64,000 nt of DNA, taken from assembly GCF_000022545.1 (NCBI RefSeq), contig NC_012883.1, positions 1,728,276-1,792,275 on the forward strand, in the 5' to 3' direction. The notes under the pieces are model-generated. The model was not told the origin of the DNA. It worked only from the letters and a program-made list of their open reading frames with translations, and searched no databases. Shown here in pieces: positions 1 through 64,000 of this stretch; positions within the stretch are counted from its first letter, which is position 1, and each line of letters opens with the position of its first letter. The DNA is from Thermococcus sibiricus MM 739. Its GTDB lineage: Archaea > Methanobacteriota_B > Thermococci > Thermococcales > Thermococcaceae. Both the position numbers and the translations under genes were made by a program.

Positions 1-1218
<1,218 letters not shown>

Positions 1219-1306
1219 GTCTTCTTCTTTTCTATCCATTTTAAGTGTGTGGAGTCCTTTTCCATAAATCTAAAATACACTAAAGCTAAACTATTTTGGT
1301 GATCTT

Positions 1307-2194
1307 ATGCGCGGAGTTGTAGTACCTCTGGTAACACCCTTCAATGAAGACTACTCCATTGACTTTCCTGCCCTTGAGGAGCACATAAATTACCTCCAAA
1401 AGATTGGAGTCCATGGAATTTTCATAAACGCAACCACTGGGGAATTTACTAGTCTAAACAATGAAGAGAGAAAACTTTTAGCAGAAAAAGGCAGAGAACT
1501 GGTATCATCCGCTTTTTATCTTGTAGGAACTGCTTCAACAAACACTTTCGAAGTCATAGAACTCACAAAACATGCCCAAGAGATAGGAGCAGATTACGTG
1601 GTTATAGCACCCCCTTATTACTGCCCACTTAACGATGACGCCCTCTTCAAGCACTATTCAATGGTCGCTGAAAAAACAGAGATCCCGATAATTTTATACA
1701 ATATCCCCAGCTGTGCTAATCCAATGAGCGTTTCTTTAATAAAACGCCTTGCTCTCGAATATTCTAATATAGCAGGGATAAAAGAAACCATAGACAGCAT
1801 TAATCACGTCAGGAATGTGATATTTGAGGTAAAAAGAGAAAGAAAAGACTTTAAAGTCTTTACTGGCTTAGATCAACACTTTCTGAACACCTTACTCCTA
1901 GGGGGAGATGGAGGAATAATGGCCTGTGCAAACTTTGCACCTGAACTTCACCTGGAGCTTTACAAAGCCTTTGAGGAGAAAAACTTCGAAATGGCTATGG
2001 AGTATGCTCAAAAGCTCGCAAAGGTCTCAAAAGTTTATGAACTGGCCTCTTCGTTTGGATCAGCGATAAAGATAGCTATGAACATAAGGGGCTTTTCAAT
2101 AAAACCGGTTCTCAGACCACCATACATCATGGATAGAGGAGAAGTCAAAGAAAGAATAAAGCAATTGTTGACCTCACTGGAGCTTGTACCTTAG
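1307..2194 (+). CDS. DapA/NanA-family (dihydrodipicolinate synthase-like) lyase
   Basis: A 295-residue class I aldolase of the DHDPS/N-acetylneuraminate lyase superfamily. Visible hallmarks are ATTGE (residues 42-46), the catalytic tyrosine in YNIP (Tyr131) and the Schiff-base lysine in GIKET (Lys159), with [18 protein letters not shown] further on. These residues support a pyruvate- or 2-keto acid-linked aldol reaction. The true substrate cannot be read from sequence, because Thermococcales members are not clearly lysine-pathway enzymes. Length is normal for the family. The ATG at 1307 follows TTTTGGTGATCTT, a GGTGA-type ribosome site. The last 21 bases overlap the convergent end of the aRF1 gene, a tight tail-to-tail arrangement. 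Confidence 0.85.
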
Positions 2195-3421
2195 AATGGC
2201 AGCTATCCCACCAAAAGCCTTGTAGAATTGCTGACCTTCCTCAGTATCAAGGGAGATTATCTCAACCTCAGCCCCGCCTTCTTCTGCAATTTTTATGAGC
2301 TCTTCTGCCACATCCCATTTTTCAACGCTTATATTCTGGCTGTTGCACTTGGGACATGCCTTGAGGTTCTTTTTATATAGTTCAAACTCAGCCTCAGTCA
2401 TTGTCTTGAGCTCTTCCCAGCCACAGTTATTACATAAGGCTTTCACTCTAACTCTATCATAACCTTCACTCAGGAGAAGGATGTCCACGGCTCCAAGTTC
2501 GAGGGCCTTCCTCACTTCCTTTTCACCATAAGTTATAAGGCCAGTATCCTTAACTAGGTGCTTGAAAAACTGCTGAACAAGTTTTCTCTCCTTAACGGCC
2601 TCATGTTCTCTTAAGATATCACTTGCTTTTTCTACAAGCTCTCTAAGGCCATATTCCCCGTGGTAACTTATGTCCACAACACCCAGAATCCTTTTCCTAA
2701 GTTCATGGTGCAAATACTCTCCCTCAACGAACTCCTCCTTTGTAGGGCCAGGACCCCCAATAATAATCCCTTTAAGTTCGTCTTTTTCCAAGAGAGGGAG
2801 GAATACACTGCTTGCGTGTTCACCAATTCTTTTCATAAATTCATGAGCCTCTTGTTCTCTAATTCTCTCATACCTTCGAGCTGACTGGCCACCGGCCCTT
2901 GTCTTTCCTGGCACATTAGAAGTTAGATCTTCAATGACCTCTATTTTCTTCCCTCTAAGAATTCCTATTGTGGCCTCGTTCTTCTCAACCGTTATTAAAC
3001 CATAGGCATCCTTAACTCTCAACATTTCCTCAAGAGGTTCCGTAACAAAAGTCTGGTCACATCGATAAAGCCTCACGTTTAAGGGTTCCGGTGGAACAAT
3101 GGCAAATACCCTAATATCAGAAACCCCTTCCTGTTCACTCACATTACCAACAAAAAGAGCTAAACCAGTCTCTGGAGTTTGTCTGTAAAGTTTAAGGTGC
3201 TGCATGGCCCTTTCCAAGGCCCCAAGAACGTTTTTTCGAGTGGTCTTCGATTTGATGTTCTGGGCTGTTCCATATTCTTCCCTAAGCTGCTGCATGACTT
3301 TATTCAAATCATAATCTGCGGGAATATAGAGGGAAACTAGCTCAGTTGCTCGACCTCGAATCTTTTTAAGCTCCTCAACCTTCTTTTTAAGCTCATACAT
3401 TTCAGCAGACTTGTGAGACAT
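2174..3421 (-). CDS. prf1: Peptide chain release factor aRF1
   Basis: Recognises all three stop codons in the ribosomal A site and triggers peptide release. It has the eRF1-type NIKS stop-codon loop (about residues 55-58) and the GGQ peptidyl-hydrolysis motif (about 177-179). The C-terminal domain contains a CNNCGW...CPKCNS zinc-ribbon-like insertion. At 415 residues it matches the archaeal family. I place the start at the ATG at 3421, which has GAGGTGAT four bases upstream. A GTG nine bases earlier (3430) is open but sits inside the ribosome site. The gene converges with the DapA-like gene and overlaps it by 21 bases. It is unrelated to bacterial RF1/RF2. Confidence 0.95.
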
Positions 3422-3501
3422 GATTATCACCTCACCAATTACTCTCTTTTCTCGCTACAACCCTCTTAAAAAATTCGACTTTATAAAGATTTGGAAAAAA
3501 G

Positions 3502-3738
3502 CTAAAGATAGGATAAAAACAGCAACAGGAAAACTCCCAAAATTCCACCAACAGCCACTATAAGGAAGTTTATCAGACTCATCTCTACGTGTGCTATGCC
3601 AAGGTAGTTTAAGATCCCCAAAAGTATAAGACCAACTATTGCGTTCATTGCCATCCATTTGAGAACTGAAAACGTTAGCTTGAGAACTATCGCTGCAGCT
3701 ATTGTTAATAATACTATGAATATTAGGACATTAATCAC
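3502..3738 (-). CDS. BofA-like small membrane protein (pro-sigma-K inhibitor family)
   Basis: A 78-residue, very hydrophobic protein with about three membrane segments (residues 2-24, 30-47, 53-78). Composition and spacing resemble the archaeal members annotated as BofA/pro-sigmaK-processing-inhibitor family. In Bacillus, BofA inhibits a membrane protease. Archaea lack sigma-K, so the role here is unknown. The start overlaps the end of the HEAT-repeat gene by 8 bases, so the two are probably co-transcribed and translationally coupled. The family assignment rests on pattern resemblance only. The existence of the gene is better supported than its name. Confidence 0.65.
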   Translation of the reverse strand: MINVLIFIVLLTIAAAIVLKLTFSVLKWMAMNAIVGLILLGILNYLGIAHVEMSLINFLIVAVGGILGVFLLLFLSYL

Positions 3739-4309
3739 TCATTTCACCCCCAAGCTCTTTTATTACTTCTTTGGCAATTTCACCCAAAGGGACCCATTTA
3801 ATCCCCTCAAAAGGCAAAATAACCGCTTCTTCCACATTTACAAGCTCCGCAATTAGTGGGAGGGCCTCCTTAACTTTCAATTTTTTGAGCATCAGCATTG
3901 CAAAGGCCTTCCTGTTCCTGTCACCATTTTTAAGGATATCCATGAGCAATGGAACAATCTCATTCCTAAACATTTCTTCAGCCCATGGGAAAAACCGGAG
4001 CATAAGTTCGAATGTCTGCATAGCATTCTCTTTAACGTAAGGATCGGGATCCTCTACAAGCAAGAGTACTCTTACAGGGAGACCATCCTCGATGTATTCC
4101 ATCATTAAATCTTTGTGCCTAGAAACAAGCTCCCCAAGAAGTAAAAGAGCATCTCCTCGAAGTCCCGGTTTATGCTCATCTAAAAGCTCGATTATTGCAT
4201 CTACATATTTTTTATCCTTCATTGCAGAGATAAGAATTTCTTCTAAATCTCCCTGAGAGATCATTTTTATGACTTTGTTCTTTTTGGAACCAAATGAAAA
4301 TAACCCCAT
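3731..4309 (-). CDS. HEAT-repeat protein
   Basis: A 192-residue alpha-helical protein with repeated helix pairs such as DAIIELLDEHKPGLRGDALL, VRVLLLVEDPDPYVKENAMQ and LLMDILKNGDRNRKAFAMLM. These are typical of HEAT/Armadillo scaffolds that bind proteins. The N-terminus (MGLFSFGSKKNK) is a short basic leader and not a signal peptide. The gene heads a two-gene unit with the small BofA-like membrane protein, which it overlaps by 8 bases. A link between the helical scaffold and the membrane protein is likely from context only. No enzymatic motif is visible. Confidence 0.75.
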   Translation of the reverse strand: MGLFSFGSKKNKVIKMISQGDLEEILISAMKDKKYVDAIIELLDEHKPGLRGDALLLLGELVSRHKDLMMEYIEDGLPVRVLLLVEDPDPYVKENAMQTFELMLRFFPWAEEMFRNEIVPLLMDILKNGDRNRKAFAMLMLKKLKVKEALPLIAELVNVEEAVILPFEGIKWVPLGEIAKEVIKELGGEMSD

Positions 4310-4442
4310 TACACAACCCTATTGTAATTTTACCTTAAACTTTAAAATCATTTTCCTTAAGCTTTAAAAAGTGCATGAGAAATTAAGCCCAATTGACAAA
4401 TGGAATAGAAAACTCCACAGATGAGTTTTATGAGGTGGGAAA

Positions 4443-4733
4443 ATGCACATAAAGGAGTTCCAAGAGCTGATTAAGGAGCTTTACTTTCATAGGGATGAAA
4501 AGCGAGGGCTGGAAAAGACTTTTCTGTGGTTTAGTGAGGAGATTGGTGAACTGGCAGAGGCCCTAAGGAAAAACGATAGAGAGGCCATGGATGAAGAGTT
4601 TGCCGATGTTCTGGCTTGGCTGGTTAGTTTGGCTAACATTGTGGGGGTTGATGTGGAGGAAGCTGCAAAGAAGAAGTATCCAGGAGTTTGTCCATATTGT
4701 GGGAAAAATCCTTGTGAATGTGAGAAGGAGTAG
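4443..4733 (+). CDS. mazG: MazG nucleotide pyrophosphohydrolase with C-terminal zinc knuckle
   Basis: A compact 96-residue member of the all-alpha NTP pyrophosphohydrolase superfamily. The acidic metal-binding pattern is clear: EEIGELAEAL in one helix and EEFADVLAWL in the next. The fold hydrolyses (d)NTPs to the monophosphate and PPi, usually for house-cleaning of abnormal nucleotides. The last 20 residues carry CPYCGKNPCEC, a likely zinc-binding knuckle found in archaeal MazG-like proteins. The ATG at 4443 follows GAGGTGGGAAA, a good ribosome site. A TATA-like CTTTAAAAAG lies at about 4360-4370. The gene stands alone and is transcribed away from the HEAT gene. Confidence 0.85.
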   Translation: MHIKEFQELIKELYFHRDEKRGLEKTFLWFSEEIGELAEALRKNDREAMDEEFADVLAWLVSLANIVGVDVEEAAKKKYPGVCPYCGKNPCECEKE

Positions 4734-4757
4734 AAAACATAACCAGAGAATTTAGAA

Positions 4758-5186
4758 CTACAACAACTTTTCAAATCCATACGTCTCAAAGTCACGATCA
4801 AAAGTAAAAGCTTCCCTGATTTTCAGCCTCTCCATTATAACAAAGCTTAAGCAATCTATGACATCCATGCCCTTCTGATCTTCATACTGCTTAAATATCT
4901 TCCAAGCTTTTTCCCAGTCTTCTTCTATTTCTTTTTCAATTATCACAACCCTACTGTTGGTGTAGCTTTTATAGAGTTGAACCGCAGTTCTCTTGTTAAC
5001 CCTCTTTGAAACCCCATTAAGGAACTCCCCCAGCACCGGCCTGCCAACAACAAAGTTTATGCCGCTCTTAATGGACTTCTCGAAAAATTCTTTTGCTTTT
5101 TTATGGTTCTTATATGTTCTGCTGGCTAACGCTATCATGGCACTTGTGTCCATGTAAATCAATTCTGGTTTCACTCGCTTTGCCAT
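4758..5186 (-). CDS. vapC: PIN-domain toxin VapC
   Basis: A 142-residue PIN nuclease. The four acidic positions are present: Asp13 in YMDTSAMIAL, Glu54 in LGEFLNG, Asp108/Asp111 in MDVIDCL and Asp130/Asp132 in FDRDFE. VapC toxins are Mg2+-dependent RNases that cleave tRNA or rRNA when not neutralised by VapB. The ATG at 5186 lies inside the coding region of the upstream antitoxin-like gene once that frame is repaired, giving a 16-base overlap typical of vapBC operons. The toxin itself appears intact while its antitoxin frame is broken (see next entry). Confidence 0.85.
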   Translation of the reverse strand: MAKRVKPELIYMDTSAMIALASRTYKNHKKAKEFFEKSIKSGINFVVGRPVLGEFLNGVSKRVNKRTAVQLYKSYTNSRVVIIEKEIEEDWEKAWKIFKQYEDQKGMDVIDCLSFVIMERLKIREAFTFDRDFETYGFEKLL

Positions 5187-5421
5187 TCCACAGTCCCCCA
5201 GTCTTCCCGCTCGCTTGCATCTTCTTCAAGTTCCAAAACCCTATGGTATCCCAAATCGGGTCTTTCTGGATTAGCTTTTCCACTTCTTTTTTGTGCTCTT
5301 TTGCATATTTCTCTAAAGCTTCCCTTGCTATTTCCTTTAGTCTTTTGCCCCTCAAGATAGCGAGCATCTTGAGAACCTCATGGGTCTCGTCATCAACCTC
5401 GGTTTGAACGTGAGTTCCCAT
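5171..5421 (-). pseudogene. vapB: VapB-type antitoxin with a probable one-base frameshift
   Basis: From ATG 5421 (ribosome site GGGTGAT) the frame reads as a VapB-like antitoxin: MGTHVQTEVDDETHEVLKML, then a helical segment and DPIWDTIGF. After GGGTTTTGG the sequence departs from the family pattern and runs on to 5110, deep inside vapC. Adding one T to the T4 run gives IGFLELEEDASEREDW... and ends ...VEWQSE at TGA 5171-5173, overlapping the vapC start by 16 bases. That tail is the usual acidic/tryptophan-rich toxin-binding end of VapB. I read this as a one-base deletion or a sequencing error. If real, the antitoxin would have an altered C-terminus beside an intact toxin. Confidence 0.75.
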
Positions 5422-5515
5422 GTTATCACCCAATTGTAAGTATCACATCTAATGCTAATAAATTTCCTATTAGATGAATTGAGGTCAACAAACTATAAAC
5501 CATTAAATCGTTTAG

Positions 5516-5537
5516 AAAAAGCCGATAATCCTCGGCT
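5516..5537 (-). terminator. Possible terminator hairpin after the DUF4258/DUF2283 unit
   Basis: On the minus strand a six-pair stem (AGCCGA/TCGGCT, loop GGATTA) is followed directly by five T residues. It lies about 55 bases past the stop of the DUF2283 gene, in the right orientation. Archaeal termination depends mainly on the T-run, so the hairpin may be incidental. Confidence 0.35.
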
Positions 5538-5593
5538 CTCCATAAGAAGTTGGGGAGTTTTTAAAGAGAGCAGTACTGAGATTTAAAAAGCCG

Positions 5594-5812
5594 TTAGGTT
5601 TTTGCCTTTTGAGCTTTTGTGTACTTCTCTATCTCTCTCAAAGCATTTATTATGACTTTTTCGCCAGCATTCCATATCTCTATTCCCATTATTCTGCCGT
5701 TTTCATCATACTCTATCCAGACGTCCTCATCCACCTCATCAGTGTCAAAAATTTCCCCCTCTTTTATTAGTATGTACAGGATATCCGCCTTTGGGTCATA
5801 CCGAATCTTCAT
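5594..5812 (-). CDS. DUF2283 family protein
   Basis: A 72-residue protein with the typical DUF2283 opening MKIRYDPKADILYILIKEG followed by IGIEIWNAGE-like strands (here MGIEIWNAGEKVI). Function is unknown. Small DUF2283 genes are often found next to DUF4258 genes in archaea and bacteria, which has prompted suggestions of a toxin-antitoxin-like pair. Here the start overlaps the stop of the DUF4258 gene by four bases (ATGA), so the two are translationally coupled. The tail TKAQKAKT is basic. Nothing appears disrupted. Confidence 0.8.
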   Translation of the reverse strand: MKIRYDPKADILYILIKEGEIFDTDEVDEDVWIEYDENGRIMGIEIWNAGEKVIINALREIEKYTKAQKAKT

Positions 5813-6090
5813 AGCTCAATCCACCTCTTGTTCTCCAATCTCCTCTTAACTATCTTTTCAAGGTTCCTACTAACATCTATAACTGTCACAACTTTTATAC
5901 TTTCCCCTTCCCGATCATAAGCGATGATCAAATAGTGTCCTTCCTTTCTTCTTTCTCCTATTGCTATTTGATGAGCATTTTTAAGATCATAAAACTTCCA
6001 TTTAGGCTTCTTAAGAACCTTTTCGATCTCATCTTCCTCGATTTTTCTCTCTTTAAGTCTCTGTCTCGCATGTTCAGTGAAAGTTATCAT
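5809..6090 (-). CDS. DUF4258-like protein (RelE-like toxin fold suspected)
   Basis: I start the gene at ATG 6090, which has AGGAGGGTCGCT just upstream. The longer frame to 6153 would run through a transposon end and is unlikely. The 93-residue product begins MITFTEHARQRLKERKIEED and contains a HYLIIAYDREGESIKVVTVI strand pair, as in DUF4258 proteins, some of which resemble small ribonuclease toxins. It is coupled to the DUF2283 gene by a 4-base overlap. The TnpB element's right end sits only about 22 bases upstream of the start codon, so transcription of this pair may now depend on the insertion. Confidence 0.7.
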   Translation of the reverse strand: MITFTEHARQRLKERKIEEDEIEKVLKKPKWKFYDLKNAHQIAIGERRKEGHYLIIAYDREGESIKVVTVIDVSRNLEKIVKRRLENKRWIEL

Positions 6091-6111
6091 AGCGACCCTC
6101 CTGAGCACTAT

Positions 6112-6141
6112 CTGACCTCCTCCCCGCCCTGAAGGGCGAGG
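6112..6141 (-). repeat. Right-end hairpin of the TnpB element (possible 3' end of guide-RNA scaffold)
   Basis: Minus-strand stem CCTCGCCCTTCAGGGCGGGG with tail AGGAGGTCAG. In TnpB systems the omega-RNA scaffold ends at the right end and the adjacent flank acts as guide. If so, the guide here would start ATAGTGCTCAGGAGGGTCGC at 6111 going down. The same 30 bases recur at 18836-18865 with three mismatches. Confidence 0.55.
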
Positions 6142-6149
6142 GTTCAGCT

Positions 6150-7457
6150 TCAACCCCTTGCCAATAGCGGGAAGGTTTGAGGGGTCTCATTCAAACCCAC
6201 TAAAAAGTGGGTTTTCAACCCCTCTGGGACGGTCTTGCCCCAATTACCCCTACCCACCGTCAAACCCGGCAGGCTCGGGGTTATGGTTTTCACAGCCCTT
6301 TTCAAAATGTTGAAAGCTCCAACAAGGTCGGCATTAAATACAAGCCCCGTTGCGGGACACTTAAATAAACCCCTAACGAAACGCGCCCCCTCGTGGGGCT
6401 TCCCGCAAACGGGGCAAGTTTTCGAAGTGAAAGCCTCATTCACAACCAAAACTTGAATACCATACTCTTCAGCAACTTCCTTCAAGCGTTGAATTACTGT
6501 ATTAAACCGCCAGACGTGAGAGAGAAGATAATTCTGCTTTTTCCCCTTGTTGGAATTTCTTGCTATCTCCTTTGGATAACCAACAACTATCCTCGAAACG
6601 CCGAGATGATAAAGCCTCTCAACAGTTTGTCTCACTGTCGTGTTGATGTAGTGCCTCGCCTGAAGTTTAGCCTTTTGGTGCATTCTTGTGAGCTTTTTGC
6701 TCTTTTTTGCTCCAGACTTGTTGATTTTAGACTGATACTCAGCTATTCTTTTCTGCCAGTAGAAGGCTATGCTTTTCAGCGGTCTTCCATTCACGAGAAA
6801 ACTCTCCCCGTTCTCAACGTAAACGGCTATTAAATTGTTCACTCCAAGGTCTATGCCCGCTGGGAGATTACCTAACGGTTCTCTTGGGAGTTCTACCCAT
6901 TCTTCACCTTGAAGTTTTTTCTCGACACTTACGCTGATGTGAGCATACCACTTCCGCCTTATCGGGTCGTAAGTTATTTCCAGTCTTCCCTGCTTGCCCT
7001 TCAAGTGTATTCTCCCCTTGGACTGAACTTCCAGTCTTTTGAACTTTCCGAGGCCTTTGAGGATTATCTTGTTCTCCTCAATCCTGTATTGGTCGTTCCT
7101 CAGGACTATTAAAGGTTTCCTCTTTCCATTATCTTTCAAGTAGTCTGGTGGTTTTGGCTTGAACCACTTGGGTGATTCTCCGTTCCGCTTGGCTCTTATG
7201 AGAGAGAAGAAACTTCTCCAAGCCTCAGCGTTCTTTCTTGCTATTTGTTGGACTGTTGCCGAGCCTATCTCTGCTTTAAATTCCTCATAGACTATTTTCT
7301 CGGTTTTGAGGAAGTCTATTGGTTTGCCCTCAAAGAATTCCTGTCTGCGAAGGTAGTTCACTCTATTCCAGACTTTGGAACTAATTTGGGCTAACTCTTT
7401 GAGGGTTCTCTCGGTTTCCTTTGATGGTTGGAGTTTTAGGGTTATTGTTCGCTTCAT
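6150..7457 (-). CDS. tnpB: RNA-guided endonuclease TnpB (IS605-type)
   Basis: A 435-residue protein with the full RuvC-like triad: Asp203 in GIDLGVNN, Glu341 in VVNEAFTS and Asp377 in FNADLVGAFN. The zinc-ribbon region reads CPVCGKPH...FKCPATG, so the fourth expected cysteine is replaced and His355 may substitute, a pattern I associate with one archaeal TnpB group. TnpB proteins cut DNA guided by an RNA made from the element's right end, and so help the element persist. The ATG at 7457 overlaps the stop of the small upstream gene by three bases (ATGA-type). The C-terminus ends at the right-end hairpin. The reading frame is intact, so activity is plausible. Confidence 0.92.
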   Translation of the reverse strand: MKRTITLKLQPSKETERTLKELAQISSKVWNRVNYLRRQEFFEGKPIDFLKTEKIVYEEFKAEIGSATVQQIARKNAEAWRSFFSLIRAKRNGESPKWFKPKPPDYLKDNGKRKPLIVLRNDQYRIEENKIILKGLGKFKRLEVQSKGRIHLKGKQGRLEITYDPIRRKWYAHISVSVEKKLQGEEWVELPREPLGNLPAGIDLGVNNLIAVYVENGESFLVNGRPLKSIAFYWQKRIAEYQSKINKSGAKKSKKLTRMHQKAKLQARHYINTTVRQTVERLYHLGVSRIVVGYPKEIARNSNKGKKQNYLLSHVWRFNTVIQRLKEVAEEYGIQVLVVNEAFTSKTCPVCGKPHEGARFVRGLFKCPATGLVFNADLVGAFNILKRAVKTITPSLPGLTVGRGNWGKTVPEGLKTHFLVGLNETPQTFPLLARG

Positions 7458-7609
7458 TTTTCTTCGCTCTCAACTTTTTTAATCCAGAGCTTCATAGCTT
7501 CAGTTACAGCTACTCCTAAAGCACCTCGGATTTTCCCGTATTTTTTCTCCACGAGTTCCCTGAATTTTTTCTCAACTTCATCATCAACGGAGACATTAAT
7601 AACCCCCAT
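7454..7609 (-). CDS. Small ribbon-helix-helix-like protein encoded ahead of tnpB
   Basis: A 51-residue frame from ATG 7609: MGVINVSVDDEVEKKFRELV, then EKKYGKIRGALGVAVTEAMK and LWIKKVESEEK. A short strand followed by two helices (VSVDDEVEKKFREL, then GALGVAVTEAMKLWI) fits the ribbon-helix-helix DNA-binding fold. Its stop overlaps the tnpB start (AAATGA), so the two are translated together. The likely role is to repress the element's promoter, or to act with TnpB. That is inference from fold and position. It is separate from the VapB-like genes elsewhere in the window. Confidence 0.7.
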   Translation of the reverse strand: MGVINVSVDDEVEKKFRELVEKKYGKIRGALGVAVTEAMKLWIKKVESEEK

Positions 7610-7700
7610 CAATCAACACCAATCTATATTAGTATGGATTGATTTAAAAGCTTTTTGGGAGTGCTTTCCTGTCTCCGAGCTGAATTTCCGATTACTGCAT

Positions 7701-7736
7701 CCCCACCTTAAAGGGCGAGGCTTTCAAAAGAAAAAA
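7701..7736 (-). repeat. Left-end hairpin of the TnpB element
   Basis: On the minus strand TTTTTTCTTTTGAAAGCCTC is followed by GCCCTTTAAGGTGGGG; CCTCGCC and GGTGGGG form an imperfect stem. The outer 21 bases recur at 18821-18841. The stretch from 7610 to 7879 otherwise holds only AT-rich sequence and the promoter of the decayed vapB gene. Confidence 0.6.
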
Positions 7737-7879
7737 GTAAGCTCTTCTTATCTTAATTTAATATATTTACCTCTCTTTTAAAGACCTTTTGTTTTATTTC
7801 ATCATTCTACTGTTTCCTCCGAGCCATAAAATTAAGGGTTAAAAAGTTTAGAGGATAACCCTTATACAGCGGTGAGATT

Positions 7880-8108
7880 ATGAAAGAGATTGTGACAAAA
7901 GTCCCCAATAATGTGGACGAAACTTTAATTCAGCTTATAAGGAGAACTGTTAGAAAGGAAATTCTCATAGATTCAATGCTCAAAAAAAATTGAGAAAGGA
8001 CTTAAGAGTTCTGAATTAACAGAGGAAGACATAGAGAGAATTACCGAAGAGATCAAAAAAGAAAGAGCAAAATACTGGAGGGAAAAACTTGGACTCACTC
8101 GTAGTTGA
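7880..8108 (+). pseudogene. Frameshifted VapB-like antitoxin
   Basis: From ATG 7880 (ribosome site GGTGAGATT) the frame gives MKEIVTKVPNNVDETLIQLI, then RRTVRKEILIDSMLKKN and a stop. It breaks in a run of eight A residues near 7980. Removing one A restores ...LKKIEKGLKSSELTEEDIER and ends ...KLGLTRS at 8106-8108. The product would be an acidic, helical antitoxin of about 75 residues overlapping the toxin start by 20 bases. A TATA-like AAAATTAAGG lies about 50 bases upstream of the start. The partner toxin is also broken. Confidence 0.7.
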
Positions 8109-8518
8109 TACAAACGTCCTTTTCTCCTTCTTCAAGGCCGATTCCACTACAAAAAACTTATAAGAAAGCTGAGAGGAATTTTGGACTTATATACTCCTGA
8201 ATATGCATATGATGAACTTCAAAAGTACAAGAGCGAGATAATCAAAAAGTCCAAGTTTTCTCCTGAAAGGTTTGAAGAGATTGATTTTGGTATACTGTCC
8301 CACATAGTTATCCCAATTCCAGAAAGTGAATACATAAACCTCAAGAAGCCGCTGAGATTACTCCAAACCTTGGGGATATAGATTTTGTCGCTTTAGCCTT
8401 GAAGCTTAACTGCCCAATATGAAACAATGACAAGAAGCTCAAAGGTATCAAAAACGTGCGAGTCTTAGATACAAAAGAAGTTGTGGGGCTTCTCCAAGAC
8501 TACTCACCCAAAACGTAA
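8089..8518 (+). pseudogene. Decayed PIN-domain toxin (VapC-like)
   Basis: A TTG start at 8089 has GGAGGGAAAAAC in front and opens with MDSLVVDTNVLFSFFKAD, the first catalytic Asp of a PIN domain. The frame is broken at an A-run near 8150, after which LIRKLRGILDLYTPEYAYDE continues in another frame. It breaks again near 8345, after which EAAEITPNLGDIDFVALALK continues. There is also an in-frame TGA at 8420 where a Trp or Gly before NNDKKLKG is expected, and the end is VLDTKEVVGLL. With three lesions the gene is certainly dead, unlike the other frameshifts in this window. The tail overlaps the convergent pilin-like gene. Confidence 0.8.
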
Positions 8519-8877
8519 ACTATCGCTTTGCAAGAGTCCAAGTCGTTCTCGTAGATGCACTTGTTGTAGGCGTTTTCAAGTGTGTCCGAGTATGTAAAGG
8601 TTGAGTCGTCTATATCTTTTGTCTCTCCATTGAACTCACACTGACCGTTGGAGCAGGAGATGGTCTGGGTTTTGAGGGATTCCCAATTCCCACTGGTTTT
8701 TAAGTATTGCACTTTGGTTTCCACATTGTTTTGATAAGCCAAAAGTTGATTTTGCTCCGTAGACTTTATAGCCTTCGGAACAACGCCTTCACCAAACCAG
8801 AAAACAGTAATCAATATTATCACAAGGGCAAGGGCAACCATTGCAGAATACTCAAGAGAACCCTGGGCCTTTTTCAT
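8500..8877 (-). CDS. Class III signal-peptide (pilin-like) protein
   Basis: A 125-residue protein starting at ATG 8877 (ribosome site GGTGATTTTT). The N-terminus MKKAQGSLEYSAMVALALVI is a class III signal: a short basic leader, Gln-Gly-Ser processing region, Glu at +5 and a hydrophobic stretch. Such precursors are cut by the archaeal prepilin peptidase and assembled into pili or related filaments. The mature part is polar with two cysteine pairs (CSNGQC and C-I-Y...D-S-C). It lies just downstream of a second pilin-like gene on the same strand. Which filament it belongs to cannot be told from sequence. Confidence 0.85.
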   Translation of the reverse strand: MKKAQGSLEYSAMVALALVIILITVFWFGEGVVPKAIKSTEQNQLLAYQNNVETKVQYLKTSGNWESLKTQTISCSNGQCEFNGETKDIDDSTFTYSDTLENAYNKCIYENDLDSCKAIVYVLGE

Positions 8878-8912
8878 AAAAATCACCAAAAAAGTAAATT
8901 AATTAGGAAAGA

Positions 8913-9341
8913 TCAGGTTGAACCGCTAGAAATAACTCCAAAGACCTCACAAGCAATTAGCTTACCAGCTTGGCAGTCTGTATATACCGTGGTAATATAG
9001 GCTTCATTACTATATTCATCTGACCCCTTGTTATAGAGTTCCTCATATGTGGATGGAATAGTATAAGTTACATTGCCATCGGAAGTAATTATTTTCAAAT
9101 TTGTATTATTAACTTGAATTTTTGCAGTTTCCCACCATCCCTTTGCTTGGAATGATGACTTAACAAGCTCTGCTTGGCTCTGTAGGGCCGCTATGTCACT
9201 TGTACCAGTGGCTTGCTGACCAGCACCACTAATGTACCTAACCACAACAAATATTATTATCAAGGCTGCTGCGATCATGAAGAGGTACTCCAGCGCACCC
9301 TGACCCTTCTTCCGTTTAAACAATTTTCTCAAATTTATCAT
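8913..9341 (-). CDS. Class III signal-peptide (pilin-like) protein
   Basis: A 142-residue precursor with leader MINLRKLFKRKKGQGALEYL, the cleavage motif KKGQGALEY and the hydrophobic stretch LFMIAAALIIIFVVVRYI. The QGALEY core is typical of Thermococcales pilins. The mature domain has two cysteines near the end (DCQAGKLIACEV). The gene is the first of a two-gene unit with the next pilin-like gene 35 bases downstream. A strong TATA-like box lies about 55 bases upstream. The secretion ATPase and TadC-like membrane proteins at 19.5-25 kb are candidates for export but are not adjacent. Confidence 0.87.
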   Translation of the reverse strand: MINLRKLFKRKKGQGALEYLFMIAAALIIIFVVVRYISGAGQQATGTSDIAALQSQAELVKSSFQAKGWWETAKIQVNNTNLKIITSDGNVTYTIPSTYEELYNKGSDEYSNEAYITTVYTDCQAGKLIACEVFGVISSGST

Positions 9342-9390
9342 TTTCTCTACACCTCCATATGGAAAGTCATCATATAAGTTACGCTAAAGC

Positions 9391-9404
9391 CATATAAATA
9401 TATT
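9391..9404 (-). promoter_or_regulatory. TATA box of the pilin-like gene pair
   Basis: Minus-strand AAATATATTTATATGG lies about 50-60 bases before the ATG at 9341. It is preceded by a purine-rich GGGGAGAA that could serve as the BRE. Spacing suggests a leader of roughly 25-30 bases. Confidence 0.5.
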
Positions 9405-9451
9405 TCTCCCCAATTATGTCTATTATTATCTCAAAATTGACTAACATTGAA

Positions 9452-9569
9452 TGGAAATTTTCCAATATTACTTAAGTTATCATTGTATTTTATCCAACAT
9501 AAGTCAAAATACCATCAAAACCTATGAGAGCTACTAAGAGGTATACCAATAAATTTCCAAACAATTGGA
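9452..9569. promoter_or_regulatory. Two inverted repeats in the divergent pilin/regulator spacer
   Basis: The spacer 9342-9701 is AT-rich and has no gene. It holds TGGAAATTTTCCA (9452-9464; six paired bases around a central T) and TCCAAACAATTGGA (9556-9569). Both share the half-site TCCAA/TTGGA or TGGAA/TTCCA, as expected for a dimeric regulator. The gene product starting at 9702 ends in a DNA-binding helix set and is a natural candidate. That is inference. Confidence 0.35.
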
Positions 9570-9701
9570 TATTTTACTATTGATTAACTCTATACTTGAG
9601 TGTTCTATAGTTTCCCAATTGCATTTACACCTCACCAAATCATATAAATATTCTAAATACCAAATTATGCATATAACTTCCTCAAAATTGTGGTGAGTGA
9701 A

Positions 9702-10238
9702 ATGTTGCTCTTCATTGAATGTGAATCATCAAGTGTAGAAGGTTGTTTAAAAGAACTGAGAGAAAAGGCTAAAATCCTTGAAAGCATGCCAGGATCGATA
9801 GAAAAAGCTAAAATAGAGCTTTCTTTTGGAGCTTTTATGGAAATAAAGATAGCCCTAAGCATAGATCCCACAAAAAAAGCAGATAAATACATAGTAGCCG
9901 AACATACCTCAGGTAAAGACATTATCGAAAGGCTGCAGGAGAAGATTAGGAAAAAAATAAAGAACACTGAAATAGTTGACTTCACCTTTGGAACCTATAC
10001 GATGCCCATAACTCGAAGAAAATATGCCGTGGGGATAGCGGTGGTTAACAGGCCCCAAGGAAAGGGAAACCTTGAAAACTTGAGCATTGAAGAAAGAAGA
10101 GCAATCCTGGGGAAAGCTCTTGAACTCTTTGGCTGGAATCCCAAAGCGCTAAACATATCTGAAATAGCTAGACTCTTCAACGTTTCAAGGGATTCAATAT
10201 ACAACGATATAGAGCAGATTTTGAAAGAGAGGGGATAA
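9702..10238 (+). CDS. Thermococcales HTH protein, probable transcription regulator
   Basis: I start at ATG 9702 (ribosome site GGTGAGTGAA), giving 178 residues. The C-terminal third reads ALNISEIARLFNVSRDSIYN followed by DIEQILKERG, a clear helix-turn-helix. The N-terminal two thirds (MLLFIECESSSVEGCLKELR... ...GTYTMPITRRKYAVGIAVVN) have mixed alpha/beta pattern and no family I recognise. A TATA-like CATATAAATATT at about 9640-9651 would place transcription start some 30 bases before the gene. It diverges from the pilin-like gene pair, so control of those genes is plausible. Confidence 0.7.
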   Translation: MLLFIECESSSVEGCLKELREKAKILESMPGSIEKAKIELSFGAFMEIKIALSIDPTKKADKYIVAEHTSGKDIIERLQEKIRKKIKNTEIVDFTFGTYTMPITRRKYAVGIAVVNRPQGKGNLENLSIEERRAILGKALELFGWNPKALNISEIARLFNVSRDSIYNDIEQILKERG

Positions 10239-10255
10239 ACCCAAAAGAAGTTTTT

Positions 10256-10506
10256 ATGAGTACAGCTTCTCCAAAGTCTTCTCTTCGCTATAAGAAAGGG
10301 CTGGAATATTCCATTTCTTCGGCTTTATTAAGGAGTCTTGGTAAGGCATTTCAGCAACCCCTAAATGGCAATTAAAAAATGGATGGTTTGATCAGGCCTC
10401 TGTTGACATTATAAAGAGAAAACTTACAAGAATGTATACCTCAAATCCACCCGAAATTATTAAAAATATATTTCATACTTTGGATGAGTCAGAAAACAGA
10501 AAATAA
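10256..10506 (+). pseudogene. Broken small gene of unknown function
   Basis: From ATG 10256 the frame reads MSTASPKSSLRYKKGLEYSI, SSALLRSLGKAFQQP and stops at 10380. Shifting one base near 10360 continues as KWQLKNGWFDQASVDIIKRK, LTRMYTSNPPEIIKNIFHTL and DESENRK, ending at TAA 10504. Both halves have protein-like composition, so I read them as one gene of about 80 residues with a frameshift. I do not recognise the family. It follows the HTH gene on the same strand by 17 bases. Confidence 0.5.
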
Positions 10507-10516
10507 AATTAAAAAA

Positions 10517-11743
10517 TCACTGAACAACACTTATTGGCACTGGAGTTGCCGACAAGATAAATATGACCAACACAACCAAAGCCAAAACTATTCTTTTAGG
10601 CGAAATTGGGCTAACCTCATCTAAAGCCCCTGGGTTCCCAATCCTACCCATGAGTAAAATTATAAACCCCTCTATAAGCCAACCGGCCCATAGAACACTC
10701 AAACCTATCATGGCCAATCCCAAGCCAAATGTTAGGATTGAATGAAGTTTCTCCCCAAGAAATGCTCTTGCTATATGACCCCCATCAAGCTGGGCCGCTG
10801 GAACCAAGTTTAGGAAAGTCACGAGGATCCCTACCCATCCGGCTATTGCTACCGGGTGGAGGTAAATCACATAATCTTCAGGTATCTTAAAGATGTACTT
10901 CTCAAGGAAAATCATTATCAAACTCTCTCCAAACGCTATGCCTCCACCAACTTGAGCAATTGCGCTAGTAGGTAATGCGGGAGAGAGCCTTAGACCTATT
11001 AGCAGCACTGGGATTGCCACAATAAACCCTGCTATCGGTCCGCTTGAACCGAGATCTATGGCCGCATTTCTCGTTGGGATTGGATACTTAACCCTTATCA
11101 CCGCACCAAGCGTCCCCAGTATATTAGGGAAGGGGATAAAGTATGGAAAAGTAGACTTCACCCCATGGAAAGTTGCTGCTATTTTATGGCTCATTTCGTG
11201 AGTGCCCAAAATGGCCAGAACACTTATAGAAAATGCCAAGGCGTTAAGATAGATATTTCTAATTCCAGGAAGGTTATATTCATCAAGAAATACTATATAT
11301 GAGCTTGAAAGCCAGTAACCAGCAAATAGAGTACTTAAAACAGTCGCTATAAAGAGACCGATCCCAATAAACGGATTTTCTTTTTTTATCTCTTGAGCCG
11401 GGAAGATGTACAAAACAACTTTTCCTTCCTTCTTCTTTAAAGCGCCCCAATATCCAATACTTTCAAGTTCCTTGAGAACTTTTTCAAAATTACTTTCTCT
11501 TATTTCCAAAACCTCAAAAGCAGTCACATCCCCCCTCGACTCCGTTTTACCCAAAGAATAGAAGTTGCTAAGTTTTTCAATCAAATCTTTTGCTGGTTCT
11601 TCTTCCACAACAGGAGTGATTTCAAACCCTACAATAACCATGTCTCCGCCGCATTTCGGGCAGGCCTTTTCCAAGAGAGCATCATTTGATTCCATTACCT
11701 CTCTATGGCCACAGTCGATGCATTCATAAACACCTTTCGGCAT
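10517..11743 (-). CDS. Site-2 protease-type (M50) membrane metalloprotease with N-terminal zinc ribbon
   Basis: A 408-residue intramembrane protease. HEMSH (about residues 182-186) provides the zinc-binding HExxH, and QLDGGHIARAF supplies the third ligand in a later membrane segment. The N-terminus carries CIDCGHREV...CPKCGGDMV, a zinc ribbon typical of the archaeal group, followed by a soluble domain and then about six to eight membrane helices. M50 enzymes cut transmembrane substrates. No substrate is suggested by neighbours. The start is the ATG at 11743 with GGTGAGAAAA in front; the GTG at 11755 lies in the ribosome site. The tail converges with the broken gene at 10.3 kb. Confidence 0.88.
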   Translation of the reverse strand: MPKGVYECIDCGHREVMESNDALLEKACPKCGGDMVIVGFEITPVVEEEPAKDLIEKLSNFYSLGKTESRGDVTAFEVLEIRESNFEKVLKELESIGYWGALKKKEGKVVLYIFPAQEIKKENPFIGIGLFIATVLSTLFAGYWLSSSYIVFLDEYNLPGIRNIYLNALAFSISVLAILGTHEMSHKIAATFHGVKSTFPYFIPFPNILGTLGAVIRVKYPIPTRNAAIDLGSSGPIAGFIVAIPVLLIGLRLSPALPTSAIAQVGGGIAFGESLIMIFLEKYIFKIPEDYVIYLHPVAIAGWVGILVTFLNLVPAAQLDGGHIARAFLGEKLHSILTFGLGLAMIGLSVLWAGWLIEGFIILLMGRIGNPGALDEVSPISPKRIVLALVVLVIFILSATPVPISVVQ

Positions 11744-11784
11744 TTTTCTCACCACTAAAAAGAGTAGGAGGGAGTACTTAAAAA

Positions 11785-12177
11785 CTATTCCTCTACATTA
11801 ACTTCGCCTTTATCCGCATCGACTTCAATAATTTGACCGCTTCTTATTTTGCTTGTGTCTATCTTGTCCACCATAGGGATCCCAGCTATTATTGCGCCGG
11901 TAGCAACTATCGTTTCAGCTTCCTCCACCACTATGGCCTTAGGGGCAACGCCATTTTTCTTTAGCTGATAGACAATGTATGAACCTACAGTTGAACCCTT
12001 TCCCCGAGGGAAGACAAGAATCTTGTCTTTAACGTTCTCCCCTCTTATATCACTCTCAACATCTATGATTACTCCCGTGTTAGGGTCGACACCTCCCAAA
12101 AATGATAGCGGCCTCCTAGAAACCAACGCAGTGCCCCTGACCTTACCTCCAAAGATTTTCCTTCCTTTGAGTCTCAT
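11785..12177 (-). CDS. Aconitase X swivel domain; phosphomevalonate dehydratase small subunit
   Basis: A 130-residue DUF126-type protein containing LVFPRGKGSTVGSYIVYQL and VATGAIIAGIPMVD, the swivelling domain of aconitase X. In archaea, the small and large aconitase X subunits form phosphomevalonate dehydratase, which makes trans-anhydromevalonate phosphate in the modified mevalonate pathway for isoprenoid lipids. It lies nine bases after the large-subunit gene on the same strand with a GGTGAT ribosome site, so the two are one operon. The assignment rests on family resemblance and the pairing. Confidence 0.88.
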   Translation of the reverse strand: MRLKGRKIFGGKVRGTALVSRRPLSFLGGVDPNTGVIIDVESDIRGENVKDKILVFPRGKGSTVGSYIVYQLKKNGVAPKAIVVEEAETIVATGAIIAGIPMVDKIDTSKIRSGQIIEVDADKGEVNVEE

Positions 12178-12186
12178 TTTATCACC

Positions 12187-13347
12187 TCATGGAGCCTCAA
12201 GGATTAACTTATCTGTATTGTCAAGTCTAACCTTCAAACCGCCAGAAGAGAAGTAGAAACTCGCTTTTCCACTGTTGGTGGCTATTCCATTATACCATTT
12301 TTTGACAGGGGAGACTATTAAACAGCTGTCGACTATTATCTTTCCATTGTAGCGCTCTATAACCTCTGTGTAACCTAACGCATCTGAAAGGGATTTCACC
12401 ACCCTGCTAGCAGTTATTAATAAGGGGGCTTTTAGAGGCTTTTCTCTCATTCTCAAAAGTTCTGCAATCTCTTTAATTTCCTGAATTGAAGCATGAGGAC
12501 AACCTATAACGATGGCATCAATTTCACTCCAATCGGCGTTGAATTTCTCCTTAACTTCTTTAAGCTCCTCCTCTCCAACCTGGATTTTTTCAATTTTGTC
12601 AGTTATGGCTTCCTTGTATTCTGGTGTCTCGCCTTCTACATGATATAGAGCAATAGAACCTGTTGCTGCCATTGAAGCCCCAAGCTCTTTAAGATAGTCA
12701 TTTTTCTCAGGTTTAAGCCCCTTGAAATAGGGAACGTCATTCTTTAGGGCCTTTCCAAGATAGTAACCCAAAAAGCTGTAATCAACAAAGTCCTTTATTT
12801 TTGCTATTATTTCCACAAGAACCGTTGCCTTCCTATTTTCATCTAAATGAAGGCCATAATTTGGAGTTTTTCCGACTATAGCGGCGGCTAAACTTGAAGG
12901 GCCTCCCTCTCTGTTAGTTCTCGCACCGATTATAGAATTGGCAAAGGATACAGCCGAACTCTCACTCCATGCTATATGATCTCCAAACTTTGGAAGGTTT
13001 GCTCCGTAATAAGGAGTACAGGTGGAGGTTATCTCAATACCCATATCCCTATAAAGCTCGAGAATCTTTCTCTGCTTCTCCATGAAAGTCTCATCACCTA
13101 TTCCCGCAGGATTGAGGGTAGTATAAACGGTGACCTTTGCTCCAGCGTTTACAAAATCCTGGAGAAATTCTATACCCGCATCTCCTATGTTTTTATAGGA
13201 AACTCCAGCTATTTGAGCGCTTTTTATTGGAATAAGCCTATCTGCACCATAAATCTCTCCAAGGGCCACCAGAATTTCCATGGCCTTTTGAAGTGAATAT
13301 CCATACTCGCCAACCAGTATTAGTTCCTCTTCTTTCGTGAGGTACAT
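12187..13347 (-). CDS. Aconitase X catalytic subunit; phosphomevalonate dehydratase large subunit
   Basis: A 386-residue DUF521/aconitase X protein. Recognisable pieces are MYLTKEEELILVGEYGYSLQ at the start, STCTPYYGANLPKFGDHIAW with a conserved cysteine, GARTNREGGPSSLAAAIVGK, and IGCPHASIQEI. Cysteine residues are expected to hold an iron-sulfur cluster. With the 130-residue subunit it dehydrates (R)-5-phosphomevalonate, a committed step of the archaeal mevalonate pathway. It heads a two-gene operon. The ATG at 13347 follows GGTGATGAA. Length is normal. Confidence 0.9.
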   Translation of the reverse strand: MYLTKEEELILVGEYGYSLQKAMEILVALGEIYGADRLIPIKSAQIAGVSYKNIGDAGIEFLQDFVNAGAKVTVYTTLNPAGIGDETFMEKQRKILELYRDMGIEITSTCTPYYGANLPKFGDHIAWSESSAVSFANSIIGARTNREGGPSSLAAAIVGKTPNYGLHLDENRKATVLVEIIAKIKDFVDYSFLGYYLGKALKNDVPYFKGLKPEKNDYLKELGASMAATGSIALYHVEGETPEYKEAITDKIEKIQVGEEELKEVKEKFNADWSEIDAIVIGCPHASIQEIKEIAELLRMREKPLKAPLLITASRVVKSLSDALGYTEVIERYNGKIIVDSCLIVSPVKKWYNGIATNSGKASFYFSSGGLKVRLDNTDKLILEAP

Positions 13348-13559
13348 TTCATCACCACCACCATTTATACATAAAGAACTTTAAAGGTTTGCCAAGGAGG
13401 GATTGTGGATTCTTATCTTTTTAGGGATTCTCTTCCAGGATGGGATTTCCAAAAGAGAAAATGAATGCCATTAAGTGCTTTTCCTTTCATTAAGAGGCCG
13501 AAAAGAGGGTGTAATTCCAATTCTAGATTAATAAAAAGGCCTTTATAAGAACCGTAAGG

Positions 13560-13568
13560 TTTATAAAT
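13560..13568 (+). promoter_or_regulatory. TATA box of the initiator tRNA gene
   Basis: TTTATAAAT lies 31 bases before the first base of the mature tRNA, preceded by CCGTAAGG as a possible BRE. The spacing fits transcription starting a few bases before the tRNA. Confidence 0.55.
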
Positions 13569-13598
13569 TCCCATCAGATAAGAGATATCGGGTCAAGC

Positions 13599-13673
13599 AG
13601 CGGGGTGGGGCAGCTAGGAGTGCCCGCCGGGCTCATAACCCGGAGGTCCGAGGTTCAAATCCTCGCCCCGCTA
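13599..13673 (+). tRNA. tRNA-Met, CAT anticodon, initiator type
   Basis: A 75-base cloverleaf can be folded by eye: acceptor AGCGGGG/CCCCGCT with discriminator A, D arm GGGC/GCCC, anticodon arm CCGGG-CTCATAA-CCCGG, and T arm CGAGG-TTCAAAT-CCTCG. The anticodon is CAT. The A1-U72 pair and the three G-C pairs at the base of the anticodon stem mark it as the archaeal initiator rather than elongator tRNA-Met. No intron is present and CCA is not encoded. The AT-rich island with a homing endonuclease begins just downstream. Confidence 0.95.
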
Positions 13674-13789
13674 TTCGCCATTTTTATACATTGATGTATG
13701 AATTTGTACAATTCTGAACTCAAAAACACTTTTTAAGAAGACACCCTTTCACCAAAAACTTTAAAATTATTCATGTTGGCATTTTTACT

Positions 13790-14731
13790 ATGAGAAGTTT
13801 AAAAGAATTAAATATTGAAGAGTTGCATGAAATAATGGAACGAGCTAAAGAGTTGAGAGAGCAAGGCACCAGCTACTCCCAAATAGCATCAATTATTGGA
13901 GAAGAATTTAACGTTAAAATTTCTAGGCCAACGGTTATGCGCTGGTGCAAAGGCCTCCACAACCCATTTAATAAAATAAAGGAAATCTCCCTAGAACCTT
14001 CACCAAGTTTAGCTTATATTATTGGAGTTTTTCTTGGCGATGGGAGCACTAGCAAAAGGAAAGATGGAAAATATCGAATAAAACTAAAAGTCATTGATAA
14101 AGACTTTGCAGAGAGATTTCAGAAAACATTAGAGGATCTTGGAATTAAAGCCACTCTTGGATTTGAGCATGATTCTACTCGAGTAGATCGATGGTACGTA
14201 GAGGGGACCAACAAAATGCTCTTTCAATTTCTAAATGGCCCTAGAGAACAACTATTCAACGTGGCATGGAAATACCCTCGAGAATTCTTACAAGGCCTCT
14301 TCGACAGCGAGGGATTTCCCGTTATTAGTGCCAAAAATACATTCCGAGTTCAGGTGGCACTAGCAAATTCAGACCTAGAACTCCTCAGTTTTACTGAAAA
14401 ACTTCTCTTAGAAAAGTTCGGCATTTCCACGCGTTTAGTTCAAACTCACAAAAAGAACACTCCAATTGTGATTCGGGGTGTTGAGTACAAGTATAACGTA
14501 GATATGTACCTTCTTTGGATCTACCGCTTGAGTCATGTTCAGAAATTTGCAAAGGAAATTGGTTTCACAGCTAGGAGAAAACAGAAAAAATTAGAAGATG
14601 CTTTGCATTTAAGCGAAATGCCCGTAATAGAAGCCCTTAAACTCTGGCATAAGAAGTACATAAAAGGTCCAAGAGGTTATATGAAACGGTCCCTAATCTA
14701 TTCCTCATTCCACACATTATCCAGTAAATAA
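13790..14731 (+). CDS. Free-standing LAGLIDADG homing endonuclease with N-terminal HTH
   Basis: A 313-residue protein. Two LAGLIDADG helices are visible: AYIIGVFLGDGS (about residues 75-86) and FLQGLFDSEGF (about 166-176). The acidic Asp in GDGS and the Asp/Glu in DSEG are the expected catalytic residues. The first 60 residues include GTSYSQIASIIGEEFNVKIS and a RPTVMRWCKG helix, a helix-turn-helix. No intein splicing blocks flank it and no intron is evident in the upstream tRNA, so it is a free-standing enzyme. Similar proteins occur scattered in Thermococcales. The ATG at 13790 lacks a strong ribosome site, and a TATA-like TTTAAAATT lies about 30 bases upstream. Confidence 0.85.
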   Translation: MRSLKELNIEELHEIMERAKELREQGTSYSQIASIIGEEFNVKISRPTVMRWCKGLHNPFNKIKEISLEPSPSLAYIIGVFLGDGSTSKRKDGKYRIKLKVIDKDFAERFQKTLEDLGIKATLGFEHDSTRVDRWYVEGTNKMLFQFLNGPREQLFNVAWKYPREFLQGLFDSEGFPVISAKNTFRVQVALANSDLELLSFTEKLLLEKFGISTRLVQTHKKNTPIVIRGVEYKYNVDMYLLWIYRLSHVQKFAKEIGFTARRKQKKLEDALHLSEMPVIEALKLWHKKYIKGPRGYMKRSLIYSSFHTLSSK

Positions 14732-14949
14732 TCCATGAAATAAAGGAAAAAAGTATGTAAAGCATGCCAGGTATTTTTCTTTTATTGTTCTCCGTATTTT
14801 CTCTCATTTTTTACACCCCTTAAATTCACAACTAAAGTCATGAAGATTTCGTCATACTGCGAAATTTGGGCGTAGTCGAAGGCGAAGCCACATGCCCATC
14901 TGTTAAGTGAGGGCATAAGTTCCAAAGCGAATCAGTGAATACTATTTCT
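14732..14949. other. Spacer between two convergent accessory genes
   Basis: No intact gene. On the plus strand 14870-14925 encodes GVVEGEATCPSVK, a stop, then GHKFQSES, which faintly resembles the C-terminal tail of some TnpB proteins. The resemblance is too short to call. Confidence 0.2.
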
Positions 14950-16197
14950 TTATCGTTTAATATCTACGATAGTTTCTATATTTTCTAGTTTTTGGGAATA
15001 TATTATTTTGATAATTTGATCAAAAGATACTGGTTTATAATTTATTGTTTCAACGCTTACATTGATTGTTCGTTTCTCTTTATTAACAAAAGGGTAGTTT
15101 ATTAAATCATTATTGTGTTTATGGCCATGTATAATCCATCCGTCGAAAGAATCTACATCCTTTGGATCATGAACAAGGAAAAATTTATGCCCTTTATAAT
15201 TAACAATCTCATAATGCTTTCCCAAATTTGTTTTTTCATGATTTCCTTTGATGTAAATAATTTTTCCATTGAGTTTACTAAGCCAATACCTCGGACTTCT
15301 AGAGTGCTTACCGAAACTTATATCACCTAAAAAATACACAATATCATTCCTTTTTACTGTATTATTCCAGTTTTTTAATAAAACCCTATTCATTTCTTTT
15401 ATGTCAACAAAAGGACGAGCGCAATACTTTATTATGTTTGCGTGGTCAAAATGTGTATCAGATATGAGCCATATTTTTCTCCCTCTTATAGACGGGTGTT
15501 GGTTAAATGTTTCCATTTGAAGAATCTTTCTATGTGCCTTTAACGTCTCAGCATAATATTTTCGTGAAAGAGCTTCTCTTCTATTAAGCAACTTGCGTGT
15601 GGGTACATCGTATTCCCAGCTTATTCTACTCTTTTTCAATAAGGTGATTCTCAAAGCAAATGCTGGAAGATACTCATATTCGGTTTGTGTTTCTTTTATT
15701 AAGATATTTGCACTTTTTTCTGATAATTGATAACCAATAGTTGCATGAAACCAAAACTTATCCTCATCAGCATCATTAAACTTTATTACATCCGGACGTT
15801 CCTCTATGAACGGCTTTATTTTATTGTAAATGTCTCTTCTAAGTTTTTTAAGCTTGTCACTTGCTTTTATTTTAAATGCGAACACGTATCCCTTATCACC
15901 CTTTTTAACTTCGAAACCATCGTAGTAAAATTTTACAAAGGTATATTTGGAGGCAACATTTTGAATTATCTTAGCTATGTCCCGATCTGTTATACCCTTT
16001 TTTAATCTAAAATTATAAATAAGCGTAATATGGGGTACCTTATGCCATCTTCCTGTATGAGTAGATTTTATATGGGTTTTGATATGCCGTCTAATTCTGT
16101 ATTTCTCTACCATAGGACGTATTTCTATCAGATAGGGGTATTTACCATCTCTTTTATAATAAGAAAAGAATTTTAACAATCTATTCAACATATTCAT
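14950..16197 (-). CDS. 2H phosphoesterase / calcineurin-like metallophosphoesterase fusion
   Basis: A 415-residue two-domain protein. The N-terminal half carries both signature repeats of the 2H (LigT/CPDase) superfamily: HITL at about residues 56-59 and HATI at about 151-154. These enzymes open cyclic phosphates or 2'-5' linkages in RNA and nucleotides. The C-terminal half has all metallophosphoesterase motifs: DTHFDH (247-252), GDISFG (291-296), GNHEK (318-322), VHD (342-344) and HGHKH (357-361). A single chain could therefore open a cyclic phosphodiester and remove the resulting monophosphate. That coupling is inference. The gene is AT-rich and isolated between a homing endonuclease and an integrase fragment. 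The ribosome site is GGTGATTAA before ATG 16197. Confidence 0.8.
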   Translation of the reverse strand: MNMLNRLLKFFSYYKRDGKYPYLIEIRPMVEKYRIRRHIKTHIKSTHTGRWHKVPHITLIYNFRLKKGITDRDIAKIIQNVASKYTFVKFYYDGFEVKKGDKGYVFAFKIKASDKLKKLRRDIYNKIKPFIEERPDVIKFNDADEDKFWFHATIGYQLSEKSANILIKETQTEYEYLPAFALRITLLKKSRISWEYDVPTRKLLNRREALSRKYYAETLKAHRKILQMETFNQHPSIRGRKIWLISDTHFDHANIIKYCARPFVDIKEMNRVLLKNWNNTVKRNDIVYFLGDISFGKHSRSPRYWLSKLNGKIIYIKGNHEKTNLGKHYEIVNYKGHKFFLVHDPKDVDSFDGWIIHGHKHNNDLINYPFVNKEKRTINVSVETINYKPVSFDQIIKIIYSQKLENIETIVDIKR

Positions 16198-16751
16198 ATT
16201 TAATCACCATAGGACTCAATTTCACTTAACAAGTATTTTGCAAAATTTTTATTCGTATAATCTTCCAAATGGGAGTTAAAGTTTGTCATCATGCTTTATT
16301 GTATGGCTTTAAATATAAAAAAGCTTACGCTACAAGAGTGATATAAATTAATAAGCTTATTAAAGAGATAAAGCTAAGAAAATATTCCTATCAAACAGAT
16401 AAAACTTACATTTCAATTGTCAAAAGATTTTTGAATTCTGGAAAAACTACAAGAGGATTCTTGCTTTCTCACTCAAGTAAGAACAAATCAACCATGAGAA
16501 GCGTTTAAATCAAGTAACAATCTGAAAATGGATAATTAAGTATTCTAAGCTGGTATAAAGAGCATAGAGTTAAATTTGTGAGAACTTGACAAAAGGGGCT
16601 ACTTATTATCAGACTAAATTAACAAGGTTTGCTTTCAATAATGTGATGGCAGATGCTCAATGATTTTTATTTTCGTCTCACTAACAATAAGTTAACAGAA
16701 TCCCTAAAGCAACATTAATAAATCCCCCATAAATACTCAGAGAGGGCAACC
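16198..16751. other. AT-rich spacer with an integrase fragment
   Basis: About 550 bases with no intact gene. It contains the integrase remnant listed separately (16350-16508), the upstream region of the phosphoesterase gene, and a TATA-like CATTAATAAATCCC at about 16714-16727 for the PfkB kinase gene. I see no tRNA-derived attachment repeat. Confidence 0.6.
16350..16508 (+). pseudogene. N-terminal fragment of a XerA/XerD-type tyrosine recombinase
   Basis: A 52-codon open stretch reads NKLIKEIKLRKYSYQTDKTY, ISIVKRFLNSGKTTRGFLLS and HSSKNKSTMRSV before TAA. This is the pattern of the SAM-like core-binding domain of archaeal Xer integrases (LR-x-YS-x-x-T-x-x-Y, then FL and K-S-T-x-R). The catalytic domain with R-H-R-Y is absent and there is no credible start codon. 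It is therefore a dead remnant, probably of the element that delivered the neighbouring accessory genes. Confidence 0.65.
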
Positions 16752-17582
16752 ATGGACTTAGTAGTATTAGGACATGTGGCCATTGATCACGTAATATTCC
16801 CGGATAAAAGGGAGATAATTCTTCCTGGAGGAGCAGCCACAGCTGTAGCTACTTCTGCAGCTCTAAGTGGGGCTAAAGTAGGCTTGGTAACAAAAGTAGG
16901 AAAGGATTTTCCAAAAGAGTGGCTAAAAAAGCTTGAGGAGATACTTGACATAAAAGGGGTACACGTTCTTGAAGGAAACACCATACACATATACATGATT
17001 TACCACGAAGATGGAACCGTTGATGCCCCTGTTGACATGGGAGTGGCCCAGAGAATGGGAGAAACCAAGATCCCTGAGGAATACTTAAGTGCAAAAATCT
17101 TCCACATTGCGCCAATACCTCCAGAAGAACAACTTAAGGCAATAAATCGATTAAGAGGAAAAAGAATCAGCCTTGATTTCAATCCAACTTATATAGAAGA
17201 ATACAAGACAAAGAAAGAGCTCATGAGAGAAATAATTTCACGAGCAGAGATAATTTTTCCCAATGAAAGGGAAGCACTAACAATAACTGGGGAAAAAAGC
17301 ATAGAAGAAGCCGCCAAAAAGCTTCACGAATGGGGAAGTAAACTCATTGTGATCACCATGGGGGAAAGGGGAGTTCTTATGTATGATGGAGAGAGATTCA
17401 CCAGGTTTGAAGCCTTACCTATTAGCGAGATAGTTGATCCTACTGGCGCAGGAGACGCTTTTGCTGGCGGGTTCTTGGCCTATTATGTAAAAGGAAAACC
17501 ACTTGAGGAATGCATAAAGCAGGGATTGTTGAGGGCAAGAGAGGTCCTAAAGAAAAAAGGGAGCTGGAGCATTGAAGTCTAA
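16752..17582 (+). CDS. PfkB-family carbohydrate/nucleoside kinase
   Basis: A 276-residue ribokinase-fold enzyme with the opening GG motif (PGGAATAVATSAALSG) and the C-terminal signature DPTGAGDAFAGGFLA, whose Asp235 is the catalytic base. PfkB members transfer phosphate from ATP to sugars or nucleosides. In Thermococcales, related enzymes act on nucleosides and ribose-1-phosphate in the pentose bisphosphate route, but the substrate cannot be fixed here. A TATA-like element lies about 25-35 bases upstream, suggesting a very short leader. The gene's last bases overlap the end of a decayed membrane gene on the other strand. Confidence 0.87.
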   Translation: MDLVVLGHVAIDHVIFPDKREIILPGGAATAVATSAALSGAKVGLVTKVGKDFPKEWLKKLEEILDIKGVHVLEGNTIHIYMIYHEDGTVDAPVDMGVAQRMGETKIPEEYLSAKIFHIAPIPPEEQLKAINRLRGKRISLDFNPTYIEEYKTKKELMREIISRAEIIFPNEREALTITGEKSIEEAAKKLHEWGSKLIVITMGERGVLMYDGERFTRFEALPISEIVDPTGAGDAFAGGFLAYYVKGKPLEECIKQGLLRAREVLKKKGSWSIEV

Positions 17583-17885
17583 TCCCTCGTAATCATTCTA
17601 GAGAATAGATACAGGGAAATAAGTATAAGCACTGCAATGGCCGTTACCTCAAACTTGGGCATCACTACAGAGAGACCCACTATCAAAACGTGAATTCAAA
17701 TAAAATCTAACTGCTACATAATCTGACCCTTTAGCCTCCAATTACTATCAAGATAGCAAAGAATAGGCCAATTAAGTAATAATCCTGGGTACTTTTTTAA
17801 TCTCACGAATTCTGGCCTGAGAACTTATTATTGCACTCATCAACAGAACAATGACAAGATAAAGGGAAGCTAATCTATTTCTCAT
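17579..17885 (-). pseudogene. Decayed small membrane protein
   Basis: On the minus strand, ATG 17885 opens MRNRLASLYLVIVLLMSAII, SSQARIREIKKVPRIIT and stops. Hydrophobic segments then continue in other frames: YLIGLFFAILIVIGG, and later VLIVGLSVVMPKFEVTAIAV and LILISLYLFSRMITRD to a stop at 17579-17581. Together these make a three- or four-helix membrane protein with at least two frameshifts. I do not recognise the family. It fills the otherwise empty spacer between the PfkB kinase and DUF2118 genes. Confidence 0.6.
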
Positions 17886-17960
17886 TTTCACTCATCTATA
17901 AGATTATGTAAGGATAGATTTAAAAAGTTTTACAGCTTGGAAAAGGTTGGGTGAGAGAAT

Positions 17961-18455
17961 ATGGAAAAAATCCCACAACTTTTTGTCGAGAGTAATTTGG
18001 AAGAGTGTGTTGATGGAGAAAAAGCAAGAGTGGACTGCCGAATCATCCAGGACAATATAGAAGTTAAGGTAAAAAAGGGAGAAAAAATTCCGGAGTTTAT
18101 AGACCCAAAGAGAGCAAAATTTATGAAAAAGGAGGTTTATGACAGGTTCCACTTTTATGTGGATAAGTACGAGCACAAAATGATGTGCAATGCAATTATA
18201 ATACTGCCAGATAGAAGAACCGAAATACGGCTTTACAAAGGAGATGAACTAATGCTTCTGCCTGTAGAGGGTTATGTCTCGAGTATAATTGCTGGAGTTG
18301 GAAATAGAGTTAGAAAAAGTGATGCATTTGCAGCCATAACAACTAAAAAGGGAGAAGTGCACTATCTTAAACCTCCTAAGACTGGGGTCGTTGTCTACAT
18401 AGATGAATTCACTAACAGGCCACACTACGTATACTACATCCTCCCAGAGGAGTGA
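17961..18455 (+). CDS. DUF2118 family protein (biotinyl/lipoyl-like fold)
   Basis: A 164-residue conserved archaeal protein. The central part (GVGNRVRKSDAFAAITTKKG followed by EVHYLKPPKTGVVVYI) resembles the hammerhead of biotinyl/lipoyl carrier domains but has no modifiable lysine in an MKM-type turn. Function is unknown. The N-terminal part has a DxxRVDCRIIQDNIEVKVKKG beta-rich segment. The ATG at 17961 follows GGGTGAGAGAAT, a good ribosome site. The gene stands alone. Confidence 0.75.
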   Translation: MEKIPQLFVESNLEECVDGEKARVDCRIIQDNIEVKVKKGEKIPEFIDPKRAKFMKKEVYDRFHFYVDKYEHKMMCNAIIILPDRRTEIRLYKGDELMLLPVEGYVSSIIAGVGNRVRKSDAFAAITTKKGEVHYLKPPKTGVVVYIDEFTNRPHYVYYILPEE

Positions 18456-18470
18456 ATCTTCCAGCTATTT

Positions 18471-18758
18471 TCACATTCCTTCCAATATGGATCTTACGTT
18501 TTCGTTAATCCTCATTTTTAGTGTGTCTACCTTATCCATCCCTTGGATTGTCCTAGTATTTTTGGCACTTGTAATTATCAAAGACCATTTGCGTAAATCA
18601 TGCTTCATTGGTTCATCTTGAAACATTACAAGCAGTTTAGAACCCTTCGCCTCAACTTCAAGTATCTCAATACTTCTATTCCCAAGTTGCGTAGAATAGA
18701 TTTTATGTGTCTTTAAACCGCCAAATTCTCTTTCAAGCATCTCAGCAAATTCCCCCAC
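18471..18758 (-). CDS. Conserved hypothetical protein
   Basis: A 95-residue soluble protein from GTG 18758 (ribosome site GGGTGAT). It has an alpha-beta pattern (MGEFAEMLEREFGGLKTHKI, ...RSIEILEVEAKGSKLLVMFQ, ...WSLIITSAKNTRTIQG) and no signal peptide or known motif. A TATA-like AAGTATAAATATATT lies about 30-40 bases upstream on the minus strand, so the gene has its own promoter and probably a short leader. It converges with the DUF2118 gene with a 15-base gap. I do not recognise the family. Confidence 0.65.
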   Translation of the reverse strand: MGEFAEMLEREFGGLKTHKIYSTQLGNRSIEILEVEAKGSKLLVMFQDEPMKHDLRKWSLIITSAKNTRTIQGMDKVDTLKMRINENVRSILEGM

Positions 18759-18820
18759 CTAATATCACCCGGTATAATTAGGGCGATAATATATTTATAC
18801 TTTCTCTATGAAACTTTACA

Positions 18821-18865
18821 TTTTTCTTTTGAAAGCCTCGCTCTTCACGGCGAGGAGGAGGTCAG
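18821..18865 (+). mobile_element. Remnant TnpB-element end (left and right ends fused)
   Basis: Bases 18821-18841 repeat the outer left end of the 6.1-7.7 kb element, and 18836-18865 repeat its right end (CCTCGCTCTTCACGGCGAGG, then AGGAGGTCAG) with three mismatches in 30. The two matches overlap in CCTCGC. The interior, including tnpB, is missing. It looks like an internally deleted copy and not a terminator, although it can fold as a hairpin. Confidence 0.65.
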
Positions 18866-19009
18866 CCTTCATCGGAGAAGGCATACTTTCTGAATTGGTC
18901 AACATTAGAGAGTTGAGTGATTATAATCACAAAATTGTATAATATTGAGCAAAAGTGTTATAAAGCCAATTGAAGAGTTAGACTTGAAAAAATTTAGTTG
19001 GTGGAAAGA

Positions 19010-19492
19010 ATGAAAGTTGAAAAAGGAGATTTCGTAGTTTTTAACTACATTGGAAAATTCGAGAATGGAGAAGTTTTCGATACAACTTATGAGGATATCG
19101 CTAAGGAAGCTGGCATTTATATGGAAGACAGAACTTACGGTCCTCTTGGAGCTAATGTGGGTGTTGGTGAACTCATCCCTGGAATGGACGAAGGCTTAAT
19201 AGGAATGGAAGTCGGAGAAAAGAAAACTATAACAATTCCCCCGGAAAAGGGGTATGGAATACCAAGAGATGACCTAATAATTGATGTTCCCACAAGCGAA
19301 TTTGAAAAAGCTGGTATTGAACCCATAGAAGGAGCGTACATTATGACTGATAGCGGGATTGCAAGAATAACTGCGGTTGGAGAGGAAAACGTGACCCTAG
19401 ACTTCAACCACCCATTAGCTGGGAAAACTCTTGTATTCGAAGTAGAAATAGTTGACGTAGAAAAAGAAAAATCAGATGAACCCAAGGCCTGA
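19010..19492 (+). CDS. FKBP-type peptidyl-prolyl cis-trans isomerase (SlyD-like)
   Basis: A 160-residue protein folding helper that speeds prolyl isomerisation. The FKBP core is clear (GDFVVFNYIGKFENGEVFDT, GVGELIPGMDEGLIGMEVGE, and the TIPPEKGYG segment). A lid-like insertion and the DFNHPLAGKTLVFEVEIVDV strand are typical of archaeal SlyD-type enzymes. The start is ATG 19010 (ribosome site GGTGGAAAGA); the TTG at 18998 is upstream of that site. The last 21 bases overlap the convergent TadC-like gene. Confidence 0.92.
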   Translation: MKVEKGDFVVFNYIGKFENGEVFDTTYEDIAKEAGIYMEDRTYGPLGANVGVGELIPGMDEGLIGMEVGEKKTITIPPEKGYGIPRDDLIIDVPTSEFEKAGIEPIEGAYIMTDSGIARITAVGEENVTLDFNHPLAGKTLVFEVEIVDVEKEKSDEPKA

Positions 19493-20398
19493 GATCTGAA
19501 CTTTAGTGGTTACAAGGAATATTACAAGACCCATTATAGCGAGCATCGCACTGTACTTGAACCCTGCAGAGAACTTCCCTTCTCTTATTATTCCAATTCC
19601 CAAACCAGAAACTACTGCTTGAAGCCCTACAAAAGCTAAAAGAACATTGTAAATTGCATCTACAGGCAAGTTTAAACCTATTTCTGGAGTGTTCATGCTT
19701 CCGATAAGCTGTGATACTATTCCAAGGATGGCAGGCCCAAGGAACCCACTTGCGATTATAAAGAACATAGCCTGCATTCCTGTTGAGGCTTTTCTTTCTT
19801 TCTTTATTCTTAAAATTTCACGAACATCATTAGCAACAGCCACCAATACATCCGCCATTGGTGCACCTCTTTCATAGGCTTCCAAGATTATCATAGTAGA
19901 TCTGTATATAATAATGGATCTCCTGTTTCTAAGTGCAAAAGCTTTTAACGCCTCGTAAGTCGACCTACCTCTCTTTATCTCGCTGACTGTCCTCTTAAAT
20001 TCATCAGTTAGGGCTCCAAATCTGGCAGTTGAGGCTTCCTCCAAAGCCTCCGAAAATGAAACCCCTGCCCTAAGGGAACTTGCTATGTAAAAGAAAGCAT
20101 CTGGAATATTGTTCTCCATATCTTCAATTTTTTTAGCTAGTTTCCAATATGGGTATACCCACGCAATACCCAAAAATACGATAAAGAATACAGGAAGGGC
20201 GTAAAGTTTTACCGAGGGTATCAAGAACACAACTATTGCAGTTAAGATTCCTAACAACATTGAGACTAATAGAAACTCCACGGCCAAAAATGAAATTCCT
20301 GCAGAATACAAGAACAGATTATACCTCCTAGTCCACCTTTTTGGGATTATCTTTTCAAGGGCCCTTGCAATGGGGTGAAGAAATCTAATTTCAGCCAT
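19472..20398 (-). CDS. Type II/IV secretion membrane platform protein (TadC/GspF-like), second copy
   Basis: A 308-residue membrane protein of the GspF/TadC/FlaJ superfamily. It has N-terminal hydrophobic pairs, a cytoplasmic helical domain (DAFFYIASSLRAGVSFSEAL, ...STYEALKAFALRNRRS, ...ERGAPMADVL) and a hydrophobic C-terminus with about four to five segments. The platform connects the secretion ATPase to filament assembly. It is the last gene of the operon, four bases after the other TadC-like gene, with ribosome site GGTGATTAA. Two platform proteins in a row are normal for archaeal pilus systems. Confidence 0.85.
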   Translation of the reverse strand: MAEIRFLHPIARALEKIIPKRWTRRYNLFLYSAGISFLAVEFLLVSMLLGILTAIVVFLIPSVKLYALPVFFIVFLGIAWVYPYWKLAKKIEDMENNIPDAFFYIASSLRAGVSFSEALEEASTARFGALTDEFKRTVSEIKRGRSTYEALKAFALRNRRSIIIYRSTMIILEAYERGAPMADVLVAVANDVREILRIKKERKASTGMQAMFFIIASGFLGPAILGIVSQLIGSMNTPEIGLNLPVDAIYNVLLAFVGLQAVVSGLGIGIIREGKFSAGFKYSAMLAIMGLVIFLVTTKVQISGLGFI

Positions 20399-20402
20399 TT
20401 AA

Positions 20403-21473
20403 TCACCTCGGTTCGCTCCGTTTTATCATAAAGACTACCATAGATGATATTGCAGGAAATGCAAATAATAGAATAACTGCCAATGCAGAAGGAGGCATTA
20501 CTACAGTCCTTGACATCATTGAAGCTGCAAGTATTGCGACAACGAAAAGTGTCGGCATGATTATGGTAATAAACATATAAACAAATGCAATACCATTAAC
20601 TTTCTGTATATATTCTACGAGCTTCATCCTGTATTCGAAGGAAAAGTCTTCAGCGAGCTTGTACAAGATGTCCGCAAGGTTTCCACCAAATCTCGTGGCC
20701 CTCAATATTTGTTTTACTACCCTACTCACGTTCTCAGAAGCCATTCTTTCTTCAAATCTTGTTAAAGCATCTTCAAATGATGTACCGCCATGCATGTCCC
20801 TTATCATGAGCTCGAATTCTTCGGATATTGGACCATAATCGGCGTTAGCAACAGATACCATAGCTTCCGCTATACCCACACCCGCACTCAAGAGAGATGC
20901 CATATGACGTAGTACATAGGGCAGGGCTTTTTCTACCTCCACTACCCTTCCTCTCCATGCAAATCTGAGATAGTTTCTCATGTAAAGGAAACCACCAATG
21001 AAACCAAGAAGCCCAAGCATTATTGAGATGTCAATTGGAAGAATAAGCAAAACTCCCAGTATAAAAGCAAAAATTGCAGTAAATATTGAGACCCCTATCA
21101 TCAAAGCAACATATTGCTCCTTGCTCATTTTGATGTTTGCCCTAAGTAAATCATAGTCCAAACCCTTGATTGATCTCGTGAAGGACTCCACAGGCCTTCT
21201 GAAACGTCTCAATATAAACTCCGAAAACCTGTGACTAAATGACTTTTCTAGCTCTTTCTTTCTCCATTCTATCAATTCCTCAATTTCTTCTTCCTCTTTC
21301 TTTTCTTTCTCCTCAGTGATTTCTCTTTGGAGTTTTTTCAATAGCTGAAGCCTCTCTTCTAAGGTGAGAGCCTTAGGAATCCTACGAATAGGCCTTTCAC
21401 TTACTTCGATGGTTTTTTGACCTAGCCTTTCTATAAATCCCAATATTCTACTCTTCAGCTCCAAGTATCTCAC
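20403..21473 (-). CDS. Type II/IV secretion membrane platform protein (TadC/GspF-like), first copy
   Basis: A 356-residue protein with a long charged N-terminus (KKLQREITEEKEKKEEEEIE) that is probably coiled coil, membrane pairs (YVALMIGVSIFTAIFAFILG, ...IDISIMLGLLGFIGGFLYM), and the GspF-like domain LPYVLRHMASLLSAGVGIAE and FEDALTRFEERMASENVSR. The C-terminus is again hydrophobic. It starts right after the ATPase gene. The frame opens at GTG 21473, but TTG 21464 is better spaced from GGTGAGATAC and may be the true start. It works with the ATPase and the second platform gene. Confidence 0.85.
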   Translation of the reverse strand: MRYLELKSRILGFIERLGQKTIEVSERPIRRIPKALTLEERLQLLKKLQREITEEKEKKEEEEIEELIEWRKKELEKSFSHRFSEFILRRFRRPVESFTRSIKGLDYDLLRANIKMSKEQYVALMIGVSIFTAIFAFILGVLLILPIDISIMLGLLGFIGGFLYMRNYLRFAWRGRVVEVEKALPYVLRHMASLLSAGVGIAEAMVSVANADYGPISEEFELMIRDMHGGTSFEDALTRFEERMASENVSRVVKQILRATRFGGNLADILYKLAEDFSFEYRMKLVEYIQKVNGIAFVYMFITIIMPTLFVVAILAASMMSRTVVMPPSALAVILLFAFPAISSMVVFMIKRSEPR

Positions 21474-21475
21474 CT

Positions 21476-24400
21476 TTATATGACTCTTTTTACCTTTTCA
21501 GTCAATTCAAGAGATGAATCCTGTTCTATTCTTGCCAAAGTGTCCTCAGGATTAATGTAAAACTCCCTTATGTAATGTCCAACTTCCTCTATACTCCTTA
21601 TTCCCTTCTCAACCATCCATTGCAATACCACTTCTCTTTTCAACCGCTCTTCTAATAGTTCCTCCGTGGTAAGCCCTGTATGCTCAGCAAGCTGGTTCAT
21701 TACTCTACTTGGCACTCCGGTAGGGTTAATTTCATCCTTTGCAGGGTTGTACTTGTATATCGTGTTTAATTGAACGCTCTCTCCTTCTATTCCAGAAACT
21801 TCAGCAATCTCAGTGATCCTTCTTATAGTTCCTTTCTTTCTGTTATTGAACCTTACCTGCATTATGATAACATCTAGAGCAGGAATCATGATTCTTGGAA
21901 CGTTCATTGGTGGGCTTTCAAGCCTTACAATAGTCTCTCTGGCCGAATTGGAGTGTATTGTGCCCATACAGTTGGATACCAATATCCCATTGGCTACATA
22001 GTTGTGGTCGTCATCAACAGTTAAATCGTAGAGGTACTCGATACCAAGTTCTTCTGGCCTTACCTCTTCGACGCTCACAACTTCGTCCCAATAGACACCC
22101 CCCTCAGCGACCAACTGAAGCCTCTTCGCCATAGTCCAAGCTTCCTCATCACCGATGTCCTCTGCCACCTGTTGGAATGCAAGGGCAATTCCCTTTAGTG
22201 CCGATCGCCTTATCTCACTCACCCTTCCTTTTTCTACATGCCGGATAAGGCTTTCAGATATCTTTTCTCCAGCATGATGTGATGCAAGTTTTGAAAGTTC
22301 TGCGATAGTTAGAGACAGTCTCTGGCGAAGGGGCCTTATCATCCCCGCAGATATGGGAACACGATATGTTCTCCTTCCACGATATGTTTTTTTGCTCTTA
22401 AGTATGCTCTCAAGTTTACTTCTCTTCCTCGAATGATGTAACGGTATAAGTTTTGCAAACTTTTTGAGATCCTCAACACCGCTTATGGTTATTCTAAATA
22501 TCTCTCCATCTTTGAATCCCCTGTTTTTCACGCGCGAAACTGTACTTATTATCCCAAGCCTTTGGAGGGCATACCATATCTTTCTAGCTGCATTCTCACT
22601 CTTAGTTGTTAGAATTACCGAAGGTCCACTCTCATCTACATATCCATCAGCATCAAACAGGCCCGCTATGAAATACCTCATAAGGTCATCGTTTGAGAGA
22701 ACTACATCGGGAACACCCCAGATCTCGGACTTCTTCCCTTTTGGTATATTAAACATTCTTGAGAGCACCTCGGCGAAGATCTTGGAGCTGACCGTTACAA
22801 CTGCACTTTTTCCATTAAATTTAATCTGAGGAGTGTAGTTAGGCAAAAACTTTGAAGTGACATTCAAAAAGGCTTCCATGTAAGCCTCATCATCGAATGT
22901 AGCCGATATATAATAGCCGTTCGAGGCTATGTACCCATCACCAAGGAGAACTCCAGCAAGGTAGGCGAGATTGTCATCAACTTCCCTAATCAACTTCACT
23001 AGATTAGAGTTAACAGAGAGTAAGAACTGGGCCTTTTTTGGGGGGATACCATTGTTGGGTACTTTTAGCATCCCATTTCCATTTGGAACGAGATAATAAT
23101 CACTTACTCCCGCATAAACCTTTGGATCCACAAAAGCTCTTCTCTGAGGGGCTTTTGGTGGGCGCATCATCACGGCAACCCTATCGCCTACTCTAAGCTT
23201 CTCTGCTTCCGTTCTCATAACGTCTCCGTTGGAGAAGACGAAGAAGGGATGATTCTTGGTTAGTATTACTTCGTTGCCCGTTCTAGTTTTTATGCGCATC
23301 AATTTTTCATCTTTCCTGACCTTTCTCCTCCACACCTTTGAAACCACGTGTTTGCCAGCTTTAAGGTCAGGACCAACACTGACAACCTCAAAGCGATCTT
23401 TTTCATCAAGCACTATGTATTCGAGATCCTTGTACTTCTCAACTCTGTCCGAGTACTTCTCGAAAAGTCTCCCTACTAAATCACCTATGAGCACAAACTT
23501 CCCGTTGGAGAGCTGGATAACCGAGAAATCATAGAGCGCTCCATTATGTCCCGTGTTCATGGCCGTGAACATCGTCCTAGCCTCTGGTCCTCTAACCTCA
23601 CCCACGATGATCCTATCTGGTCTCATACGCAGAGTATTTTTGACTAAATCATCCATGGTAATTTCTCCTCTTCCCTCAATGTTAGGTGGTCTAGTTTCCA
23701 ACCTTACCCAGTGTTCAATCGGTAATTGCAGTTCTGCTGTATCTTCTATACTAATTACACGCTCACTTGGTGGTATGAACATCGCCAATGCATTTAAGGT
23801 GGTAGTCTTACCCGAACCAGTACCTCCAGCAACGAGCACGTTTGCTGGTTTAACCCCAAGTCCATCTACAAATATCCATAGCAAGGAAGCTATTTCCAAG
23901 TTGAATGTACCGTATTTCAAAAGGTCAATTATCGTTAGTGGATCTTTTTTGAATTTTCTTATAGTCAATGTTGGCCCCTCTAGGCTTACAGGTCTAATTG
24001 TAGCATTAACCCTGCTTCCATCAGGTAAACGAGCGTCTAAAAGCGGTGTTTGTTGATCGATTCTTCTTCCAACCTGTCTAGCTATACGTTCTATTATGTT
24101 CAATATCTCCCTTTCATCATCAAAGTTAATATTTGTCTTACACATGTAGAATTTTCTATGCCAGACATACACTGGCTTCCTTGTTCCAACAACCATGACT
24201 TCTTCCAAGTTATCATCTCTAACTAAAGGATCAAGTTTGCCATAACCAATCATGTTCTGGACAACAAGATTTATTAGAATTTCCATTCTTCCTTCCGAAA
24301 CATTGGGAGCAAGCTCTTTCATTATGTTTTTAACGGCCCTACCAAAAATCCTTCTTCTCTCTTCAGGATCAGGTATGCTTTCTGGATCTATTTGAATTTC

Positions 24401-24817
24401 AGCTATTGCTCTATCCCTTACAATCTTAATCAGTTTTTCTTCTTCTTCACTTAACTGTGGAATCCTAATTTCGTATATTGGGATAGGCTCCCCAGTTACC
24501 CTCAAGATTCTCACATTACCATAAACATCAAGTACCTTCGTTTCCTCACCGTAATATGTGGCAGCAATAGGCCTCTGCGGGGGCCCACGGGCTCTTCCCA
24601 AAATACCCCCTAAACTTTTCTCTTCCCAGGTTTCACTAACTTGGGGTTGTGAGGGAATCTTGATTTCAGGTACTATGGGCGTGCTCTCTTCATCCTTTAG
24701 AGTAGAAAATTTTTCTTCTTCCTCTTCCTTTATTATATTCTCTAATGAAGGAGCTTCCTCATTTAGGATTTCTTCTATCCATGATAAACCTGAACGCTTT
24801 TTCTTCTTCTCCCCCAA
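21476..24817 (-). CDS. KlbA-type secretion ATPase (T2SS/T4P family) containing an intein
   Basis: The precursor has 1113 residues, and about 590 remain after removal of the intein at 427-949. The extein carries Walker [11 protein letters not shown] (about 331-340), the Asp box [11 protein letters not shown], Walker B-like [12 protein letters not shown] (about 399-410) and the His box [11 protein letters not shown] split off by the intein. It powers assembly of pili or secretion at the membrane with the two TadC-like genes downstream. The start appears to be TTG 24817 (site GGTGAGTAAAT), which lies 59 bases inside the upstream gene. A long acidic N-terminal tail precedes the catalytic domain. 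Confidence 0.9.
21971..23539 (-). other. KlbA intein, 523 residues, with LAGLIDADG endonuclease and HTH insertion
   Basis: The intein interrupts [13 protein letters not shown]. It begins with Ala ([15 protein letters not shown]) instead of Cys or Ser, as in class 2 KlbA inteins that skip the first acyl shift. It ends [12 protein letters not shown] before Cys+1. Block B is [19 protein letters not shown]. The homing endonuclease motifs are [11 protein letters not shown] and [12 protein letters not shown]. Between the endonuclease and the C-terminal splicing block (about precursor residues 826-888, bases 22154-22342) lies a segment [20 protein letters not shown] plus RHVEKG resembling an Xre-type helix-turn-helix. 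Confidence 0.9.
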
Positions 24818-25664
24818 ATTTACTCACCTGCATCAAATTTTCCCATTTAACCTCATACTCAAATACGAAGTCTTTACCCCCTAAAAATACTATCCAAACC
24901 GGATAATCAAACTTTATTTCAGATTTTTTCGGAGTTTCTGGAAATTCAGACCTTTGCTTGCTTTTTGCCAAAAGTGTATCTGTTAGGGAGTACACAACTA
25001 CCCTTGATGAAAGCTCTGATAAGTCTTTAGTATTCCCAGATTCTCTTTCTAAATAGGTGGGCATGAAATCCTTCACATATTGAGCATATTGCCCCAATAT
25101 AGTCCCCACATACTCACTGTATTTCATAGTATACTCAGGGTTGAACCCATACATTTCCGCACTATCAAATAGAATTGGCACTCCTATAGCGAGGTATTTG
25201 GCCTCTTCTTCTGATGGATTACTCACAGTAACTTTCACTGTACCTGCATACTTAATTACTTTTACATAACCATCAGAGATGAAGAATGTGTCTACCATGT
25301 AATATTTTTGGGGGTATAAAATTAACTGGGGATAAACCGGACTGTAAAATAGGTTCGGTCCTTCCATACCACTCATAGAACCAACAGATAAAGTTTCGTT
25401 AATTTTTACATTTACTCCCAAAGTTTCGTATGGGCCAATCCAAAATCCCAAATCATTTACGTTAACTATTTCGCTTCCTTTCCTAATTATGGTGTATTCA
25501 TAATCTGGGTTAATCAACACGAACTTGTAGAATGGCCCAGCATTAACCAAAGTCACATTTAGGTCAGCTATCCCAGAAGCCACAACATCCCCGCCCTCTT
25601 GGGCGCTTACTAAAGTGGAAGCTAACAAAATAAAGAAAAAGGCAGGAGCCACCTTTTTTAGCAT
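24759..25664 (-). CDS. Secreted hypothetical protein of the pilus/secretion operon
   Basis: A 301-residue protein with a Sec signal peptide ([23 protein letters not shown]). The mature part is beta-rich, with several acidic and aromatic residues ([40 protein letters not shown]) and no recognised domain. The start is ATG 25664, with GGGTGATTAAC in front and a five-base gap after the previous gene. Its end overlaps the start region of the KlbA ATPase by 59 bases, so translation of the ATPase may be coupled to it. From position it is likely a cell-surface partner of the secretion machine. Confidence 0.75.
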
Positions 25665-25669
25665 GTTAA

Positions 25670-27076
25670 TCACCCTACAATTTTTGTCACATAAAGCGCG
25701 TTTCTATATTTTATTATGTCCTCAACGAACTCAGCTGGGACCTCCACAATGACTAAGACTTTGGCCGTAGGATCTGTAGCCATCAACCCTGTTTCTTGTT
25801 CTAGCCCCAACACCTTCCACTTATACCTCTCTAGCTGTTCTTTAACTTCATCTGGAGCTGCTATTTTGTTGGCTGCAATTGCCTTTAGTATTTCATTTAA
25901 TGCCACATTATAAGTATAGGAAGCACTTATTGTTTGTGAACTTGATTGAGTGGTTGAATGACTTTCATCCTTAGCCTGCTCATACGATATAGATTGATCA
26001 CCAGGAGCATAGCTTTCCGAATATTGATCAGAGTACGCAGTCTCTGTGGAACTTGATATATCATTACTCTCTGTTTGCGACTCAGAAACTGAGATCACGC
26101 CTGAATCTTTTAAAAGTAAAACAGTACTTATGTAACCTTCATCAGCTATCTTTTGGATAGTAGTTGAGTTTACTTGGGCAAAAATCTTTACTTTGTCTCC
26201 AGAAGACAAGAATGCCCCATTAACATTTTCTCTTGGTAAAACCAAGGCAATTTGAACCATTTCAGCCTTTTCTATAGTGTATTGAATTAACTCTGCAAAG
26301 TCTGTAACTTTACTTAAAACATATTTGGCCTCTGCCTTTGTATATATGCTCTTTTCAGTTCCTTTCTTTAAGATAACCTTCTGAGTAGGGGTACCATCTA
26401 TAAGGTAATAATAGTACTTTCTCCACAAATCGAGCAAGTAGGGGTTAGCATCAATTAGTAATACCTCATCCTTAGTTTTTGCCGAATTGATTTTTTCTTT
26501 CAACTGGTTCAGCGTTTGTATTACTTCACTTTTCATTTCCGCTGAAAGTGGCTGTGAAAGTAAAAGCTCAAATGAATGTTCTACTTCAGAGAGTTTAAGC
26601 ATCTTTGCATCTTGCAACTCTTTTTGGAGTCTTTCTTGTTCAATTTGTGCCTTTCTCTGATCTGCCAAACTTTTTACATCAATTTTCTCAAGTTCTTCTA
26701 TACTTTGCGCCCTGTTAATTTGATTTATTAACTGAGTCTTTAAAGTATCATTTGCAAGTTCCCCAGTAAAATATTTATTAACTTCAGCCACTTTTGCCAA
26801 TTTAGCCTCTTCAAGTTGTTTTGCTGCTCTATTTTGGTAAGTTATATAAACCCCAACTACAACCGCAATGATAATTATCGCTAGAATAGAAGCACCTATA
26901 ATAATCCTTCTGCGTCTCTCCCTTTCTCTAAGCCTCCCCAGTTTGGATGGCTTTCTAGCAGGAGCGGTAGGTCTTGCAGAAGGAACACTAGAAGGTTTAG
27001 CTTCTCCTTTTTCCTCAACAGGGACTTTCCCTAACTCCCTTAACCGTCGAATTTTTTCTTCAATATCTTCCGCCAC
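25670..27076 (-). CDS. DUF515-like membrane-anchored protein
   Basis: A protein of about 468 residues with a short charged cytoplasmic head rich in Pro/Ala (KPSSVPSARPTAPARKPSKL), a basic stop and one membrane helix (RIIIGASILAIIIIAVVVGV). A long external helical, probably coiled-coil domain follows, with a Ser/Gln/Glu-rich loop near residue 350. I associate this layout with the Thermococcales DUF515 family. I take GTG 27076 as start (GGTGGTGTTCACC-GTG); ATG 27091 is the alternative. It is the first gene of the five-gene pilus/secretion operon and probably a structural alignment protein. Confidence 0.7.
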   Translation of the reverse strand: MAEDIEEKIRRLRELGKVPVEEKGEAKPSSVPSARPTAPARKPSKLGRLRERERRRRIIIGASILAIIIIAVVVGVYITYQNRAAKQLEEAKLAKVAEVNKYFTGELANDTLKTQLINQINRAQSIEELEKIDVKSLADQRKAQIEQERLQKELQDAKMLKLSEVEHSFELLLSQPLSAEMKSEVIQTLNQLKEKINSAKTKDEVLLIDANPYLLDLWRKYYYYLIDGTPTQKVILKKGTEKSIYTKAEAKYVLSKVTDFAELIQYTIEKAEMVQIALVLPRENVNGAFLSSGDKVKIFAQVNSTTIQKIADEGYISTVLLLKDSGVISVSESQTESNDISSSTETAYSDQYSESYAPGDQSISYEQAKDESHSTTQSSSQTISASYTYNVALNEILKAIAANKIAAPDEVKEQLERYKWKVLGLEQETGLMATDPTAKVLVIVEVPAEFVEDIIKYRNALYVTKIVG

Positions 27077-27470
27077 GGTGAACACCACCATTATAGTTAA
27101 CTTTTATCTTTATACCTATGAACTAATAGTCCTAGTAAATATTTTAGTCTTCATTACTTATTTACCTTTTGGTGATAAAAGATGAAAAAACTAGTCATAA
27201 AGATAATAAAAATTAGAGGTAAGTGCCCAGTGTTCAAAGTTGGGGATAAGATCACCATAGAAGGCCCCAAAATAAACTTAGAGGAAACAAATGCCATTTG
27301 TACACATGCATTTGCATCCTTCCTACCATATATAGTAGCATTGCGAAAAGGAGTTAAACCCTCAGAGATAGGACTAGGTAGTGGAGAAAAAGCTTATGTT
27401 CAATGCTTGGATCCAGGCCCACCATACACTGAAGGTGGGACTGTGATCTTTGAAATGATGGTGATCGAAA

Positions 27471-29638
<2,168 letters not shown>

Positions 29639-29645
29639 TTAAAGA

Positions 29646-30323
29646 TCAGCAGAGGATTGAGCGCTCAGCAAGTACTTCCTCCTTTAAAGTCCCGATTCCC
29701 TCTATCCAAGCCTCCACAACATCACCGTGCCTCAGAGGACCAACGCCTTCAGGGGTTCCAGTTGCAATTATGTCACCTTTCTCAAGGGTCATTATACTCG
29801 AAACGTACTCTATTATCTCATCTATCTTGAATATCATCTTGCTCGTTCTTGAAAGCTGTCTTATTTCACCGTTAACCTTGAGGCCAATTTCAAGATCATC
29901 CACGTTTATTTCTCTCTTATCAACAACCCTCGGCCCGATTGGAGCAAACGTGTCAAACCCTTTCACCACTGTCCAAGGGAGACCTTTTTTCTTTGCTTCC
30001 CATTGAAGATCCCTAGCTGTCAGGTCCATCAGAATAGTGTATCCCAAGACATAATCTAGGGCTTTGGCTTTTGGGATGTTTTTGCCTCTCTTCCCAATAA
30101 TCACCGCAAGTTCTACCTCATGATCAACATGATTGCTTTTCCTCGGCAAAATTATCGTTTGATTGGGCCCTATTAAAGCTGAAGGGGGCTTTAGAAAAAT
30201 AACAGGTTCTTTGGGAATCTCATGGCCAAGTTCTTTTGCATGCTCAGCATAATTCCTTCCAAGGCAAATTATCTTGGTTGGCTTAACTTCATAAAAAGTG
30301 TCTCTAAAAGGTAAGCGAATCAT
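29646..30323 (-). CDS. Fumarylacetoacetate hydrolase family protein
   Basis: A 225-residue FAH-fold enzyme with the metal-binding pattern HVDHEVELAVIIGKRGKNI and the strand-loop VLGYTILMDLTARDLQWEAK, ending TGTPEGVGPLRHGDVVEAWI. Members cleave carbon-carbon bonds of beta-diketo acids or decarboxylate oxaloacetate. The substrate here is not evident. The start ATG 30323 follows GGTGATGTC. It converges with trm14 with a seven-base gap. Its nearest upstream neighbour on the same strand is trpS. Confidence 0.85.
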   Translation of the reverse strand: MIRLPFRDTFYEVKPTKIICLGRNYAEHAKELGHEIPKEPVIFLKPPSALIGPNQTIILPRKSNHVDHEVELAVIIGKRGKNIPKAKALDYVLGYTILMDLTARDLQWEAKKKGLPWTVVKGFDTFAPIGPRVVDKREINVDDLEIGLKVNGEIRQLSRTSKMIFKIDEIIEYVSSIMTLEKGDIIATGTPEGVGPLRHGDVVEAWIEGIGTLKEEVLAERSILC

Positions 30324-30373
30324 GACATCACCAAAAGATACCTACTCATTAGAATTTAAAAAGAAAGTGGAAG

Positions 30374-31528
30374 TCATTTCCTCAATGGCTCTGGAATTGC
30401 TTTATCCCACTGCTCTCTGGCCAGATCCCCTGTGTATTTGAACTTCTCGATTTCTTTTTTGGCCTTTTCCCTCTTCTCTTGATGCTCTTTTAAGAAGTTC
30501 TGAACCTTTTCTATCAGATAACGTTTGCACTGGCCACAAAGTATCTCCCCGTTCTTACAAGCAATATACCTTTCTAGGAGTTTCTTCTCATCCGGTTCAA
30601 AGAAGATCTCAAGCCACTTAAAGACGACACATTTGTCAGGTTCTCCTCCGAGCTCTCTTTGCTCTTTTGCAGTTGCCCTTCCACCGGTTAAAGCATATTT
30701 CCATATTTTCTTTCCCGCTTCTTCTGGATCGTCCGTTAGGTAAATAGCAGTTTCCGGCTTTGAAGCACTCATTTTACCCCCAAGACCCATTAAGCCAGGC
30801 ACAAACTTTGAATGTAACGCTGCAGTTTTGTAGTATCCCAAACTTTCAGCAAAATCCCTTTGTATTCTCCAGTAGGGATCTTGGTCAATAGCTGCTGGGA
30901 TTAAAGAGCGTTTTTCCTCAAAAAACGTTGGAGCAGCTTGGATTGCTGGGAAGAATATCATTCCAATTTTACTTTGCTCATTAAAACCGAAAACGGCCTT
31001 TGCCATTGAATAAGTCACTTTTTTGGCTATTGGTATGGCCATCTCATATATCTTGGTAAACTCACTATCCTGAAAGATGAATGTTTTGTCTGGATCAAAC
31101 CCAACGGCAATTATATCGAGTATATTCTCATAAGCCCATCTTTTAGTCCCCTCAAAGGTAAGCTGAGGTTTGAATAAAAATTTTTCATCATCCGTGATTT
31201 GAACATAAAGGTTTACTCCAAAATTCTCCTGGAGCCACTTTGTTGCAAAGAACGGAATTATATGGCCTATATGCATTGGTCCGCTGGGACCTCTGCCTGT
31301 GTAAAGGAAAAATCCTTTTCCTGCTTCATAGTCTTTAAGTACTAAATCGTAATCCCTATGTGAAAAGAAGAACTTTCTTTTAAAGTACATTGGGAGTTCC
31401 TTTTTTGTGAGTTCTTCAGTTTTCTTCAACAAATCGTCTGTTAATGGTGTTGTTCCAAATTCTTCAATAAGTTTATTGTAATCTACTACTCCTGTAACTT
31501 CCCATGGAGTCACCTCAAATTCTGGCAC
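30374..31528 (-). CDS. trpS: Tryptophanyl-tRNA synthetase
   Basis: Charges tRNA-Trp. The HIGH motif appears as GPMHIGH in YTGRGPSGPMHIGHIIPFF and KMSKS as GKMSASKPETAIY. The N-terminal extension and the CKNGEILCGQCKRYL insertion fit the archaeal/eukaryotic type. I choose GTG 31528 (ribosome site GGAGGTGAATTCT), giving 384 residues, which is the usual length. The TTG at 31543 would overlap the ribosome site. The gene is intact. Confidence 0.94.
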   Translation of the reverse strand: MPEFEVTPWEVTGVVDYNKLIEEFGTTPLTDDLLKKTEELTKKELPMYFKRKFFFSHRDYDLVLKDYEAGKGFFLYTGRGPSGPMHIGHIIPFFATKWLQENFGVNLYVQITDDEKFLFKPQLTFEGTKRWAYENILDIIAVGFDPDKTFIFQDSEFTKIYEMAIPIAKKVTYSMAKAVFGFNEQSKIGMIFFPAIQAAPTFFEEKRSLIPAAIDQDPYWRIQRDFAESLGYYKTAALHSKFVPGLMGLGGKMSASKPETAIYLTDDPEEAGKKIWKYALTGGRATAKEQRELGGEPDKCVVFKWLEIFFEPDEKKLLERYIACKNGEILCGQCKRYLIEKVQNFLKEHQEKREKAKKEIEKFKYTGDLAREQWDKAIPEPLRK

Positions 31529-31644
31529 AGAATTCACCTCCAAAGACTAAACTAACCAAAAAAAGATTAAAATTATTATCACCAAAGCCAAAAGCAATCA
31601 CCGAGCATGGGTTAAGAATAGAAAAAGAGAATTTAAAGTTTTCC

Positions 31645-33033
31645 CTACACCCCAGGTTCTTTGAGATATTGACCATACTTGACGAGTGCATAAACTGCAT
31701 CGACACCATCTTCCACAGTTTCAAAAACTGGCACTCCAGTTTTCTCTATCCTTCTAGCCATCTTTTCGGGATAGGCCCCTCCAGGAGCTATGAAAATGAC
31801 TGGTTTGCCATATTCTTGCATCTTTCCAACTGCGTCAACAATACCATCATCTAAAGCTGGACTCTGGAAGAGTGCAATAACAGCCAATACGTCTACGTTT
31901 TCGTCTTCCAAAGCATAACGCATAGCCGTTTCATATCTGCTTGAAGGAGCATCCCCAATAATGTCAATCGGGTTCTTATAACTCATATGTTCTGGAAGCT
32001 TACCTTCTTCTATGGCTTTTGCAAACTTTTCATTTGTTCTTCCACTTAGCTCAGCGATTTTCAATCCCACCTCAAGCAAACCATCACTCATCATGACTCC
32101 AGCGCCACCACCATTTGTTACTATAGCAACTCTATCCCCATTTGCTGGTTTCTGCATTGTCAAGGCTTTTGCATAGTTGAAGAGCTGTCTCATGCTTCTA
32201 GCTTCAAGAACACCAGTTTGTTCAAAGGCCGCTTGGTAAATGGCATAACTTCCGGCAAGAGAACCTGTGTGAGAGGCCGCAGCTTTTGCTCCAGCTTCAG
32301 TTCTTCCGCTCTTAAGAATCACAACGGGTTTTTTCTTTGTAGCATCCCTGGCAGCTTTTAAAAACTTTTTACCATCCTTTACCCCCTCAAGATAAGCAGT
32401 GATGACTTTGGTAGCTTTATCGTCTTTCAAATACTCCATAAAATCACTTTCATCAAGATCGGCCATGTTGCCGAGACTTATGAATTTACTCATTCCTACT
32501 TCGTGTCTGGCGGCCCAATCAAGAATTGCTGCACCAAATGCACCACTTTGACTCATGAAAGCAATACCGCCAAATTCTGGCCTTGCTTGTCTCTCAGGAG
32601 GATTAAAAGTACAGTCAAAACCATTTTCGATATTAGTGACTCCCAAACAATTTGGCCCTACAATTCTTATGTTCCATTTTCTGGCCACTTCAAGAAGTTT
32701 ATTCTCGAGTTCCACATTTCCAGCTTCCTTAAAGCCCGCACTTATTACAACCGCTCCTTTTACTCCTTTTTGACCACATTCCTCAAGTATCTGAGGTACA
32801 AATCTCCCAGGAATTGAAATAACGGCCACATCAACGCTGTCTGGAATTTCCAACACACTTTTGTAAGCTTTAATTCCCAAAACCTTTTCCTCTTTTACGT
32901 TAACAGGATATATTCTACCTTTAAATCCAAAATTTATGAGGTTTTTCATTATCGCATTGCCTATCTTCCCTTCTTTATTTGAGGCGCCAATGACAGCAAC
33001 ACTTTGTGGGTAGAACAGAAAATCCAAATTCAT
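31645..33033 (-). CDS. acdA: Acetate-CoA ligase (ADP-forming) alpha subunit
   Basis: A 462-residue protein that forms ATP from acyl-CoA at the end of sugar and amino-acid fermentation, the main substrate-level ATP source in Thermococcales. The CoA-binding Rossmann domain begins SVAVIGASNKEGKIGNAIMK. Two succinyl-CoA-ligase-like domains follow, with the phosphorylated His255 in ASHTGSLAG. The beta subunit is not adjacent, as is usual for Pyrococcus and Thermococcus. The length matches isoform I. The ATG at 33033 has GGGTGAAAAATC ahead. It diverges from an ArsR-like regulator. Confidence 0.93.
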   Translation of the reverse strand: MNLDFLFYPQSVAVIGASNKEGKIGNAIMKNLINFGFKGRIYPVNVKEEKVLGIKAYKSVLEIPDSVDVAVISIPGRFVPQILEECGQKGVKGAVVISAGFKEAGNVELENKLLEVARKWNIRIVGPNCLGVTNIENGFDCTFNPPERQARPEFGGIAFMSQSGAFGAAILDWAARHEVGMSKFISLGNMADLDESDFMEYLKDDKATKVITAYLEGVKDGKKFLKAARDATKKKPVVILKSGRTEAGAKAAASHTGSLAGSYAIYQAAFEQTGVLEARSMRQLFNYAKALTMQKPANGDRVAIVTNGGGAGVMMSDGLLEVGLKIAELSGRTNEKFAKAIEEGKLPEHMSYKNPIDIIGDAPSSRYETAMRYALEDENVDVLAVIALFQSPALDDGIVDAVGKMQEYGKPVIFIAPGGAYPEKMARRIEKTGVPVFETVEDGVDAVYALVKYGQYLKEPGV

Positions 33034-33191
33034 GATTTTTCACCCCTTTGCAGTAATGTGCATTCCTGCTGTGTGATGTGGGAATTTTACATTTATAAAA
33101 TTTTCCAGAGAATGAAATTTATGCACAAATGGAAAAGGTTATATTCCCGAACGCTTAAAAACCAATTAGAACGTTAAAATAGGTGAAAGCT
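33034..33191. promoter_or_regulatory. Divergent promoter region between acdA and an ArsR-like gene
   Basis: On the minus strand AATTTTATAAATG (about 33094-33106) is a good TATA box for acdA. On the plus strand ACGCTTAAAAACC (about 33150-33162) could serve the regulator gene at 33192, giving a short leader. I see no perfect operator palindrome. Confidence 0.45.
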
Positions 33192-33773
33192 ATGAAAAAG
33201 AAGGTTATGGTTATCACAGATCCAGAGGTCATAAAACTAATGCTAGAGGACACAAGAAGACAAATACTAAAATTATTGAGGAACAGAGAGATGACAATTT
33301 CCCAACTTTCAGACATACTTGGAAAGACACCACAAACAGTTTACCACCACATTGAAAAATTAAAAGAAGTTGGCCTAGTAGAGGTAAAAAGAACCGAAAT
33401 GAAAGGCAATTTAGTTGAAAAATACTATGGAAGAACTGCTGATGTCTTCTACATAAATCTTTACTTAGGAGACAAAGAGTTGAGGTATTTAGCAAGATCA
33501 CGGCTAAAAACAAAGCTTGATATTTTCAAAGCCCTTGGCTATAGATTTGACGAAGAGCAACTCTTGGATGTTATGGACAGAATCACTGAAAAAGAACACT
33601 CATACACAACAAAAATCTCAAAAGAATTAGAAGGAAAAGAAGAGAGTTTAAAAGAATTCTCAAACGAAGATATTATCCACGCTGTTGAATGGCTTAGCAT
33701 GGCTGAATTAGGAAGAGATAAAGAAGCACTAGAACTCCTGAAAAAACTTGGAGAAATCCTTAAAAAGGAGTAA
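33192..33773 (+). CDS. ArsR-like winged-helix regulator
   Basis: A 193-residue regulator. The DNA-binding domain is near the N-terminus (TRRQILKLLRNREMTISQLS followed by DILGKTPQTVYHHIEKLKEV), with the wing VEVKRTEMKGNLVEKYYGRT. A long helical C-terminal domain follows and probably mediates dimerisation or sensing. The start ATG 33192 follows GGTGAAAGCT. It is the first of three genes on this strand with DUF211 and a second ArsR-like gene, and it diverges from acdA, which it may control. Confidence 0.85.
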   Translation: MKKKVMVITDPEVIKLMLEDTRRQILKLLRNREMTISQLSDILGKTPQTVYHHIEKLKEVGLVEVKRTEMKGNLVEKYYGRTADVFYINLYLGDKELRYLARSRLKTKLDIFKALGYRFDEEQLLDVMDRITEKEHSYTTKISKELEGKEESLKEFSNEDIIHAVEWLSMAELGRDKEALELLKKLGEILKKE

Positions 33774-33796
33774 TTCCAAGAGTCATTGGGATAAAA

Positions 33797-34102
33797 ATGG
33801 CGAAGGGAATCAGACTTCTCGTACTGGACGTGCTTAAACCCCATCAACCCATGGTAACTGAGCTAGCTTTGGGGTTAAGTGAATTGAAAGGGGTTGATGG
33901 AGTAAACATTACCCTTGTTGAGATTGACAAAGAAACTGAGAATGTGAAGATAACAATTGTCGGGGACAACTTGGATTATGAGGAAATCGTAAGAACCATA
34001 GAAGAGTTTGGTGGAGTTGTGCACAGTATTGATATGGTGGCCGCCGGTAAGAAAATTATCGAAGAAAGTGAAACACCCCAAGATAGATTAGAGGAATTCT
34101 GA
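33797..34102 (+). CDS. DUF211 family protein
   Basis: A 101-residue protein with the DUF211 pattern: IRLLVLDVLKPHQPMVTELA, LKGVDGVNITLVEIDKETEN and VRTIEEFGGVVHSIDMVAAG. The fold is ferredoxin-like (two beta-alpha-beta units). DUF211 proteins form oligomers and may bind metals, but the function is unproven. It sits between two ArsR-like regulators, 23 bases after the first and four bases before the second. The group is likely one transcription unit. Confidence 0.85.
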   Translation: MAKGIRLLVLDVLKPHQPMVTELALGLSELKGVDGVNITLVEIDKETENVKITIVGDNLDYEEIVRTIEEFGGVVHSIDMVAAGKKIIEESETPQDRLEEF

Positions 34103-34106
34103 TATT

Positions 34107-34667
34107 ATGAAAGATGTTCTTATAGTTACAGACTCTAAAAAAATTAAGATCCTAGCTGAAAAGACCCGCCTATATATTCTTTCATTGCTTAGAGATCGCC
34201 CTATGACAATCTCCGAACTTAGCATGCTCCTTAACAAAGACCCCTCAACTATACATCGGCATATAACGTTACTTAAAGAAGCTGGTTTTGTTGAAGAAAT
34301 TGGAAAAGAGGGAAATGAAAAACTATACGGCAGAAGTGCAAGAGTGTTTTTGATAACCCCCTACGAAAACGATGCTAATGCATGGGTAGCGATGGAAAAA
34401 ATACACACAGAAGAGGCAATAAGACTCTATGAGCTACTTACGGAGGCAGGTTTTAAAATAAGAAATAAGAAAGAGTTTATTTCCATAATAAAGAGGTTTA
34501 TATCTCAGTTTGAAACCTTATCCAGAGATATGATCAAAAAGCTTGAAGGCGTGGAGATGAACCGACTTGAGTTCATTCGGATAATGGCCTTAATGACACT
34601 TATAAACTCTCCAAAACTGCAGGAAGAAGCAAAAAAAATAAGGGAACTTTTAGGATTGGAGGACTAG
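34107..34667 (+). CDS. Second ArsR-like winged-helix regulator
   Basis: A 186-residue protein clearly related in layout to the first regulator of this unit: TRLYILSLLRDRPMTISELS then MLLNKDPSTIHRHITLLKEA, the wing GNEKLYGRSARVFLITPYEN, and a helical C-terminus. The shared YGR(T/S)A motif after the wing supports a common origin. The start ATG 34107 follows GGAATTCTGATATT, a weak ribosome site, but the gap of four bases to DUF211 suggests coupling. It overlaps the end of the convergent Nnr gene by four bases. Confidence 0.85.
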   Translation: MKDVLIVTDSKKIKILAEKTRLYILSLLRDRPMTISELSMLLNKDPSTIHRHITLLKEAGFVEEIGKEGNEKLYGRSARVFLITPYENDANAWVAMEKIHTEEAIRLYELLTEAGFKIRNKKEFISIIKRFISQFETLSRDMIKKLEGVEMNRLEFIRIMALMTLINSPKLQEEAKKIRELLGLED

Positions 34668-36106
34668 AACTCCAAAATCCATTTGACCGCATAAGACACC
34701 TTCTCTGCAACATCTAAAGCCGTGAAGTTTTCTCCCATTTCTTCCTTTACCATGTCTCCAGCGAGGCCATTTAAGAAAGCCCCGACACTTGCCGCTCTTA
34801 AAGGCTTGTTTTCAAGGGCCAAAAGAGCCCCCACAAGACCAGATAAGACGTCTCCAGTACCCCCCGTTGTCATGCCATTATTTCCCGTTTTATTATATTT
34901 CCAAGCTATTCCATTACTTATTATATCGTGTCTTCCCTTAAGGAGTATTGTGCCATTGATATCTTGGGCTTTTTTCATCACAAGCTCGGCCTTTTCCTCC
35001 AAACTGCCCTCTGGCTTTTTACCAAAAAGAATCTTGAATTCACCAGGGTGAGGTGTTAAGACAAATTCCTTGCCTTTGAGGACATCTAAATCTTCTGCAA
35101 TTGCCTTTAGTGCATCTGCATCTATCACCATGGGCTTTTCACACCAGCGGACAAACTCGATAACAAAGTCTTTTGTCTCTGCTTTTTCTCCAATTCCTGG
35201 TCCCAAGACAACTGCATCAACACCATCAGCAATTGACAGAACATCCTCAACGTCTTCCTTTGTGAAGTTTTTGCCCTCAAATGGACGCAAAATTATGTTG
35301 GGATCGTTTATTCTTCTGGCGGAGTATTCGGGCATCGCTAAATACACCAGGTCCACTATGTAGCTTGCCGCTTTCGCTGCCAAATATGGAGCTCCAAAAT
35401 ACTCTTCGCTCCCCCCAATTATGAGAAGCTTTCCATTCTGCCCTTTGTGCTCGCCTTTCTTTTGTAAGGCAAACTTCGCATCGCCCGGCCCTACAAGGCG
35501 ATATAGTTCTTTGGGATACCCGATCTTTGATATAACCCTTTCAAAGCCCCCATACTCTTCTTTATCCCACTGGAAAGTCACTGCAAAGTCGCACTTAACG
35601 CGGACATCACTCGGATAGCCGCTCGGTAGATCGACGCTCACTATTTTTACTCTTCCAGCATATTTGTTTATTTTCTCGATGGCACTTCTTATGGGCTCCC
35701 TCGGCTCCCCCCTTGTCCCAGCCCCGAGGAGAGCGTCAACTATAACGTCAAAGCCCGAAAGGTCGAGGGGCTTGATGTAGGTGGAGTCCTTAAGAACAAT
35801 GATTTTCACGAAGTCAAGCTTCCTCAGTATCTCCCAGTTATGCCTCGCTTCCTCGCTGCCTATCTTCGCCTCATCGCCTACGAGAAAGAGAGTAACGTTG
35901 TTTTCAAAGCTGAGGTGTCTTGCGGCAACAAAGCCATCTCCCCCGTTGTTGCCAGTCCCAGAGAAGACCGCTATCTTAAGCCCCTCTCCAACGCGCTCCT
36001 CAATGATCTTAGCGACCCCGGCGCCAGCATTCTCCATGAGCTGGTAAGGGGTTATACCGAGCCATTTCGCGTTGATATCCCAGATGTAAACGTCCTCGAT
36101 TCTCAT
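34664..36106 (-). CDS. nnr: Bifunctional NAD(P)H-hydrate epimerase / ADP-dependent dehydratase
   Basis: Repairs hydrated NADH and NADPH. The N-terminal YjeF domain contains VFSGTGNNGGDGFVAARHLS. The C-terminal ribokinase-like dehydratase contains LTPHPGEFKILFG and TTGGTGDVLSGLVGALLA. The two activities are fused as in many prokaryotes. I choose ATG 36106 (site GGTGGTGGCTT), giving about 480 residues. Base composition changes inside the gene: the 5' part (about 35500-36106) is clearly GC-rich, while the 3' part resembles the AT-rich neighbourhood. Confidence 0.9.
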   Translation of the reverse strand: MRIEDVYIWDINAKWLGITPYQLMENAGAGVAKIIEERVGEGLKIAVFSGTGNNGGDGFVAARHLSFENNVTLFLVGDEAKIGSEEARHNWEILRKLDFVKIIVLKDSTYIKPLDLSGFDVIVDALLGAGTRGEPREPIRSAIEKINKYAGRVKIVSVDLPSGYPSDVRVKCDFAVTFQWDKEEYGGFERVISKIGYPKELYRLVGPGDAKFALQKKGEHKGQNGKLLIIGGSEEYFGAPYLAAKAASYIVDLVYLAMPEYSARRINDPNIILRPFEGKNFTKEDVEDVLSIADGVDAVVLGPGIGEKAETKDFVIEFVRWCEKPMVIDADALKAIAEDLDVLKGKEFVLTPHPGEFKILFGKKPEGSLEEKAELVMKKAQDINGTILLKGRHDIISNGIAWKYNKTGNNGMTTGGTGDVLSGLVGALLALENKPLRAASVGAFLNGLAGDMVKEEMGENFTALDVAEKVSYAVKWILEF

Positions 36107-36223
36107 AAGCCACCACCCCATGGAAATTCGGAGTCCATAACTTTAACTTTTTCTCCAGAGAGTTCCTCACAGTAGAAAGGCAAGTGTGTTTCCCATCCGA
36201 AAATTTAGAAAAAAAGCCCATCT

Positions 36224-37618
36224 TCAGAGCCTATAAAACTCCTCAAGGTCCAAGAGCTTTCTCCCAATTATTGCCTCAATCGCAAAGAGGGCAGAACTTG
36301 CACACCCATCCACGCCGGAGCTAAGCTCTTGAGCTGAGTCGCCAGCAACGTAGAGGTTCTTTATTGGTGTCTCCGGGCCAAGTCTCCTCTCCCAGTACCA
36401 GTCAATAGTTCTCCCGATTCCGTCCACTATTGGGAACATGACCTCCGCCTTCCAGTCCCAGTCGTTCTCAAAGTCGAAGTTGGGAAAGAGGGCCTCTAAA
36501 TCAGCCACCATCTTTTTCGCCAGCTCCTTCTTGTTAGTTTTTTCATCAGCCAGAACCGCTATGCTTAGAGGGTAATTCCCCTCGGGGGCCTGCTTGAGTT
36601 CAGGACTCACTTCGTAGATGAGATAGTAGGAGTCCACGTTCTTGACCTCCGAGCGGGGCGCCATTATCCACGTCCCTATCGGCTTCTCCGTGAGGGGCCT
36701 CTTTGCGCCCCCTATGATGAGGAAGAGATTTGTGGCCTCTTTTTCTCCTTCTATAAGCCTCTCTGCGAACTCTTCGGGAAGGTTTCCCTCCTTTATCAGG
36801 CGAAGGAGGTAGTAGACGGGTGCCGCGAAGAGAACCCTTTTCGCTTGGATGGTCTTTTCACCGACCTTCAGCCCCTTAGCTTCTCCATTTTCAACGATTA
36901 TCTCGGTCACGTTTGTCCCGAGGTGCACCTCTCCGCCGTTTTCCTCTATCGTTTTCCTAAGGGCCTCCGCTATCGCCCCCACTCCTCCCTCCGCGGAAAA
37001 GAGGGGAGTCTTATAGCGTTTAATCCCCCTGAGGTAGGCCTTCATGCAGAGTATAAGATCCCCTGCGGAGTTCCTTTCGGTGTCTATTATCGTCTGGTAG
37101 CCCGCAACAAAGCCGTCCGTGAAGAGCTCCCTTGCGTTCTCATCGAATCCAAACTCATCGTAAAGCTCCTCCAGCGGCCTGTAGGCCCATTTTTCCATAA
37201 CCTCCCCAAAGCTAACCTTCTCTACGTAGGAGAGGAACTTCCTGAGCCTGAGCTTTGACCTTAGAGGTATCCATGGATAGGCCCTCAGCTGTTCCAAAAA
37301 CCCAACCGGCGGCTTGTGAAGCCTCCCGTTTTTGTAGAAGTAGGGCATGTTGAGGGGCACGAACTTGAAGTGCCTCTTCGCGCCCACCCTGTCGAGGATG
37401 AACTCGAGGTAGCTGTTGGTGGCGAAGACGTGGTGCCCAAAGTCAACGCGGTAGTCCTCTCTCTCCGCCCATCCCCACTCTTTTGGAGTTCTCGTGGCGG
37501 CCCTTCCACCAACGAAGCTGTTCCTTTCGAAAACCGCTACACGGTAGCCTTCCTTCGCAAGGAGAGAACCCGCAAGCAGGCCGGTAAAGCCCGCCCCAAC
37601 TATAGCAACGTCGTACAT
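36224..37618 (-). CDS. FAD-dependent oxidoreductase, phytoene desaturase-like
   Basis: A 464-residue flavoprotein. The dinucleotide-binding start is YDVAIVGAGFTGLLAGSLLA and is followed by ERNSFVGGRAATR, the GG-R-A/S motif of the carotenoid desaturase/amine oxidase family. The C-terminus holds NLYVAGDSAQELSSGVDGCA, the second FAD contact. The substrate is unknown. Polyprenyl or carotenoid-like compounds are possible. The start is ATG 37618 (site GGGTGTTTGAA). The gene is markedly GC-rich compared with the rest of the window, which points to acquisition by recombination from a higher-GC relative. Confidence 0.82.
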   Translation of the reverse strand: MYDVAIVGAGFTGLLAGSLLAKEGYRVAVFERNSFVGGRAATRTPKEWGWAEREDYRVDFGHHVFATNSYLEFILDRVGAKRHFKFVPLNMPYFYKNGRLHKPPVGFLEQLRAYPWIPLRSKLRLRKFLSYVEKVSFGEVMEKWAYRPLEELYDEFGFDENARELFTDGFVAGYQTIIDTERNSAGDLILCMKAYLRGIKRYKTPLFSAEGGVGAIAEALRKTIEENGGEVHLGTNVTEIIVENGEAKGLKVGEKTIQAKRVLFAAPVYYLLRLIKEGNLPEEFAERLIEGEKEATNLFLIIGGAKRPLTEKPIGTWIMAPRSEVKNVDSYYLIYEVSPELKQAPEGNYPLSIAVLADEKTNKKELAKKMVADLEALFPNFDFENDWDWKAEVMFPIVDGIGRTIDWYWERRLGPETPIKNLYVAGDSAQELSSGVDGCASSALFAIEAIIGRKLLDLEEFYRL

Positions 37619-37949
37619 TTCAAACACCCAAGGATTTAGGGTTTGCAGATATTTAACGCTTGTGATGAGTTAGCGGAGTTAAACTTTTTTCGTTCAGGGG
37701 AACGTTTGAGGGGCATTGGAAATAAGCTAAGGAAGTCCTACAAGTCGAAGATTGAGAAAACTACATAAATCCCAGAAAAACAGGGATTTTTCATATTGTT
37801 AGTTACCCCCCATTCTCATAAACACCACCACTAAAATTTGCAACGGATAATTACAAAAGACGATCTTTTTCTGGAGAAAGATGAGAAAGCAAAGAAAGAA
37901 TGAAAAATCTCAAGAAACAAATAACAAAACCATCAGCCCAACTCGTAAA
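37619..37949. other. Spacer with a possible decayed fragment and small hairpin
   Basis: About 330 bases with no intact gene. Bases 37685-37765 encode FFRSGERLRGIGNKLRKSYK and SKIEKTT in one plus-strand frame, which may be a relic but is too short to name. An inverted repeat AAATCCC...GGGATTT lies at about 37768-37790 and could be a weak terminator for the minus-strand cluster. Confidence 0.35.
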
Positions 37950-38198
37950 TTATTGGGTTTTCTCTTGAAATTTTTCCTCCTTAGGTCGAGAAGAACTCAA
38001 TAGCTCCATTATTATAATAAACAAAACTGAAACGAGGTAAATAGCCAGAAGATTTCTGAATTTTTCTGCTGGCGGCACTGCATGAGTTGCTACCGAGTGG
38101 GGAAGAAGCTGCAATATCCCATACCCAATTATGGCAAACCCAATAACAATAACCAACACAACACCGAAAATCAGTTCCCTTGTAACCCCCGAGGACAT
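37950..38198 (-). CDS. Small membrane protein of the molybdoenzyme-like cluster
   Basis: An 82-residue protein with two membrane helices (LIFGVVLVIVIGFAIIGYGI and LLAIYLVSVLFIIIMELL) and a basic, acidic-mixed tail (RPKEEKFQEKTQ). I do not recognise the family. It is the last gene of a minus-strand run of membrane proteins around a sulfite-oxidase-fold protein, 46 bases after its neighbour. It may be a small subunit of a membrane redox complex; this is inferred from context only. Confidence 0.6.
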   Translation of the reverse strand: MSSGVTRELIFGVVLVIVIGFAIIGYGILQLLPHSVATHAVPPAEKFRNLLAIYLVSVLFIIIMELLSSSRPKEEKFQEKTQ

Positions 38199-38244
38199 TC
38201 AGACCACCAAGAAATGTTGAGTACTAAAAAACAAAAAAATTACT

Positions 38245-38586
38245 CTAAAAAATTTCCCCAAGTTCTGTTATTGTTGCTACCCACAGTGCATAGATGACAA
38301 TAAACAAGAGCAGATAGCCCAAGAAGAGCCTCAACCTTTGGTTTCTTATTTTCTTAAGCCCAAAAATCTCAAAGCCAGCATAGGAGTGAACAAGGAGCAA
38401 AACGGTGAAGCCGTATCTTATGAGCCGATACGAGTGAAGCGTTGGGGCATTCTGGTATGAGACCAAGCCAAAAGTAAAGGTCGAGATGGTTCTAGGGCTT
38501 ACAATCCCATATCCAGTGATAACAAGGATCACAGAAAAAATAAAAAGCGGAACCGCCGTAAGTTCCACAATCTTGAATGCCCTCAT
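38245..38586 (-). CDS. Membrane protein, possible cytochrome b-like partner of the molybdoenzyme-like protein
   Basis: A 113-residue protein with three membrane helices (VPLFIFSVILVITGYGIV, RYGFTVLLLVHSYAGFEIF, LRLFLGYLLLFIVIYALWVA). Two histidines flank or lie within helices (TLHSYRL and LLVHSYAGF), as would be needed to ligate haem. Haem binding is speculative. The start overlaps the stop of the upstream gene by four bases (ATGA), which ties the two products together. The pairing of a soluble redox protein and a small membrane partner is reminiscent of MsrPQ-like arrangements. Confidence 0.65.
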   Translation of the reverse strand: MRAFKIVELTAVPLFIFSVILVITGYGIVSPRTISTFTFGLVSYQNAPTLHSYRLIRYGFTVLLLVHSYAGFEIFGLKKIRNQRLRLFLGYLLLFIVIYALWVATITELGEIF

Positions 38587-39212
38587 GGCTTTTCACCGAT
38601 GTATGCATCATCCGGATAGCCTTCACTCTCGTAAGTCCCTAAGAAGTTGTAATCCACAACTTCTATTTTCACAAGGTACTTTATCCACTTGTACCCCCAC
38701 ATTCCAGGGGCTATAAGCCGTGGCTCAATGGGTTTGTTGTTGAACTCATAGGCAATTATGAGCTCATCATTTGTAAGTGCTTCCTCAAGGGTAAGATCGG
38801 TGGTGAACCCATCTCTGGCGTAAAATGCCACTTTTATTGCTCCATCTTTTACTCCTGCTTGCTCTAGAATATAAGACAACTTAACTCCCTTCCACAACCC
38901 TTGTTTTCTAGCCTTTCCAGGATAGGCAACGCAATAAAGCTCAGAAAAAACCGCTGTTTGCGGCATCTCCTTAAGTTGTGAGAGAGTTATGTTCATAGGC
39001 TTTTCAACTAATCCAGTAACTTCGATCACCCATTCCTCAGAAGCATTCAAAACTTCGGGGCTGGATGAGCTTACCTCTGAAAAATTCTCGGTTTTGGGAG
39101 AGGCAGTTGAAGAAGGAGTAGTATTAATGCTGTTCCACCTTGCCACTGTAAATACTACCAAAAAAGCAAGAAAAATTGCACTTATGAAGAGTTTTTTCTT
39201 CAAAGGGCCCAC
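38583..39212 (-). CDS. Secreted/membrane-anchored sulfite oxidase-fold (molybdopterin-binding type) protein
   Basis: A 209-residue protein. An N-terminal hydrophobic anchor (KLFISAIFLAFLVVFTVARW) precedes a Ser/Thr-rich linker and an oxidoreductase molybdopterin-binding domain: EWVIEVTGLVEKPMNITLSQ, LYCVAYPGKARKQGLWKGVK with Cys94 in the position of the metal-ligand cysteine, and GMWGYKWIKYLVKIEVVDY. The cofactor could be tungsten in this group. No twin-arginine motif is seen (KKK instead), which is odd for an externally located pterin enzyme. GTG 39212 is the longest start; TTG 39203 fits GGTGGGCCC better. Confidence 0.75.
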   Translation of the reverse strand: MGPLKKKLFISAIFLAFLVVFTVARWNSINTTPSSTASPKTENFSEVSSSSPEVLNASEEWVIEVTGLVEKPMNITLSQLKEMPQTAVFSELYCVAYPGKARKQGLWKGVKLSYILEQAGVKDGAIKVAFYARDGFTTDLTLEEALTNDELIIAYEFNNKPIEPRLIAPGMWGYKWIKYLVKIEVVDYNFLGTYESEGYPDDAYIGEKP

Positions 39213-39304
39213 CGTTTTTTGATAAGGGAAAGAAAGTTATAATCTTAACTGGACATTATTGGGAAGTTGGAATTTGACCAATGCAACAGTGAAAAGGATA
39301 CCCT

Positions 39305-39694
39305 CTACGCTCTGCCAAGAGAGTTGTGGACATGTTTTAAAACCAGTATAAACCCAACCACTGCACTCAAATACCAGGGAAGAACGAAGAGTGTTAATCC
39401 CAGTGAAGTTCCGCTTAAAGCGGCATAAGGCAACTCAAAAACGAGTGCCATGATAAAATAAGCAAAGAGAAGTTTTACAGGAAAGAACCCCTTCCGCAGT
39501 ATCATTATGAGATAAACTTCCAGGGCGCCCATGAGGAGAATGTAGCCGGGGATGGTGAACCTCGGCAGGGGTAGCTTCATGAGAAGGGGAGCGTTGTAAA
39601 AGAGCACTATTCCGAGAATATCCATAGCTGAGATGAATCGAAAGGCGAGCCTGAACATTAGTAAGAAGGAGAACCAGGTTTTATCCAGATCCAT
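39305..39694 (-). CDS. Membrane protein, paralogue of the 40.1-40.5 kb gene
   Basis: A 129-residue protein with four or five membrane helices. It shares LxLAFRF, a PLLxKxP segment and VLPWYLSAxxGxxxxLK with the gene ending at 40116, so the two are paralogues. The start is ATG 39694 (site GGGGGTGTACCTC). It overlaps the tail of the preceding, apparently frameshifted membrane gene. It is part of the same-strand cluster leading to the molybdoenzyme-like protein. Function is unknown. Confidence 0.7.
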   Translation of the reverse strand: MDLDKTWFSFLLMFRLAFRFISAMDILGIVLFYNAPLLMKLPLPRFTIPGYILLMGALEVYLIMILRKGFFPVKLLFAYFIMALVFELPYAALSGTSLGLTLFVLPWYLSAVVGFILVLKHVHNSLGRA

Positions 39695-40021
39695 GAGGTA
39701 CACCCCCGGAGCTCTTTCCCAAAAACCAGAGAATTATACTCCCTCCAATCCCTATCAAAGGCAGAGAGTAAAGAGCCTTGAAACCAATGGTGATATCCAA
39801 CAGGAGAAGGAGAATAAAACATAGCAGAGATACTAGGATTCCCCTATTTTCATCCAAGAAAAATTCATAGAGGCCATAAAGGGAAGCACCGCAGAAACCA
39901 AGTATATAACTGTCTGCCAGAGGGGAAGACCCGTAAGGAGAGGAAAAATCACCCAGATAATCATGGCATGGCAAAGGAGGAGCAAAGATAAAAGAACCTT
40001 TAAAGGGGTTTTCAGCTCCAT
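39681..40021 (-). pseudogene. Membrane protein gene with a likely one-base frameshift
   Basis: From ATG 40021 (site GGAGTGGTGTACATT) the frame encodes MELKTPLKVLLSLLLLCHAM and further helices to VLPFMASMNF, then stops at 39833. Another frame continues FFLDENRGILVSLLCFILLL and LLDITIGFKALYSLPLIGIG to 39681. Adding one T to the T5 run near 39858 joins them into a 113-residue protein with four helices. As both halves are hydrophobic and contiguous, I treat them as one gene with a frameshift or sequencing error. Confidence 0.65.
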
Positions 40022-40115
40022 AATGTACACCACTCCTTCTTGCTCATACGAGGATTTGAATCCACAGTATCTATCATGTGATCCCCTACGTTGCCTAAAT
40101 AATTTCTCCTCACAC

Positions 40116-40553
40116 TCACAGCCTCCTAGAAAGTAGTTTTAGAGAAATCACCAAACCCGCAAGGGCGCTGAGATACCATGGAAGGACAAAGAGAAATATA
40201 CCATCAAAATACCCGGTTAATAGCCCTTTAAACGGGGCATACGGAAATTCAAGCACTGTAGCTGTACCAAAATATACCAAGAGGGATTTTAACGGTAAAT
40301 TCTCTTTTCTTAATGTCCAAAGTAGGCCAACTTCAATGAAGAACATTCCTAGAAGATACGGAAGCAAAAAACCATGCGGCATTTTTGATAACAGAGGGAT
40401 ATTTAAGAAGAAAACTGGAAATAACTCTAAATCCAGAAAAATCAAAAAACGAAAGGCAAGTCTCAAGGCTATTAGGAGGGGAAGCCAAACTTCAAGGTTC
40501 TCCCACTTCTGGGTACTCCCAAACAACGAAGATACTGAAGGCTTCAGTCCCAT
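40116..40553 (-). CDS. Membrane protein, first gene of the membrane cluster
   Basis: A 145-residue protein with about four or five helices: LPLLIALRLAFRFLIFLDLE, LFPVFFLNIPLL, LLPYLLGMFFIEVGLLWTLR and FDGIFLFVLPWYLSALAGLV. It is paralogous to the 39.3-39.7 kb gene. The start is ATG 40553 (site GAGGGTGTGGATTTC). I do not recognise the family. It opens the minus-strand run that ends at 37950. Confidence 0.68.
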   Translation of the reverse strand: MGLKPSVSSLFGSTQKWENLEVWLPLLIALRLAFRFLIFLDLELFPVFFLNIPLLSKMPHGFLLPYLLGMFFIEVGLLWTLRKENLPLKSLLVYFGTATVLEFPYAPFKGLLTGYFDGIFLFVLPWYLSALAGLVISLKLLSRRL

Positions 40554-40607
40554 GAAATCCACACCCTCGCCCCCTTAAGTTACAAATTAATGATGCCCAA
40601 CAAATAA

Positions 40608-41171
40608 CTAGACAACTCTCAAAGCCCTCTCGTAGTCCCTCTCTGAGTACAGCACGAGATAGACCTTCTCAAGGTTCCCCGCTTCCTTCCCAAACTCTTC
40701 CAATACTTCCCTGAAAGTCTTCACAACCTCTTCGAAGGGACACCCATAGATACCCGCACTTATAGCTGGAAATGCTATACTTTTAACCCCAAGTTCCTCG
40801 GCCTTTTTCAAAGCCCCTAAAATAGCCTTCTTGAGCTTTTCCTTCTTATCCTCATCCCATTTACCTCCACAGTAAGGCCCAACCGTGTGGATGACGTACC
40901 TTATGCCGTACTGCTCCATTTTCATTGCAGGGGTTACAACGACTTCTCCGTGTTCAATCCAACCCCTTCCAATCTGCTCTCTCATAGCCTCCTTGCTTAT
41001 TCTTATGTATTCTCTAACATCTCCAGAGGCCGCTTTTGCTATTGCGTAAGCAACTCCACCACCGTGTTCAAGATATTTGTTCGCGGCATTTACTATTGCC
41101 TCAGCTGGAAAACGTGTTATGTCTCCTTGGGCCACTTTAAATGTGAGAGACCCAAAAGTCAACTCACTCAT
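40608..41171 (-). CDS. Macrodomain protein (ADP-ribose-binding hydrolase)
   Basis: A 187-residue macrodomain with the ADP-ribose-binding segments VNAANKYLEHGGGVAYAIAK and FPAISAGIYGCPFEEVV. Such proteins hydrolyse O-acetyl-ADP-ribose, ADP-ribose-1''-phosphate or protein-linked ADP-ribose. The actual substrate cannot be told. The start is ATG 41171 (site GGTGGAAAGC). It is downstream of the MTA deaminase gene on the same strand with a 41-base gap. Confidence 0.9.
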   Translation of the reverse strand: MSELTFGSLTFKVAQGDITRFPAEAIVNAANKYLEHGGGVAYAIAKAASGDVREYIRISKEAMREQIGRGWIEHGEVVVTPAMKMEQYGIRYVIHTVGPYCGGKWDEDKKEKLKKAILGALKKAEELGVKSIAFPAISAGIYGCPFEEVVKTFREVLEEFGKEAGNLEKVYLVLYSERDYERALRVV

Positions 41172-41212
41172 GCTTTCCACCCCATAGAAATAGGTCTCAA
41201 AAAGATAAAAGG

Positions 41213-42487
41213 TTAGCGAAGTTTATCGACTATCTTCTGTACCTTATCCAAGATTTTTTCCTCATCAATCGTCAAAACTTCGCGATCTAGCATGACTACT
41301 TTTCCGTCCACTATTGTTGTTTCCACATCATTACCATTGGCCGAATATACTATATGGGAAATTATATTAGTTATCGGCCTTAGGTGAGGCTTGTTAAAAT
41401 CAATAACAATAACATCTGCAAGAGCTCCTTCTTTTATGACTCCGGCGTTTAACCTAAGGGCCTTTGCCCCGTTTTGAGTTGCCATCTTGAAAACAGTTTT
41501 TGCATCGGCAAGGGTTGGGTTGAGGGTGTGCACCTTGTGAAGAAGGGCTGCAAGTTTCATCTCCTCTATCATGTCCAGATTGTTGTTGCTTGCTGCTCCG
41601 TCTGTCCCTAAGGCAACGTTAACACCCGCCTTAAGGAGCTTTTCCAAAGACATGACTCCACTACCAAGCTTCATGTTGCTTGCAGGGTTGTGCACTATTG
41701 TCACATCTCTTTTGGCAAGAATTTCAATTTCTTTGTCAGTCAACCAAACCCCATGAGCTGCTATGACGTCATTTTTTAGAAATCCCAACTCATCCAATAA
41801 TTCCACTGGAGTTTTACCATATTTTTCCTTTATCTGCTTTACTTCATCCTTTGTTTCACTCAAATGTATTGTTATCATTTTTCCGGTTTCATCGGCCTTT
41901 TCTCTGACCCAAGTCAAGAGTTTGGGTGAACATGTATATGGAGCGTGAGGACCAAATAGAAATTCTACCCTTGGAGAACTTAGGCTTTCAATAAATTTTA
42001 AAAGCTTAAGAGTTTCTCTAATCTCAATGCTCCTCTTTTCTTCATCTCCCAGATCGACCATTCCATAGCTCAGATAGGCCCTCAAACCAATCTCCTCAAC
42101 AGCCTTAGCAACTTCTTCCATGTGAAAGTACATATCCACAAATGTTGTAGTGCCTGTTTTTATCATTTCAAGAGTGCCAAGAAGAGCCCCCCAATAAATA
42201 TGAACTCTCTTAAGCTTTTTCTCGACGGGCCATACATAGTTCTGAAGCCACTCCATTAATGAGATATCATCGGCAAGGCCCCTTAAAAGAACCATTGGAG
42301 AATGTGTATGGGCGTTTATAAATCCGGGAGAAATAACCCTTCCCTTAGCATCTATTACATGATCTGCTGACTTGGTCAGATCCTTTCCAATTTTAGATAT
42401 TTTGTTGTTCTCAATGTAAATATCAGCCTTGATGATTTTCAGACTATCCCCATAAATCACATACCCATTTTTAATTAGAATACTCAT
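41213..42487 (-). CDS. mtaD: 5-methylthioadenosine/S-adenosylhomocysteine deaminase
   Basis: A 424-residue metal-dependent amidohydrolase. The metal ligands are HTHS (in GFINAHTHSPMVLLRGLADD), HLSETKDE, the AHGVWL histidine and the Asp of GTDGAASNNNLDM. The ADDISLMEWLQNYVWPVEKK segment is typical of the MtaD/SAH deaminase group. It deaminates methylthioadenosine or S-adenosylhomocysteine to the inosine form. Its neighbour is MTA phosphorylase, which supports a role in methylthioadenosine salvage. Confidence 0.88.
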   Translation of the reverse strand: MSILIKNGYVIYGDSLKIIKADIYIENNKISKIGKDLTKSADHVIDAKGRVISPGFINAHTHSPMVLLRGLADDISLMEWLQNYVWPVEKKLKRVHIYWGALLGTLEMIKTGTTTFVDMYFHMEEVAKAVEEIGLRAYLSYGMVDLGDEEKRSIEIRETLKLLKFIESLSSPRVEFLFGPHAPYTCSPKLLTWVREKADETGKMITIHLSETKDEVKQIKEKYGKTPVELLDELGFLKNDVIAAHGVWLTDKEIEILAKRDVTIVHNPASNMKLGSGVMSLEKLLKAGVNVALGTDGAASNNNLDMIEEMKLAALLHKVHTLNPTLADAKTVFKMATQNGAKALRLNAGVIKEGALADVIVIDFNKPHLRPITNIISHIVYSANGNDVETTIVDGKVVMLDREVLTIDEEKILDKVQKIVDKLR

Positions 42488-42538
42488 GAGACCACCCTAC
42501 AAATTTAGAAGCCAAAAATTAATAAAATTTTAGAAAAA

Positions 42539-43312
42539 TTAAACGAATGCTGTCTTAAGGACATCAGCACAGCCACACTTTCTCTCTCCAGGTATTTTTG
42601 GAATTCCTGCCTTTAAGAGCTTCCTAACCTTCTCGTTGTTCTCTTGCATGACCTTTATAACCTCTTGAGCGTCTACCGGCTTCTCGGCCCAAACATCATA
42701 GTCTGTAACAGCAGCTATGTTTGTGTAACACATTCCAAGTTCTCTCGCGAGAACAACCTCTGGAACAAGGGTCATCCCAATTATGTGAGCAAATTGTCTG
42801 AACATCATTGACTCAGCCCTTGTTGAGAATCTTGGCCCTTCAATGCATACATAGGTCCCCTTCTCATGAACTGGGATGTTTAGTTCTTTGGCAGTTTCAT
42901 AGAAAATTTTCCTCATTTCTGGGCAGAATGGGTCTGCCATGCTGAAATGGGCCACTCTAGGGCCATTGTAGAATGTGTAATCTCTCTTCTTCGTGAAGTC
43001 TATAAATTGATCCGTTATAACTATATCCCCCGGTTTGTATTCCTCTTTAAGGGATCCAACAGCAGTGATACCAATTATCCTCTCAACGCCTACCTCCTTA
43101 AGAGCCCATATGTTTGCCCTGTATGGGACTTCGTGTGGAGGGAACTCATGATTCTTTCCATGTCTGGGAATAAAAGCTACTTCCACACCCTCTATCTCTC
43201 CTATTTCCACTGGAGCCGAGGGTCTTCCATATGGCGTATGTACTTTTACTGTCTCTTTTGGCTCAAATACACCATAAACACCGGATCCACCAATAATTCC
43301 TATTCTTGGCAT
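42539..43312 (-). CDS. mtnP: 5'-methylthioadenosine phosphorylase
   Basis: A 257-residue PNP-family enzyme that splits methylthioadenosine into adenine and methylthioribose-1-phosphate. The phosphate and nucleoside contacts are seen in [40 protein letters not shown] and [19 protein letters not shown]. The C-terminal CGC motif ([10 protein letters not shown]) matches the disulfide pair known in the Pyrococcus enzyme. The start ATG 43312 follows GGTGATGTCAA. It lies upstream of the deaminase gene on the same strand. Confidence 0.93.
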
Positions 43313-43414
43313 TTGACATCACCAAAATAGAAATCTTGGATGGAGCTATTTAAGGGTTGTCTCCCTTGGACACCAAAGTGCCAACCTGAAGAATGCTAAA
43401 TAAAAATAAAAAAC

Positions 43415-44164
43415 TCATTTTGGAGCAACTTCAGATGTTAATTTTATTGATACTGCAACAGACCCCATACCTAAGAGCAAAGAGATTATCCAGAACTCAA
43501 CAGGAGCCCCACCGAGTAATAGGATCTCTCGAAGGCCAACGACGTGATATGTCAATGGGTTAATTTTTCCTAAAAATTCTATCCACATAGGAGCAGAGCC
43601 TTTGAGATAAAATACAGGAGCAGTGAAGATTGTTGGCAGATTAAGTAGAGCAAAAAGCATGTTTCTTGTTAATTCCCCTCTCATCTTTACCCCAATTATT
43701 ATGCCCATGCTTATCCAAAACACCGTTGAGACTAACAAATAGAGTACAAATTGAAGCAACGTTGCAGAAGATAGATACAAATTAAGGAACAGAACTCCCA
43801 CAAACACCAGGAATAAGGACACCAAGATAACTACAGTGCTCTCCACTAATACCTTCGCAAGAATATAACCACTCAAACTTCCCCCTCCGAGAAGGGATGT
43901 TCGTATTATCCCAAATCTAACATCATTAAATGTTGTCGAGCTAACAACAGGATAAGAATAAAATATTTGAATTGCAATAATACCTGGAAGAACATAAAGG
44001 AGATAGCTTATGGTCTTTCCATGATACTCAAAATTCACGGTTCTCGATAATGAGAATGCAAAAAACAGAAAGTACAGGATTGGGGTTAAAAATTGTGATA
44101 TAAACCCTCCTATTGCCTCTTTCTTTAATGATATCTCCCTGTATACGAACCCATAGAGCCTCAT
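43415..44164 (-). CDS. ABC-2 type permease of the putative peptide-modification cluster
   Basis: A 249-residue integral membrane protein with six helices (for example ISQFLTPILYFLFFAFSLSR, LVESTVVILVSLFLVFVGVL and PVEFWIISLLLGMGSVAVSI). It has the ABC-2 pattern with a long first cytoplasmic stretch. The start overlaps the ATPase stop by four bases (ATGA). It most likely forms the export channel for the modified peptide encoded upstream, or provides self-protection. It is the last gene of the operon. Confidence 0.85.
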   Translation of the reverse strand: MRLYGFVYREISLKKEAIGGFISQFLTPILYFLFFAFSLSRTVNFEYHGKTISYLLYVLPGIIAIQIFYSYPVVSSTTFNDVRFGIIRTSLLGGGSLSGYILAKVLVESTVVILVSLFLVFVGVLFLNLYLSSATLLQFVLYLLVSTVFWISMGIIIGVKMRGELTRNMLFALLNLPTIFTAPVFYLKGSAPMWIEFLGKINPLTYHVVGLREILLLGGAPVEFWIISLLLGMGSVAVSIKLTSEVAPK

Positions 44165-45096
44165 TTTTCAATCCCCCCAATGAGCTTTATAAATCCATCA
44201 AGCAATGTCTCCTCCTTAACAACAATTTGAGTAATATCAAAACCGATATCTCGCAAGAACAGGAGAAGTTCATAAAATGCCAATTTATCTTCCAGCTCTA
44301 CAGTATCTTTTCCAATAATTTTCCCTAAGTTGTTGCGTTTGAGATAATTAGACAGCATTCCCATAAGTTGAGGGAATAATTCCTTTTTGAACGTCACCAT
44401 GACTTTACCGGCATAAACATGTTTGAATTCTCTAAGAGTTGTATGAAGGATTATCCTTCCTTTATGTATGAAAACTATCTCATCAGATAGACTCTCAACT
44501 TCCGCCATGTCGTTAGTTGTTAGGACGAAATAGTATCCCTCCTTACTCATTTCACGAATGAGATCCCAGGTAATCTTTTTCCCGATGGGATCTAGTCCTA
44601 AGGTTGGCTCGTCTATAAATATTAATTTACTTCTTGGATCTAAGAAAGCCCTAGCTAATTGTGTCCTTCGTCTTAATCCTCCAGACAGTTCAAGTACTCT
44701 TTTATGCTGATGCTCAGTTAAACCAAACATTTCAACAATATCATCTAAGCGTTTCTCAAGTTCGTTCTTTGGAATTCCCCGTATTATACCATAGAATTTT
44801 AAATTCGTCCTGACAGAAAGCAGAACATCAAGCTCTAAATCTTGAGCACATAATGATATCATTTCTCTAATTTTCTTTTTATCTTTAACTACATCAAGAC
44901 CGAAGATTTTAGCCATGCCTTTTTGGGGTTTAAATGTAGTCGTTAGTATATTAACTAAAGTGGTCTTTCCAGCCCCATTAGGTCCCAGAATTGAAAGTAT
45001 GCCACTGGAGATATCTGTGCTTAAGTTTATGTCACTCAACGCATAGTCTCTTCCATCATAGGAAAAACTTAGGTTGCTAATTTCTAACAATGGCAT
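44161..45096 (-). CDS. ABC transporter ATP-binding protein of the peptide cluster
   Basis: A 311-residue ATPase: Walker A GPNGAGKTTL, signature LSGGLRRRTQLARAF and Walker B LIFIDEPTLGLDP. The C-terminal 90 residues (VMVTFKKELFPQLMGMLSNY ...) are the extra domain typical of ABC-2 export ATPases. The start is ATG 45096 with GAGGTGGTAGTG ahead; longer starts would lie inside the radical SAM gene, which it overlaps by 20 bases. It pairs with the permease immediately downstream. Confidence 0.9.
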   Translation of the reverse strand: MPLLEISNLSFSYDGRDYALSDINLSTDISSGILSILGPNGAGKTTLVNILTTTFKPQKGMAKIFGLDVVKDKKKIREMISLCAQDLELDVLLSVRTNLKFYGIIRGIPKNELEKRLDDIVEMFGLTEHQHKRVLELSGGLRRRTQLARAFLDPRSKLIFIDEPTLGLDPIGKKITWDLIREMSKEGYYFVLTTNDMAEVESLSDEIVFIHKGRIILHTTLREFKHVYAGKVMVTFKKELFPQLMGMLSNYLKRNNLGKIIGKDTVELEDKLAFYELLLFLRDIGFDITQIVVKEETLLDGFIKLIGGIEK

Positions 45097-46519
45097 CACT
45101 ACCACCTCTGGGCGTATCCCAAAGGAAAATATCATTTGGTGTTCTTTTTGTACCATCCTCAGAGTAGGGGTATCTAATTATACACCTCGGATCTGCAAGT
45201 TCTGGATTGTCGAAAACAATTTCAGAAATCATTGGACAACCTCTCAGACAGTTGTATAAGTAGGAACATTCACTACAAGGAGGTAAAAATTTACTTTTTC
45301 TAAATTTGTTTAGTGTTTTACTGTTTTCCCAGATTTCTTTTAAAGATTGGTACTTGAAATTACCAAAAACGTATTTTTTAGGATATTTTGTCATTAGTGT
45401 TCTTCCAGAGTCACATAAAGTAACATTTCCATTTGGATAAGCTGCTATAGAAAGTATACCAGCACTGCACGTTACTGGAATTCCACATCTGAAATAAGAA
45501 ACCTCAGGTACAAATTTTTTGTCTTTGAATTTCTCCCTTATGGTGTTTTCTAACCATTTAATCTGTTCCTTAGAGGGAAGTAAGTGGCGATCTGCTCTTC
45601 CTTCTGGATAAACGACAAATCCAACAATGCTTTCAGCTCCTAAATCATGCATGAACTCCCAAAGTTCAGGAATTTGATCAATGTTATATTTTGTTATTGT
45701 ACTCCTGACATGTATCTTAAAGCCAGCATCAATTAAGTTATAGATTCCACGAAGAGCTGATTCTAATGTCCCATTTAGTATTAATTTTTGATACGTTTCG
45801 GGATCAAGAGTATCGATACTAATCTGAATCCTCCTTGCTCCACTTCCATAGAGACGCTCTGCAAATTTCTTTGTTATCCCTACGGCTTTTGTTCCAAAGA
45901 TAACATGCTGGTATCCTATGTCAAAAGCGTGGCGAATAACCTTAAATATGTCAGAATATGCCGTTATCTCCCCTCCTGATATTCCAAGGATTTTTGCTCC
46001 AAGGGCTCTTGCTTCGTCCAAAAGCCTCAGTGCATCACCGGTTGCCATAATTACTTCATCATCGGGTTTAAACTTTGCTTCCAATGCCATATTACAATAA
46101 CTGCATTCTAAGGAACATCTCTCTGTAAGTATTAGCCAAAGTGCTGAAAGTTGTGAGAACTTAGTTGGGAATCTTGAGATATTTTTTCTTTCGCTGAGTA
46201 TTTCTTCCTTGGATTTCATAAACTTTTTTGATTTTGTAATGTTCCCTAATTTTCTTTTAGATACAGTAAGTACATCATTCTTATGCATAAAACTTATGAA
46301 GTTCTGAACGTCATGTTTAACTCGTTCCTTTGAGACTTCGTATTTCTGAGATATGAGATTTACAATATCCTCCAAAGAATTTTCTCCAGTGCATAGACGC
46401 AGGACATCAAATTGAGTATAGGTGACAAACATGAATTTGTTTTCCCTTGCTTTATTTATTATAGCTCCAGCATTGGTTTCAATAAGATCAACATCTGGCC
46501 TAAGTATCGGGTATTCCAT
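45077..46519 (-). CDS. Radical SAM/SPASM peptide maturase with PqqD-like N-terminus
   Basis: A 480-residue enzyme. The first 90 residues (ILRPDVDLIETNAGAIINKA ... SLEDIVNLISQKYEVSKERV) look like a PqqD-type RiPP recognition element, which binds precursor leaders. The radical SAM cluster motif is CSLECSYC (Cys135, 139, 142), followed by ILGISGGEIT. The C-terminus has a SPASM domain with CGIPVTC, NVTLCDSG and CSECSYLYNCLRGC for additional iron-sulfur clusters. Such enzymes install thioether or carbon-carbon crosslinks in peptides. The start is ATG 46519 (site GGAGGTGATACA), 48 bases after a 37-residue peptide gene. Confidence 0.88.
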   Translation of the reverse strand: MEYPILRPDVDLIETNAGAIINKARENKFMFVTYTQFDVLRLCTGENSLEDIVNLISQKYEVSKERVKHDVQNFISFMHKNDVLTVSKRKLGNITKSKKFMKSKEEILSERKNISRFPTKFSQLSALWLILTERCSLECSYCNMALEAKFKPDDEVIMATGDALRLLDEARALGAKILGISGGEITAYSDIFKVIRHAFDIGYQHVIFGTKAVGITKKFAERLYGSGARRIQISIDTLDPETYQKLILNGTLESALRGIYNLIDAGFKIHVRSTITKYNIDQIPELWEFMHDLGAESIVGFVVYPEGRADRHLLPSKEQIKWLENTIREKFKDKKFVPEVSYFRCGIPVTCSAGILSIAAYPNGNVTLCDSGRTLMTKYPKKYVFGNFKYQSLKEIWENSKTLNKFRKSKFLPPCSECSYLYNCLRGCPMISEIVFDNPELADPRCIIRYPYSEDGTKRTPNDIFLWDTPRGGSDAIVRN

Positions 46520-46567
46520 TGTATCACCTCCTAATATTGCTATCATGAAACAATAAAAAAGATAAAA

Positions 46568-46681
46568 TCAGAATGGAAGTGGGATGTTTATTAAACATTG
46601 GGCACACCATTTGTCATATGGTTCAACTATACCTCCACCAACTTTAAGACTCATATCATATACTGGCTTTGTCTGCTCCAT
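46568..46681 (-). CDS. Candidate RiPP precursor peptide, 37 residues
   Basis: A short gene from ATG 46681. It starts MEQTKPVYDMSLKVGGGIVE and ends PYDKWCAQCLINIPLPF. The N-terminal part resembles a leader, the GGG could be a processing or hinge region, and the C-terminal part with Cys-x-x-Cys, Trp and proline residues is the likely modified core. The GGGGGTGGG stretch provides a ribosome site. The next gene is a radical SAM/SPASM enzyme with a leader-binding domain, then an ABC exporter. A TATA-like box lies about 50 bases upstream. The size and neighbours support the assignment. The nature of the modification is unknown. Confidence 0.72.
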   Translation of the reverse strand: MEQTKPVYDMSLKVGGGIVEPYDKWCAQCLINIPLPF

Positions 46682-46727
46682 CCTCCCACCCCCATATAGT
46701 TTTGCATTATTATTCCAATTAAATACA

Positions 46728-46738
46728 AAATATAAATT
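46728..46738 (-). promoter_or_regulatory. TATA-like box of the peptide gene
   Basis: Minus-strand AAAATTTATATTTTG lies about 50 bases before ATG 46681, preceded by an A-rich run. A leader of about 20-25 bases would result. Confidence 0.45.
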
Positions 46739-46820
46739 TTTTCTATACAGAATTTTGTTACCATAATTAATAGTAGTAAAAACTTGAACAGAACAAACGT
46801 CTGCAAGAACCCAAATGCAT

Positions 46821-46832
46821 AAAATATATAAC
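46821..46832 (+). promoter_or_regulatory. TATA-like box of the divergent Lrp-like regulator
   Basis: AAAATATATAAC lies 25-36 bases before ATG 46857, so the transcript would be nearly leaderless. The 175-base spacer also holds the peptide promoter and probably the regulator's operator. Confidence 0.45.
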
Positions 46833-46856
46833 ATAATTTATGGAAACTAATTACTG

Positions 46857-47770
46857 ATGAGTGGCATTTCAGTCAACAAAGAGGAGATTGAATTTCTAAT
46901 AAATTTGCTGAACAAATATCCACTTGAAAGCATTAGGAGTATAGCCAAGAAAGAAAATATTAGCTACCCAAAGCTCAAAAAACTTTTTGATAAATATTAT
47001 GGTCCCTCCAAGAGTGTGCATATGGTTGCATCAATTAGCATAGCCAAGCTTGGGCTTATGAGCTACGTGGCGTTTTTGTCAGTTCCAAGCGAGGATATAA
47101 AAGCCACAATTGCCAGAATGTATCGAAATCCGTTTATTCCTGTCGCACTACTTTTTTTGGGTTTATAAATGGCATTTCTGCTGTATTATACGTCCCAGTT
47201 GAACAAAAAAATAAGATAGACGAGCTGCTGTCGAGATACTCTTCAGAATATGAATGCTACGAAGTTTACTCGTACCCTCCGAAAAAGATAGAATTTGGGA
47301 AATGGGACTTAGGCTATAGTTATGCACTCCTGCTTGACATCCTAAAAAGAGATGCAAGAACTCTAATGAAAGAGATAGAAGAGAAACTTGGCAAGAAAAG
47401 ACCCACTATAAAATACATGATTAACAGGCTAAGAAAACTGGGCATTCTAAGGGGATTCATGAGCGTGGTCAATGACAAAGCTTACAACCGTGGCTTCTGT
47501 GGGATAGCGGAAGGGCTAAATGAGGAGTTCATAAAACAGTTCAAAGAGCATGAAATAATGATCGGTATACTGAAACCAGAGGGGTACCTGATAGAGTGGT
47601 ACTTTACAAGTGATGAGGACATCTATCAAAAAATATTTGAATTCAGCAAATATGTTAACAAATTCGGCATATACTATTTTGACATGTTTGAATCTGGTGT
47701 AAAAGGATTCTCTTTTGCAAATGCTGTGAGAAAAGATGAAGGTGGGTACAAATCTATTCTGGATTTTTAA
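46857..47770 (+). pseudogene. Two-module Lrp/AsnC-like regulator with a frameshift in a T7 run
   Basis: The first frame gives an HTH (LESIRSIAKKENISYPKLKK) and a sensor-like segment ending VALLFLGL at 47166. Adding one T to the T7 run at about 47153 continues FFGFINGISAVLYVPVEQKN and a second HTH (LLLDILKRDARTLMKEIEEK then RPTIKYMINRLRKLGILRG), and ends at 47770. The result is a duplicated HTH-sensor protein of about 304 residues. Divergence from the peptide gene suggests control of the cluster. Whether the lesion is real or an assembly error decides whether the regulator works. Confidence 0.72.
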
Positions 47771-47966
47771 TACCACTTATGGGCAAAAAGCAATACTCTA
47801 CTCCATAAAGCTCTCCTGAAACTTGATATTCAAGTGCCCTACAGTCATGACAAGTGTATTTAAATGAACATGTGGTGCAAGGAGGTATTTGACCCTTACT
47901 GAGGCTCCAGAATTGTTGTATAACATTTTTCCGTATTAAATACTTGAGTTTGTCCTTCTGATACTG
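47754..47966 (-). pseudogene. C-terminal stump of a second SPASM-domain protein
   Basis: An open minus-strand stretch without a start encodes YQKDKLKYLIRKNVIQQFWS, LSKGQIPPCTTCSFKYTCHD and CRALEYQVSGELYGVEYCFL, ending PISGIKNPE. The Cys pattern CTTCSFKYTCHDCRA is that of the terminal cluster of radical SAM/SPASM enzymes. The upstream part has been lost next to a broken IS6-type transposase. It overlaps the end of the Lrp-like regulator by 17 bases. It indicates that the locus once had two such enzymes. Confidence 0.68.
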
Positions 47967-48022
47967 TCAGGTGAGTTGTGGGGCGTTAGACTTAAGTTCC
48001 TGTCACTACCTCAGAAAAAGAA

Positions 48023-48399
48023 ATGGAGAAAATGCAAGCTGAAACCATATTACACTGCTTACTTTCAGCCTTAAAACCCTTTCGCCGCAACAAAATCCCA
48101 CCAGAAAAGAAAATCAGAGCAGTAGAGATATACCTGAAAGGCCTCAACTACCGGCAAGTTGGAAGAATACTGGAAATCAGCCACACAACAGTCAGGGAAA
48201 CAGTCCAAGAACTCGCAGAAGCAATCTACCAGCCAAAACTCCTCGCAGTTAAAAAACAAAGAAATTTTATCACAGTTGACGAGACAGTGATAAAAATCAA
48301 CGGGCAGAAAAATACCTCTGGGCTGCAATCGACGTTGAGACCAGAGAAGTTCTGGCAGTCTGGTTACAACAACCAGAAACTGGTGGACTGCCAGAGTGA
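48023..48399 (+). pseudogene. IS6-type DDE transposase, truncated and frameshifted
   Basis: The frame from 48023 reads ETILHCLLSALKPFRRNKIP, PEKKIRAVEIYLKGLNYRQV, an HTH, then FITVDETVIKINGQKN with the first catalytic Asp. Removing one A at about 48315 continues YLWAAIDVETREVLAVWLQQ, the second-Asp region, and stops at 48397-48399. This is the IS6-family pattern of Pyrococcus and Thermococcus elements, which are about 230 residues long. The last third with the catalytic Glu is missing. No intact terminal repeats were identified. Confidence 0.75.
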
Positions 48400-48509
48400 T
48401 GCCACAATTATCCTGAACAGTATGGAAATTTCTCTTCTAAAAACCTTTGATATTAACCTCCTATTAAGTAGCGAGAGTTTCAAAAGAAAAAGAAAAGACC
48501 AAAACACCA

Positions 48510-50336
48510 CTAACTACCAGGAATTATTTTTGGATTGCCTTCATTCCAATCAACAAAAATCGGCTTTTCGGGGATATAATCAAGAGTCTTTAGTATTTCC
48601 ACTCCAGCCTTTGTTCCCCATCTATCAGAACCAGCTACTAAGAGGTATATCTTACCATCTATAATTGTTGCCTCAATAACCCCTTTTCCTTTTCCAGGAT
48701 ACTCGTTTGTGACTTCTACTGGAAATCTACTCATATATTCATTGGTTATACTATTGGCAACTGGTCCTCCAATCAACGCTACTATCTCGGATTCTGTACA
48801 AGGGGTAAACGCTTTATCAGAGCACATTTTTCTCCATAAAGTCCAAGCATAATCTTTGTCCACTCTACCCTCACCATAAATCACGGGAGAACTGCGAATC
48901 ATAGGTACTTTTAATTTGTCGCCTAGTTTGAGAGAGATTGGGGTGCTTGTGAGTAGAGAAATCGGCGTTACACTAAGTTCATTATTTTCCCCCATAACCA
49001 CTAAGGAGAAAGTCTTATCATAGTTGCTAGAGTTAAATACTAGAGTTGGATATTTCATGTTGCTTACAGGTGAGAAATACACCAAATCCCCATTTGGATT
49101 AAATATTTCAATGGAATAGTTATTGTAGGCGTCATAAAACAGGCCCCTCTTTAGGACAATTGGATAAGTTCGCTTAACAATCGAGTCATCCCACTTAAAG
49201 CCAGATAAGAATTTAAGTGTCCTCGGAAATATTGTAACATTTCCATCAATAAGCACATTTTGTTTCGTTTCGGGAGCTTTATAGATGCTGACCCACCCTG
49301 TTATGGTTACATGATCAAATGATACGTGACCAGTAAAATCTTTTATTTCAAGCCAAGAAATTTCAGAATCTTTTATAAATACTGTGGAATTCTTATTTTG
49401 TGCTGTAAGAGTTACTTGAGACAGCTTAGAGTCATGAAGTGTGACCTTAGAATTGGCGAGTACAAGCACATCCCACTCCAAGACTCTTGAATTTTCAAAA
49501 CTTAGGAACCACATCCCTTCTTGAGTTAGATTCATGACATGACTCACGTAGAATCCTGGCTTTAGACTTAAATCAATGTCAATGTCTTTTAACTGTGGAG
49601 TAAGGCTTTTAACAGTAGAATTTATAAGGTAAATCTTGGGAAAGTCCCTTATCTCGATACTTCCAATATATGAATTTTTAATAGTGACTTCAGCATCCTT
49701 TTGAGTCCACATCCATATTCCATCCAAGGTGGAGTCTTGAATTCTTACCACATATTTATCAGAGATCACAGATGCATTTCCAATATTAACCCCTTCATGG
49801 AGATTTGTTACGTTTATTTGTCCAACCAACCAAGAATAAAGGGAAAATTCAGAATTCTTAACCGTTGCTTGGCCCCCAGATAAATAAGGGGTTGTCTCTA
49901 AAGCATCAAAACTAGAGTTAGAAATTTGAAGAACTGGGCTTCCTGTAGACAACGAGATGATTGGTGCTCTTTTAGTTGAAGATAATCCAGTAAACACGCC
50001 TTTTGAGTTGGAGTGAAAATTAATATGGAACTGATAATCAGAGGTAATCACGGAATCTTCTACTACTAACTCAGAAGTGTCCTTCACAACAATTCCATAG
50101 TTATTATGGTAGTCCTGAAGAAGTTCTAGTGTAGCATTTCTAATTACCAGCTTCCCACTATTTTGTATTATTATGTTGCCTTCTTGAAGAAAGGTCATGT
50201 CCTCTATTTTGTATTCTGTGCCATCTATAAGCAGAGTTCCGGTGTGAAACATAGTACTTGCAGCGCTAACTGGAGAAACTGAGAAAATGCTAAAAATCGA
50301 CAGCAACATGACCACAAAGACACCAAATTTTCTCAT
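48510..50336 (-). CDS. Secreted beta-helix protein with S-layer-like C-terminal domain
   Basis: A 608-residue protein with a clear Sec signal (MRKFGVFVVMLLSIFSIFSV-SPVSAA). Residues 30-370 contain many short repeats of the type x-I-x-N-S-x-V/L-x-I (for example VKNSEFSLYSWLVGQINVTN and VTLHDSKLSQVTLTAQNKNS), indicating a right-handed beta-helix. The last 120 residues (ALIGGPVANSITNEYMSRFP, GKGKGVIEATIIDGKIYLLV, AGSDRWGTKAGVEILKTLDY) resemble the domain found at the end of Thermococcales S-layer-type proteins. It is probably cell-surface attached. A decayed IS6 copy lies just downstream. Confidence 0.75.
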   Translation of the reverse strand: MRKFGVFVVMLLSIFSIFSVSPVSAASTMFHTGTLLIDGTEYKIEDMTFLQEGNIIIQNSGKLVIRNATLELLQDYHNNYGIVVKDTSELVVEDSVITSDYQFHINFHSNSKGVFTGLSSTKRAPIISLSTGSPVLQISNSSFDALETTPYLSGGQATVKNSEFSLYSWLVGQINVTNLHEGVNIGNASVISDKYVVRIQDSTLDGIWMWTQKDAEVTIKNSYIGSIEIRDFPKIYLINSTVKSLTPQLKDIDIDLSLKPGFYVSHVMNLTQEGMWFLSFENSRVLEWDVLVLANSKVTLHDSKLSQVTLTAQNKNSTVFIKDSEISWLEIKDFTGHVSFDHVTITGWVSIYKAPETKQNVLIDGNVTIFPRTLKFLSGFKWDDSIVKRTYPIVLKRGLFYDAYNNYSIEIFNPNGDLVYFSPVSNMKYPTLVFNSSNYDKTFSLVVMGENNELSVTPISLLTSTPISLKLGDKLKVPMIRSSPVIYGEGRVDKDYAWTLWRKMCSDKAFTPCTESEIVALIGGPVANSITNEYMSRFPVEVTNEYPGKGKGVIEATIIDGKIYLLVAGSDRWGTKAGVEILKTLDYIPEKPIFVDWNEGNPKIIPGS

Positions 50337-50521
50337 ACACCTTCACCTAAATAAAATTGACATTTAGATACTATAAGAGTTTTGTTTGATATGTATTTGT
50401 AATGCTTTAGTAGAAACTTGTCAAATATTGGACTTTAGGTTCCCTCCATAATCATTTCATCTTTTACACGAGAACAAAAATTTAATAACCTATAATTACT
50501 AAATCATTAAGGGGTGATTAG

Positions 50522-51244
50522 ATGCAAAAACCAGTGGAGCTTATTCTACCAGAGATCAAAAACCCTATTTTTATCGAGGGTTATCCTGGAATAGGCCTTG
50601 TTGGACATATTGCCGCCAACTTTTTAGCAAAAGAACTCAACATGGAAATGATAGGCTATGTTGAGAGCCCATTTTTACCACCAATGTCACTAATCCTTGA
50701 AGGTAAACCGAATCCACCTCTAAGATTTTACGGAAAAAGCAACCTCATTGTAGCTGTAGCCGATATTTATATCCCACCAACACTCGTAAACGAAATTGCA
50801 AAAGAATTAACATCATATTTAAAGCAAAACAATGCTGAAAAAGTGATCTCGCTTGGAGGAATGGGCATTGGATTTTTCAAAGAACATATGGAGGTTTGGG
50901 GTGTCGGAGGGAGTGAAGAAGAAAATAAGGACTTGAAAAACTTAGGAGTTAAAATACTAAAATATGGTTCTATAATGGGGATGAGCGGGAAACTTTTATG
51001 GGAAGCTAGTAAAGAAAATCTCAAAGTTTACACTTTGTTGGGAGAGACTTTTGGAGATAGACCAGATCCCGGGGCTGCGGCCAATGTGATTGAAGTACTA
51101 AAAAAGCTTGCTCCAATAGAAGTTTCAATAGAACCTCTTCTTAAAGAAGCTCAAATAATTGAAGAACAATTAAGAAAGATGCATGAACAAATGGAATTCG
51201 CAAGAAAAAGAGCGGAAAAAGAGTATGAAAGTGTTTATTTGTGA
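50522..51244 (+). CDS. PAC2-family proteasome assembly chaperone
   Basis: A 240-residue protein with the family pattern IFIEGYPGIGLVGHIAANFL, YVESPFLPPMSLILEGKPNP, VISLGGMGIG and GETFGDRPDPGAAANVIEVL. Archaeal PAC2 homologues such as PbaA/PbaB take part in proteasome assembly or bind its partners. The C-terminal 35 residues are a charged coiled-coil-like helix (EEQLRKMHEQMEFARKRAEK). The start ATG 50522 follows GGGGTGATTAG. It is followed nine bases later by DUF473 on the same strand. Confidence 0.87.
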   Translation: MQKPVELILPEIKNPIFIEGYPGIGLVGHIAANFLAKELNMEMIGYVESPFLPPMSLILEGKPNPPLRFYGKSNLIVAVADIYIPPTLVNEIAKELTSYLKQNNAEKVISLGGMGIGFFKEHMEVWGVGGSEEENKDLKNLGVKILKYGSIMGMSGKLLWEASKENLKVYTLLGETFGDRPDPGAAANVIEVLKKLAPIEVSIEPLLKEAQIIEEQLRKMHEQMEFARKRAEKEYESVYL

Positions 51245-51253
51245 GGTGAGAGC

Positions 51254-51634
51254 ATGGACCTTCTTGTTCTCGCAGGAATATCTCGAAAAACCCTTGATCA
51301 ACTCCTGAGAAACCCATATCGAACAATAGAAATACGAAGCGCCAGAAATGTGATAGCTATACAAAGTTTAAAACTTGGTGAAAGAGTTTTCTTAACTTAT
51401 GAAACCCTGCAGGATATAACTCAAGGTACTGAAGGAATAATAGCAGAAGTTTTGAAAATAGAAAGAATGGAGCAAAGAATCCCGTGGGAAGAAAGTGATG
51501 AGCGAGAACAGACCATTTGTAGACTCCAATTAAGACTTAAAGGCTTAGGAAAGGTTATTGAAATTTCTACAGAAGGTGAAGTTGTAAAAGCAAGAGTAAG
51601 AGAAATGTTTCCTCACGAAATGGCCATAGGTTAA
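51254..51634 (+). CDS. DUF473 family protein
   Basis: A 126-residue archaeal protein with the family opening MDLLVLAGISRKTLDQLLRN and a beta-rich body (RVFLTYETLQDITQGTEGII, ICRLQLRLKGLGKVIEIST). The function is unknown. The start ATG follows GAGGTGAGAGC and the gene is in one unit with the PAC2 chaperone. Its end overlaps the convergent nucS gene by four bases. Confidence 0.82.
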   Translation: MDLLVLAGISRKTLDQLLRNPYRTIEIRSARNVIAIQSLKLGERVFLTYETLQDITQGTEGIIAEVLKIERMEQRIPWEESDEREQTICRLQLRLKGLGKVIEISTEGEVVKARVREMFPHEMAIG

Positions 51635-52383
51635 TCAAAGAGTGTTTTCTGCCTCCCTTTTCTAGACTTTTCTTTTTTTGGTGGAGTGAGCTTCTTAAAT
51701 TCCAACCCTTCTTTCTCCAGTAATCTTTTGGCACCTGAAGTCAATGATGGGGCCACAAGAATTCCCCTCACATTTTTATATTCTTCCCGCATAGTTTCTA
51801 CATACCTCTTGAGCTGACTAACAGCATGTAAATCTGCCCTTCTCCGCTTAAATTCCAAGACGACAATATTACCATCTTTATCCTTTCCAAGTATATCGAT
51901 AATACCATGTCTAATGGATTTCTCTTTGAAAATCGGTTTAAACCCGGGTTCAATTAATTCAGGATTCTCAAAGACTAAATCTGCCATTTCGGCTTCACTT
52001 CCCATAAGGGCCAATGATTCATAATCCTCGGCTTGAAAATAAGATAATAGATAAACATCAATAAGCCCTACTTCCAAGATTTCCTTGGGTTTTCGCCTAA
52101 CACTCCTCAGAATTAATTTATCTTCCCCAATCTTTAAACTGACAGAACTTCCAGGAGGTTGCCAGTTTACAGGCTCCCTTTTTTCTTTTTGATGGATTAA
52201 AAAAGAACCATCAGGTTTTATTATTATTACTCTATCTCCTAGTCCAAGCTCGCTTTTGGCCCTTCCATCATAAGAAACATTACACCTAGCAAATATTGTG
52301 ACTATGGCTTCTGTTGAAAGGCCCCTACTAAAAAGATCAATGACTTCTTCTTTACTGGGATTGAGCTTTACTTCTACTTTCAT
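51631..52383 (-). CDS. nucS: Endonuclease NucS
   Basis: A 250-residue DNA repair nuclease. The C-terminal RecB-like domain carries GIIDILGKDKDGNIVVLEFK with the catalytic Asp, Glu and Lys; the N-terminal half binds branched DNA. The tail GRQKTLFD is a PCNA-interacting peptide. Archaeal NucS (EndoMS) cuts both strands at mismatches or trims flaps. It lies 46 bases downstream of radA on the same strand, which suits a DNA repair operon. The ATG at 52383 is the only good start. Confidence 0.94.
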   Translation of the reverse strand: MKVEVKLNPSKEEVIDLFSRGLSTEAIVTIFARCNVSYDGRAKSELGLGDRVIIIKPDGSFLIHQKEKREPVNWQPPGSSVSLKIGEDKLILRSVRRKPKEILEVGLIDVYLLSYFQAEDYESLALMGSEAEMADLVFENPELIEPGFKPIFKEKSIRHGIIDILGKDKDGNIVVLEFKRRRADLHAVSQLKRYVETMREEYKNVRGILVAPSLTSGAKRLLEKEGLEFKKLTPPKKEKSRKGRQKTLFD

Positions 52384-52429
52384 GGACCCTCAAGTAGAAT
52401 TAAAAAAAGAGACTTAAAAAGTTAAAGGA

Positions 52430-54001
52430 TCAATCTTCGACACCTTTCTCCGTTATCGCAAAGGCTGCTTCGCCTTCGGGCAAGTGTGGAGAATCTATCA
52501 ACCTAGCGACTCTCTTACCCGCTTTTCCTTTCCTCAAGTACACCCTAACTGTAGCCGAGTGAGCCAATATGTGCCCACCAATTGGTCTTGTTGGATCTCC
52601 AAAAAACGCATCGGGCCTTGCTTGTACTTGGTTAGTCACAAAAACAGCTATATCGTAGAGGTTGGCTAGGCGATGGAGGTCAGCCAAATGCTTGGCAAGC
52701 TTTTGTTGTCTTTCCGCAAGAGTTCCTCTTCCCACGTATTCTGATCTAAAGTGGCCTGTTAAAGAATCTACCACAAGCAGCTTTACTGGCTTTTCTGAAG
52801 GTAGTTTTTCTTTTATTATCTCCTCAGCTTTCTCTACAAGAAGCATTTGATGGTTAGAGTTAAACGCTCTAGCCACATAGATGTTCTTCAAAACTTCGTC
52901 CGGGTCCATACCTCTACTTTCAGCTATTTGTTTTATTCTTTCGGGCCTGAAAGTGTTTTCTGTATCAATCCAAACAACACTTCCATTCAAACCTCCTTCT
53001 TCAGGAGGTTTTTGAACAATAACGGCAAGTGTATGAGCTAGTTGGGTGTTATGAAGTATTAACCCGTTAGGAGCTATGAAATTATGCGTTTCTGGAACAA
53101 CAAGATCATACACGTAGTCATTATAGTCAAATATTTCAACACTTTCTACTTGGTGGAAACGTAAATTAACCTCTGATTTTGGAGGCACTTCTCCAATTCC
53201 CACTACCCTATCCCCAATTTGTACTTCTGAAGCTTTAATCCATTTTAAACCATCTTTAAATACCAAGACTGGGTGAGATTGGGTTACTTTCAGTTCAATT
53301 CCTGTAGAAAGTTTTAACTTGACAAGCGTCGAAACTTTTTCTTTGTATATATACGAAACCTTAGTTTTCTCAACTTTTCTTGTTTTAATATTAAATGTAT
53401 AAACGCTCACTACTTCCAATGGAACTGCAAAACCATTGTCGAATGGAATTTCCCCATTTTTAGTGGCATACTTATTATACATTTCCTCTATACTTTCCAC
53501 ATGCGCCACATCATCGTTTTCATAATATACAGTCGTATCTTTTGCAAAGCATTTACCACTCCCAAATTCTCCGAATACTTCGGAAACGGCCTGTGTTTCG
53601 ATTCCTCCACCCAAAAGCTTATCTAATGACTTACTTCCTGTAGTAATCTTCCCAACAACCGCCCTTTTTTGAAAATATTCATCAGCACGCATAAAGGTCC
53701 CAATATTGGCCGCTTCTCTTGCGGCTTGAATTATTTTTAATGCTGCACCCTCACTTACCCCTGCAAGTTCTTTTAATTCGAGTGGAGAAGCGACGGCTAT
53801 TGCTTCCAAACTATCATATCCAGCTTCTCTGAGTTTTTCAGCAGTAGCAGGCCCAACTCCTGGTAGATCTTCTATACTTTTTATCTCTTTCTTATTTGAT
53901 CCCTTTGTTGGCTCCTCAACAGATAATTCATCAAGTGCGTCCAACTCTTCAAATTCATCAAGCTCTTTAACTTCATCCTCAATCTTTTTCTTTCTCGCCA
54001 T
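52430..54001 (-). CDS. radA: DNA repair recombinase RadA with a mini-intein
   Basis: The archaeal Rad51/RecA homologue that forms nucleoprotein filaments in homologous recombination. The precursor from ATG 54001 (site GGGTGATCCAA) has 523 residues; 355 remain after removal of the 168-residue intein. The extein shows the N-terminal helix-hairpin-helix domain ([20 protein letters not shown]), Walker [11 protein letters not shown] interrupted by the intein, and Walker [17 protein letters not shown]. The acidic N-terminus is typical. Activity depends on splicing because the P-loop is split. Confidence 0.95.
53048..53551 (-). other. RadA mini-intein, 168 residues, no endonuclease
   Basis: The intein lies between GEFGSGK and TQLAHTLAV, splitting the P-loop. 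It starts with Cys ([10 protein letters not shown]), has block [21 protein letters not shown] with the TxxH pattern, and ends [17 protein letters not shown] before Thr+1. The gap between the N- and C-terminal splicing blocks has no LAGLIDADG motif, so it cannot home by itself. The insertion site corresponds to the known RadA intein site of Pyrococcus/Thermococcus. Confidence 0.93.
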
Positions 54002-54153
54002 TTGGATCACCCATTAGCATAATCCTAAATAGTGGTAAATCCAAACTCCTTATATATTTTTCTCACTCCTGAAAAACCCATCAAAAAATTGAAAAATATA
54101 AAATCAAGTTGAAGTAAAACAAAAATTCGAAGATAAAGGTTTTAGAGCTCGAA

Positions 54154-54174
54154 TCTCCAGTGGAAATGAAACTC
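54154..54174 (+). repeat. Dispersed repeat copy 1
   Basis: TCTCCAGTGGAAATGAAACTC, ending at the last base of the K+ channel stop codon on the other strand. It shares CCAGTGGAAATGAAACTC with copies at 55.6 and 56.5 kb. Confidence 0.6.
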
Positions 54175-55175
54175 TACATTGTAGACTTGATAACAAGAAG
54201 TTTAGCGTTATTGGGGATTATAGTATCTAATGGAGGCATCAGGTGAATTTCATCTGTAGCATAGCCAATTAGAAATAGGCCTCTATTGTATAGAATATTA
54301 AATGCTTCACCAAATTTCATTCCTTCCACTTCTGGAATTCTCATCGAGGTTATATCGTATCTCCCAAGAGCCGTTGTGATGTCATCTAATACATCAACAA
54401 CTTCTGGTTCAAATATTGAGCTGGCCAGCAACCTCCCTGCAAGAGTCCTACTAGTTATCACTCTATCTGCTCCGGCCTGTTTTAGAAGAGAAACACTTTC
54501 ATGTTTAAGGGCCTCAACGAAAACTTTTGCATTTGAGAGCTGCTTTATCATCAATGTCACAAAGACAGATTCAGAATCATCACCGAGGGCCAATAAAACG
54601 TAACTAGCATCCTTAATATTTGCTCTCTCCAGAGTTTCCTTATTAGTAAATTCTCCAATGATGATTTCGATTTCCTCTGCAAGAGTGAGTTTTTTTCTTT
54701 CATTTTCATCCGGCAACACGACAATTATAGGTTTATTTTCGGCCTGTCCATTAGAAATGGCATCTCTCAGCTCTAGAAGCGCACTTTCAATACTCTCTCC
54801 CCTACCCATAATAACATAATGGCCTTTAAATTTCACTTTGTGCATGCCCATCATCCTCCTTATAGATCCAGACAAGAAATATTCAGCCAAGATTGAAACA
54901 AATGCTGTGAAAGTCGCTATCCCTGCAATAGATGCAAAGATTGCGATTATTCTACCCAACAAAGTACTTGGTGTTATGTCCCCATAACCAATCGTGGCCA
55001 TTGTGATGACGGCCCAATAGAGAGCCGTGAAAAAGCCAACGTTCTCTGCATACATATATAATAACGCCAAAACAAGCGCAAGTAAGACCACAGCCAAGGC
55101 TAATGCAAATAACTTACTCCTCTTCAGTTTGAATTGCAGTTTTAAAAGCTTCCTCACTAGAGGTAATGGTATCAT
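54174..55175 (-). CDS. K+ channel with RCK/TrkA-type regulatory domains
   Basis: A 333-residue potassium channel of the MthK-like two-helix type. Helix one (FALALAVVLLALVLALLYMY), the pore helix and the selectivity filter TIGYGD (about residues 61-66) are followed by the second helix and then a cytoplasmic RCK domain (GHYVIMGRGESIESALLELR), plus a second TrkA-C-like domain. Ligands such as Ca2+ or nucleotides gate such channels. The gene has no strong ribosome site before ATG 55175. Its 3' end abuts a copy of the dispersed repeat. Confidence 0.9.
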   Translation of the reverse strand: MIPLPLVRKLLKLQFKLKRSKLFALALAVVLLALVLALLYMYAENVGFFTALYWAVITMATIGYGDITPSTLLGRIIAIFASIAGIATFTAFVSILAEYFLSGSIRRMMGMHKVKFKGHYVIMGRGESIESALLELRDAISNGQAENKPIIVVLPDENERKKLTLAEEIEIIIGEFTNKETLERANIKDASYVLLALGDDSESVFVTLMIKQLSNAKVFVEALKHESVSLLKQAGADRVITSRTLAGRLLASSIFEPEVVDVLDDITTALGRYDITSMRIPEVEGMKFGEAFNILYNRGLFLIGYATDEIHLMPPLDTIIPNNAKLLVIKSTM

Positions 55176-55295
55176 TGCAATTGGAAATATCTAGTGCAAA
55201 GTTAAAAAGATTAACTTTTCCACAGGAAATACTGCCCCAAATTGTTGAACTAAAAGTGCCACCATATACCATAATAATACAGTGATGTCCATATG

Positions 55296-55312
55296 TTCCA
55301 GTGGAAATAAAG
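55296..55312 (+). repeat. Dispersed repeat copy 2 (partial)
   Basis: TTCCAGTGGAAATAAAG: it matches the core and diverges after GGAAAT. Confidence 0.5.
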
Positions 55313-55350
55313 GTCTTTTTCGATACCTATATTAACGTTAAATTTTGATC

Positions 55351-55384
55351 TTATAACCCCCTCAGAGTTGTATTTCCACTGGAA
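55351..55384 (-). repeat. Dispersed repeat copy 3 (opposite strand, extended)
   Basis: Minus-strand TTCCAGTGGAAATACAACTC continues TGAGGGGGTTATAA. The downstream part also matches copy 4 (TGGGGGGTTATAG), so these two copies share about 33 bases with a few differences, in opposite orientation. Confidence 0.6.
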
Positions 55385-55629
55385 GCTAGTTAGTGAAATG
55401 GACGGGATTTGGGAATAATTTAAAAGTAAAAAAGGACTTAGAAGGCTTCTTTTCATTTGTCAATGGAGAATTGTTCAGTTATTTTCACCATTACTTTTAA
55501 TTTGATATCTAAATTTTACGTTAATTTATCATATAATTTGAACAATGTTCATAGATAAATATATATACCCTAACGACAAAAAATATTGGGAGTGTTTATA
55601 CCCGTTTTAATCATACATACGGGTGTTCC

Positions 55630-55669
55630 GCAGAGGTTCCAGTGGAAATGAAACTCTGGGGGGTTATAG
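55630..55669 (+). repeat. Dispersed repeat copy 4 (extended)
   Basis: GCAGAGGTTCCAGTGGAAAT then GAAACTCTGGGGGGTTATAG. Bases GCAGAGG through ACTCT are identical to copy 6 near 56.55 kb. Confidence 0.65.
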
Positions 55670-55854
55670 TTCTGTTTACCAATCATCCAAAAATTAAATA
55701 TTTTTAGTTAACAACATGAACAAAAATGTACTTAAATGATCGCTTTTTAATGAACATTTTTATACATTTTTCTTCCAAACGAAATCCTCAAGTGAGCTCA
55801 TATTAATCTCCATATGTCAAAACTTTGAGAGTTTCTCGAAGTGTTCATCAACAA

Positions 55855-55869
55855 GTTTCCATTGGAACC
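55855..55869 (-). repeat. Dispersed repeat copy 5 (weak)
   Basis: Minus-strand GGTTCCAATGGAAAC resembles the core with one change. It lies about 50 bases before the YbjN-like gene. Confidence 0.3.
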
Positions 55870-55914
55870 ATGGTTTTAAATACTTTCAGTGCCTAGTTTC
55901 ATATGGTGATTCTA

Positions 55915-56511
55915 GTGGAAGTTATAAAATGGTTGGAAGAAGGGTCTGATGAAGCAAAGGATATTGTTGATCTCCCCTGGAGTGTACATAAAAGGGCAGA
56001 AGGCCTTTATATTGCTGAATATCCAAAAATCCCATTTGTGTTGAATGTGGTGATAACTGAAGAATTTGTTCATCTAATTGTTCCTCTTGGAGTGGAAACT
56101 GTTGCATTGGAACTTCCTGAGCGACTAAAAGTATATCATACTCTTTTGATTCTCAATGAACAATTGAATCTCATAAAGTTCACAATAAAAGGGATGAATG
56201 AGGAGATAATGCTAAGGGTGGACCTCGACAGGAAAACATTGGGTAAGGGTGAGTTTAACGATGCACTAACGGCTCTACTTATTGGTTTGAATCAAGTTAT
56301 ATCTGCTTTGGGGCTTCAAGAAGAATTTGCTCGTGCAGTATTTGAAAGGATAGCATTAATGGTTATGGATCGGATTGAAAAAGGTGTAAAAAAAGAAGAA
56401 ATTCTTAAGTTTTTGGTTATGAAAGTCGGCATGGGCCAAAAAGATGCGGAAGAGTTCCTAAAACGAATAACTGAGCAAGTAAAACCAAAAGGGGAAGTTG
56501 GTTATTTATAA
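55915..56511 (+). CDS. YbjN-like (type III secretion chaperone-fold) protein
   Basis: A protein of about 198 residues from GTG 55915 (site GGTGATTCTA); ATG 55903 is the longer alternative. The first 130 residues show the alternating strands and helices of the YbjN/CesT chaperone fold (LPWSVHKRAEGLYIAEYPKI, PFVLNVVITEEFVHLIVPLG, VYHTLLILNEQLNLIKFTIK). The C-terminal 60 residues are helical. Members bind partner proteins, and no enzymatic motif is seen. It converges with the PIN gene and overlaps its end by 10 bases. The fold call is from pattern only. Confidence 0.6.
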   Translation: MEVIKWLEEGSDEAKDIVDLPWSVHKRAEGLYIAEYPKIPFVLNVVITEEFVHLIVPLGVETVALELPERLKVYHTLLILNEQLNLIKFTIKGMNEEIMLRVDLDRKTLGKGEFNDALTALLIGLNQVISALGLQEEFARAVFERIALMVMDRIEKGVKKEEILKFLVMKVGMGQKDAEEFLKRITEQVKPKGEVGYL

Positions 56512-57509
56512 TTATCTCTCAATTCCAATTTTTCCAGTTTTCTGCAGAGGTTCCAGTGGAAATGAAACTCTTGATATATGTCATTCATGAATCTTAACTT
56601 TAACTCATTCAGTTTTGTTTTTCCTCTGAATTCGCCAAATACTAGCACGTTGTTTATCTCAATTACTCCAAAGACTGCTGCCAAATTAAATAAAAGTGTT
56701 CTAAACTGGTAACCCGTTCCATAATGCTCCTTAAGTTCTTCATGAGGGTATTCAAATAGAAAGTATTCCACTCCTTCTATCCGTGCAATATCAGTCATTG
56801 CGATGTCTGCAGTTAGAAGAACTACTAAGGACGGGGTATTTTTATCAAACTCTTTTAGTGTCTTGATTATCAATTCATCGTTCGTGTTTGTTTTTTCATC
56901 AATACTCTTTACTTCAATTATTTTGTCTTTGAGTTTTTCATATTCTCTTAATGCTATGTAAGTGGCCTTACGCGATTTTTTCATCCTCCTATTGCTGAAC
57001 TCTTGTAAAAGGTGGGAATTATGGAGGATTCTCCCAAGCTCTCTTAAATGGGCGGGACTGTATTTGAAATTCATAGCATTCTCCACTTCTTTCTTCACCA
57101 GATCCACTATTGCAATTTGGACTCCTTCTATACCTTTAATTTTGCTGAGGAAAGCATGATAAAGAAGATTTGTATCTGGAGAGAATATTATTCTCTTTGT
57201 CAGACTCTTATATGTGGCCAACTTTTCTTCAAATTCATCTATATTGGCATATGTTATAATACTGCTTGAGAGAAAGCATTCATAAAAATCCCTGTATGTT
57301 GGGAGGTCATAGAAGTATTTCTCATGGCCATTCAAAATTTTATGGAACTCCTTTTCATGTGCGAGCACCTTAACTTGATATCCACGTTTGTAAGGATGGG
57401 CCTCTAAAAGAGGAAGGTCATATAAGGGTGCATTTACTTTAATTCTGTCTTTAGTCTGGATTAAGTTAATTAAAATTTGTAGATCGGCCTTTTCTATAAT
57501 TTCCTCCAT
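56502..57509 (-). CDS. PIN-domain nuclease paired with a CARF-like protein
   Basis: A 335-residue protein. The middle part has the PIN acidic set: Asp112 in SPDTNLLYHAF, Glu141/Glu143 in VKKEVENAMNF, Asp211 in NTNDELIIKTL and Asp235 in LTADIAMTDIA. This indicates a metal-dependent RNase. The first 100 residues and the C-terminal 80 are not recognised. ATG 57509 follows GGAGGGCCGCAG and lies inside the CARF-like gene (16-base overlap), so the two are co-expressed. Near the end, EFHFHWNLCRK is the translation of a dispersed repeat copy, so the C-terminus may have been altered by it. Confidence 0.75.
   Translation of the reverse strand: MEEIIEKADLQILINLIQTKDRIKVNAPLYDLPLLEAHPYKRGYQVKVLAHEKEFHKILNGHEKYFYDLPTYRDFYECFLSSSIITYANIDEFEEKLATYKSLTKRIIFSPDTNLLYHAFLSKIKGIEGVQIAIVDLVKKEVENAMNFKYSPAHLRELGRILHNSHLLQEFSNRRMKKSRKATYIALREYEKLKDKIIEVKSIDEKTNTNDELIIKTLKEFDKNTPSLVVLLTADIAMTDIARIEGVEYFLFEYPHEELKEHYGTGYQFRTLLFNLAAVFGVIEINNVLVFGEFRGKTKLNELKLRFMNDIYQEFHFHWNLCRKLEKLELRDNYK
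56543..56573 (+). repeat. Dispersed repeat copy 6, inside the 3' end of the PIN gene
   Basis: TGCAGAGGTTCCAGTGGAAA then TGAAACTCTTG. It is identical to copy 4 over GCAGAGG...ACTCT (28 bases). It lies within the last 25 codons of the PIN gene. Confidence 0.65.
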
Positions 57510-57973
57510 CTGCGGCCCTCCATGAAGTCTTTTAACCTCTGAACATGCAAGGGGATCATCATATACGGCCGATTGGAGTGTTCAATGTCTTGAAGTGAGA
57601 GGTAGAAAAGATGTTCTATTTCCAGTGGAAGTGCATGAATGGCAGCTCCTACAACAAGGGCTTTCTTCCCTGAGGTTATATCCATGGCGATTTCGTATTT
57701 ATTCTCTTTCAATGTCTTTAGAAGTGTTCCTATCTTTTCATCCGCTTCAAGAAAGTTGTCTTCTTCAATAATTTCCCAGTAGATTTTGGGTGAAAACCCA
57801 TATGCTTCAGATATTATTTTTAAAGCTTCAACAGTCTGAGGAAGTTTTCCCTCATGAGTATTTTCTAGAAAAATGTAGATTTTATCGGGCCTGTATCCAT
57901 TCATAACTACAGCATAGTAAGTGTTTACCAGGGCCCAAGTGGATCTTCCAAGCATTGTTATGTATGCTCTCAT
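57494..57973 (-). CDS. CARF-like domain protein (cyclic oligoadenylate sensor or ring nuclease)
   Basis: A 159-residue Rossmann-like protein. It opens AYITMLGRSTWALVNTYYAV, corresponding to the first CARF strand and loop, and carries AMDITSGKKALVVGAAIHAL (Asp98, Thr100, Gly102, Lys103), the second CARF signature seen in Csm6/Csx1/Crn1 proteins. Such domains bind cyclic oligoadenylate made by type III CRISPR complexes; short stand-alone versions can be ring nucleases. The start is ATG 57973 (site GAGTGAG). It is coupled to a PIN nuclease by overlap. No other CRISPR gene is in the window. Confidence 0.65.
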   Translation of the reverse strand: MRAYITMLGRSTWALVNTYYAVVMNGYRPDKIYIFLENTHEGKLPQTVEALKIISEAYGFSPKIYWEIIEEDNFLEADEKIGTLLKTLKENKYEIAMDITSGKKALVVGAAIHALPLEIEHLFYLSLQDIEHSNRPYMMIPLHVQRLKDFMEGRRWRKL

Positions 57974-57983
57974 TACACTCACT

Positions 57984-58445
57984 CTAATCTATTAGTATGA
58001 GGCCATACAAAACACTTTCGGAAAAGTTCAAATTTACTATGCTCGAGAGCTCTATACCAACTCCATCAATTGAGAACCTGACTTTTGTAGGTATTTTGCA
58101 TTTTTTTGTTTTCTTGAATTCACACTCTTTGCAGTAGTTGCAATCTCCTGGAAAGAAAGCCAATGCGTAAAAATTTCCGTTCTTAAATAACTCCTGTTCT
58201 CTATTGAGAAGGTACGTTAAAACCTCTCGCTTTTCATCATCAAATTTCTCAGGATCGACTTCGAATTTTATCAAAAGGGTCTTCTCGTAGTGTTTCATTA
58301 ATTCTTTGGTTTCCTTCCATGAAGGAGTATATGGTGGGCAAGAAGGGTTTTTAGCATATGCGGGGCAGCTTCTACACTTCCATATGGGCCTTGGTGAAAT
58401 TTTGATATCTTTGGCGAGGATTTCTTTTTCCCAAACAATTTTCAT
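57984..58445 (-). CDS. DUF2284 metal-binding protein
   Basis: A 153-residue cysteine-rich protein: CRSCPAYAKNPSCPPYTPSW near the N-terminus, then FPGDCNYCKECEFKKTKKCK. These match DUF2284, thought to bind metal or an iron-sulfur cluster. The function is unknown. It lies 11 bases upstream of the CARF-like gene on the same strand, so it may share a transcript with the defence-like pair, although the family is widespread in anaerobes without such neighbours. Confidence 0.85.
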   Translation of the reverse strand: MKIVWEKEILAKDIKISPRPIWKCRSCPAYAKNPSCPPYTPSWKETKELMKHYEKTLLIKFEVDPEKFDDEKREVLTYLLNREQELFKNGNFYALAFFPGDCNYCKECEFKKTKKCKIPTKVRFSIDGVGIELSSIVNLNFSESVLYGLILID

Positions 58446-58475
58446 AGGAAAAATTTAGGAGATTTAAATAAAAAC

Positions 58476-59204
58476 TTAATCCATCAAACGGCCCCCGTTG
58501 ACGTCTATTATCTCCCCGGTTATCTGATCATTTTCAAGCAGAAATATCACTGCATGTGCTATATCTTCGGGGTTTGCTATTTTTCCCGTTAGGGTTAATT
58601 TTTTCAGGCTTTCTTTATCTGCATCTTCAATTAGTTCGGTTTCCACGCTTCCAGGAGCAACAGCATTTACTAGTATATGGGGTGCCAAATGCCTCGCTAG
58701 GTTAAAAGTAAGTGCAATTAGGCCGCCTTTTGAAGCGGAATAGTGTGCTCCAACGTGAGGGCTTATTTCTCCCTTACCTGCTATTGATGCTATGTTTATT
58801 ATTTTGCCCCTTTTCATATATTTTAGAACTTCTTGGCTGACTATGAAAGCTCCTTTGAGGTTAACATTCAAAACCCTGTCCCAATCATCATCAGTTATCT
58901 CCATTGGGTTGGAAGCCTTTCCGAGTATTCCTGCATTATTTACTAGGATATCTATTCTACCAAATTTTGTGATGATCTTTTCCAACATGTTCCTAACTTC
59001 GCTTCTATTACTAACATCAGCCTTTACAACCAAGGTTTCAACACCATGGGCTTTGCAAAGTTCTTCAGTTTTCTTGGCTCCCTCAACATCTTTTGAGTAG
59101 TTGATCGCAACGTTGCATCCTTTTTGGGAAAGAGATACAGCTATGGCCCTGCCAATCCCTCTAGAAGCCCCCGTAACTAATGCAACTTTTCCTTTGAGTT
59201 CCAT
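58476..59204 (-). CDS. Short-chain dehydrogenase/reductase
   Basis: A 242-residue classical SDR: cofactor motif TGASRGIG (11-18), NNAG (89-92), and the catalytic Ser140-Tyr155-Lys159 (in INIASIAG and HYSASKGG). The sequence is close to 3-oxoacyl-ACP reductase-like enzymes, but archaea have no fatty-acid synthase of that kind, so the substrate is unknown. The start ATG 59204 follows GGTGAACTAA. It diverges from the PEBP lipoprotein gene. The start of DUF2284 lies 30 bases past its stop. Confidence 0.9.
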   Translation of the reverse strand: MELKGKVALVTGASRGIGRAIAVSLSQKGCNVAINYSKDVEGAKKTEELCKAHGVETLVVKADVSNRSEVRNMLEKIITKFGRIDILVNNAGILGKASNPMEITDDDWDRVLNVNLKGAFIVSQEVLKYMKRGKIINIASIAGKGEISPHVGAHYSASKGGLIALTFNLARHLAPHILVNAVAPGSVETELIEDADKESLKKLTLTGKIANPEDIAHAVIFLLENDQITGEIIDVNGGRLMD

Positions 59205-59305
59205 TTAGTTCACCAAACATTCTATTGTTTAGAAGGAAATAAAAATTTTATTAATGAAAGAAGCATTGCGAAATATTTTTACGTTTTTATAACAAATATT
59301 GGAAC

Positions 59306-59842
59306 ATGAAAGTTTTGGTTATTTTGTTGGGTCTTTTTGTGTTGGTTGCAGGGTGTCTTGAAGGAGGTGAAAAAATGAGTTTGAAGATTAGCTCGGTGTT
59401 TGGAGAGAATGAGTTCATACCTTCTAAATATGCCTGTGAAGGTGCAGATATCAGTCCGCCTCTAAAACTTGGTGGATTAAGTGATGAAGCTGTTACCATA
59501 GGAATAATAGTTGACGACCCCGATGCTCCTGTAGGAACCTTCACCCATTGGGTAGCTTGGAATATCCCACCTACCAGTGAAATTCCCGAGGGTGTTCCAA
59601 AGGAAAAGGTTGTTGAGACTCCGATAAAAATGGTTCAAGGAAGGAACGACTTTGGGAGAATAGGTTATAACGGCCCATGCCCGCCAAGGGGACATGGAGT
59701 TCACCATTATCACTTCAAAGTTTATGTTATCGACACAACCCTCAATCTAAAACCAGGTGCAACTAAAAAGGATTTAGAAAGGGCCATGAAGGGCCACATA
59801 ATTCAGTTTGGGGAGCTTGTTGGCCTTTATGAAAGGAGATGA
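59306..59842 (+). CDS. PEBP-family (YbhB/YbcL-like) lipoprotein
   Basis: A 178-residue phosphatidylethanolamine-binding-protein fold. The N-terminus MKVLVILLGLFVLVAGCLEG has a lipobox (LVAGC), so it is anchored outside the membrane. The ligand pocket is formed by VDDPDAPVGTFTHWVAWNIP, the YNGPCPPRGHGVHHYHFKVY segment and DFGRIGYNG. The physiological ligand is unknown. It is transcribed divergently from the SDR gene with a spacer of about 100 bases. Confidence 0.9.
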   Translation: MKVLVILLGLFVLVAGCLEGGEKMSLKISSVFGENEFIPSKYACEGADISPPLKLGGLSDEAVTIGIIVDDPDAPVGTFTHWVAWNIPPTSEIPEGVPKEKVVETPIKMVQGRNDFGRIGYNGPCPPRGHGVHHYHFKVYVIDTTLNLKPGATKKDLERAMKGHIIQFGELVGLYERR

Positions 59843-59889
59843 ATCTATTTATCTTTTTCTTTTAAAATATCACCTTTTATAAGGCCGGA

Positions 59890-60135
59890 TCACTTGTATT
59901 GGAGTTTCACATATAAGTTAATTCCACTCTGAAGGGCTGCAAGGGAGTTTAAGGCTAGAAACACAGGGTCCCGTATTAAGTATGAATAGATTGTCAGCAA
60001 CAGGGAAGCAGTGACATAGATTATAATAAATTCTAAGTTCAGTGGGCACTTTTTATTTTTTATAGTTTCTAATGTTTGGGGTGCCCAAGAACTCACGAGA
60101 AGGAGCATACCTATCAATCCCACAACTTCTTTCAC
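59890..60135 (-). CDS. SemiSWEET-type transporter
   Basis: An 81-residue protein with three membrane helices and the PQ motif in SSWAPQTLETIKNKKCPLNL. SemiSWEETs dimerise to move sugars across the membrane. The start is GTG 60135 with GAGGTGATAAT ahead; the frame open to 60180 adds only an unlikely polar stretch. The helices are VVGLIGMLLLVSSW, FIIIYVTASLLLTIYSYLI and FLALNSLAALQSGINLYV. The gene stands alone. Confidence 0.83.
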   Translation of the reverse strand: MKEVVGLIGMLLLVSSWAPQTLETIKNKKCPLNLEFIIIYVTASLLLTIYSYLIRDPVFLALNSLAALQSGINLYVKLQYK

Positions 60136-60251
60136 ATTATCACCTCTTTTCGTCATCAGCGTCTCAAGACTTAGGAACACTATTAAAAAGTTTTATGCAC
60201 TGTTTTGGGTAAATTCATGGAAAAGAAAAGAGAGATATAAGCAAATACATG

Positions 60252-60725
60252 TTAATCTTTCTTCAACTCTGAAGCGAGTTTTGAAGTGGCCCAAGTCTTC
60301 ACATCATCGTCGAGAATATCATTAATTATCTTGAAAGCTTCTTGTATTTTTCCTTCTCTTGCAAGGGCCAACCCAACCTCGGCCTGAATTTTTGACCTAT
60401 TCGAGATATCTTTTATAAAACCTGCAATTTTTAGTGCTTCATCATATCTTTTTAATTCTAAGAATTCAAAGGCCAAACTCATAAGAGCCTTTGTCACGTT
60501 TTCGTAATTTTCTATATCCAGTATTGCTTTTATCGTTTTTTCGAGGGCTTCTTTATAATTCATTCTTTTTCTGGCCATTTCCACAGTAACCATTGACATT
60601 GATTTGGCTCTTATGCCCTTGTCAGGGATAGATTGGGCTATTTCTAGTGCATTGGTAAGATCTCCACGATTTATGAGTTTTGAAACCGTTTCATAGAGAG
60701 CCCGTGATTGATACCATTCTTGCAT
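60252..60725 (-). CDS. Helical-repeat (TPR-like) protein
   Basis: A 157-residue protein made of repeated helix pairs, such as VSKLINRGDLTNALEIAQSI, ALEKTIKAILDIENYENVTK and GLALAREGKIQEAFKIINDI. The pattern matches tetratricopeptide-like repeats that bind other proteins. The start is ATG 60725 (site GGTGTTCAC). No membrane or catalytic motif is seen. Neighbours give no clue. Confidence 0.7.
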   Translation of the reverse strand: MQEWYQSRALYETVSKLINRGDLTNALEIAQSIPDKGIRAKSMSMVTVEMARKRMNYKEALEKTIKAILDIENYENVTKALMSLAFEFLELKRYDEALKIAGFIKDISNRSKIQAEVGLALAREGKIQEAFKIINDILDDDVKTWATSKLASELKKD

Positions 60726-60743
60726 GTGAACACCACATAAGTT

Positions 60744-60962
60744 TTGCATTTAGAGGATTTAACTTTTTTGTCGTTGCTAAGTTCCCTTCTGAGAGGGCAG
60801 GAATATAGCAGGGGAGGCAAGAAGAAAGTTTTCAGAAGTAAAGAAGAAGCTGTGGAAGAACGTCTTCTGATCTCGTCATATTTTCTTGCAACAGCTGGAC
60901 AACTTATATCGAGTGTTTTGAAGAGATATGTAGAATCACAAGGTGAGAATAGTTTTAATTAG
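60744..60962 (+). CDS. Small open frame of uncertain status
   Basis: A 72-codon frame: the part GKKKVFRSKEEAVEERLLIS followed by SYFLATAGQLISSVLKRYVE looks like a genuine helical protein, while the first 25 residues (MHLEDLTFLSLLSSLLRGQE) may be incidental. I do not recognise it. It precedes the TnpB remnant at 61.0 kb and may be part of the same decayed element. Confidence 0.4.
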   Translation: MHLEDLTFLSLLSSLLRGQEYSRGGKKKVFRSKEEAVEERLLISSYFLATAGQLISSVLKRYVESQGENSFN

Positions 60963-60997
60963 CTAAAAATTCCGCATATATACCTCAAAGACTATAG

Positions 60998-61120
60998 AAG
61001 CAAAAACCAAACGAACAGCTTGAGTTACGTCGCTGGTTGTATAATCATTTAGAAGAAGTAAACAAAGCTCGTAGAGAAGGTAGAAAGATAACTTGGGGGA
61101 TATTCAAGCTCTCTCAGTGA
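60998..61120 (+). pseudogene. TnpB N-terminal remnant
   Basis: An open stretch without a start, KQKPNEQLELRRWLYNHLEE then VNKARREGRKITWGIFKLSQ and stop, matches the N-terminal helix region of archaeal IS605-type TnpB (P-N-x-x-Q-x-x-x-L-R-R-W-L-Y then N-K-A-R). The RuvC and zinc-ribbon parts are missing. Nine bases later a transposon-end palindrome follows, so the interior has been deleted. Confidence 0.6.
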
Positions 61121-61128
61121 AACAGGAA

Positions 61129-61150
61129 ACTCCGTCCTTAAAGGCGGAGT
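61129..61150 (+). repeat. TnpB-element end palindrome
   Basis: ACTCCGTCCTTAAAGGCGGA followed by GT, then AGTTCACG. This is the hairpin and tail type seen at the ends of archaeal IS605/IS1341-like elements, of a different subfamily from the 6-7 kb element. Confidence 0.5.
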
Positions 61151-61163
61151 AGTTCACGTTTTC

Positions 61164-61889
61164 CTACATTCCAATGATAATATATATTCCAAGTGCTATT
61201 AAAATGGCCCCGGCTGCCATTGAAAGCTCTCTTGAGCGTTGAACAATCTTTTGAGAGATTGATTTGCTCTCTGTTATGCTGCCCATGGTGAACAGTATTA
61301 TCAGCAAGGGGAGGATAAAAATAATGTTATAGAGGGCCAGAAGTATCAACGTTAACGTTCTTCCAACTTTGGAGATTAAGATTGCATAGGCCAGGTATGT
61401 TCCGGCCGAACATGGTAGGAGGGTGAAGGAGATTAGCACCCCTAATGAAAAGGCCCCAAAAATTGTTGCTTCTTTTCTGAATATATTTCGTCTTACTTCC
61501 TTTTTTCCAACAATTCTGCTTTTTTCTAAGTAGCCTGTGATAAATGTGTAACCCCCGAAAGCTATTGCTACAGCTCCAGCAATCCAAATAGGGATTGTTT
61601 TAGTCAATATTACAAGACCTACCCCAAGAATGTAGTATGAGATGTAAATGGCCGCCACAAAGGCCAATCCGACAGCATAGATTTTTCTTTTGGATATATT
61701 TTCTTTTAGGGATAGGGCAATGAGAAGCATCGTATAGATAACGAATGTGCATGGGTTTATAGAATCTGCCCCGGCAAGCGCTAGAAGAGGATAAATCAAC
61801 TCTTTTAAACCGAGAAAGGTTAATATCCCTGCGGTTAGACCCAGGGAGGATAAAATTATTAAAAGCAGGATCTTGATTTCAGACCTCAC
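61164..61889 (-). CDS. CcdA/DsbD-type thiol-disulfide membrane transporter
   Basis: A protein of about 241 residues with six membrane helices. Conserved cysteines lie in INPCTF (first helix) and LLPCSAG (fourth), as expected for CcdA, which passes electrons across the membrane to external thioredoxin-like proteins. I choose GTG 61889 (site GGTGAGCCGA), overlapping the end of the upstream thioredoxin-like gene by 11 bases; ATG 61919 is the longer option. The overlap supports a functional pair. Confidence 0.87.
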   Translation of the reverse strand: MRSEIKILLLIILSSLGLTAGILTFLGLKELIYPLLALAGADSINPCTFVIYTMLLIALSLKENISKRKIYAVGLAFVAAIYISYYILGVGLVILTKTIPIWIAGAVAIAFGGYTFITGYLEKSRIVGKKEVRRNIFRKEATIFGAFSLGVLISFTLLPCSAGTYLAYAILISKVGRTLTLILLALYNIIFILPLLIILFTMGSITESKSISQKIVQRSRELSMAAGAILIALGIYIIIGM

Positions 61890-62403
61890 TCGGCTCACCA
61901 TTTGTGAAAATAGATTCAAGCTTATTAATGATTTCGGTGTTGTTTCCCGGGATTAAATACACTTTATCTGTTATAAAAAGCACACCCTTTGCTTTCATGG
62001 CCTCTTCAACAAAATCATCCGCATAATCTGTTGGAAATTCTCCATTGACTATTGCATATAACTTTCCATCATAGAATATTCCTATTACTGGCACAGTGGT
62101 TACACCAAGGATCTCGTAGAGTTGGTTGAACATTTGATTGTTGTGGTCATTTCCCTGGAGTTCATAATACGTTAGGGCCTCTTTTCCAAATGCTTTGGGG
62201 AGCTCTTCCTTCATTTTTCTACAGTGCGGGCACGTGGCCAAGCCATATTCATAAAAATGGAACTTTGACTTATCTAACGTGAGGGGGTTCGTGGTTTCTG
62301 TGGGGTTGGTTGTTGGAGTGCTAGAAGTTGAAGTGTTGTTGGAGATACACATGCTTATGAATACCATCATCATAATAAGTAATGACACTACAATTCTCTT
62401 CAT
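61879..62403 (-). CDS. Thioredoxin/glutaredoxin-like lipoprotein
   Basis: A 174-residue protein with a lipoprotein-like signal (LLIMMMVFISMC-ISNN) and a Thr/Ser-rich linker. The redox domain has the CPHC motif in LATCPHCRKMKEELPKAF and the cis-Pro in VTTVPVIGIFYDGK. It is probably anchored outside the membrane and reduced by the CcdA-like protein encoded next. ATG 62403 is followed by basic residues. A TATA-like AACTATATAGCCC lies about 40 bases upstream. Confidence 0.88.
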   Translation of the reverse strand: MKRIVVSLLIMMMVFISMCISNNTSTSSTPTTNPTETTNPLTLDKSKFHFYEYGLATCPHCRKMKEELPKAFGKEALTYYELQGNDHNNQMFNQLYEILGVTTVPVIGIFYDGKLYAIVNGEFPTDYADDFVEEAMKAKGVLFITDKVYLIPGNNTEIINKLESIFTNGEPSEV

Positions 62404-62559
62404 TGAGTCTCACCTTGGGGTTTAGTATACGTAGTGGGCTATATAGTTTTTTCGAAAGCAAATCTTTAATTCAAGGAGGGCCACAAGTGTTTATGGGTGC
62501 AAAATTTTGGGCACGCATCTTTTTAAGATGTTTCAAAAGAAGTTTGTGATGGTGAGAGT

Positions 62560-63090
62560 ATGAATGATGTTGAAAGGGCCCTTCAGACTTTCTATTCTAT
62601 GAAGTTAAGTGACATCATGCCACCAGTGATTTCAATGCCGATTGTAACTCTGGATTCACCCATAGTGGATGTGTTAAAACTGCTTAGGACAAGGCATCAC
62701 GTTTGGGTGGTGAGTGATAAGGAGAGCATGAAGCTTGAGGGAGTCATAAGGTACCTTGATGTTATTTGCATCCTTTTACCTCCAGAAAACACCAAGGCGA
62801 GGTTTGGAAACATAAGTGCGATTTTTAAATCCATCCTAGGCGGTGCGGAAAAAGCCGCCGATGTCATGGAGCATAATATAATGACCATAGATGAAAATGC
62901 CACAGTTCTCGATGCTTTAATAAAAATGAGGCGTTATAAAGTGCAAATTTTAGCCATAATTGATGAAAAAGGAACTTTGAAGGGGGAGATAAGCCTGAGA
63001 CTGCTCATCGATGAGTTCTTGAGGCTAATGAAGGTGGGTGGTGTACAATGGACGCAACATGGATCCTCTTCACGCTCGGAGTGGCACTAA
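62560..63090 (+). CDS. CBS-domain protein, possible regulator of the antiporter
   Basis: A 176-residue protein with two CBS repeats: LSDIMPPVISMPIVTLDSPI ... WVVSDKESMKLEGVIRYLDV, and AADVMEHNIMTIDENATVLD ... ILAIIDEKGTLKGEISLRLL. CBS pairs bind adenosine nucleotides. The end overlaps the antiporter start by 43 bases, so the two are translated together and the CBS protein may gate the transporter. The start ATG 62560 follows GGTGAGAGT. Confidence 0.88.
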   Translation: MNDVERALQTFYSMKLSDIMPPVISMPIVTLDSPIVDVLKLLRTRHHVWVVSDKESMKLEGVIRYLDVICILLPPENTKARFGNISAIFKSILGGAEKAADVMEHNIMTIDENATVLDALIKMRRYKVQILAIIDEKGTLKGEISLRLLIDEFLRLMKVGGVQWTQHGSSSRSEWH

Positions 63091-64000
63091 TCTTTGGAAA
63101 GCTTGGCGATCATATAATGGAACGTTTTGAACTCCCGGGTGTTCTGGGAGAAATACTCATGGGCATAGTTCTCGGAAATCTAATCTATTTTGGCATTATT
63201 AAGCCAGAATACTTAGTAATGCACTCAAATGAAGCGTTTGAGCTTCTTGCGAGACTTGGAATAATCTTCCTCCTCTTCTTGGGTGGCCTTGATACTGATG
63301 TTGAGATGCTCAAAAAAACCGGGGCCGTTGCAACCGTTTCTACCATCATGGGAGTATTCGTTCCATTATTACTCGGGTATTTTGGTCTTAAACTCCTGGA
63401 CTATCCTTCAAGGGAAGCATTCGCCGCCGGCGTACTTTTAACAGCAACGAGCATAGGAATTACTGTTAGGGTTATGATGGATCTTGGTGTTTTGAGAAGT
63501 GATGTGGGGGCTGCTTCTCTGAGCGCAAGTGTAATGGATGATTTTCTGGGTATAGCTTTAATCATATTCGCCGTTGGTACTGGAAGTGTTTTGGGTTTAA
63601 TAGGTAAAATGGCAATCTTTTTCATTATAACTGGTCTTGTAGCGTGGTATACTATAGAGAAATATATTCGCTTTTCAGAATGGCTTCACGTTGAGAAAGG
63701 TGTTCTTGGCATGGTGCTTGCTTTAATGTTTCTCTTCTCTGCTTTAGCTGAACACTGGTTTGACGCTGCCATAGAGGGGGCTTTTATGGCCGGTCTTGTT
63801 CTCTCAAAACTTCCTGAAGGTAAGAGGATAATGGATGATATTAGAGCTATTGCTTATGGATTTCTTGTTCCTGTATTTTTTGTCTACACTGGAGCAATGC
63901 TGGATTTAAGGGTTTTTACCAGCTTTGATGCCTTATCCTTGGCGGGGGTTTTAACTGTAATTGCGGTTATAGGTAAAGTCCTTGGCAGAGGAGTTGGAGC
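63048..64000 (+). CDS. Cation:proton antiporter, CPA2 (KefB-like) family, 5' part
   Basis: From ATG 63048 (site GGGTGGTGTACA) the frame is open to the end of the window (over 315 residues). It begins MDATWILFTLGVALIFGKLG, with the GVLGEILMGIVLGN and FLLFLGGLDTDVEML segments typical of CPA2 antiporters, then many membrane helices. Such proteins exchange Na+ or K+ for H+. The C-terminal part lies outside the window. It overlaps the CBS gene by 43 bases. No frame break is seen in the visible part. Confidence 0.9.
   Translation, partial: MDATWILFTLGVALIFGKLGDHIMERFELPGVLGEILMGIVLGNLIYFGIIKPEYLVMHSNEAFELLARLGIIFLLFLGGLDTDVEMLKKTGAVATVSTIMGVFVPLLLGYFGLKLLDYPSREAFAAGVLLTATSIGITVRVMMDLGVLRSDVGAASLSASVMDDFLGIALIIFAVGTGSVLGLIGKMAIFFIITGLVAWYTIEKYIRFSEWLHVEKGVLGMVLALMFLFSALAEHWFDAAIEGAFMAGLVLSKLPEGKRIMDDIRAIAYGFLVPVFFVYTGAMLDLRVFTSFDALSLAGVLTVIAVIGKVLGRGVG

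Follow-up and report, generated by a model that had tools for sequence, protein, structure and literature searches.

The window, a 64,000-nucleotide stretch of the Thermococcus sibiricus MM 739 genome (a single contig of 1,845,800 bases), carries four consecutive genes on the minus strand, which encode a 37-residue peptide, a radical SAM/SPASM enzyme, an ABC ATPase and an ABC-2 permease. Their positions agree to the base with those given in a preliminary description of this DNA. The peptide and enzyme genes are separated by 48 bases, the enzyme and ATPase genes overlap by 20 bases and the ATPase and permease genes by 4 bases, as confirmed from the coordinates, and a spacer of 175 bases lies between the peptide side and a divergent ORF starting at 46857. 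Both transporter proteins score well above the Pfam gathering thresholds (ABC_tran, 86 bits against 25; ABC2_membrane, 61 against 26.9), and no leader protease gene was found in the cluster. The features are as follows.

46571..46681 (stop codon to 46568), minus strand: precursor peptide gene, 37 aa, MEQTKPVYDMSLKVGGGIVEPYDKWCAQCLINIPLPF; from sequence, conserved in relatives.
46731..46743, minus strand: BRE/TATA-like box ahead of the peptide gene, GAAAAAATTTATA; very similar in 6 of 6 aligned copies, decayed ones included.
46682..46693, minus strand: ribosome-binding site of the peptide, GGGGGTGGGAGG (GGAGGTGAT in G080); from sequence and alignment.
45077..46519, minus strand: maturase, 480 aa, with an RRE/PqqD domain (residues ~1-87), radical SAM and SPASM domains; from Pfam, alignment, model and fold matches.
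46523..46531, minus strand: Shine-Dalgarno sequence of the maturase, GGAGGTGAT, with GGAGGTGA present in G080 too; from sequence.
44161..45096, minus strand: ABC transporter ATPase, 311 aa, DrrA-like; PF00005, and TIGR01188 at 214.5 bits, below the cutoff of 312.
43415..44164, minus strand: ABC-2 permease, 249 aa, DrrB-like; PF01061, and TIGR01247 at 67.8 bits, below the cutoff of 223.
43325..46872, no strand: inserted cassette, approximate limits; from homology edges against three cluster-free relatives (L109, L110, L111).

The divergent ORF had been described as an Lrp-like regulator of the cluster, and this part of the description has to be given up. In the window the coding region of a single 305-aa protein is broken into two pieces (46857-47168 and 47366-47770), whereas relatives have it whole; the intact copy of G004 reaches 31.2 bits against HTH_24 (cutoff 21.9). 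The break is a frameshift close to position 47155, within seven consecutive T, and either a genuine mutation or a sequencing error could account for it. The gene is present in 86 of the 94 Thermococcaceae genomes whether or not they carry the cluster, and it is absent at the other chromosomal site at which the cluster occurs. Moreover, three relatives (G008, G002 and G005) have the MTAP gene and this gene ~0.1 kb apart with nothing in between. Therefore, the regulator gene is a neighbor that flanks the insertion and not a part of it.

Homology between cluster-free relatives and the window ends at 43324 on the MTAP side and restarts at 46873, in the first codons of the regulator gene. Accordingly, the ~3.5 kb cluster was either inserted here or cleanly lost in the relatives. 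No terminal direct repeats longer than 8 bases were detected at the insertion ends. Traces of the cluster were found in 7 of the 115 genomes of the phylum, the window genome (G000) included. It is apparently complete in G000 and G080, and the G097 copy ends at a contig end; in G080, G097 and G114 the cluster sits at a different chromosomal site. The remaining copies document repeated loss. The enzyme gene of G004 is interrupted by a transposase-bearing insertion (IS), yet is 99% identical to that of the window; in G114 the enzyme has been deleted, so that codon 28 of the peptide nearly abuts the ATPase gene, and the last enzyme codons are still open. The cluster of G007 is eroded, and G042 retains a peptide stub only. 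The cassette is mobile, patchy in its distribution and often decaying. The ATPase and permease are still full length in both G004 and G114, which we considered as proof of immunity; because the deletion in G114 looks recent and the G004 enzyme has hardly diverged, their retention only hints at immunity.

The in-depth search covered the genomes of the window's phylum, and other phyla were covered by one contig scan with exact peptide patterns, in which only Thermococcus sp. S144_40 matched. A tblastn search of plasmids with the enzyme yielded, among the matches listed, PqqE-like or unannotated sequences, none above 60% identity. The same search with the G048 precursor (see below) gave no match. 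No match was found in viral contigs.

The preliminary description had read the layout as that of a ribosomally synthesized, modified and exported peptide, a reading that would fall if the peptide were not conserved beside homologous enzymes or if the enzyme began without a winged-helix leader-binding fold. Conservation was found and such a fold is predicted, and with them the reading of the layout stands, with product and export putative. In Thermococcus sp. S144_40 (WAPO01000069.1; G080, L031, L066), the peptide MEQTKPVYDMSLKVGGGIIEPYDRWCALCLINIPLPF precedes an enzyme 92% identical to that of the window; it matches the window peptide at 34 of 37 residues. The G004 peptide matches that of the window at 37 of 37. 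The window and G080 codons differ by 11 synonymous and 3 replacement changes (dN 0.035, dS 0.79, dN/dS ~0.04), and similarity between the two drops past the peptide stop codon. The TATA-like box and the ribosome-binding site of the peptide are retained as well, decayed copies included. Judged by these codon differences, the peptide frame is under purifying selection. Furthermore, among the 45 ORFs of 30-55 codons preceded by a ribosome-binding site on both strands of the window, this peptide is the only one with a CxxC in its second half. Therefore, the peptide is not a chance ORF.

The two Cys of the peptide lie near its C-terminus, within a WCxxC motif, and eight residues follow the last Cys. 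The Trp of this motif, Trp25, is retained in every copy that reaches it, namely the sequence shared by the window and G004, that of G080 and that of G114. The N-terminal part of the peptide would be the leader and the C-terminal part the core. The earlier remark that this core matches no nameable RiPP class is borne out: in NCBIfam, Pfam and PHROG no family scored above its cutoff, and none of the NCBIfam equivalogs matched the peptide. The maturase reaches no curated RiPP-maturase cutoff, as described below, and no named precursor or maturase family fits the cluster.

The enzyme reaches the Pfam gathering scores for PqqD (PF05402; 33.6 against 23.4), Radical_SAM (72.9 against 29.5) and SPASM (44.4 against 21.5). 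The radical SAM CxxxCxxC motif (C135, C139 and C142) and seven Cys of the SPASM domain (C351, C369, C415, C418, C424, C428 and C446) are invariant in 11 Thermococci sequences, distant relatives included. In an AlphaFold2 model of the enzyme (mean pLDDT 74.7, pTM 0.76), the N-terminus runs through strands, three helices and another strand, which is the winged-helix order that an RRE should show. The best PDB folds for this model were those of PqqE (6c8v), SuiB (5v1t) and the sactipeptide maturase SkfB (6efn); the SuiB alignment spans 472 columns and therefore takes in the RRE. Together, the order of elements in the model, the PqqD match and the full-length folds of RiPP maturases support the N-terminal leader-binding domain. 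PqqE was also the best PDB match by sequence (E 1.2e-17). No NCBIfam equivalog reaches its cutoff with the enzyme: AhbD (119.5 bits against 500) and PqqE (110.9 against 381) come closest, MftC (88 against 265) and the curated sactisynthase StsB (71 against 625) also fall short, and the ranthipeptide maturase model PapB is absent from the 25 best matches. In a second model, of a fusion that reads through the TGA of the peptide into the enzyme, the peptide was disordered (pLDDT below 50), so leader docking gains no support from the model.

Enzymes only 22-24% identical to the window enzyme occur in other Thermococcales, with short peptides directly upstream. The peptides of G037, G002 and G048 have CxxCxxC cores, G037 and G048 also have a second peptide with CxxxCxxC, and that of G061 has CxxCC. 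The peptides read ...VPFVCVSCLLCVSGVLSPTSSIT and ...LPFICKGGCVVCAAGSILSPF in G048, ...VPFVCAACLICISAILRGK and ...VPFKCQSGCVVCAIGAILRST in G037, ...LPFVCAFCMVCTQSVIKLT in G002 and ...IPICMACCLLGGGGVNPY in G061. Clear homology links those of G048 to those of G037 (E 2.4e-14). In G061 (L069) and G048 (L070), the ATPase and then the permease follow the enzyme, as in the window. A survey of 271 kb found 212 short ORFs preceded by a ribosome-binding site, 12 of them with CxxC in the second half, and 9 of these 12 are the precursor candidates described here. The window core CAQCLINI resembles the distant CAACLICI, with a best P of 0.008 by shuffling but 0.065 with the cysteines held fixed. Because the match is not significant with the cysteines fixed, we claim a common design of the window and distant clusters rather than homology of the cores, for which the resemblance is suggestive at most. 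The enzyme frame of the distant cluster in G002 is apparently broken. Precursor-like matches in G029 and G030 proved to be out-of-frame noise inside other genes.

Several known systems resemble the cassette. The clusters of sactipeptides (subtilosin A with AlbA, SKF with SkfB, thurincin H with ThnB) likewise combine a short Cys-bearing precursor, an enzyme with RRE, radical SAM and SPASM domains and an ABC exporter, and in the case of SKF the export and resistance ABC genes are skfE and skfF (PMC8172795, the sactipeptide review from which this comparison of cluster content is drawn). Unlike these clusters, the window cassette is archaeal and lacks a protease and a thioredoxin-like gene, and S-C-alpha bonds in its product are putative; its precursor has only two Cys, both at the end. 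SuiB, the maturase of streptide (KxxxW cyclic peptides), matches the fold of the window enzyme over its full length, whereas the window precursor has no KxxxW and TIGR04080 is absent from the best 25 NCBIfam matches of the enzyme. PqqE and PqqD correspond to an enzyme and domain that are fused in the window, but none of the genes examined in and around the cassette is another pqq-type gene. According to the predictions of a genome-mining survey, clusters of the ranthipeptide and sactipeptide types are widespread in archaea; its validated products are haloarchaeal lanthipeptides only, and Thermococcales go unmentioned in its main text (PMC12144867).

Taken together, we consider it probable that the locus is a mobile radical SAM RiPP cassette, which would act by leader-guided Cys cross-linking followed by ABC export. 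The 37-aa peptide would be translated and its N-terminal part (approximately MEQTKPVYDMSLKVGG) would dock as a leader on the N-terminal RRE of the enzyme, which would then cross-link the C-terminal WCAQCLINIPLPF segment. Most probably the sulfurs of the two Cys, which precede their acceptors, would be joined to carbons of downstream residues, in a sactipeptide- or ranthipeptide-like manner; the basis for this chemistry is the order of the genes, the fold class of the enzyme and the CxxC common to the clusters, and our best guess is Cys-to-alpha-carbon thioethers, as in sactipeptides. We do not, however, assign the product to the sactipeptides, as the enzyme stays below the curated sactisynthase model. 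The DrrA/DrrB-like transporter would carry the product out of the cell and may in addition shield the producing cell. By analogy, the product would likely serve as a narrow-range growth inhibitor against relatives.

Three other readings were weighed against this one. The cross-links might instead involve the conserved Trp25, through carbon-carbon or Trp-Cys bonds. Its retention in all copies that reach it and the Trp-rich precursor candidates that adjoin other SPASM enzymes in Thermococcales speak for this chemistry, but in the distant CxxC precursors no Trp precedes the first Cys (VPFVC, IPICM) and the common residue is Cys, which makes it unlikely. Less probable still is that the modified peptide is exported as a metal-binding peptide, a metallophore or an iron-sulfur-like ligand comparable to the methanobactins for copper. 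The CxxC and CxxCxxC spacings would suit a ligand of metals or clusters, the cassette includes an exporter and vent habitats are rich in metals; however, the insertion contains no uptake or metal-response gene, and a maturase that has been lost repeatedly points to a dispensable function of the conflict type. Finally, it is very improbable that the peptide is the source from which the enzyme produces a small, excised redox cofactor (in the way of PqqE with PQQ and MftC with mycofactocin), with the ABC genes moving the cofactor or being unrelated: PqqE is the closest PDB relative by sequence and fold, and the best NCBIfam matches include models for PQQ, heme and mycofactocin, but these fall far under their cutoffs, the peptide has neither the ExxxY of PqqA nor the C-terminal VY of MftA, the cluster contains no partner dehydrogenase or peptidase, and the distant precursor candidates share CxxC rather than Tyr.

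Should the product of the proposed Cys cross-linking prove real, this peptide would be highly stable to heat and might serve vent archaea in competing with one another. The literature we searched contained no paper describing a radical SAM RiPP from Thermococcales. Culturable hosts such as T. sibiricus exist, and the proposal is therefore testable; the empty site and the decayed copies provide a clean natural comparison. More speculatively, and with rather less than even confidence, we suggest that the Thermococcales possess a class of RiPPs with CxxC cores that has yet to be described, in which divergent cassettes (the window type, the two-peptide CxxCxxC type of G048 and G037, and the CxxCC type of G061) move between genomes and make thioether peptides that are stable to heat and act from one archaeal relative on another. 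On that wider proposal, the repeated loss of the maturase with an intact transporter in two relatives would reflect cheater and immunity dynamics. Besides that of the window, the analysis found several cassettes of this kind in Thermococcales relatives.

A second conserved precursor-like family is Trp-rich and carries the C-terminal sequence ...LWSVWGK (for example, MEEKPQFEEPQVVPLESEETQWALWSVWGKEFPGVS). Its members were found in four Thermococcus genomes, at the following positions:

L068:8435-8578, - strand, ...LWSVWGK precursor-like peptide
L074:1201-1308, + strand, ...LWSVWGK precursor-like peptide
L075:2939-3055, - strand, ...LWSVWGK precursor-like peptide
G100:C123:199-273 (locus L107), ...LWSVWGK precursor-like peptide

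SPASM enzymes adjoin the peptide in three of the four genomes, and these enzymes are neighboured by the MTAP gene, which in the window flanks the cassette insertion. The WGK ending of these Trp-rich peptides recalls tryglysin-type RiPPs. The WgkB model is the top NCBIfam match of the L068 SPASM enzyme, at 175 bits, which is under the cutoff of 650, and ranks second for the L074 enzyme.

A further precursor candidate, MNDPKEIPQIVEEETEEWTFSDTQKGNEKWGSIL, lies at L088:1036-1140 (+) and is followed by a 472-aa SPASM enzyme; its genome, G080, also has the window-type cluster.

In genome G004, the maturase gene holds a transposase-bearing insertion (L061:8437-9296), with a target duplication of about 10 bases equivalent to window positions 46278-46287.

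The HTH protein flanking the cassette is near-universal in Thermococcaceae (86 of 94 genomes). In the window, its gene (46857-47770) is broken in two: the reading frame shifts near position 47155, within a run of seven T, through either a real mutation or a sequencing error. Beside the cassette insertion, the ORF at 48023-48664 looks like a broken transposase remnant, and similar DNA is present near the distantly related RiPP cluster of genome G048 (L070:6323-6582).

Follow-up and report, generated by a model that had tools for sequence, protein, structure and literature searches.

A small CARF sensor protein and a PIN-domain nuclease, encoded by two genes in Thermococcus sibiricus MM 739, form a split pair that is near-core in the Thermococcaceae and does not depend on type III CRISPR there. 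Judged by the predicted folds, the pair is a CARF-PIN effector in two genes, divided near the domain border. The role usually assigned to CARF domains is to receive cyclic oligoadenylates made by Cas10. The pair is kept intact even in relatives that have no Cas10, and it therefore probably answers to some other signal. On balance, it appears to be a two-subunit, ligand-gated RNase with a signal that does not come from Cas10 in the same cell.

The window, i.e., the whole stretch of DNA analyzed, is 64,000 nt and is part of a host genome of one contig (1,845,800 bases). The CARF gene is at positions 57494–57973 (minus strand) and encodes 159 aa from an ATG start; an alternative GTG start at 57982 gives a frame of 57494–57982 (minus strand) and 162 aa. 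The PIN gene (positions 56502–57509, minus strand) encodes 335 aa, also with an ATG start. The original prediction described a 159-residue CARF protein that overlaps a PIN nuclease by 16 bases, and the ORF coordinates agree with it (overlap at 57494–57509, minus strand). In other regions the spacing of the two genes is -17 to +2. The upstream neighbor is a gene for a DUF2284 predicted metal-binding protein in the same orientation (57984–58445, minus strand; Pfam DUF2284, 1.3e-29). Elsewhere in the window, at positions 52430–54010 (minus strand), there is a RadA-like recombinase gene, the frame of which is by eye seemingly interrupted by an intein (... LILHN).

The CARF protein of the window has both MLGRSTW and DITSGKK. 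In its first loop, residues 8–20 LGRSTWALVNTYY (57914–57952, minus strand), L8, R10, W13, Y19 and Y20 replace the V, T, E, L and W of the fused CARF-PIN. The second motif, TSGKK at residues 100–104 (57662–57676, minus strand), is TSGRK in most relatives and is largely common with the fused form. The protein is a full member of the PADLOC model CARF_m1--CARF (PDLC01971) with an E value of 2.2e-75; the next model is PDLC01973 at 4.2e-28. The CARF_m1 names presumably derive from the 2020 CARF census. The PIN protein matches Pfam PIN_4 (2.3e-7) and the PIN half of PADLOC CARF_m1--CARF_PIN (4.6e-16). Its acidic residues D112, E141, E143, D211, E212, D235 and D240 are invariant in 38/38 dereplicated proteins, i.e., the nuclease site is intact, and the acidic residues are complete as originally noted. 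The ORF calls, the PADLOC and Pfam matches and the pairing in 66/67 regions exclude a chance match or a misread frame. A mobile or plasmid origin was also rejected, as there is no phage match and a single plasmid match of 29% identity. VapBC systems consist of a small PIN toxin and a DNA-binding antitoxin; such a system was rejected because the PIN protein has 335 aa, including an additional N-terminal region, and its partner is a CARF protein. A non-CRISPR CARF protein of the RtcR type was rejected as well, since the protein is 159 aa and consists of CARF only, without fused AAA+ and HTH domains.

Structure prediction places the small protein in the CARF fold, as had been proposed. The AlphaFold model (pLDDT 89, pTM 0.86) has 50 listed matches in the PDB, and all 50 are CARF proteins. 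The best of the matches listed is to residues 1–138 of SiRe_0806 (Z 16.5, rmsd 2.4, 138 residues aligned). SiRe_0806 is a single fused CARF-PIN chain from Sulfolobus islandicus that has been deposited with and without cA4 (PDB 9jxw, 9jxx). The model of the PIN protein (pLDDT 89, pTM 0.89) aligns over residues 1–328 with residues 153–418 of the same chain (Z 16.5, rmsd 3.6, 241 aligned). PIN domains are matched from about residue 97 onward, and among the matches listed by VIA-align only SiRe_0806 covers the full length, so that the N-terminal part of the PIN protein (approximately residues 1–100) also has a counterpart in the second half of SiRe_0806. As both models share one chain as best match, the pair represents the halves of a CARF-PIN effector. 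The two proteins probably form a complex. Sequence searches of the PDB are far less informative. Single-sequence searches with the CARF and PIN proteins gave only matches taken as chance, the fused relative as query gave no useful match, and the PIN profile found nothing; SiRe_0806 was reached by fold comparison only. The CARF profile reached Sso2081, Sis0455 and a Csm6', together with several TAL-effector repeat matches taken as chance.

The profile match to Sso2081/Crn1, at about 1e-6, bears on the option in the original prediction of a ring nuclease plus a separate RNase, where the small CARF protein destroys cyclic oligoadenylates and the PIN protein is an independent enzyme. The CARF protein is small and stand-alone, as this would require, but it scores 13 bits with the Crn1 model NF040581 of NCBIfam, far under the cut-off of 125. 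Most carriers are without Cas10, hence without a known substrate for such an enzyme, and the tight pairing with the PIN protein, mirrored by the fusion in SiRe_0806, favors one machine. The ring nuclease option is thus very improbable.

Of the 201 genomes searched, 88 have the CARF protein, and 86 of these belong to the Thermococcaceae. The PIN protein was identified in 83/94 Thermococcaceae genomes. In G036, for example, CARF is at G036:C1:1057328-1057780 and PIN at G036:C1:1056349-1057308. The split pair, counted without genomes that have the fused form only, is present in 80/94 Thermococcaceae genomes, in 65/74 near-complete genomes and in 65/66 near-complete genomes outside genus g2. Non-carriers are clustered. 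All nine genomes of genus g2 are without the pair, which is thus dispensable there, and elsewhere the only near-complete genome without it is G060. A PIN profile search of 21 further genomes of the wider phylum at an E value of 1e-20 gave no match outside the Thermococcaceae. CARF and PIN adjoin on one strand in 66/67 regions, including the window; the 67th (L028) hits a contig end and was left out of the CARF alignment and the split-vs-fused comparison. After dereplication at 93% the CARF alignment has 41 of 67 sequences and the PIN alignment 38 of 66. Over 60 regions, sequence distances are correlated between CARF and PIN (r 0.88), CARF and DUF2284 (0.77) and PIN and DUF2284 (0.86), as expected for mainly vertical descent.

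Substitution patterns show that the split pair is under purifying selection, also between genomes without Cas10. Using only pairs with dS of 0.1–1.5, which are not independent of one another, the median dN/dS between Cas10-less genomes is 0.23 in 137 CARF pairs and 0.15 in 176 PIN pairs, and the closest CARF pairs have values of 0.01–0.09. Between Cas10-positive genomes the medians are slightly lower, 0.14 for CARF and 0.12 for PIN. The 37 Cas10-less regions have invariant CARF residues L8, G9, R10, W13, A14, N17, Y19, Y20, T100, G102, K104, Y124, R135–M139, P141 and Q145, and in PIN the acidic residues do not vary either. One PIN gene is naturally interrupted, in a Cas10-positive genome (G002, locus L042), where an insertion of about 930 bp breaks the frame after approximately codon 202 and a 9-bp repeat is found at the insertion borders. 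This locus was left out of the PIN counts, dN/dS, Cas10-less invariance and distance analysis. The orphan position of the pair could fit a one-time type III effector that no longer functions, an origin that has been proposed for VC1899. Such a degenerate leftover is extremely improbable in view of the near-core conservation, the dN/dS of about 0.2, the invariant predicted pocket and PIN residues, and the occurrence of this operon in further lineages of archaea.

The relationship to Cas10 was determined in 94 Thermococcaceae genomes. Matches to PF22335 are present in 36 of these, but two of them (G048 and G074) are mCpol and were removed before the association tests, which leaves a Cas10 set of 34. 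The two mCpol genes, the only ones above cut-off in the 94 genomes, are stand-alone frames that also trigger the Cas10 palm model (G048:C1:888432-888779, 137 aa; G074:C109:38165-38527, 147 aa). With only 2/94 genomes above cut-off, mCpol was rejected as the signal source. The lists of split and fused genomes were compiled by hand from the CARF, Cas10 and PIN searches, and the tests take no account of the relatedness of the genomes. Cas10 is found in 27/80 carriers of the split pair (53 are without it) vs. 7/14 non-carriers (p 0.37). In near-complete genomes the numbers are 23/65 carriers vs. 6/9 non-carriers (p 0.14). Both Cas1 and Cas10 are missing from ten near-complete carriers (G009, G014, G019, G025, G045, G049, G062, G063, G069, G088). 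RAMP subunits largely parallel Cas10, with weak or partial exceptions in Cas10-less G060, G062 and G085; in Cas10-positive G034 and G077 the RAMP search found none. The host itself has no Cas10 match (PF22335), no RAMP subunit and no mCpol. It does have Cas1, which indicates some other CRISPR locus in the host.

The original prediction was correct as to the pairing of CARF and PIN and the location away from type III genes. Its proposed signal source, the type III complex, is contradicted by the host, which lacks Cas10, RAMP subunits and mCpol, and by the 94 genomes, in which the pair does not track Cas10. The prediction was to be given up if relatives with the pair never encode Cas10, but 27 of the 80 carriers do encode it. 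The pair also differs from a type III effector in that sensor and nuclease are in two genes in 66/66 regions and not in one polypeptide, and in that Cas10 is missing from the same genome, with 0 matches in the host and none in 53/80 carriers.

The fused CARF-PIN protein of the same family behaves very differently and provides a built-in control: it follows Cas10 in 18/18 genomes, whereas the split form ignores Cas10 and is near-core. Cas10 is present in 18/18 carriers of the fused form vs. 16/76 non-carriers (p 2e-10), i.e., the fused form is found in 18 of the 34 Cas10 genomes and in none of the other 60. The fused gene is within 20 kb of Cas10 in 16/18 genomes. The split pair is within that distance in 1 of 13 genomes that have both on one contig (G061, 15 kb), and in 14 further genomes the pair and Cas10 are on different contigs.

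These distributions bear directly on the possibility that the pair is a standby type III effector, an ordinary cA4-activated RNase kept on the chromosome and used once a lineage gains a type III locus. The closest solved relative, SiRe_0806, was crystallized with cA4, Cas10 is present in 27/80 carriers, and the CARF residues T100, K104 and Y124 are retained. Type III loci come and go, and carriers without Cas10 today may have had it recently. However, Cas10 genomes show no enrichment of the split pair but complete enrichment of the fused relative, genus g2 has Cas10 in 6/9 genomes yet no split pair, and the predicted pocket loop is altered. A standby effector is therefore rather unlikely.

A comparison of 73 split CARF sequences (7 from outside the Thermococcaceae) with 17 fused sequences shows where the predicted pocket differs. 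One fused frame, L115, is shortened and was dropped, so that 17/18 were used in both the tree and the comparison. The divergent L146 and L147 (plus L117 for PIN) were left out of the comparison, as their N-terminal part is unalignable; in L146 and L147 the R10 loop falls outside the frame used. Residues common to both forms are G9, A14, N17, T100, G102, R103, K104, Y124, P141 and Q145. Near-invariant differences (split/fused) are L8/V, R10/T, W13/E, Y19/L, Y20/W, E37/N, A77/F and A105/F. Residue 10 is R in 72/73 split and T in 17/17 fused sequences, and residue 37 is E in 72/73 split and N in 17/17 fused sequences. The fused form thus has the loop VGTSPE with N37, and the split form has LGRSxW with E37. 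Four residues that contact cA4 in Can2 are common with Can1, namely Ser19, Thr42, Lys99 and Tyr118 (PMC7969007). By alignment and model, K104 and Y124 would correspond to Lys99 and Tyr118, and R10/S11 and E37 probably sit where Ser19 and Thr42 would. The predicted pocket is read as binding a ligand of the same general kind, but a different one. In the PIN tree a branch with support of 100 separates 30/30 split rows, with the divergent L117, L146 and L147 among them, from the 17 fused rows; this is a long branch that triggers the program's warning of long branches meeting.

DUF2284 is near CARF, upstream, in 61/61 Thermococcaceae regions. A three-gene unit was nevertheless rejected. DUF2284 is found in 74/74 near-complete genomes including those without the pair, a gap of 461–473 bp separates it from CARF in 20/61 regions, and it does not adjoin the pair outside the Thermococcaceae. 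It is treated as a stable neighbor rather than as a proven component. In seven regions (L079, L078, L083, L056, L057, L064, L086) the gap has a gene of about 150 aa that by eye is membrane-protein-like.

The pair is also found in other archaea. A genome scan gave 34 loci, 23 of which are from records titled Thermococcus, Thermococcaceae or Thermococci. PIN adjoins CARF in 10 of the 11 other loci; the remaining one (L151) has a short CARF match and no pair. The ten loci are from MAGs of Archaeoglobus, Geoglobus, Archaeoglobales, Methanomethylicota, Methanomicrobiaceae, Methanomassiliicoccales and Euryarchaeota, and four of the ten genomes have Cas10. The end of PIN adjoins or overlaps a HAD hydrolase gene in 7/10 loci, five from Archaeoglobales and two from Methanomethylicota (L125, L127, L130, L132, L135, L137, L149); L136 has the pair but is absent from the gene listing behind this count. 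In L149 the CARF and PIN frames are both shortened or broken and the HAD gene is split into two frames. CARF-HAD proteins are known effectors (Chp, PMC12715507), and a HAD gene beside the pair thus fits an effector role. In the Archaeoglobus MAGs L125, L127 and L130, two genes are located upstream, one of which encodes an AAA_5 ATPase. The other was tested in L125 and L127 and is McrBC (PF10117) in both; in L125 it overlaps the start of CARF. This McrBC neighborhood suggests defense, and for the Thermococcaceae the near-core status points to stress physiology or to a general abortive response.

Some other neighbors were seen at single loci or in one group. In the Geoglobus MAG a small VapC-like PIN gene is seen by eye between CARF and PIN (L132:6714-7133), and a Cas4-like protein, below cut-off at 7.8e-7, is directly upstream of CARF. 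Both Methanomethylicota MAGs have a CARF-like HFX_2341/DUF6293 regulator upstream of the pair (L137:3355-4110, L135:69-833); the call is from Pfam for L137 and from a similar start for L135.

A mechanism can be proposed for the two-subunit RNase favored above. The CARF protein would dimerize, and the dimer would bind a small (possibly cyclic) nucleotide or an RNA end. Ligand-bound CARF may then act via the N-terminal part of the PIN protein and switch on a putative metal-dependent RNA cleavage, which would slow or stop growth. In the Thermococcaceae the signal would be made by something other than Cas10 in the same cell. By analogy, candidate ligands are RNA ends (as in RtcR), c-di-AMP or a novel messenger. 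A broader form of this model is possible but falls somewhat short of even chances. It presents the pair as a conserved archaeal signaling unit of CARF sensor and PIN RNase subunits that would respond to a CRISPR-unrelated nucleotide or RNA signal, with a maker enzyme as yet unrecognized as partner, near-core in the Thermococcaceae and an operon in Archaeoglobales and Methanomethylicota.

The best explanation with a named ligand is a housekeeping sensor of RNA damage or nucleotides. CARF would bind RNA ends, e.g., tRNA fragments with a 2',3'-cyclic phosphate, or c-di-AMP, and PIN would remove damaged RNA or slow translation. The CARF domain of RtcR is a precedent, as it binds tRNA halves with cyclic phosphate ends (PMC7790460), and a gene of the diadenylate cyclase family is present in 74/74 near-complete genomes. 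However, genus g2, which is without the pair, has the cyclase as well; this explanation is unlikely as it stands. If the favored ligand-gated RNase senses something other than cA4, it represents a CRISPR-independent branch of CARF signaling in archaea, and the split-vs-fused comparison points to the pocket residues to test. If it senses cA4, most Thermococcaceae have a receiver for which no transmitter is known, an equally informative outcome.

The original prediction considered that the arrangement may be undescribed. This is only partly the case, as the structure of a fused CARF-PIN protein with bound cA4 has been solved and PADLOC already includes the CARF half as a family. The literature searched gave no account of a conserved split pair or of Cas10 independence, and no paper naming SiRe_0806; the 2020 CARF census (10.1093/nar/gkaa635) was outside the scope of the search. 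The novelty claimed is for the combination of facts measured; that the CARF family exists is not claimed as new. Two CARF families have been associated with PIN (PMC4012209). PIN RNases are among the effectors activated by cyclic oligoadenylates, and CARF homologues are abundant outside CRISPR-Cas (PMC12669027).

Compared with known systems, RtcR is similar in having a CARF domain outside CRISPR (PMC7790460), but it is a transcription activator with AAA+ and HTH domains and has no nuclease partner. The orphan CARF nuclease VC1899 (DUF1887), proposed to be derived from a type III effector by loss of function (PMC7969007), has a PD-(D/E)xK nuclease in one chain and is judged degenerate, whereas the split pair has PIN, two chains and strong conservation. 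PADLOC PDLC01971 includes the CARF half as a full member but is a model of a lone CARF protein, and its name mentions neither the PIN partner nor Cas10 independence. SiRe_0806 has the CARF and PIN folds in the same order, each similar to the corresponding split protein at the same Z score, but it is one chain, was not reached by the sequence profiles and has been deposited in complex with cA4. In the Thermococcaceae, the fused CARF-PIN protein (PDLC01973, CARF_m1--CARF_PIN) is in the same superfamily group and has PIN residues D112, D211 and D235 and CARF residues T100, K104 and Y124 in common with the split pair. It differs in that it is a single polypeptide, is found in Cas10 genomes only and is mostly located near Cas10.
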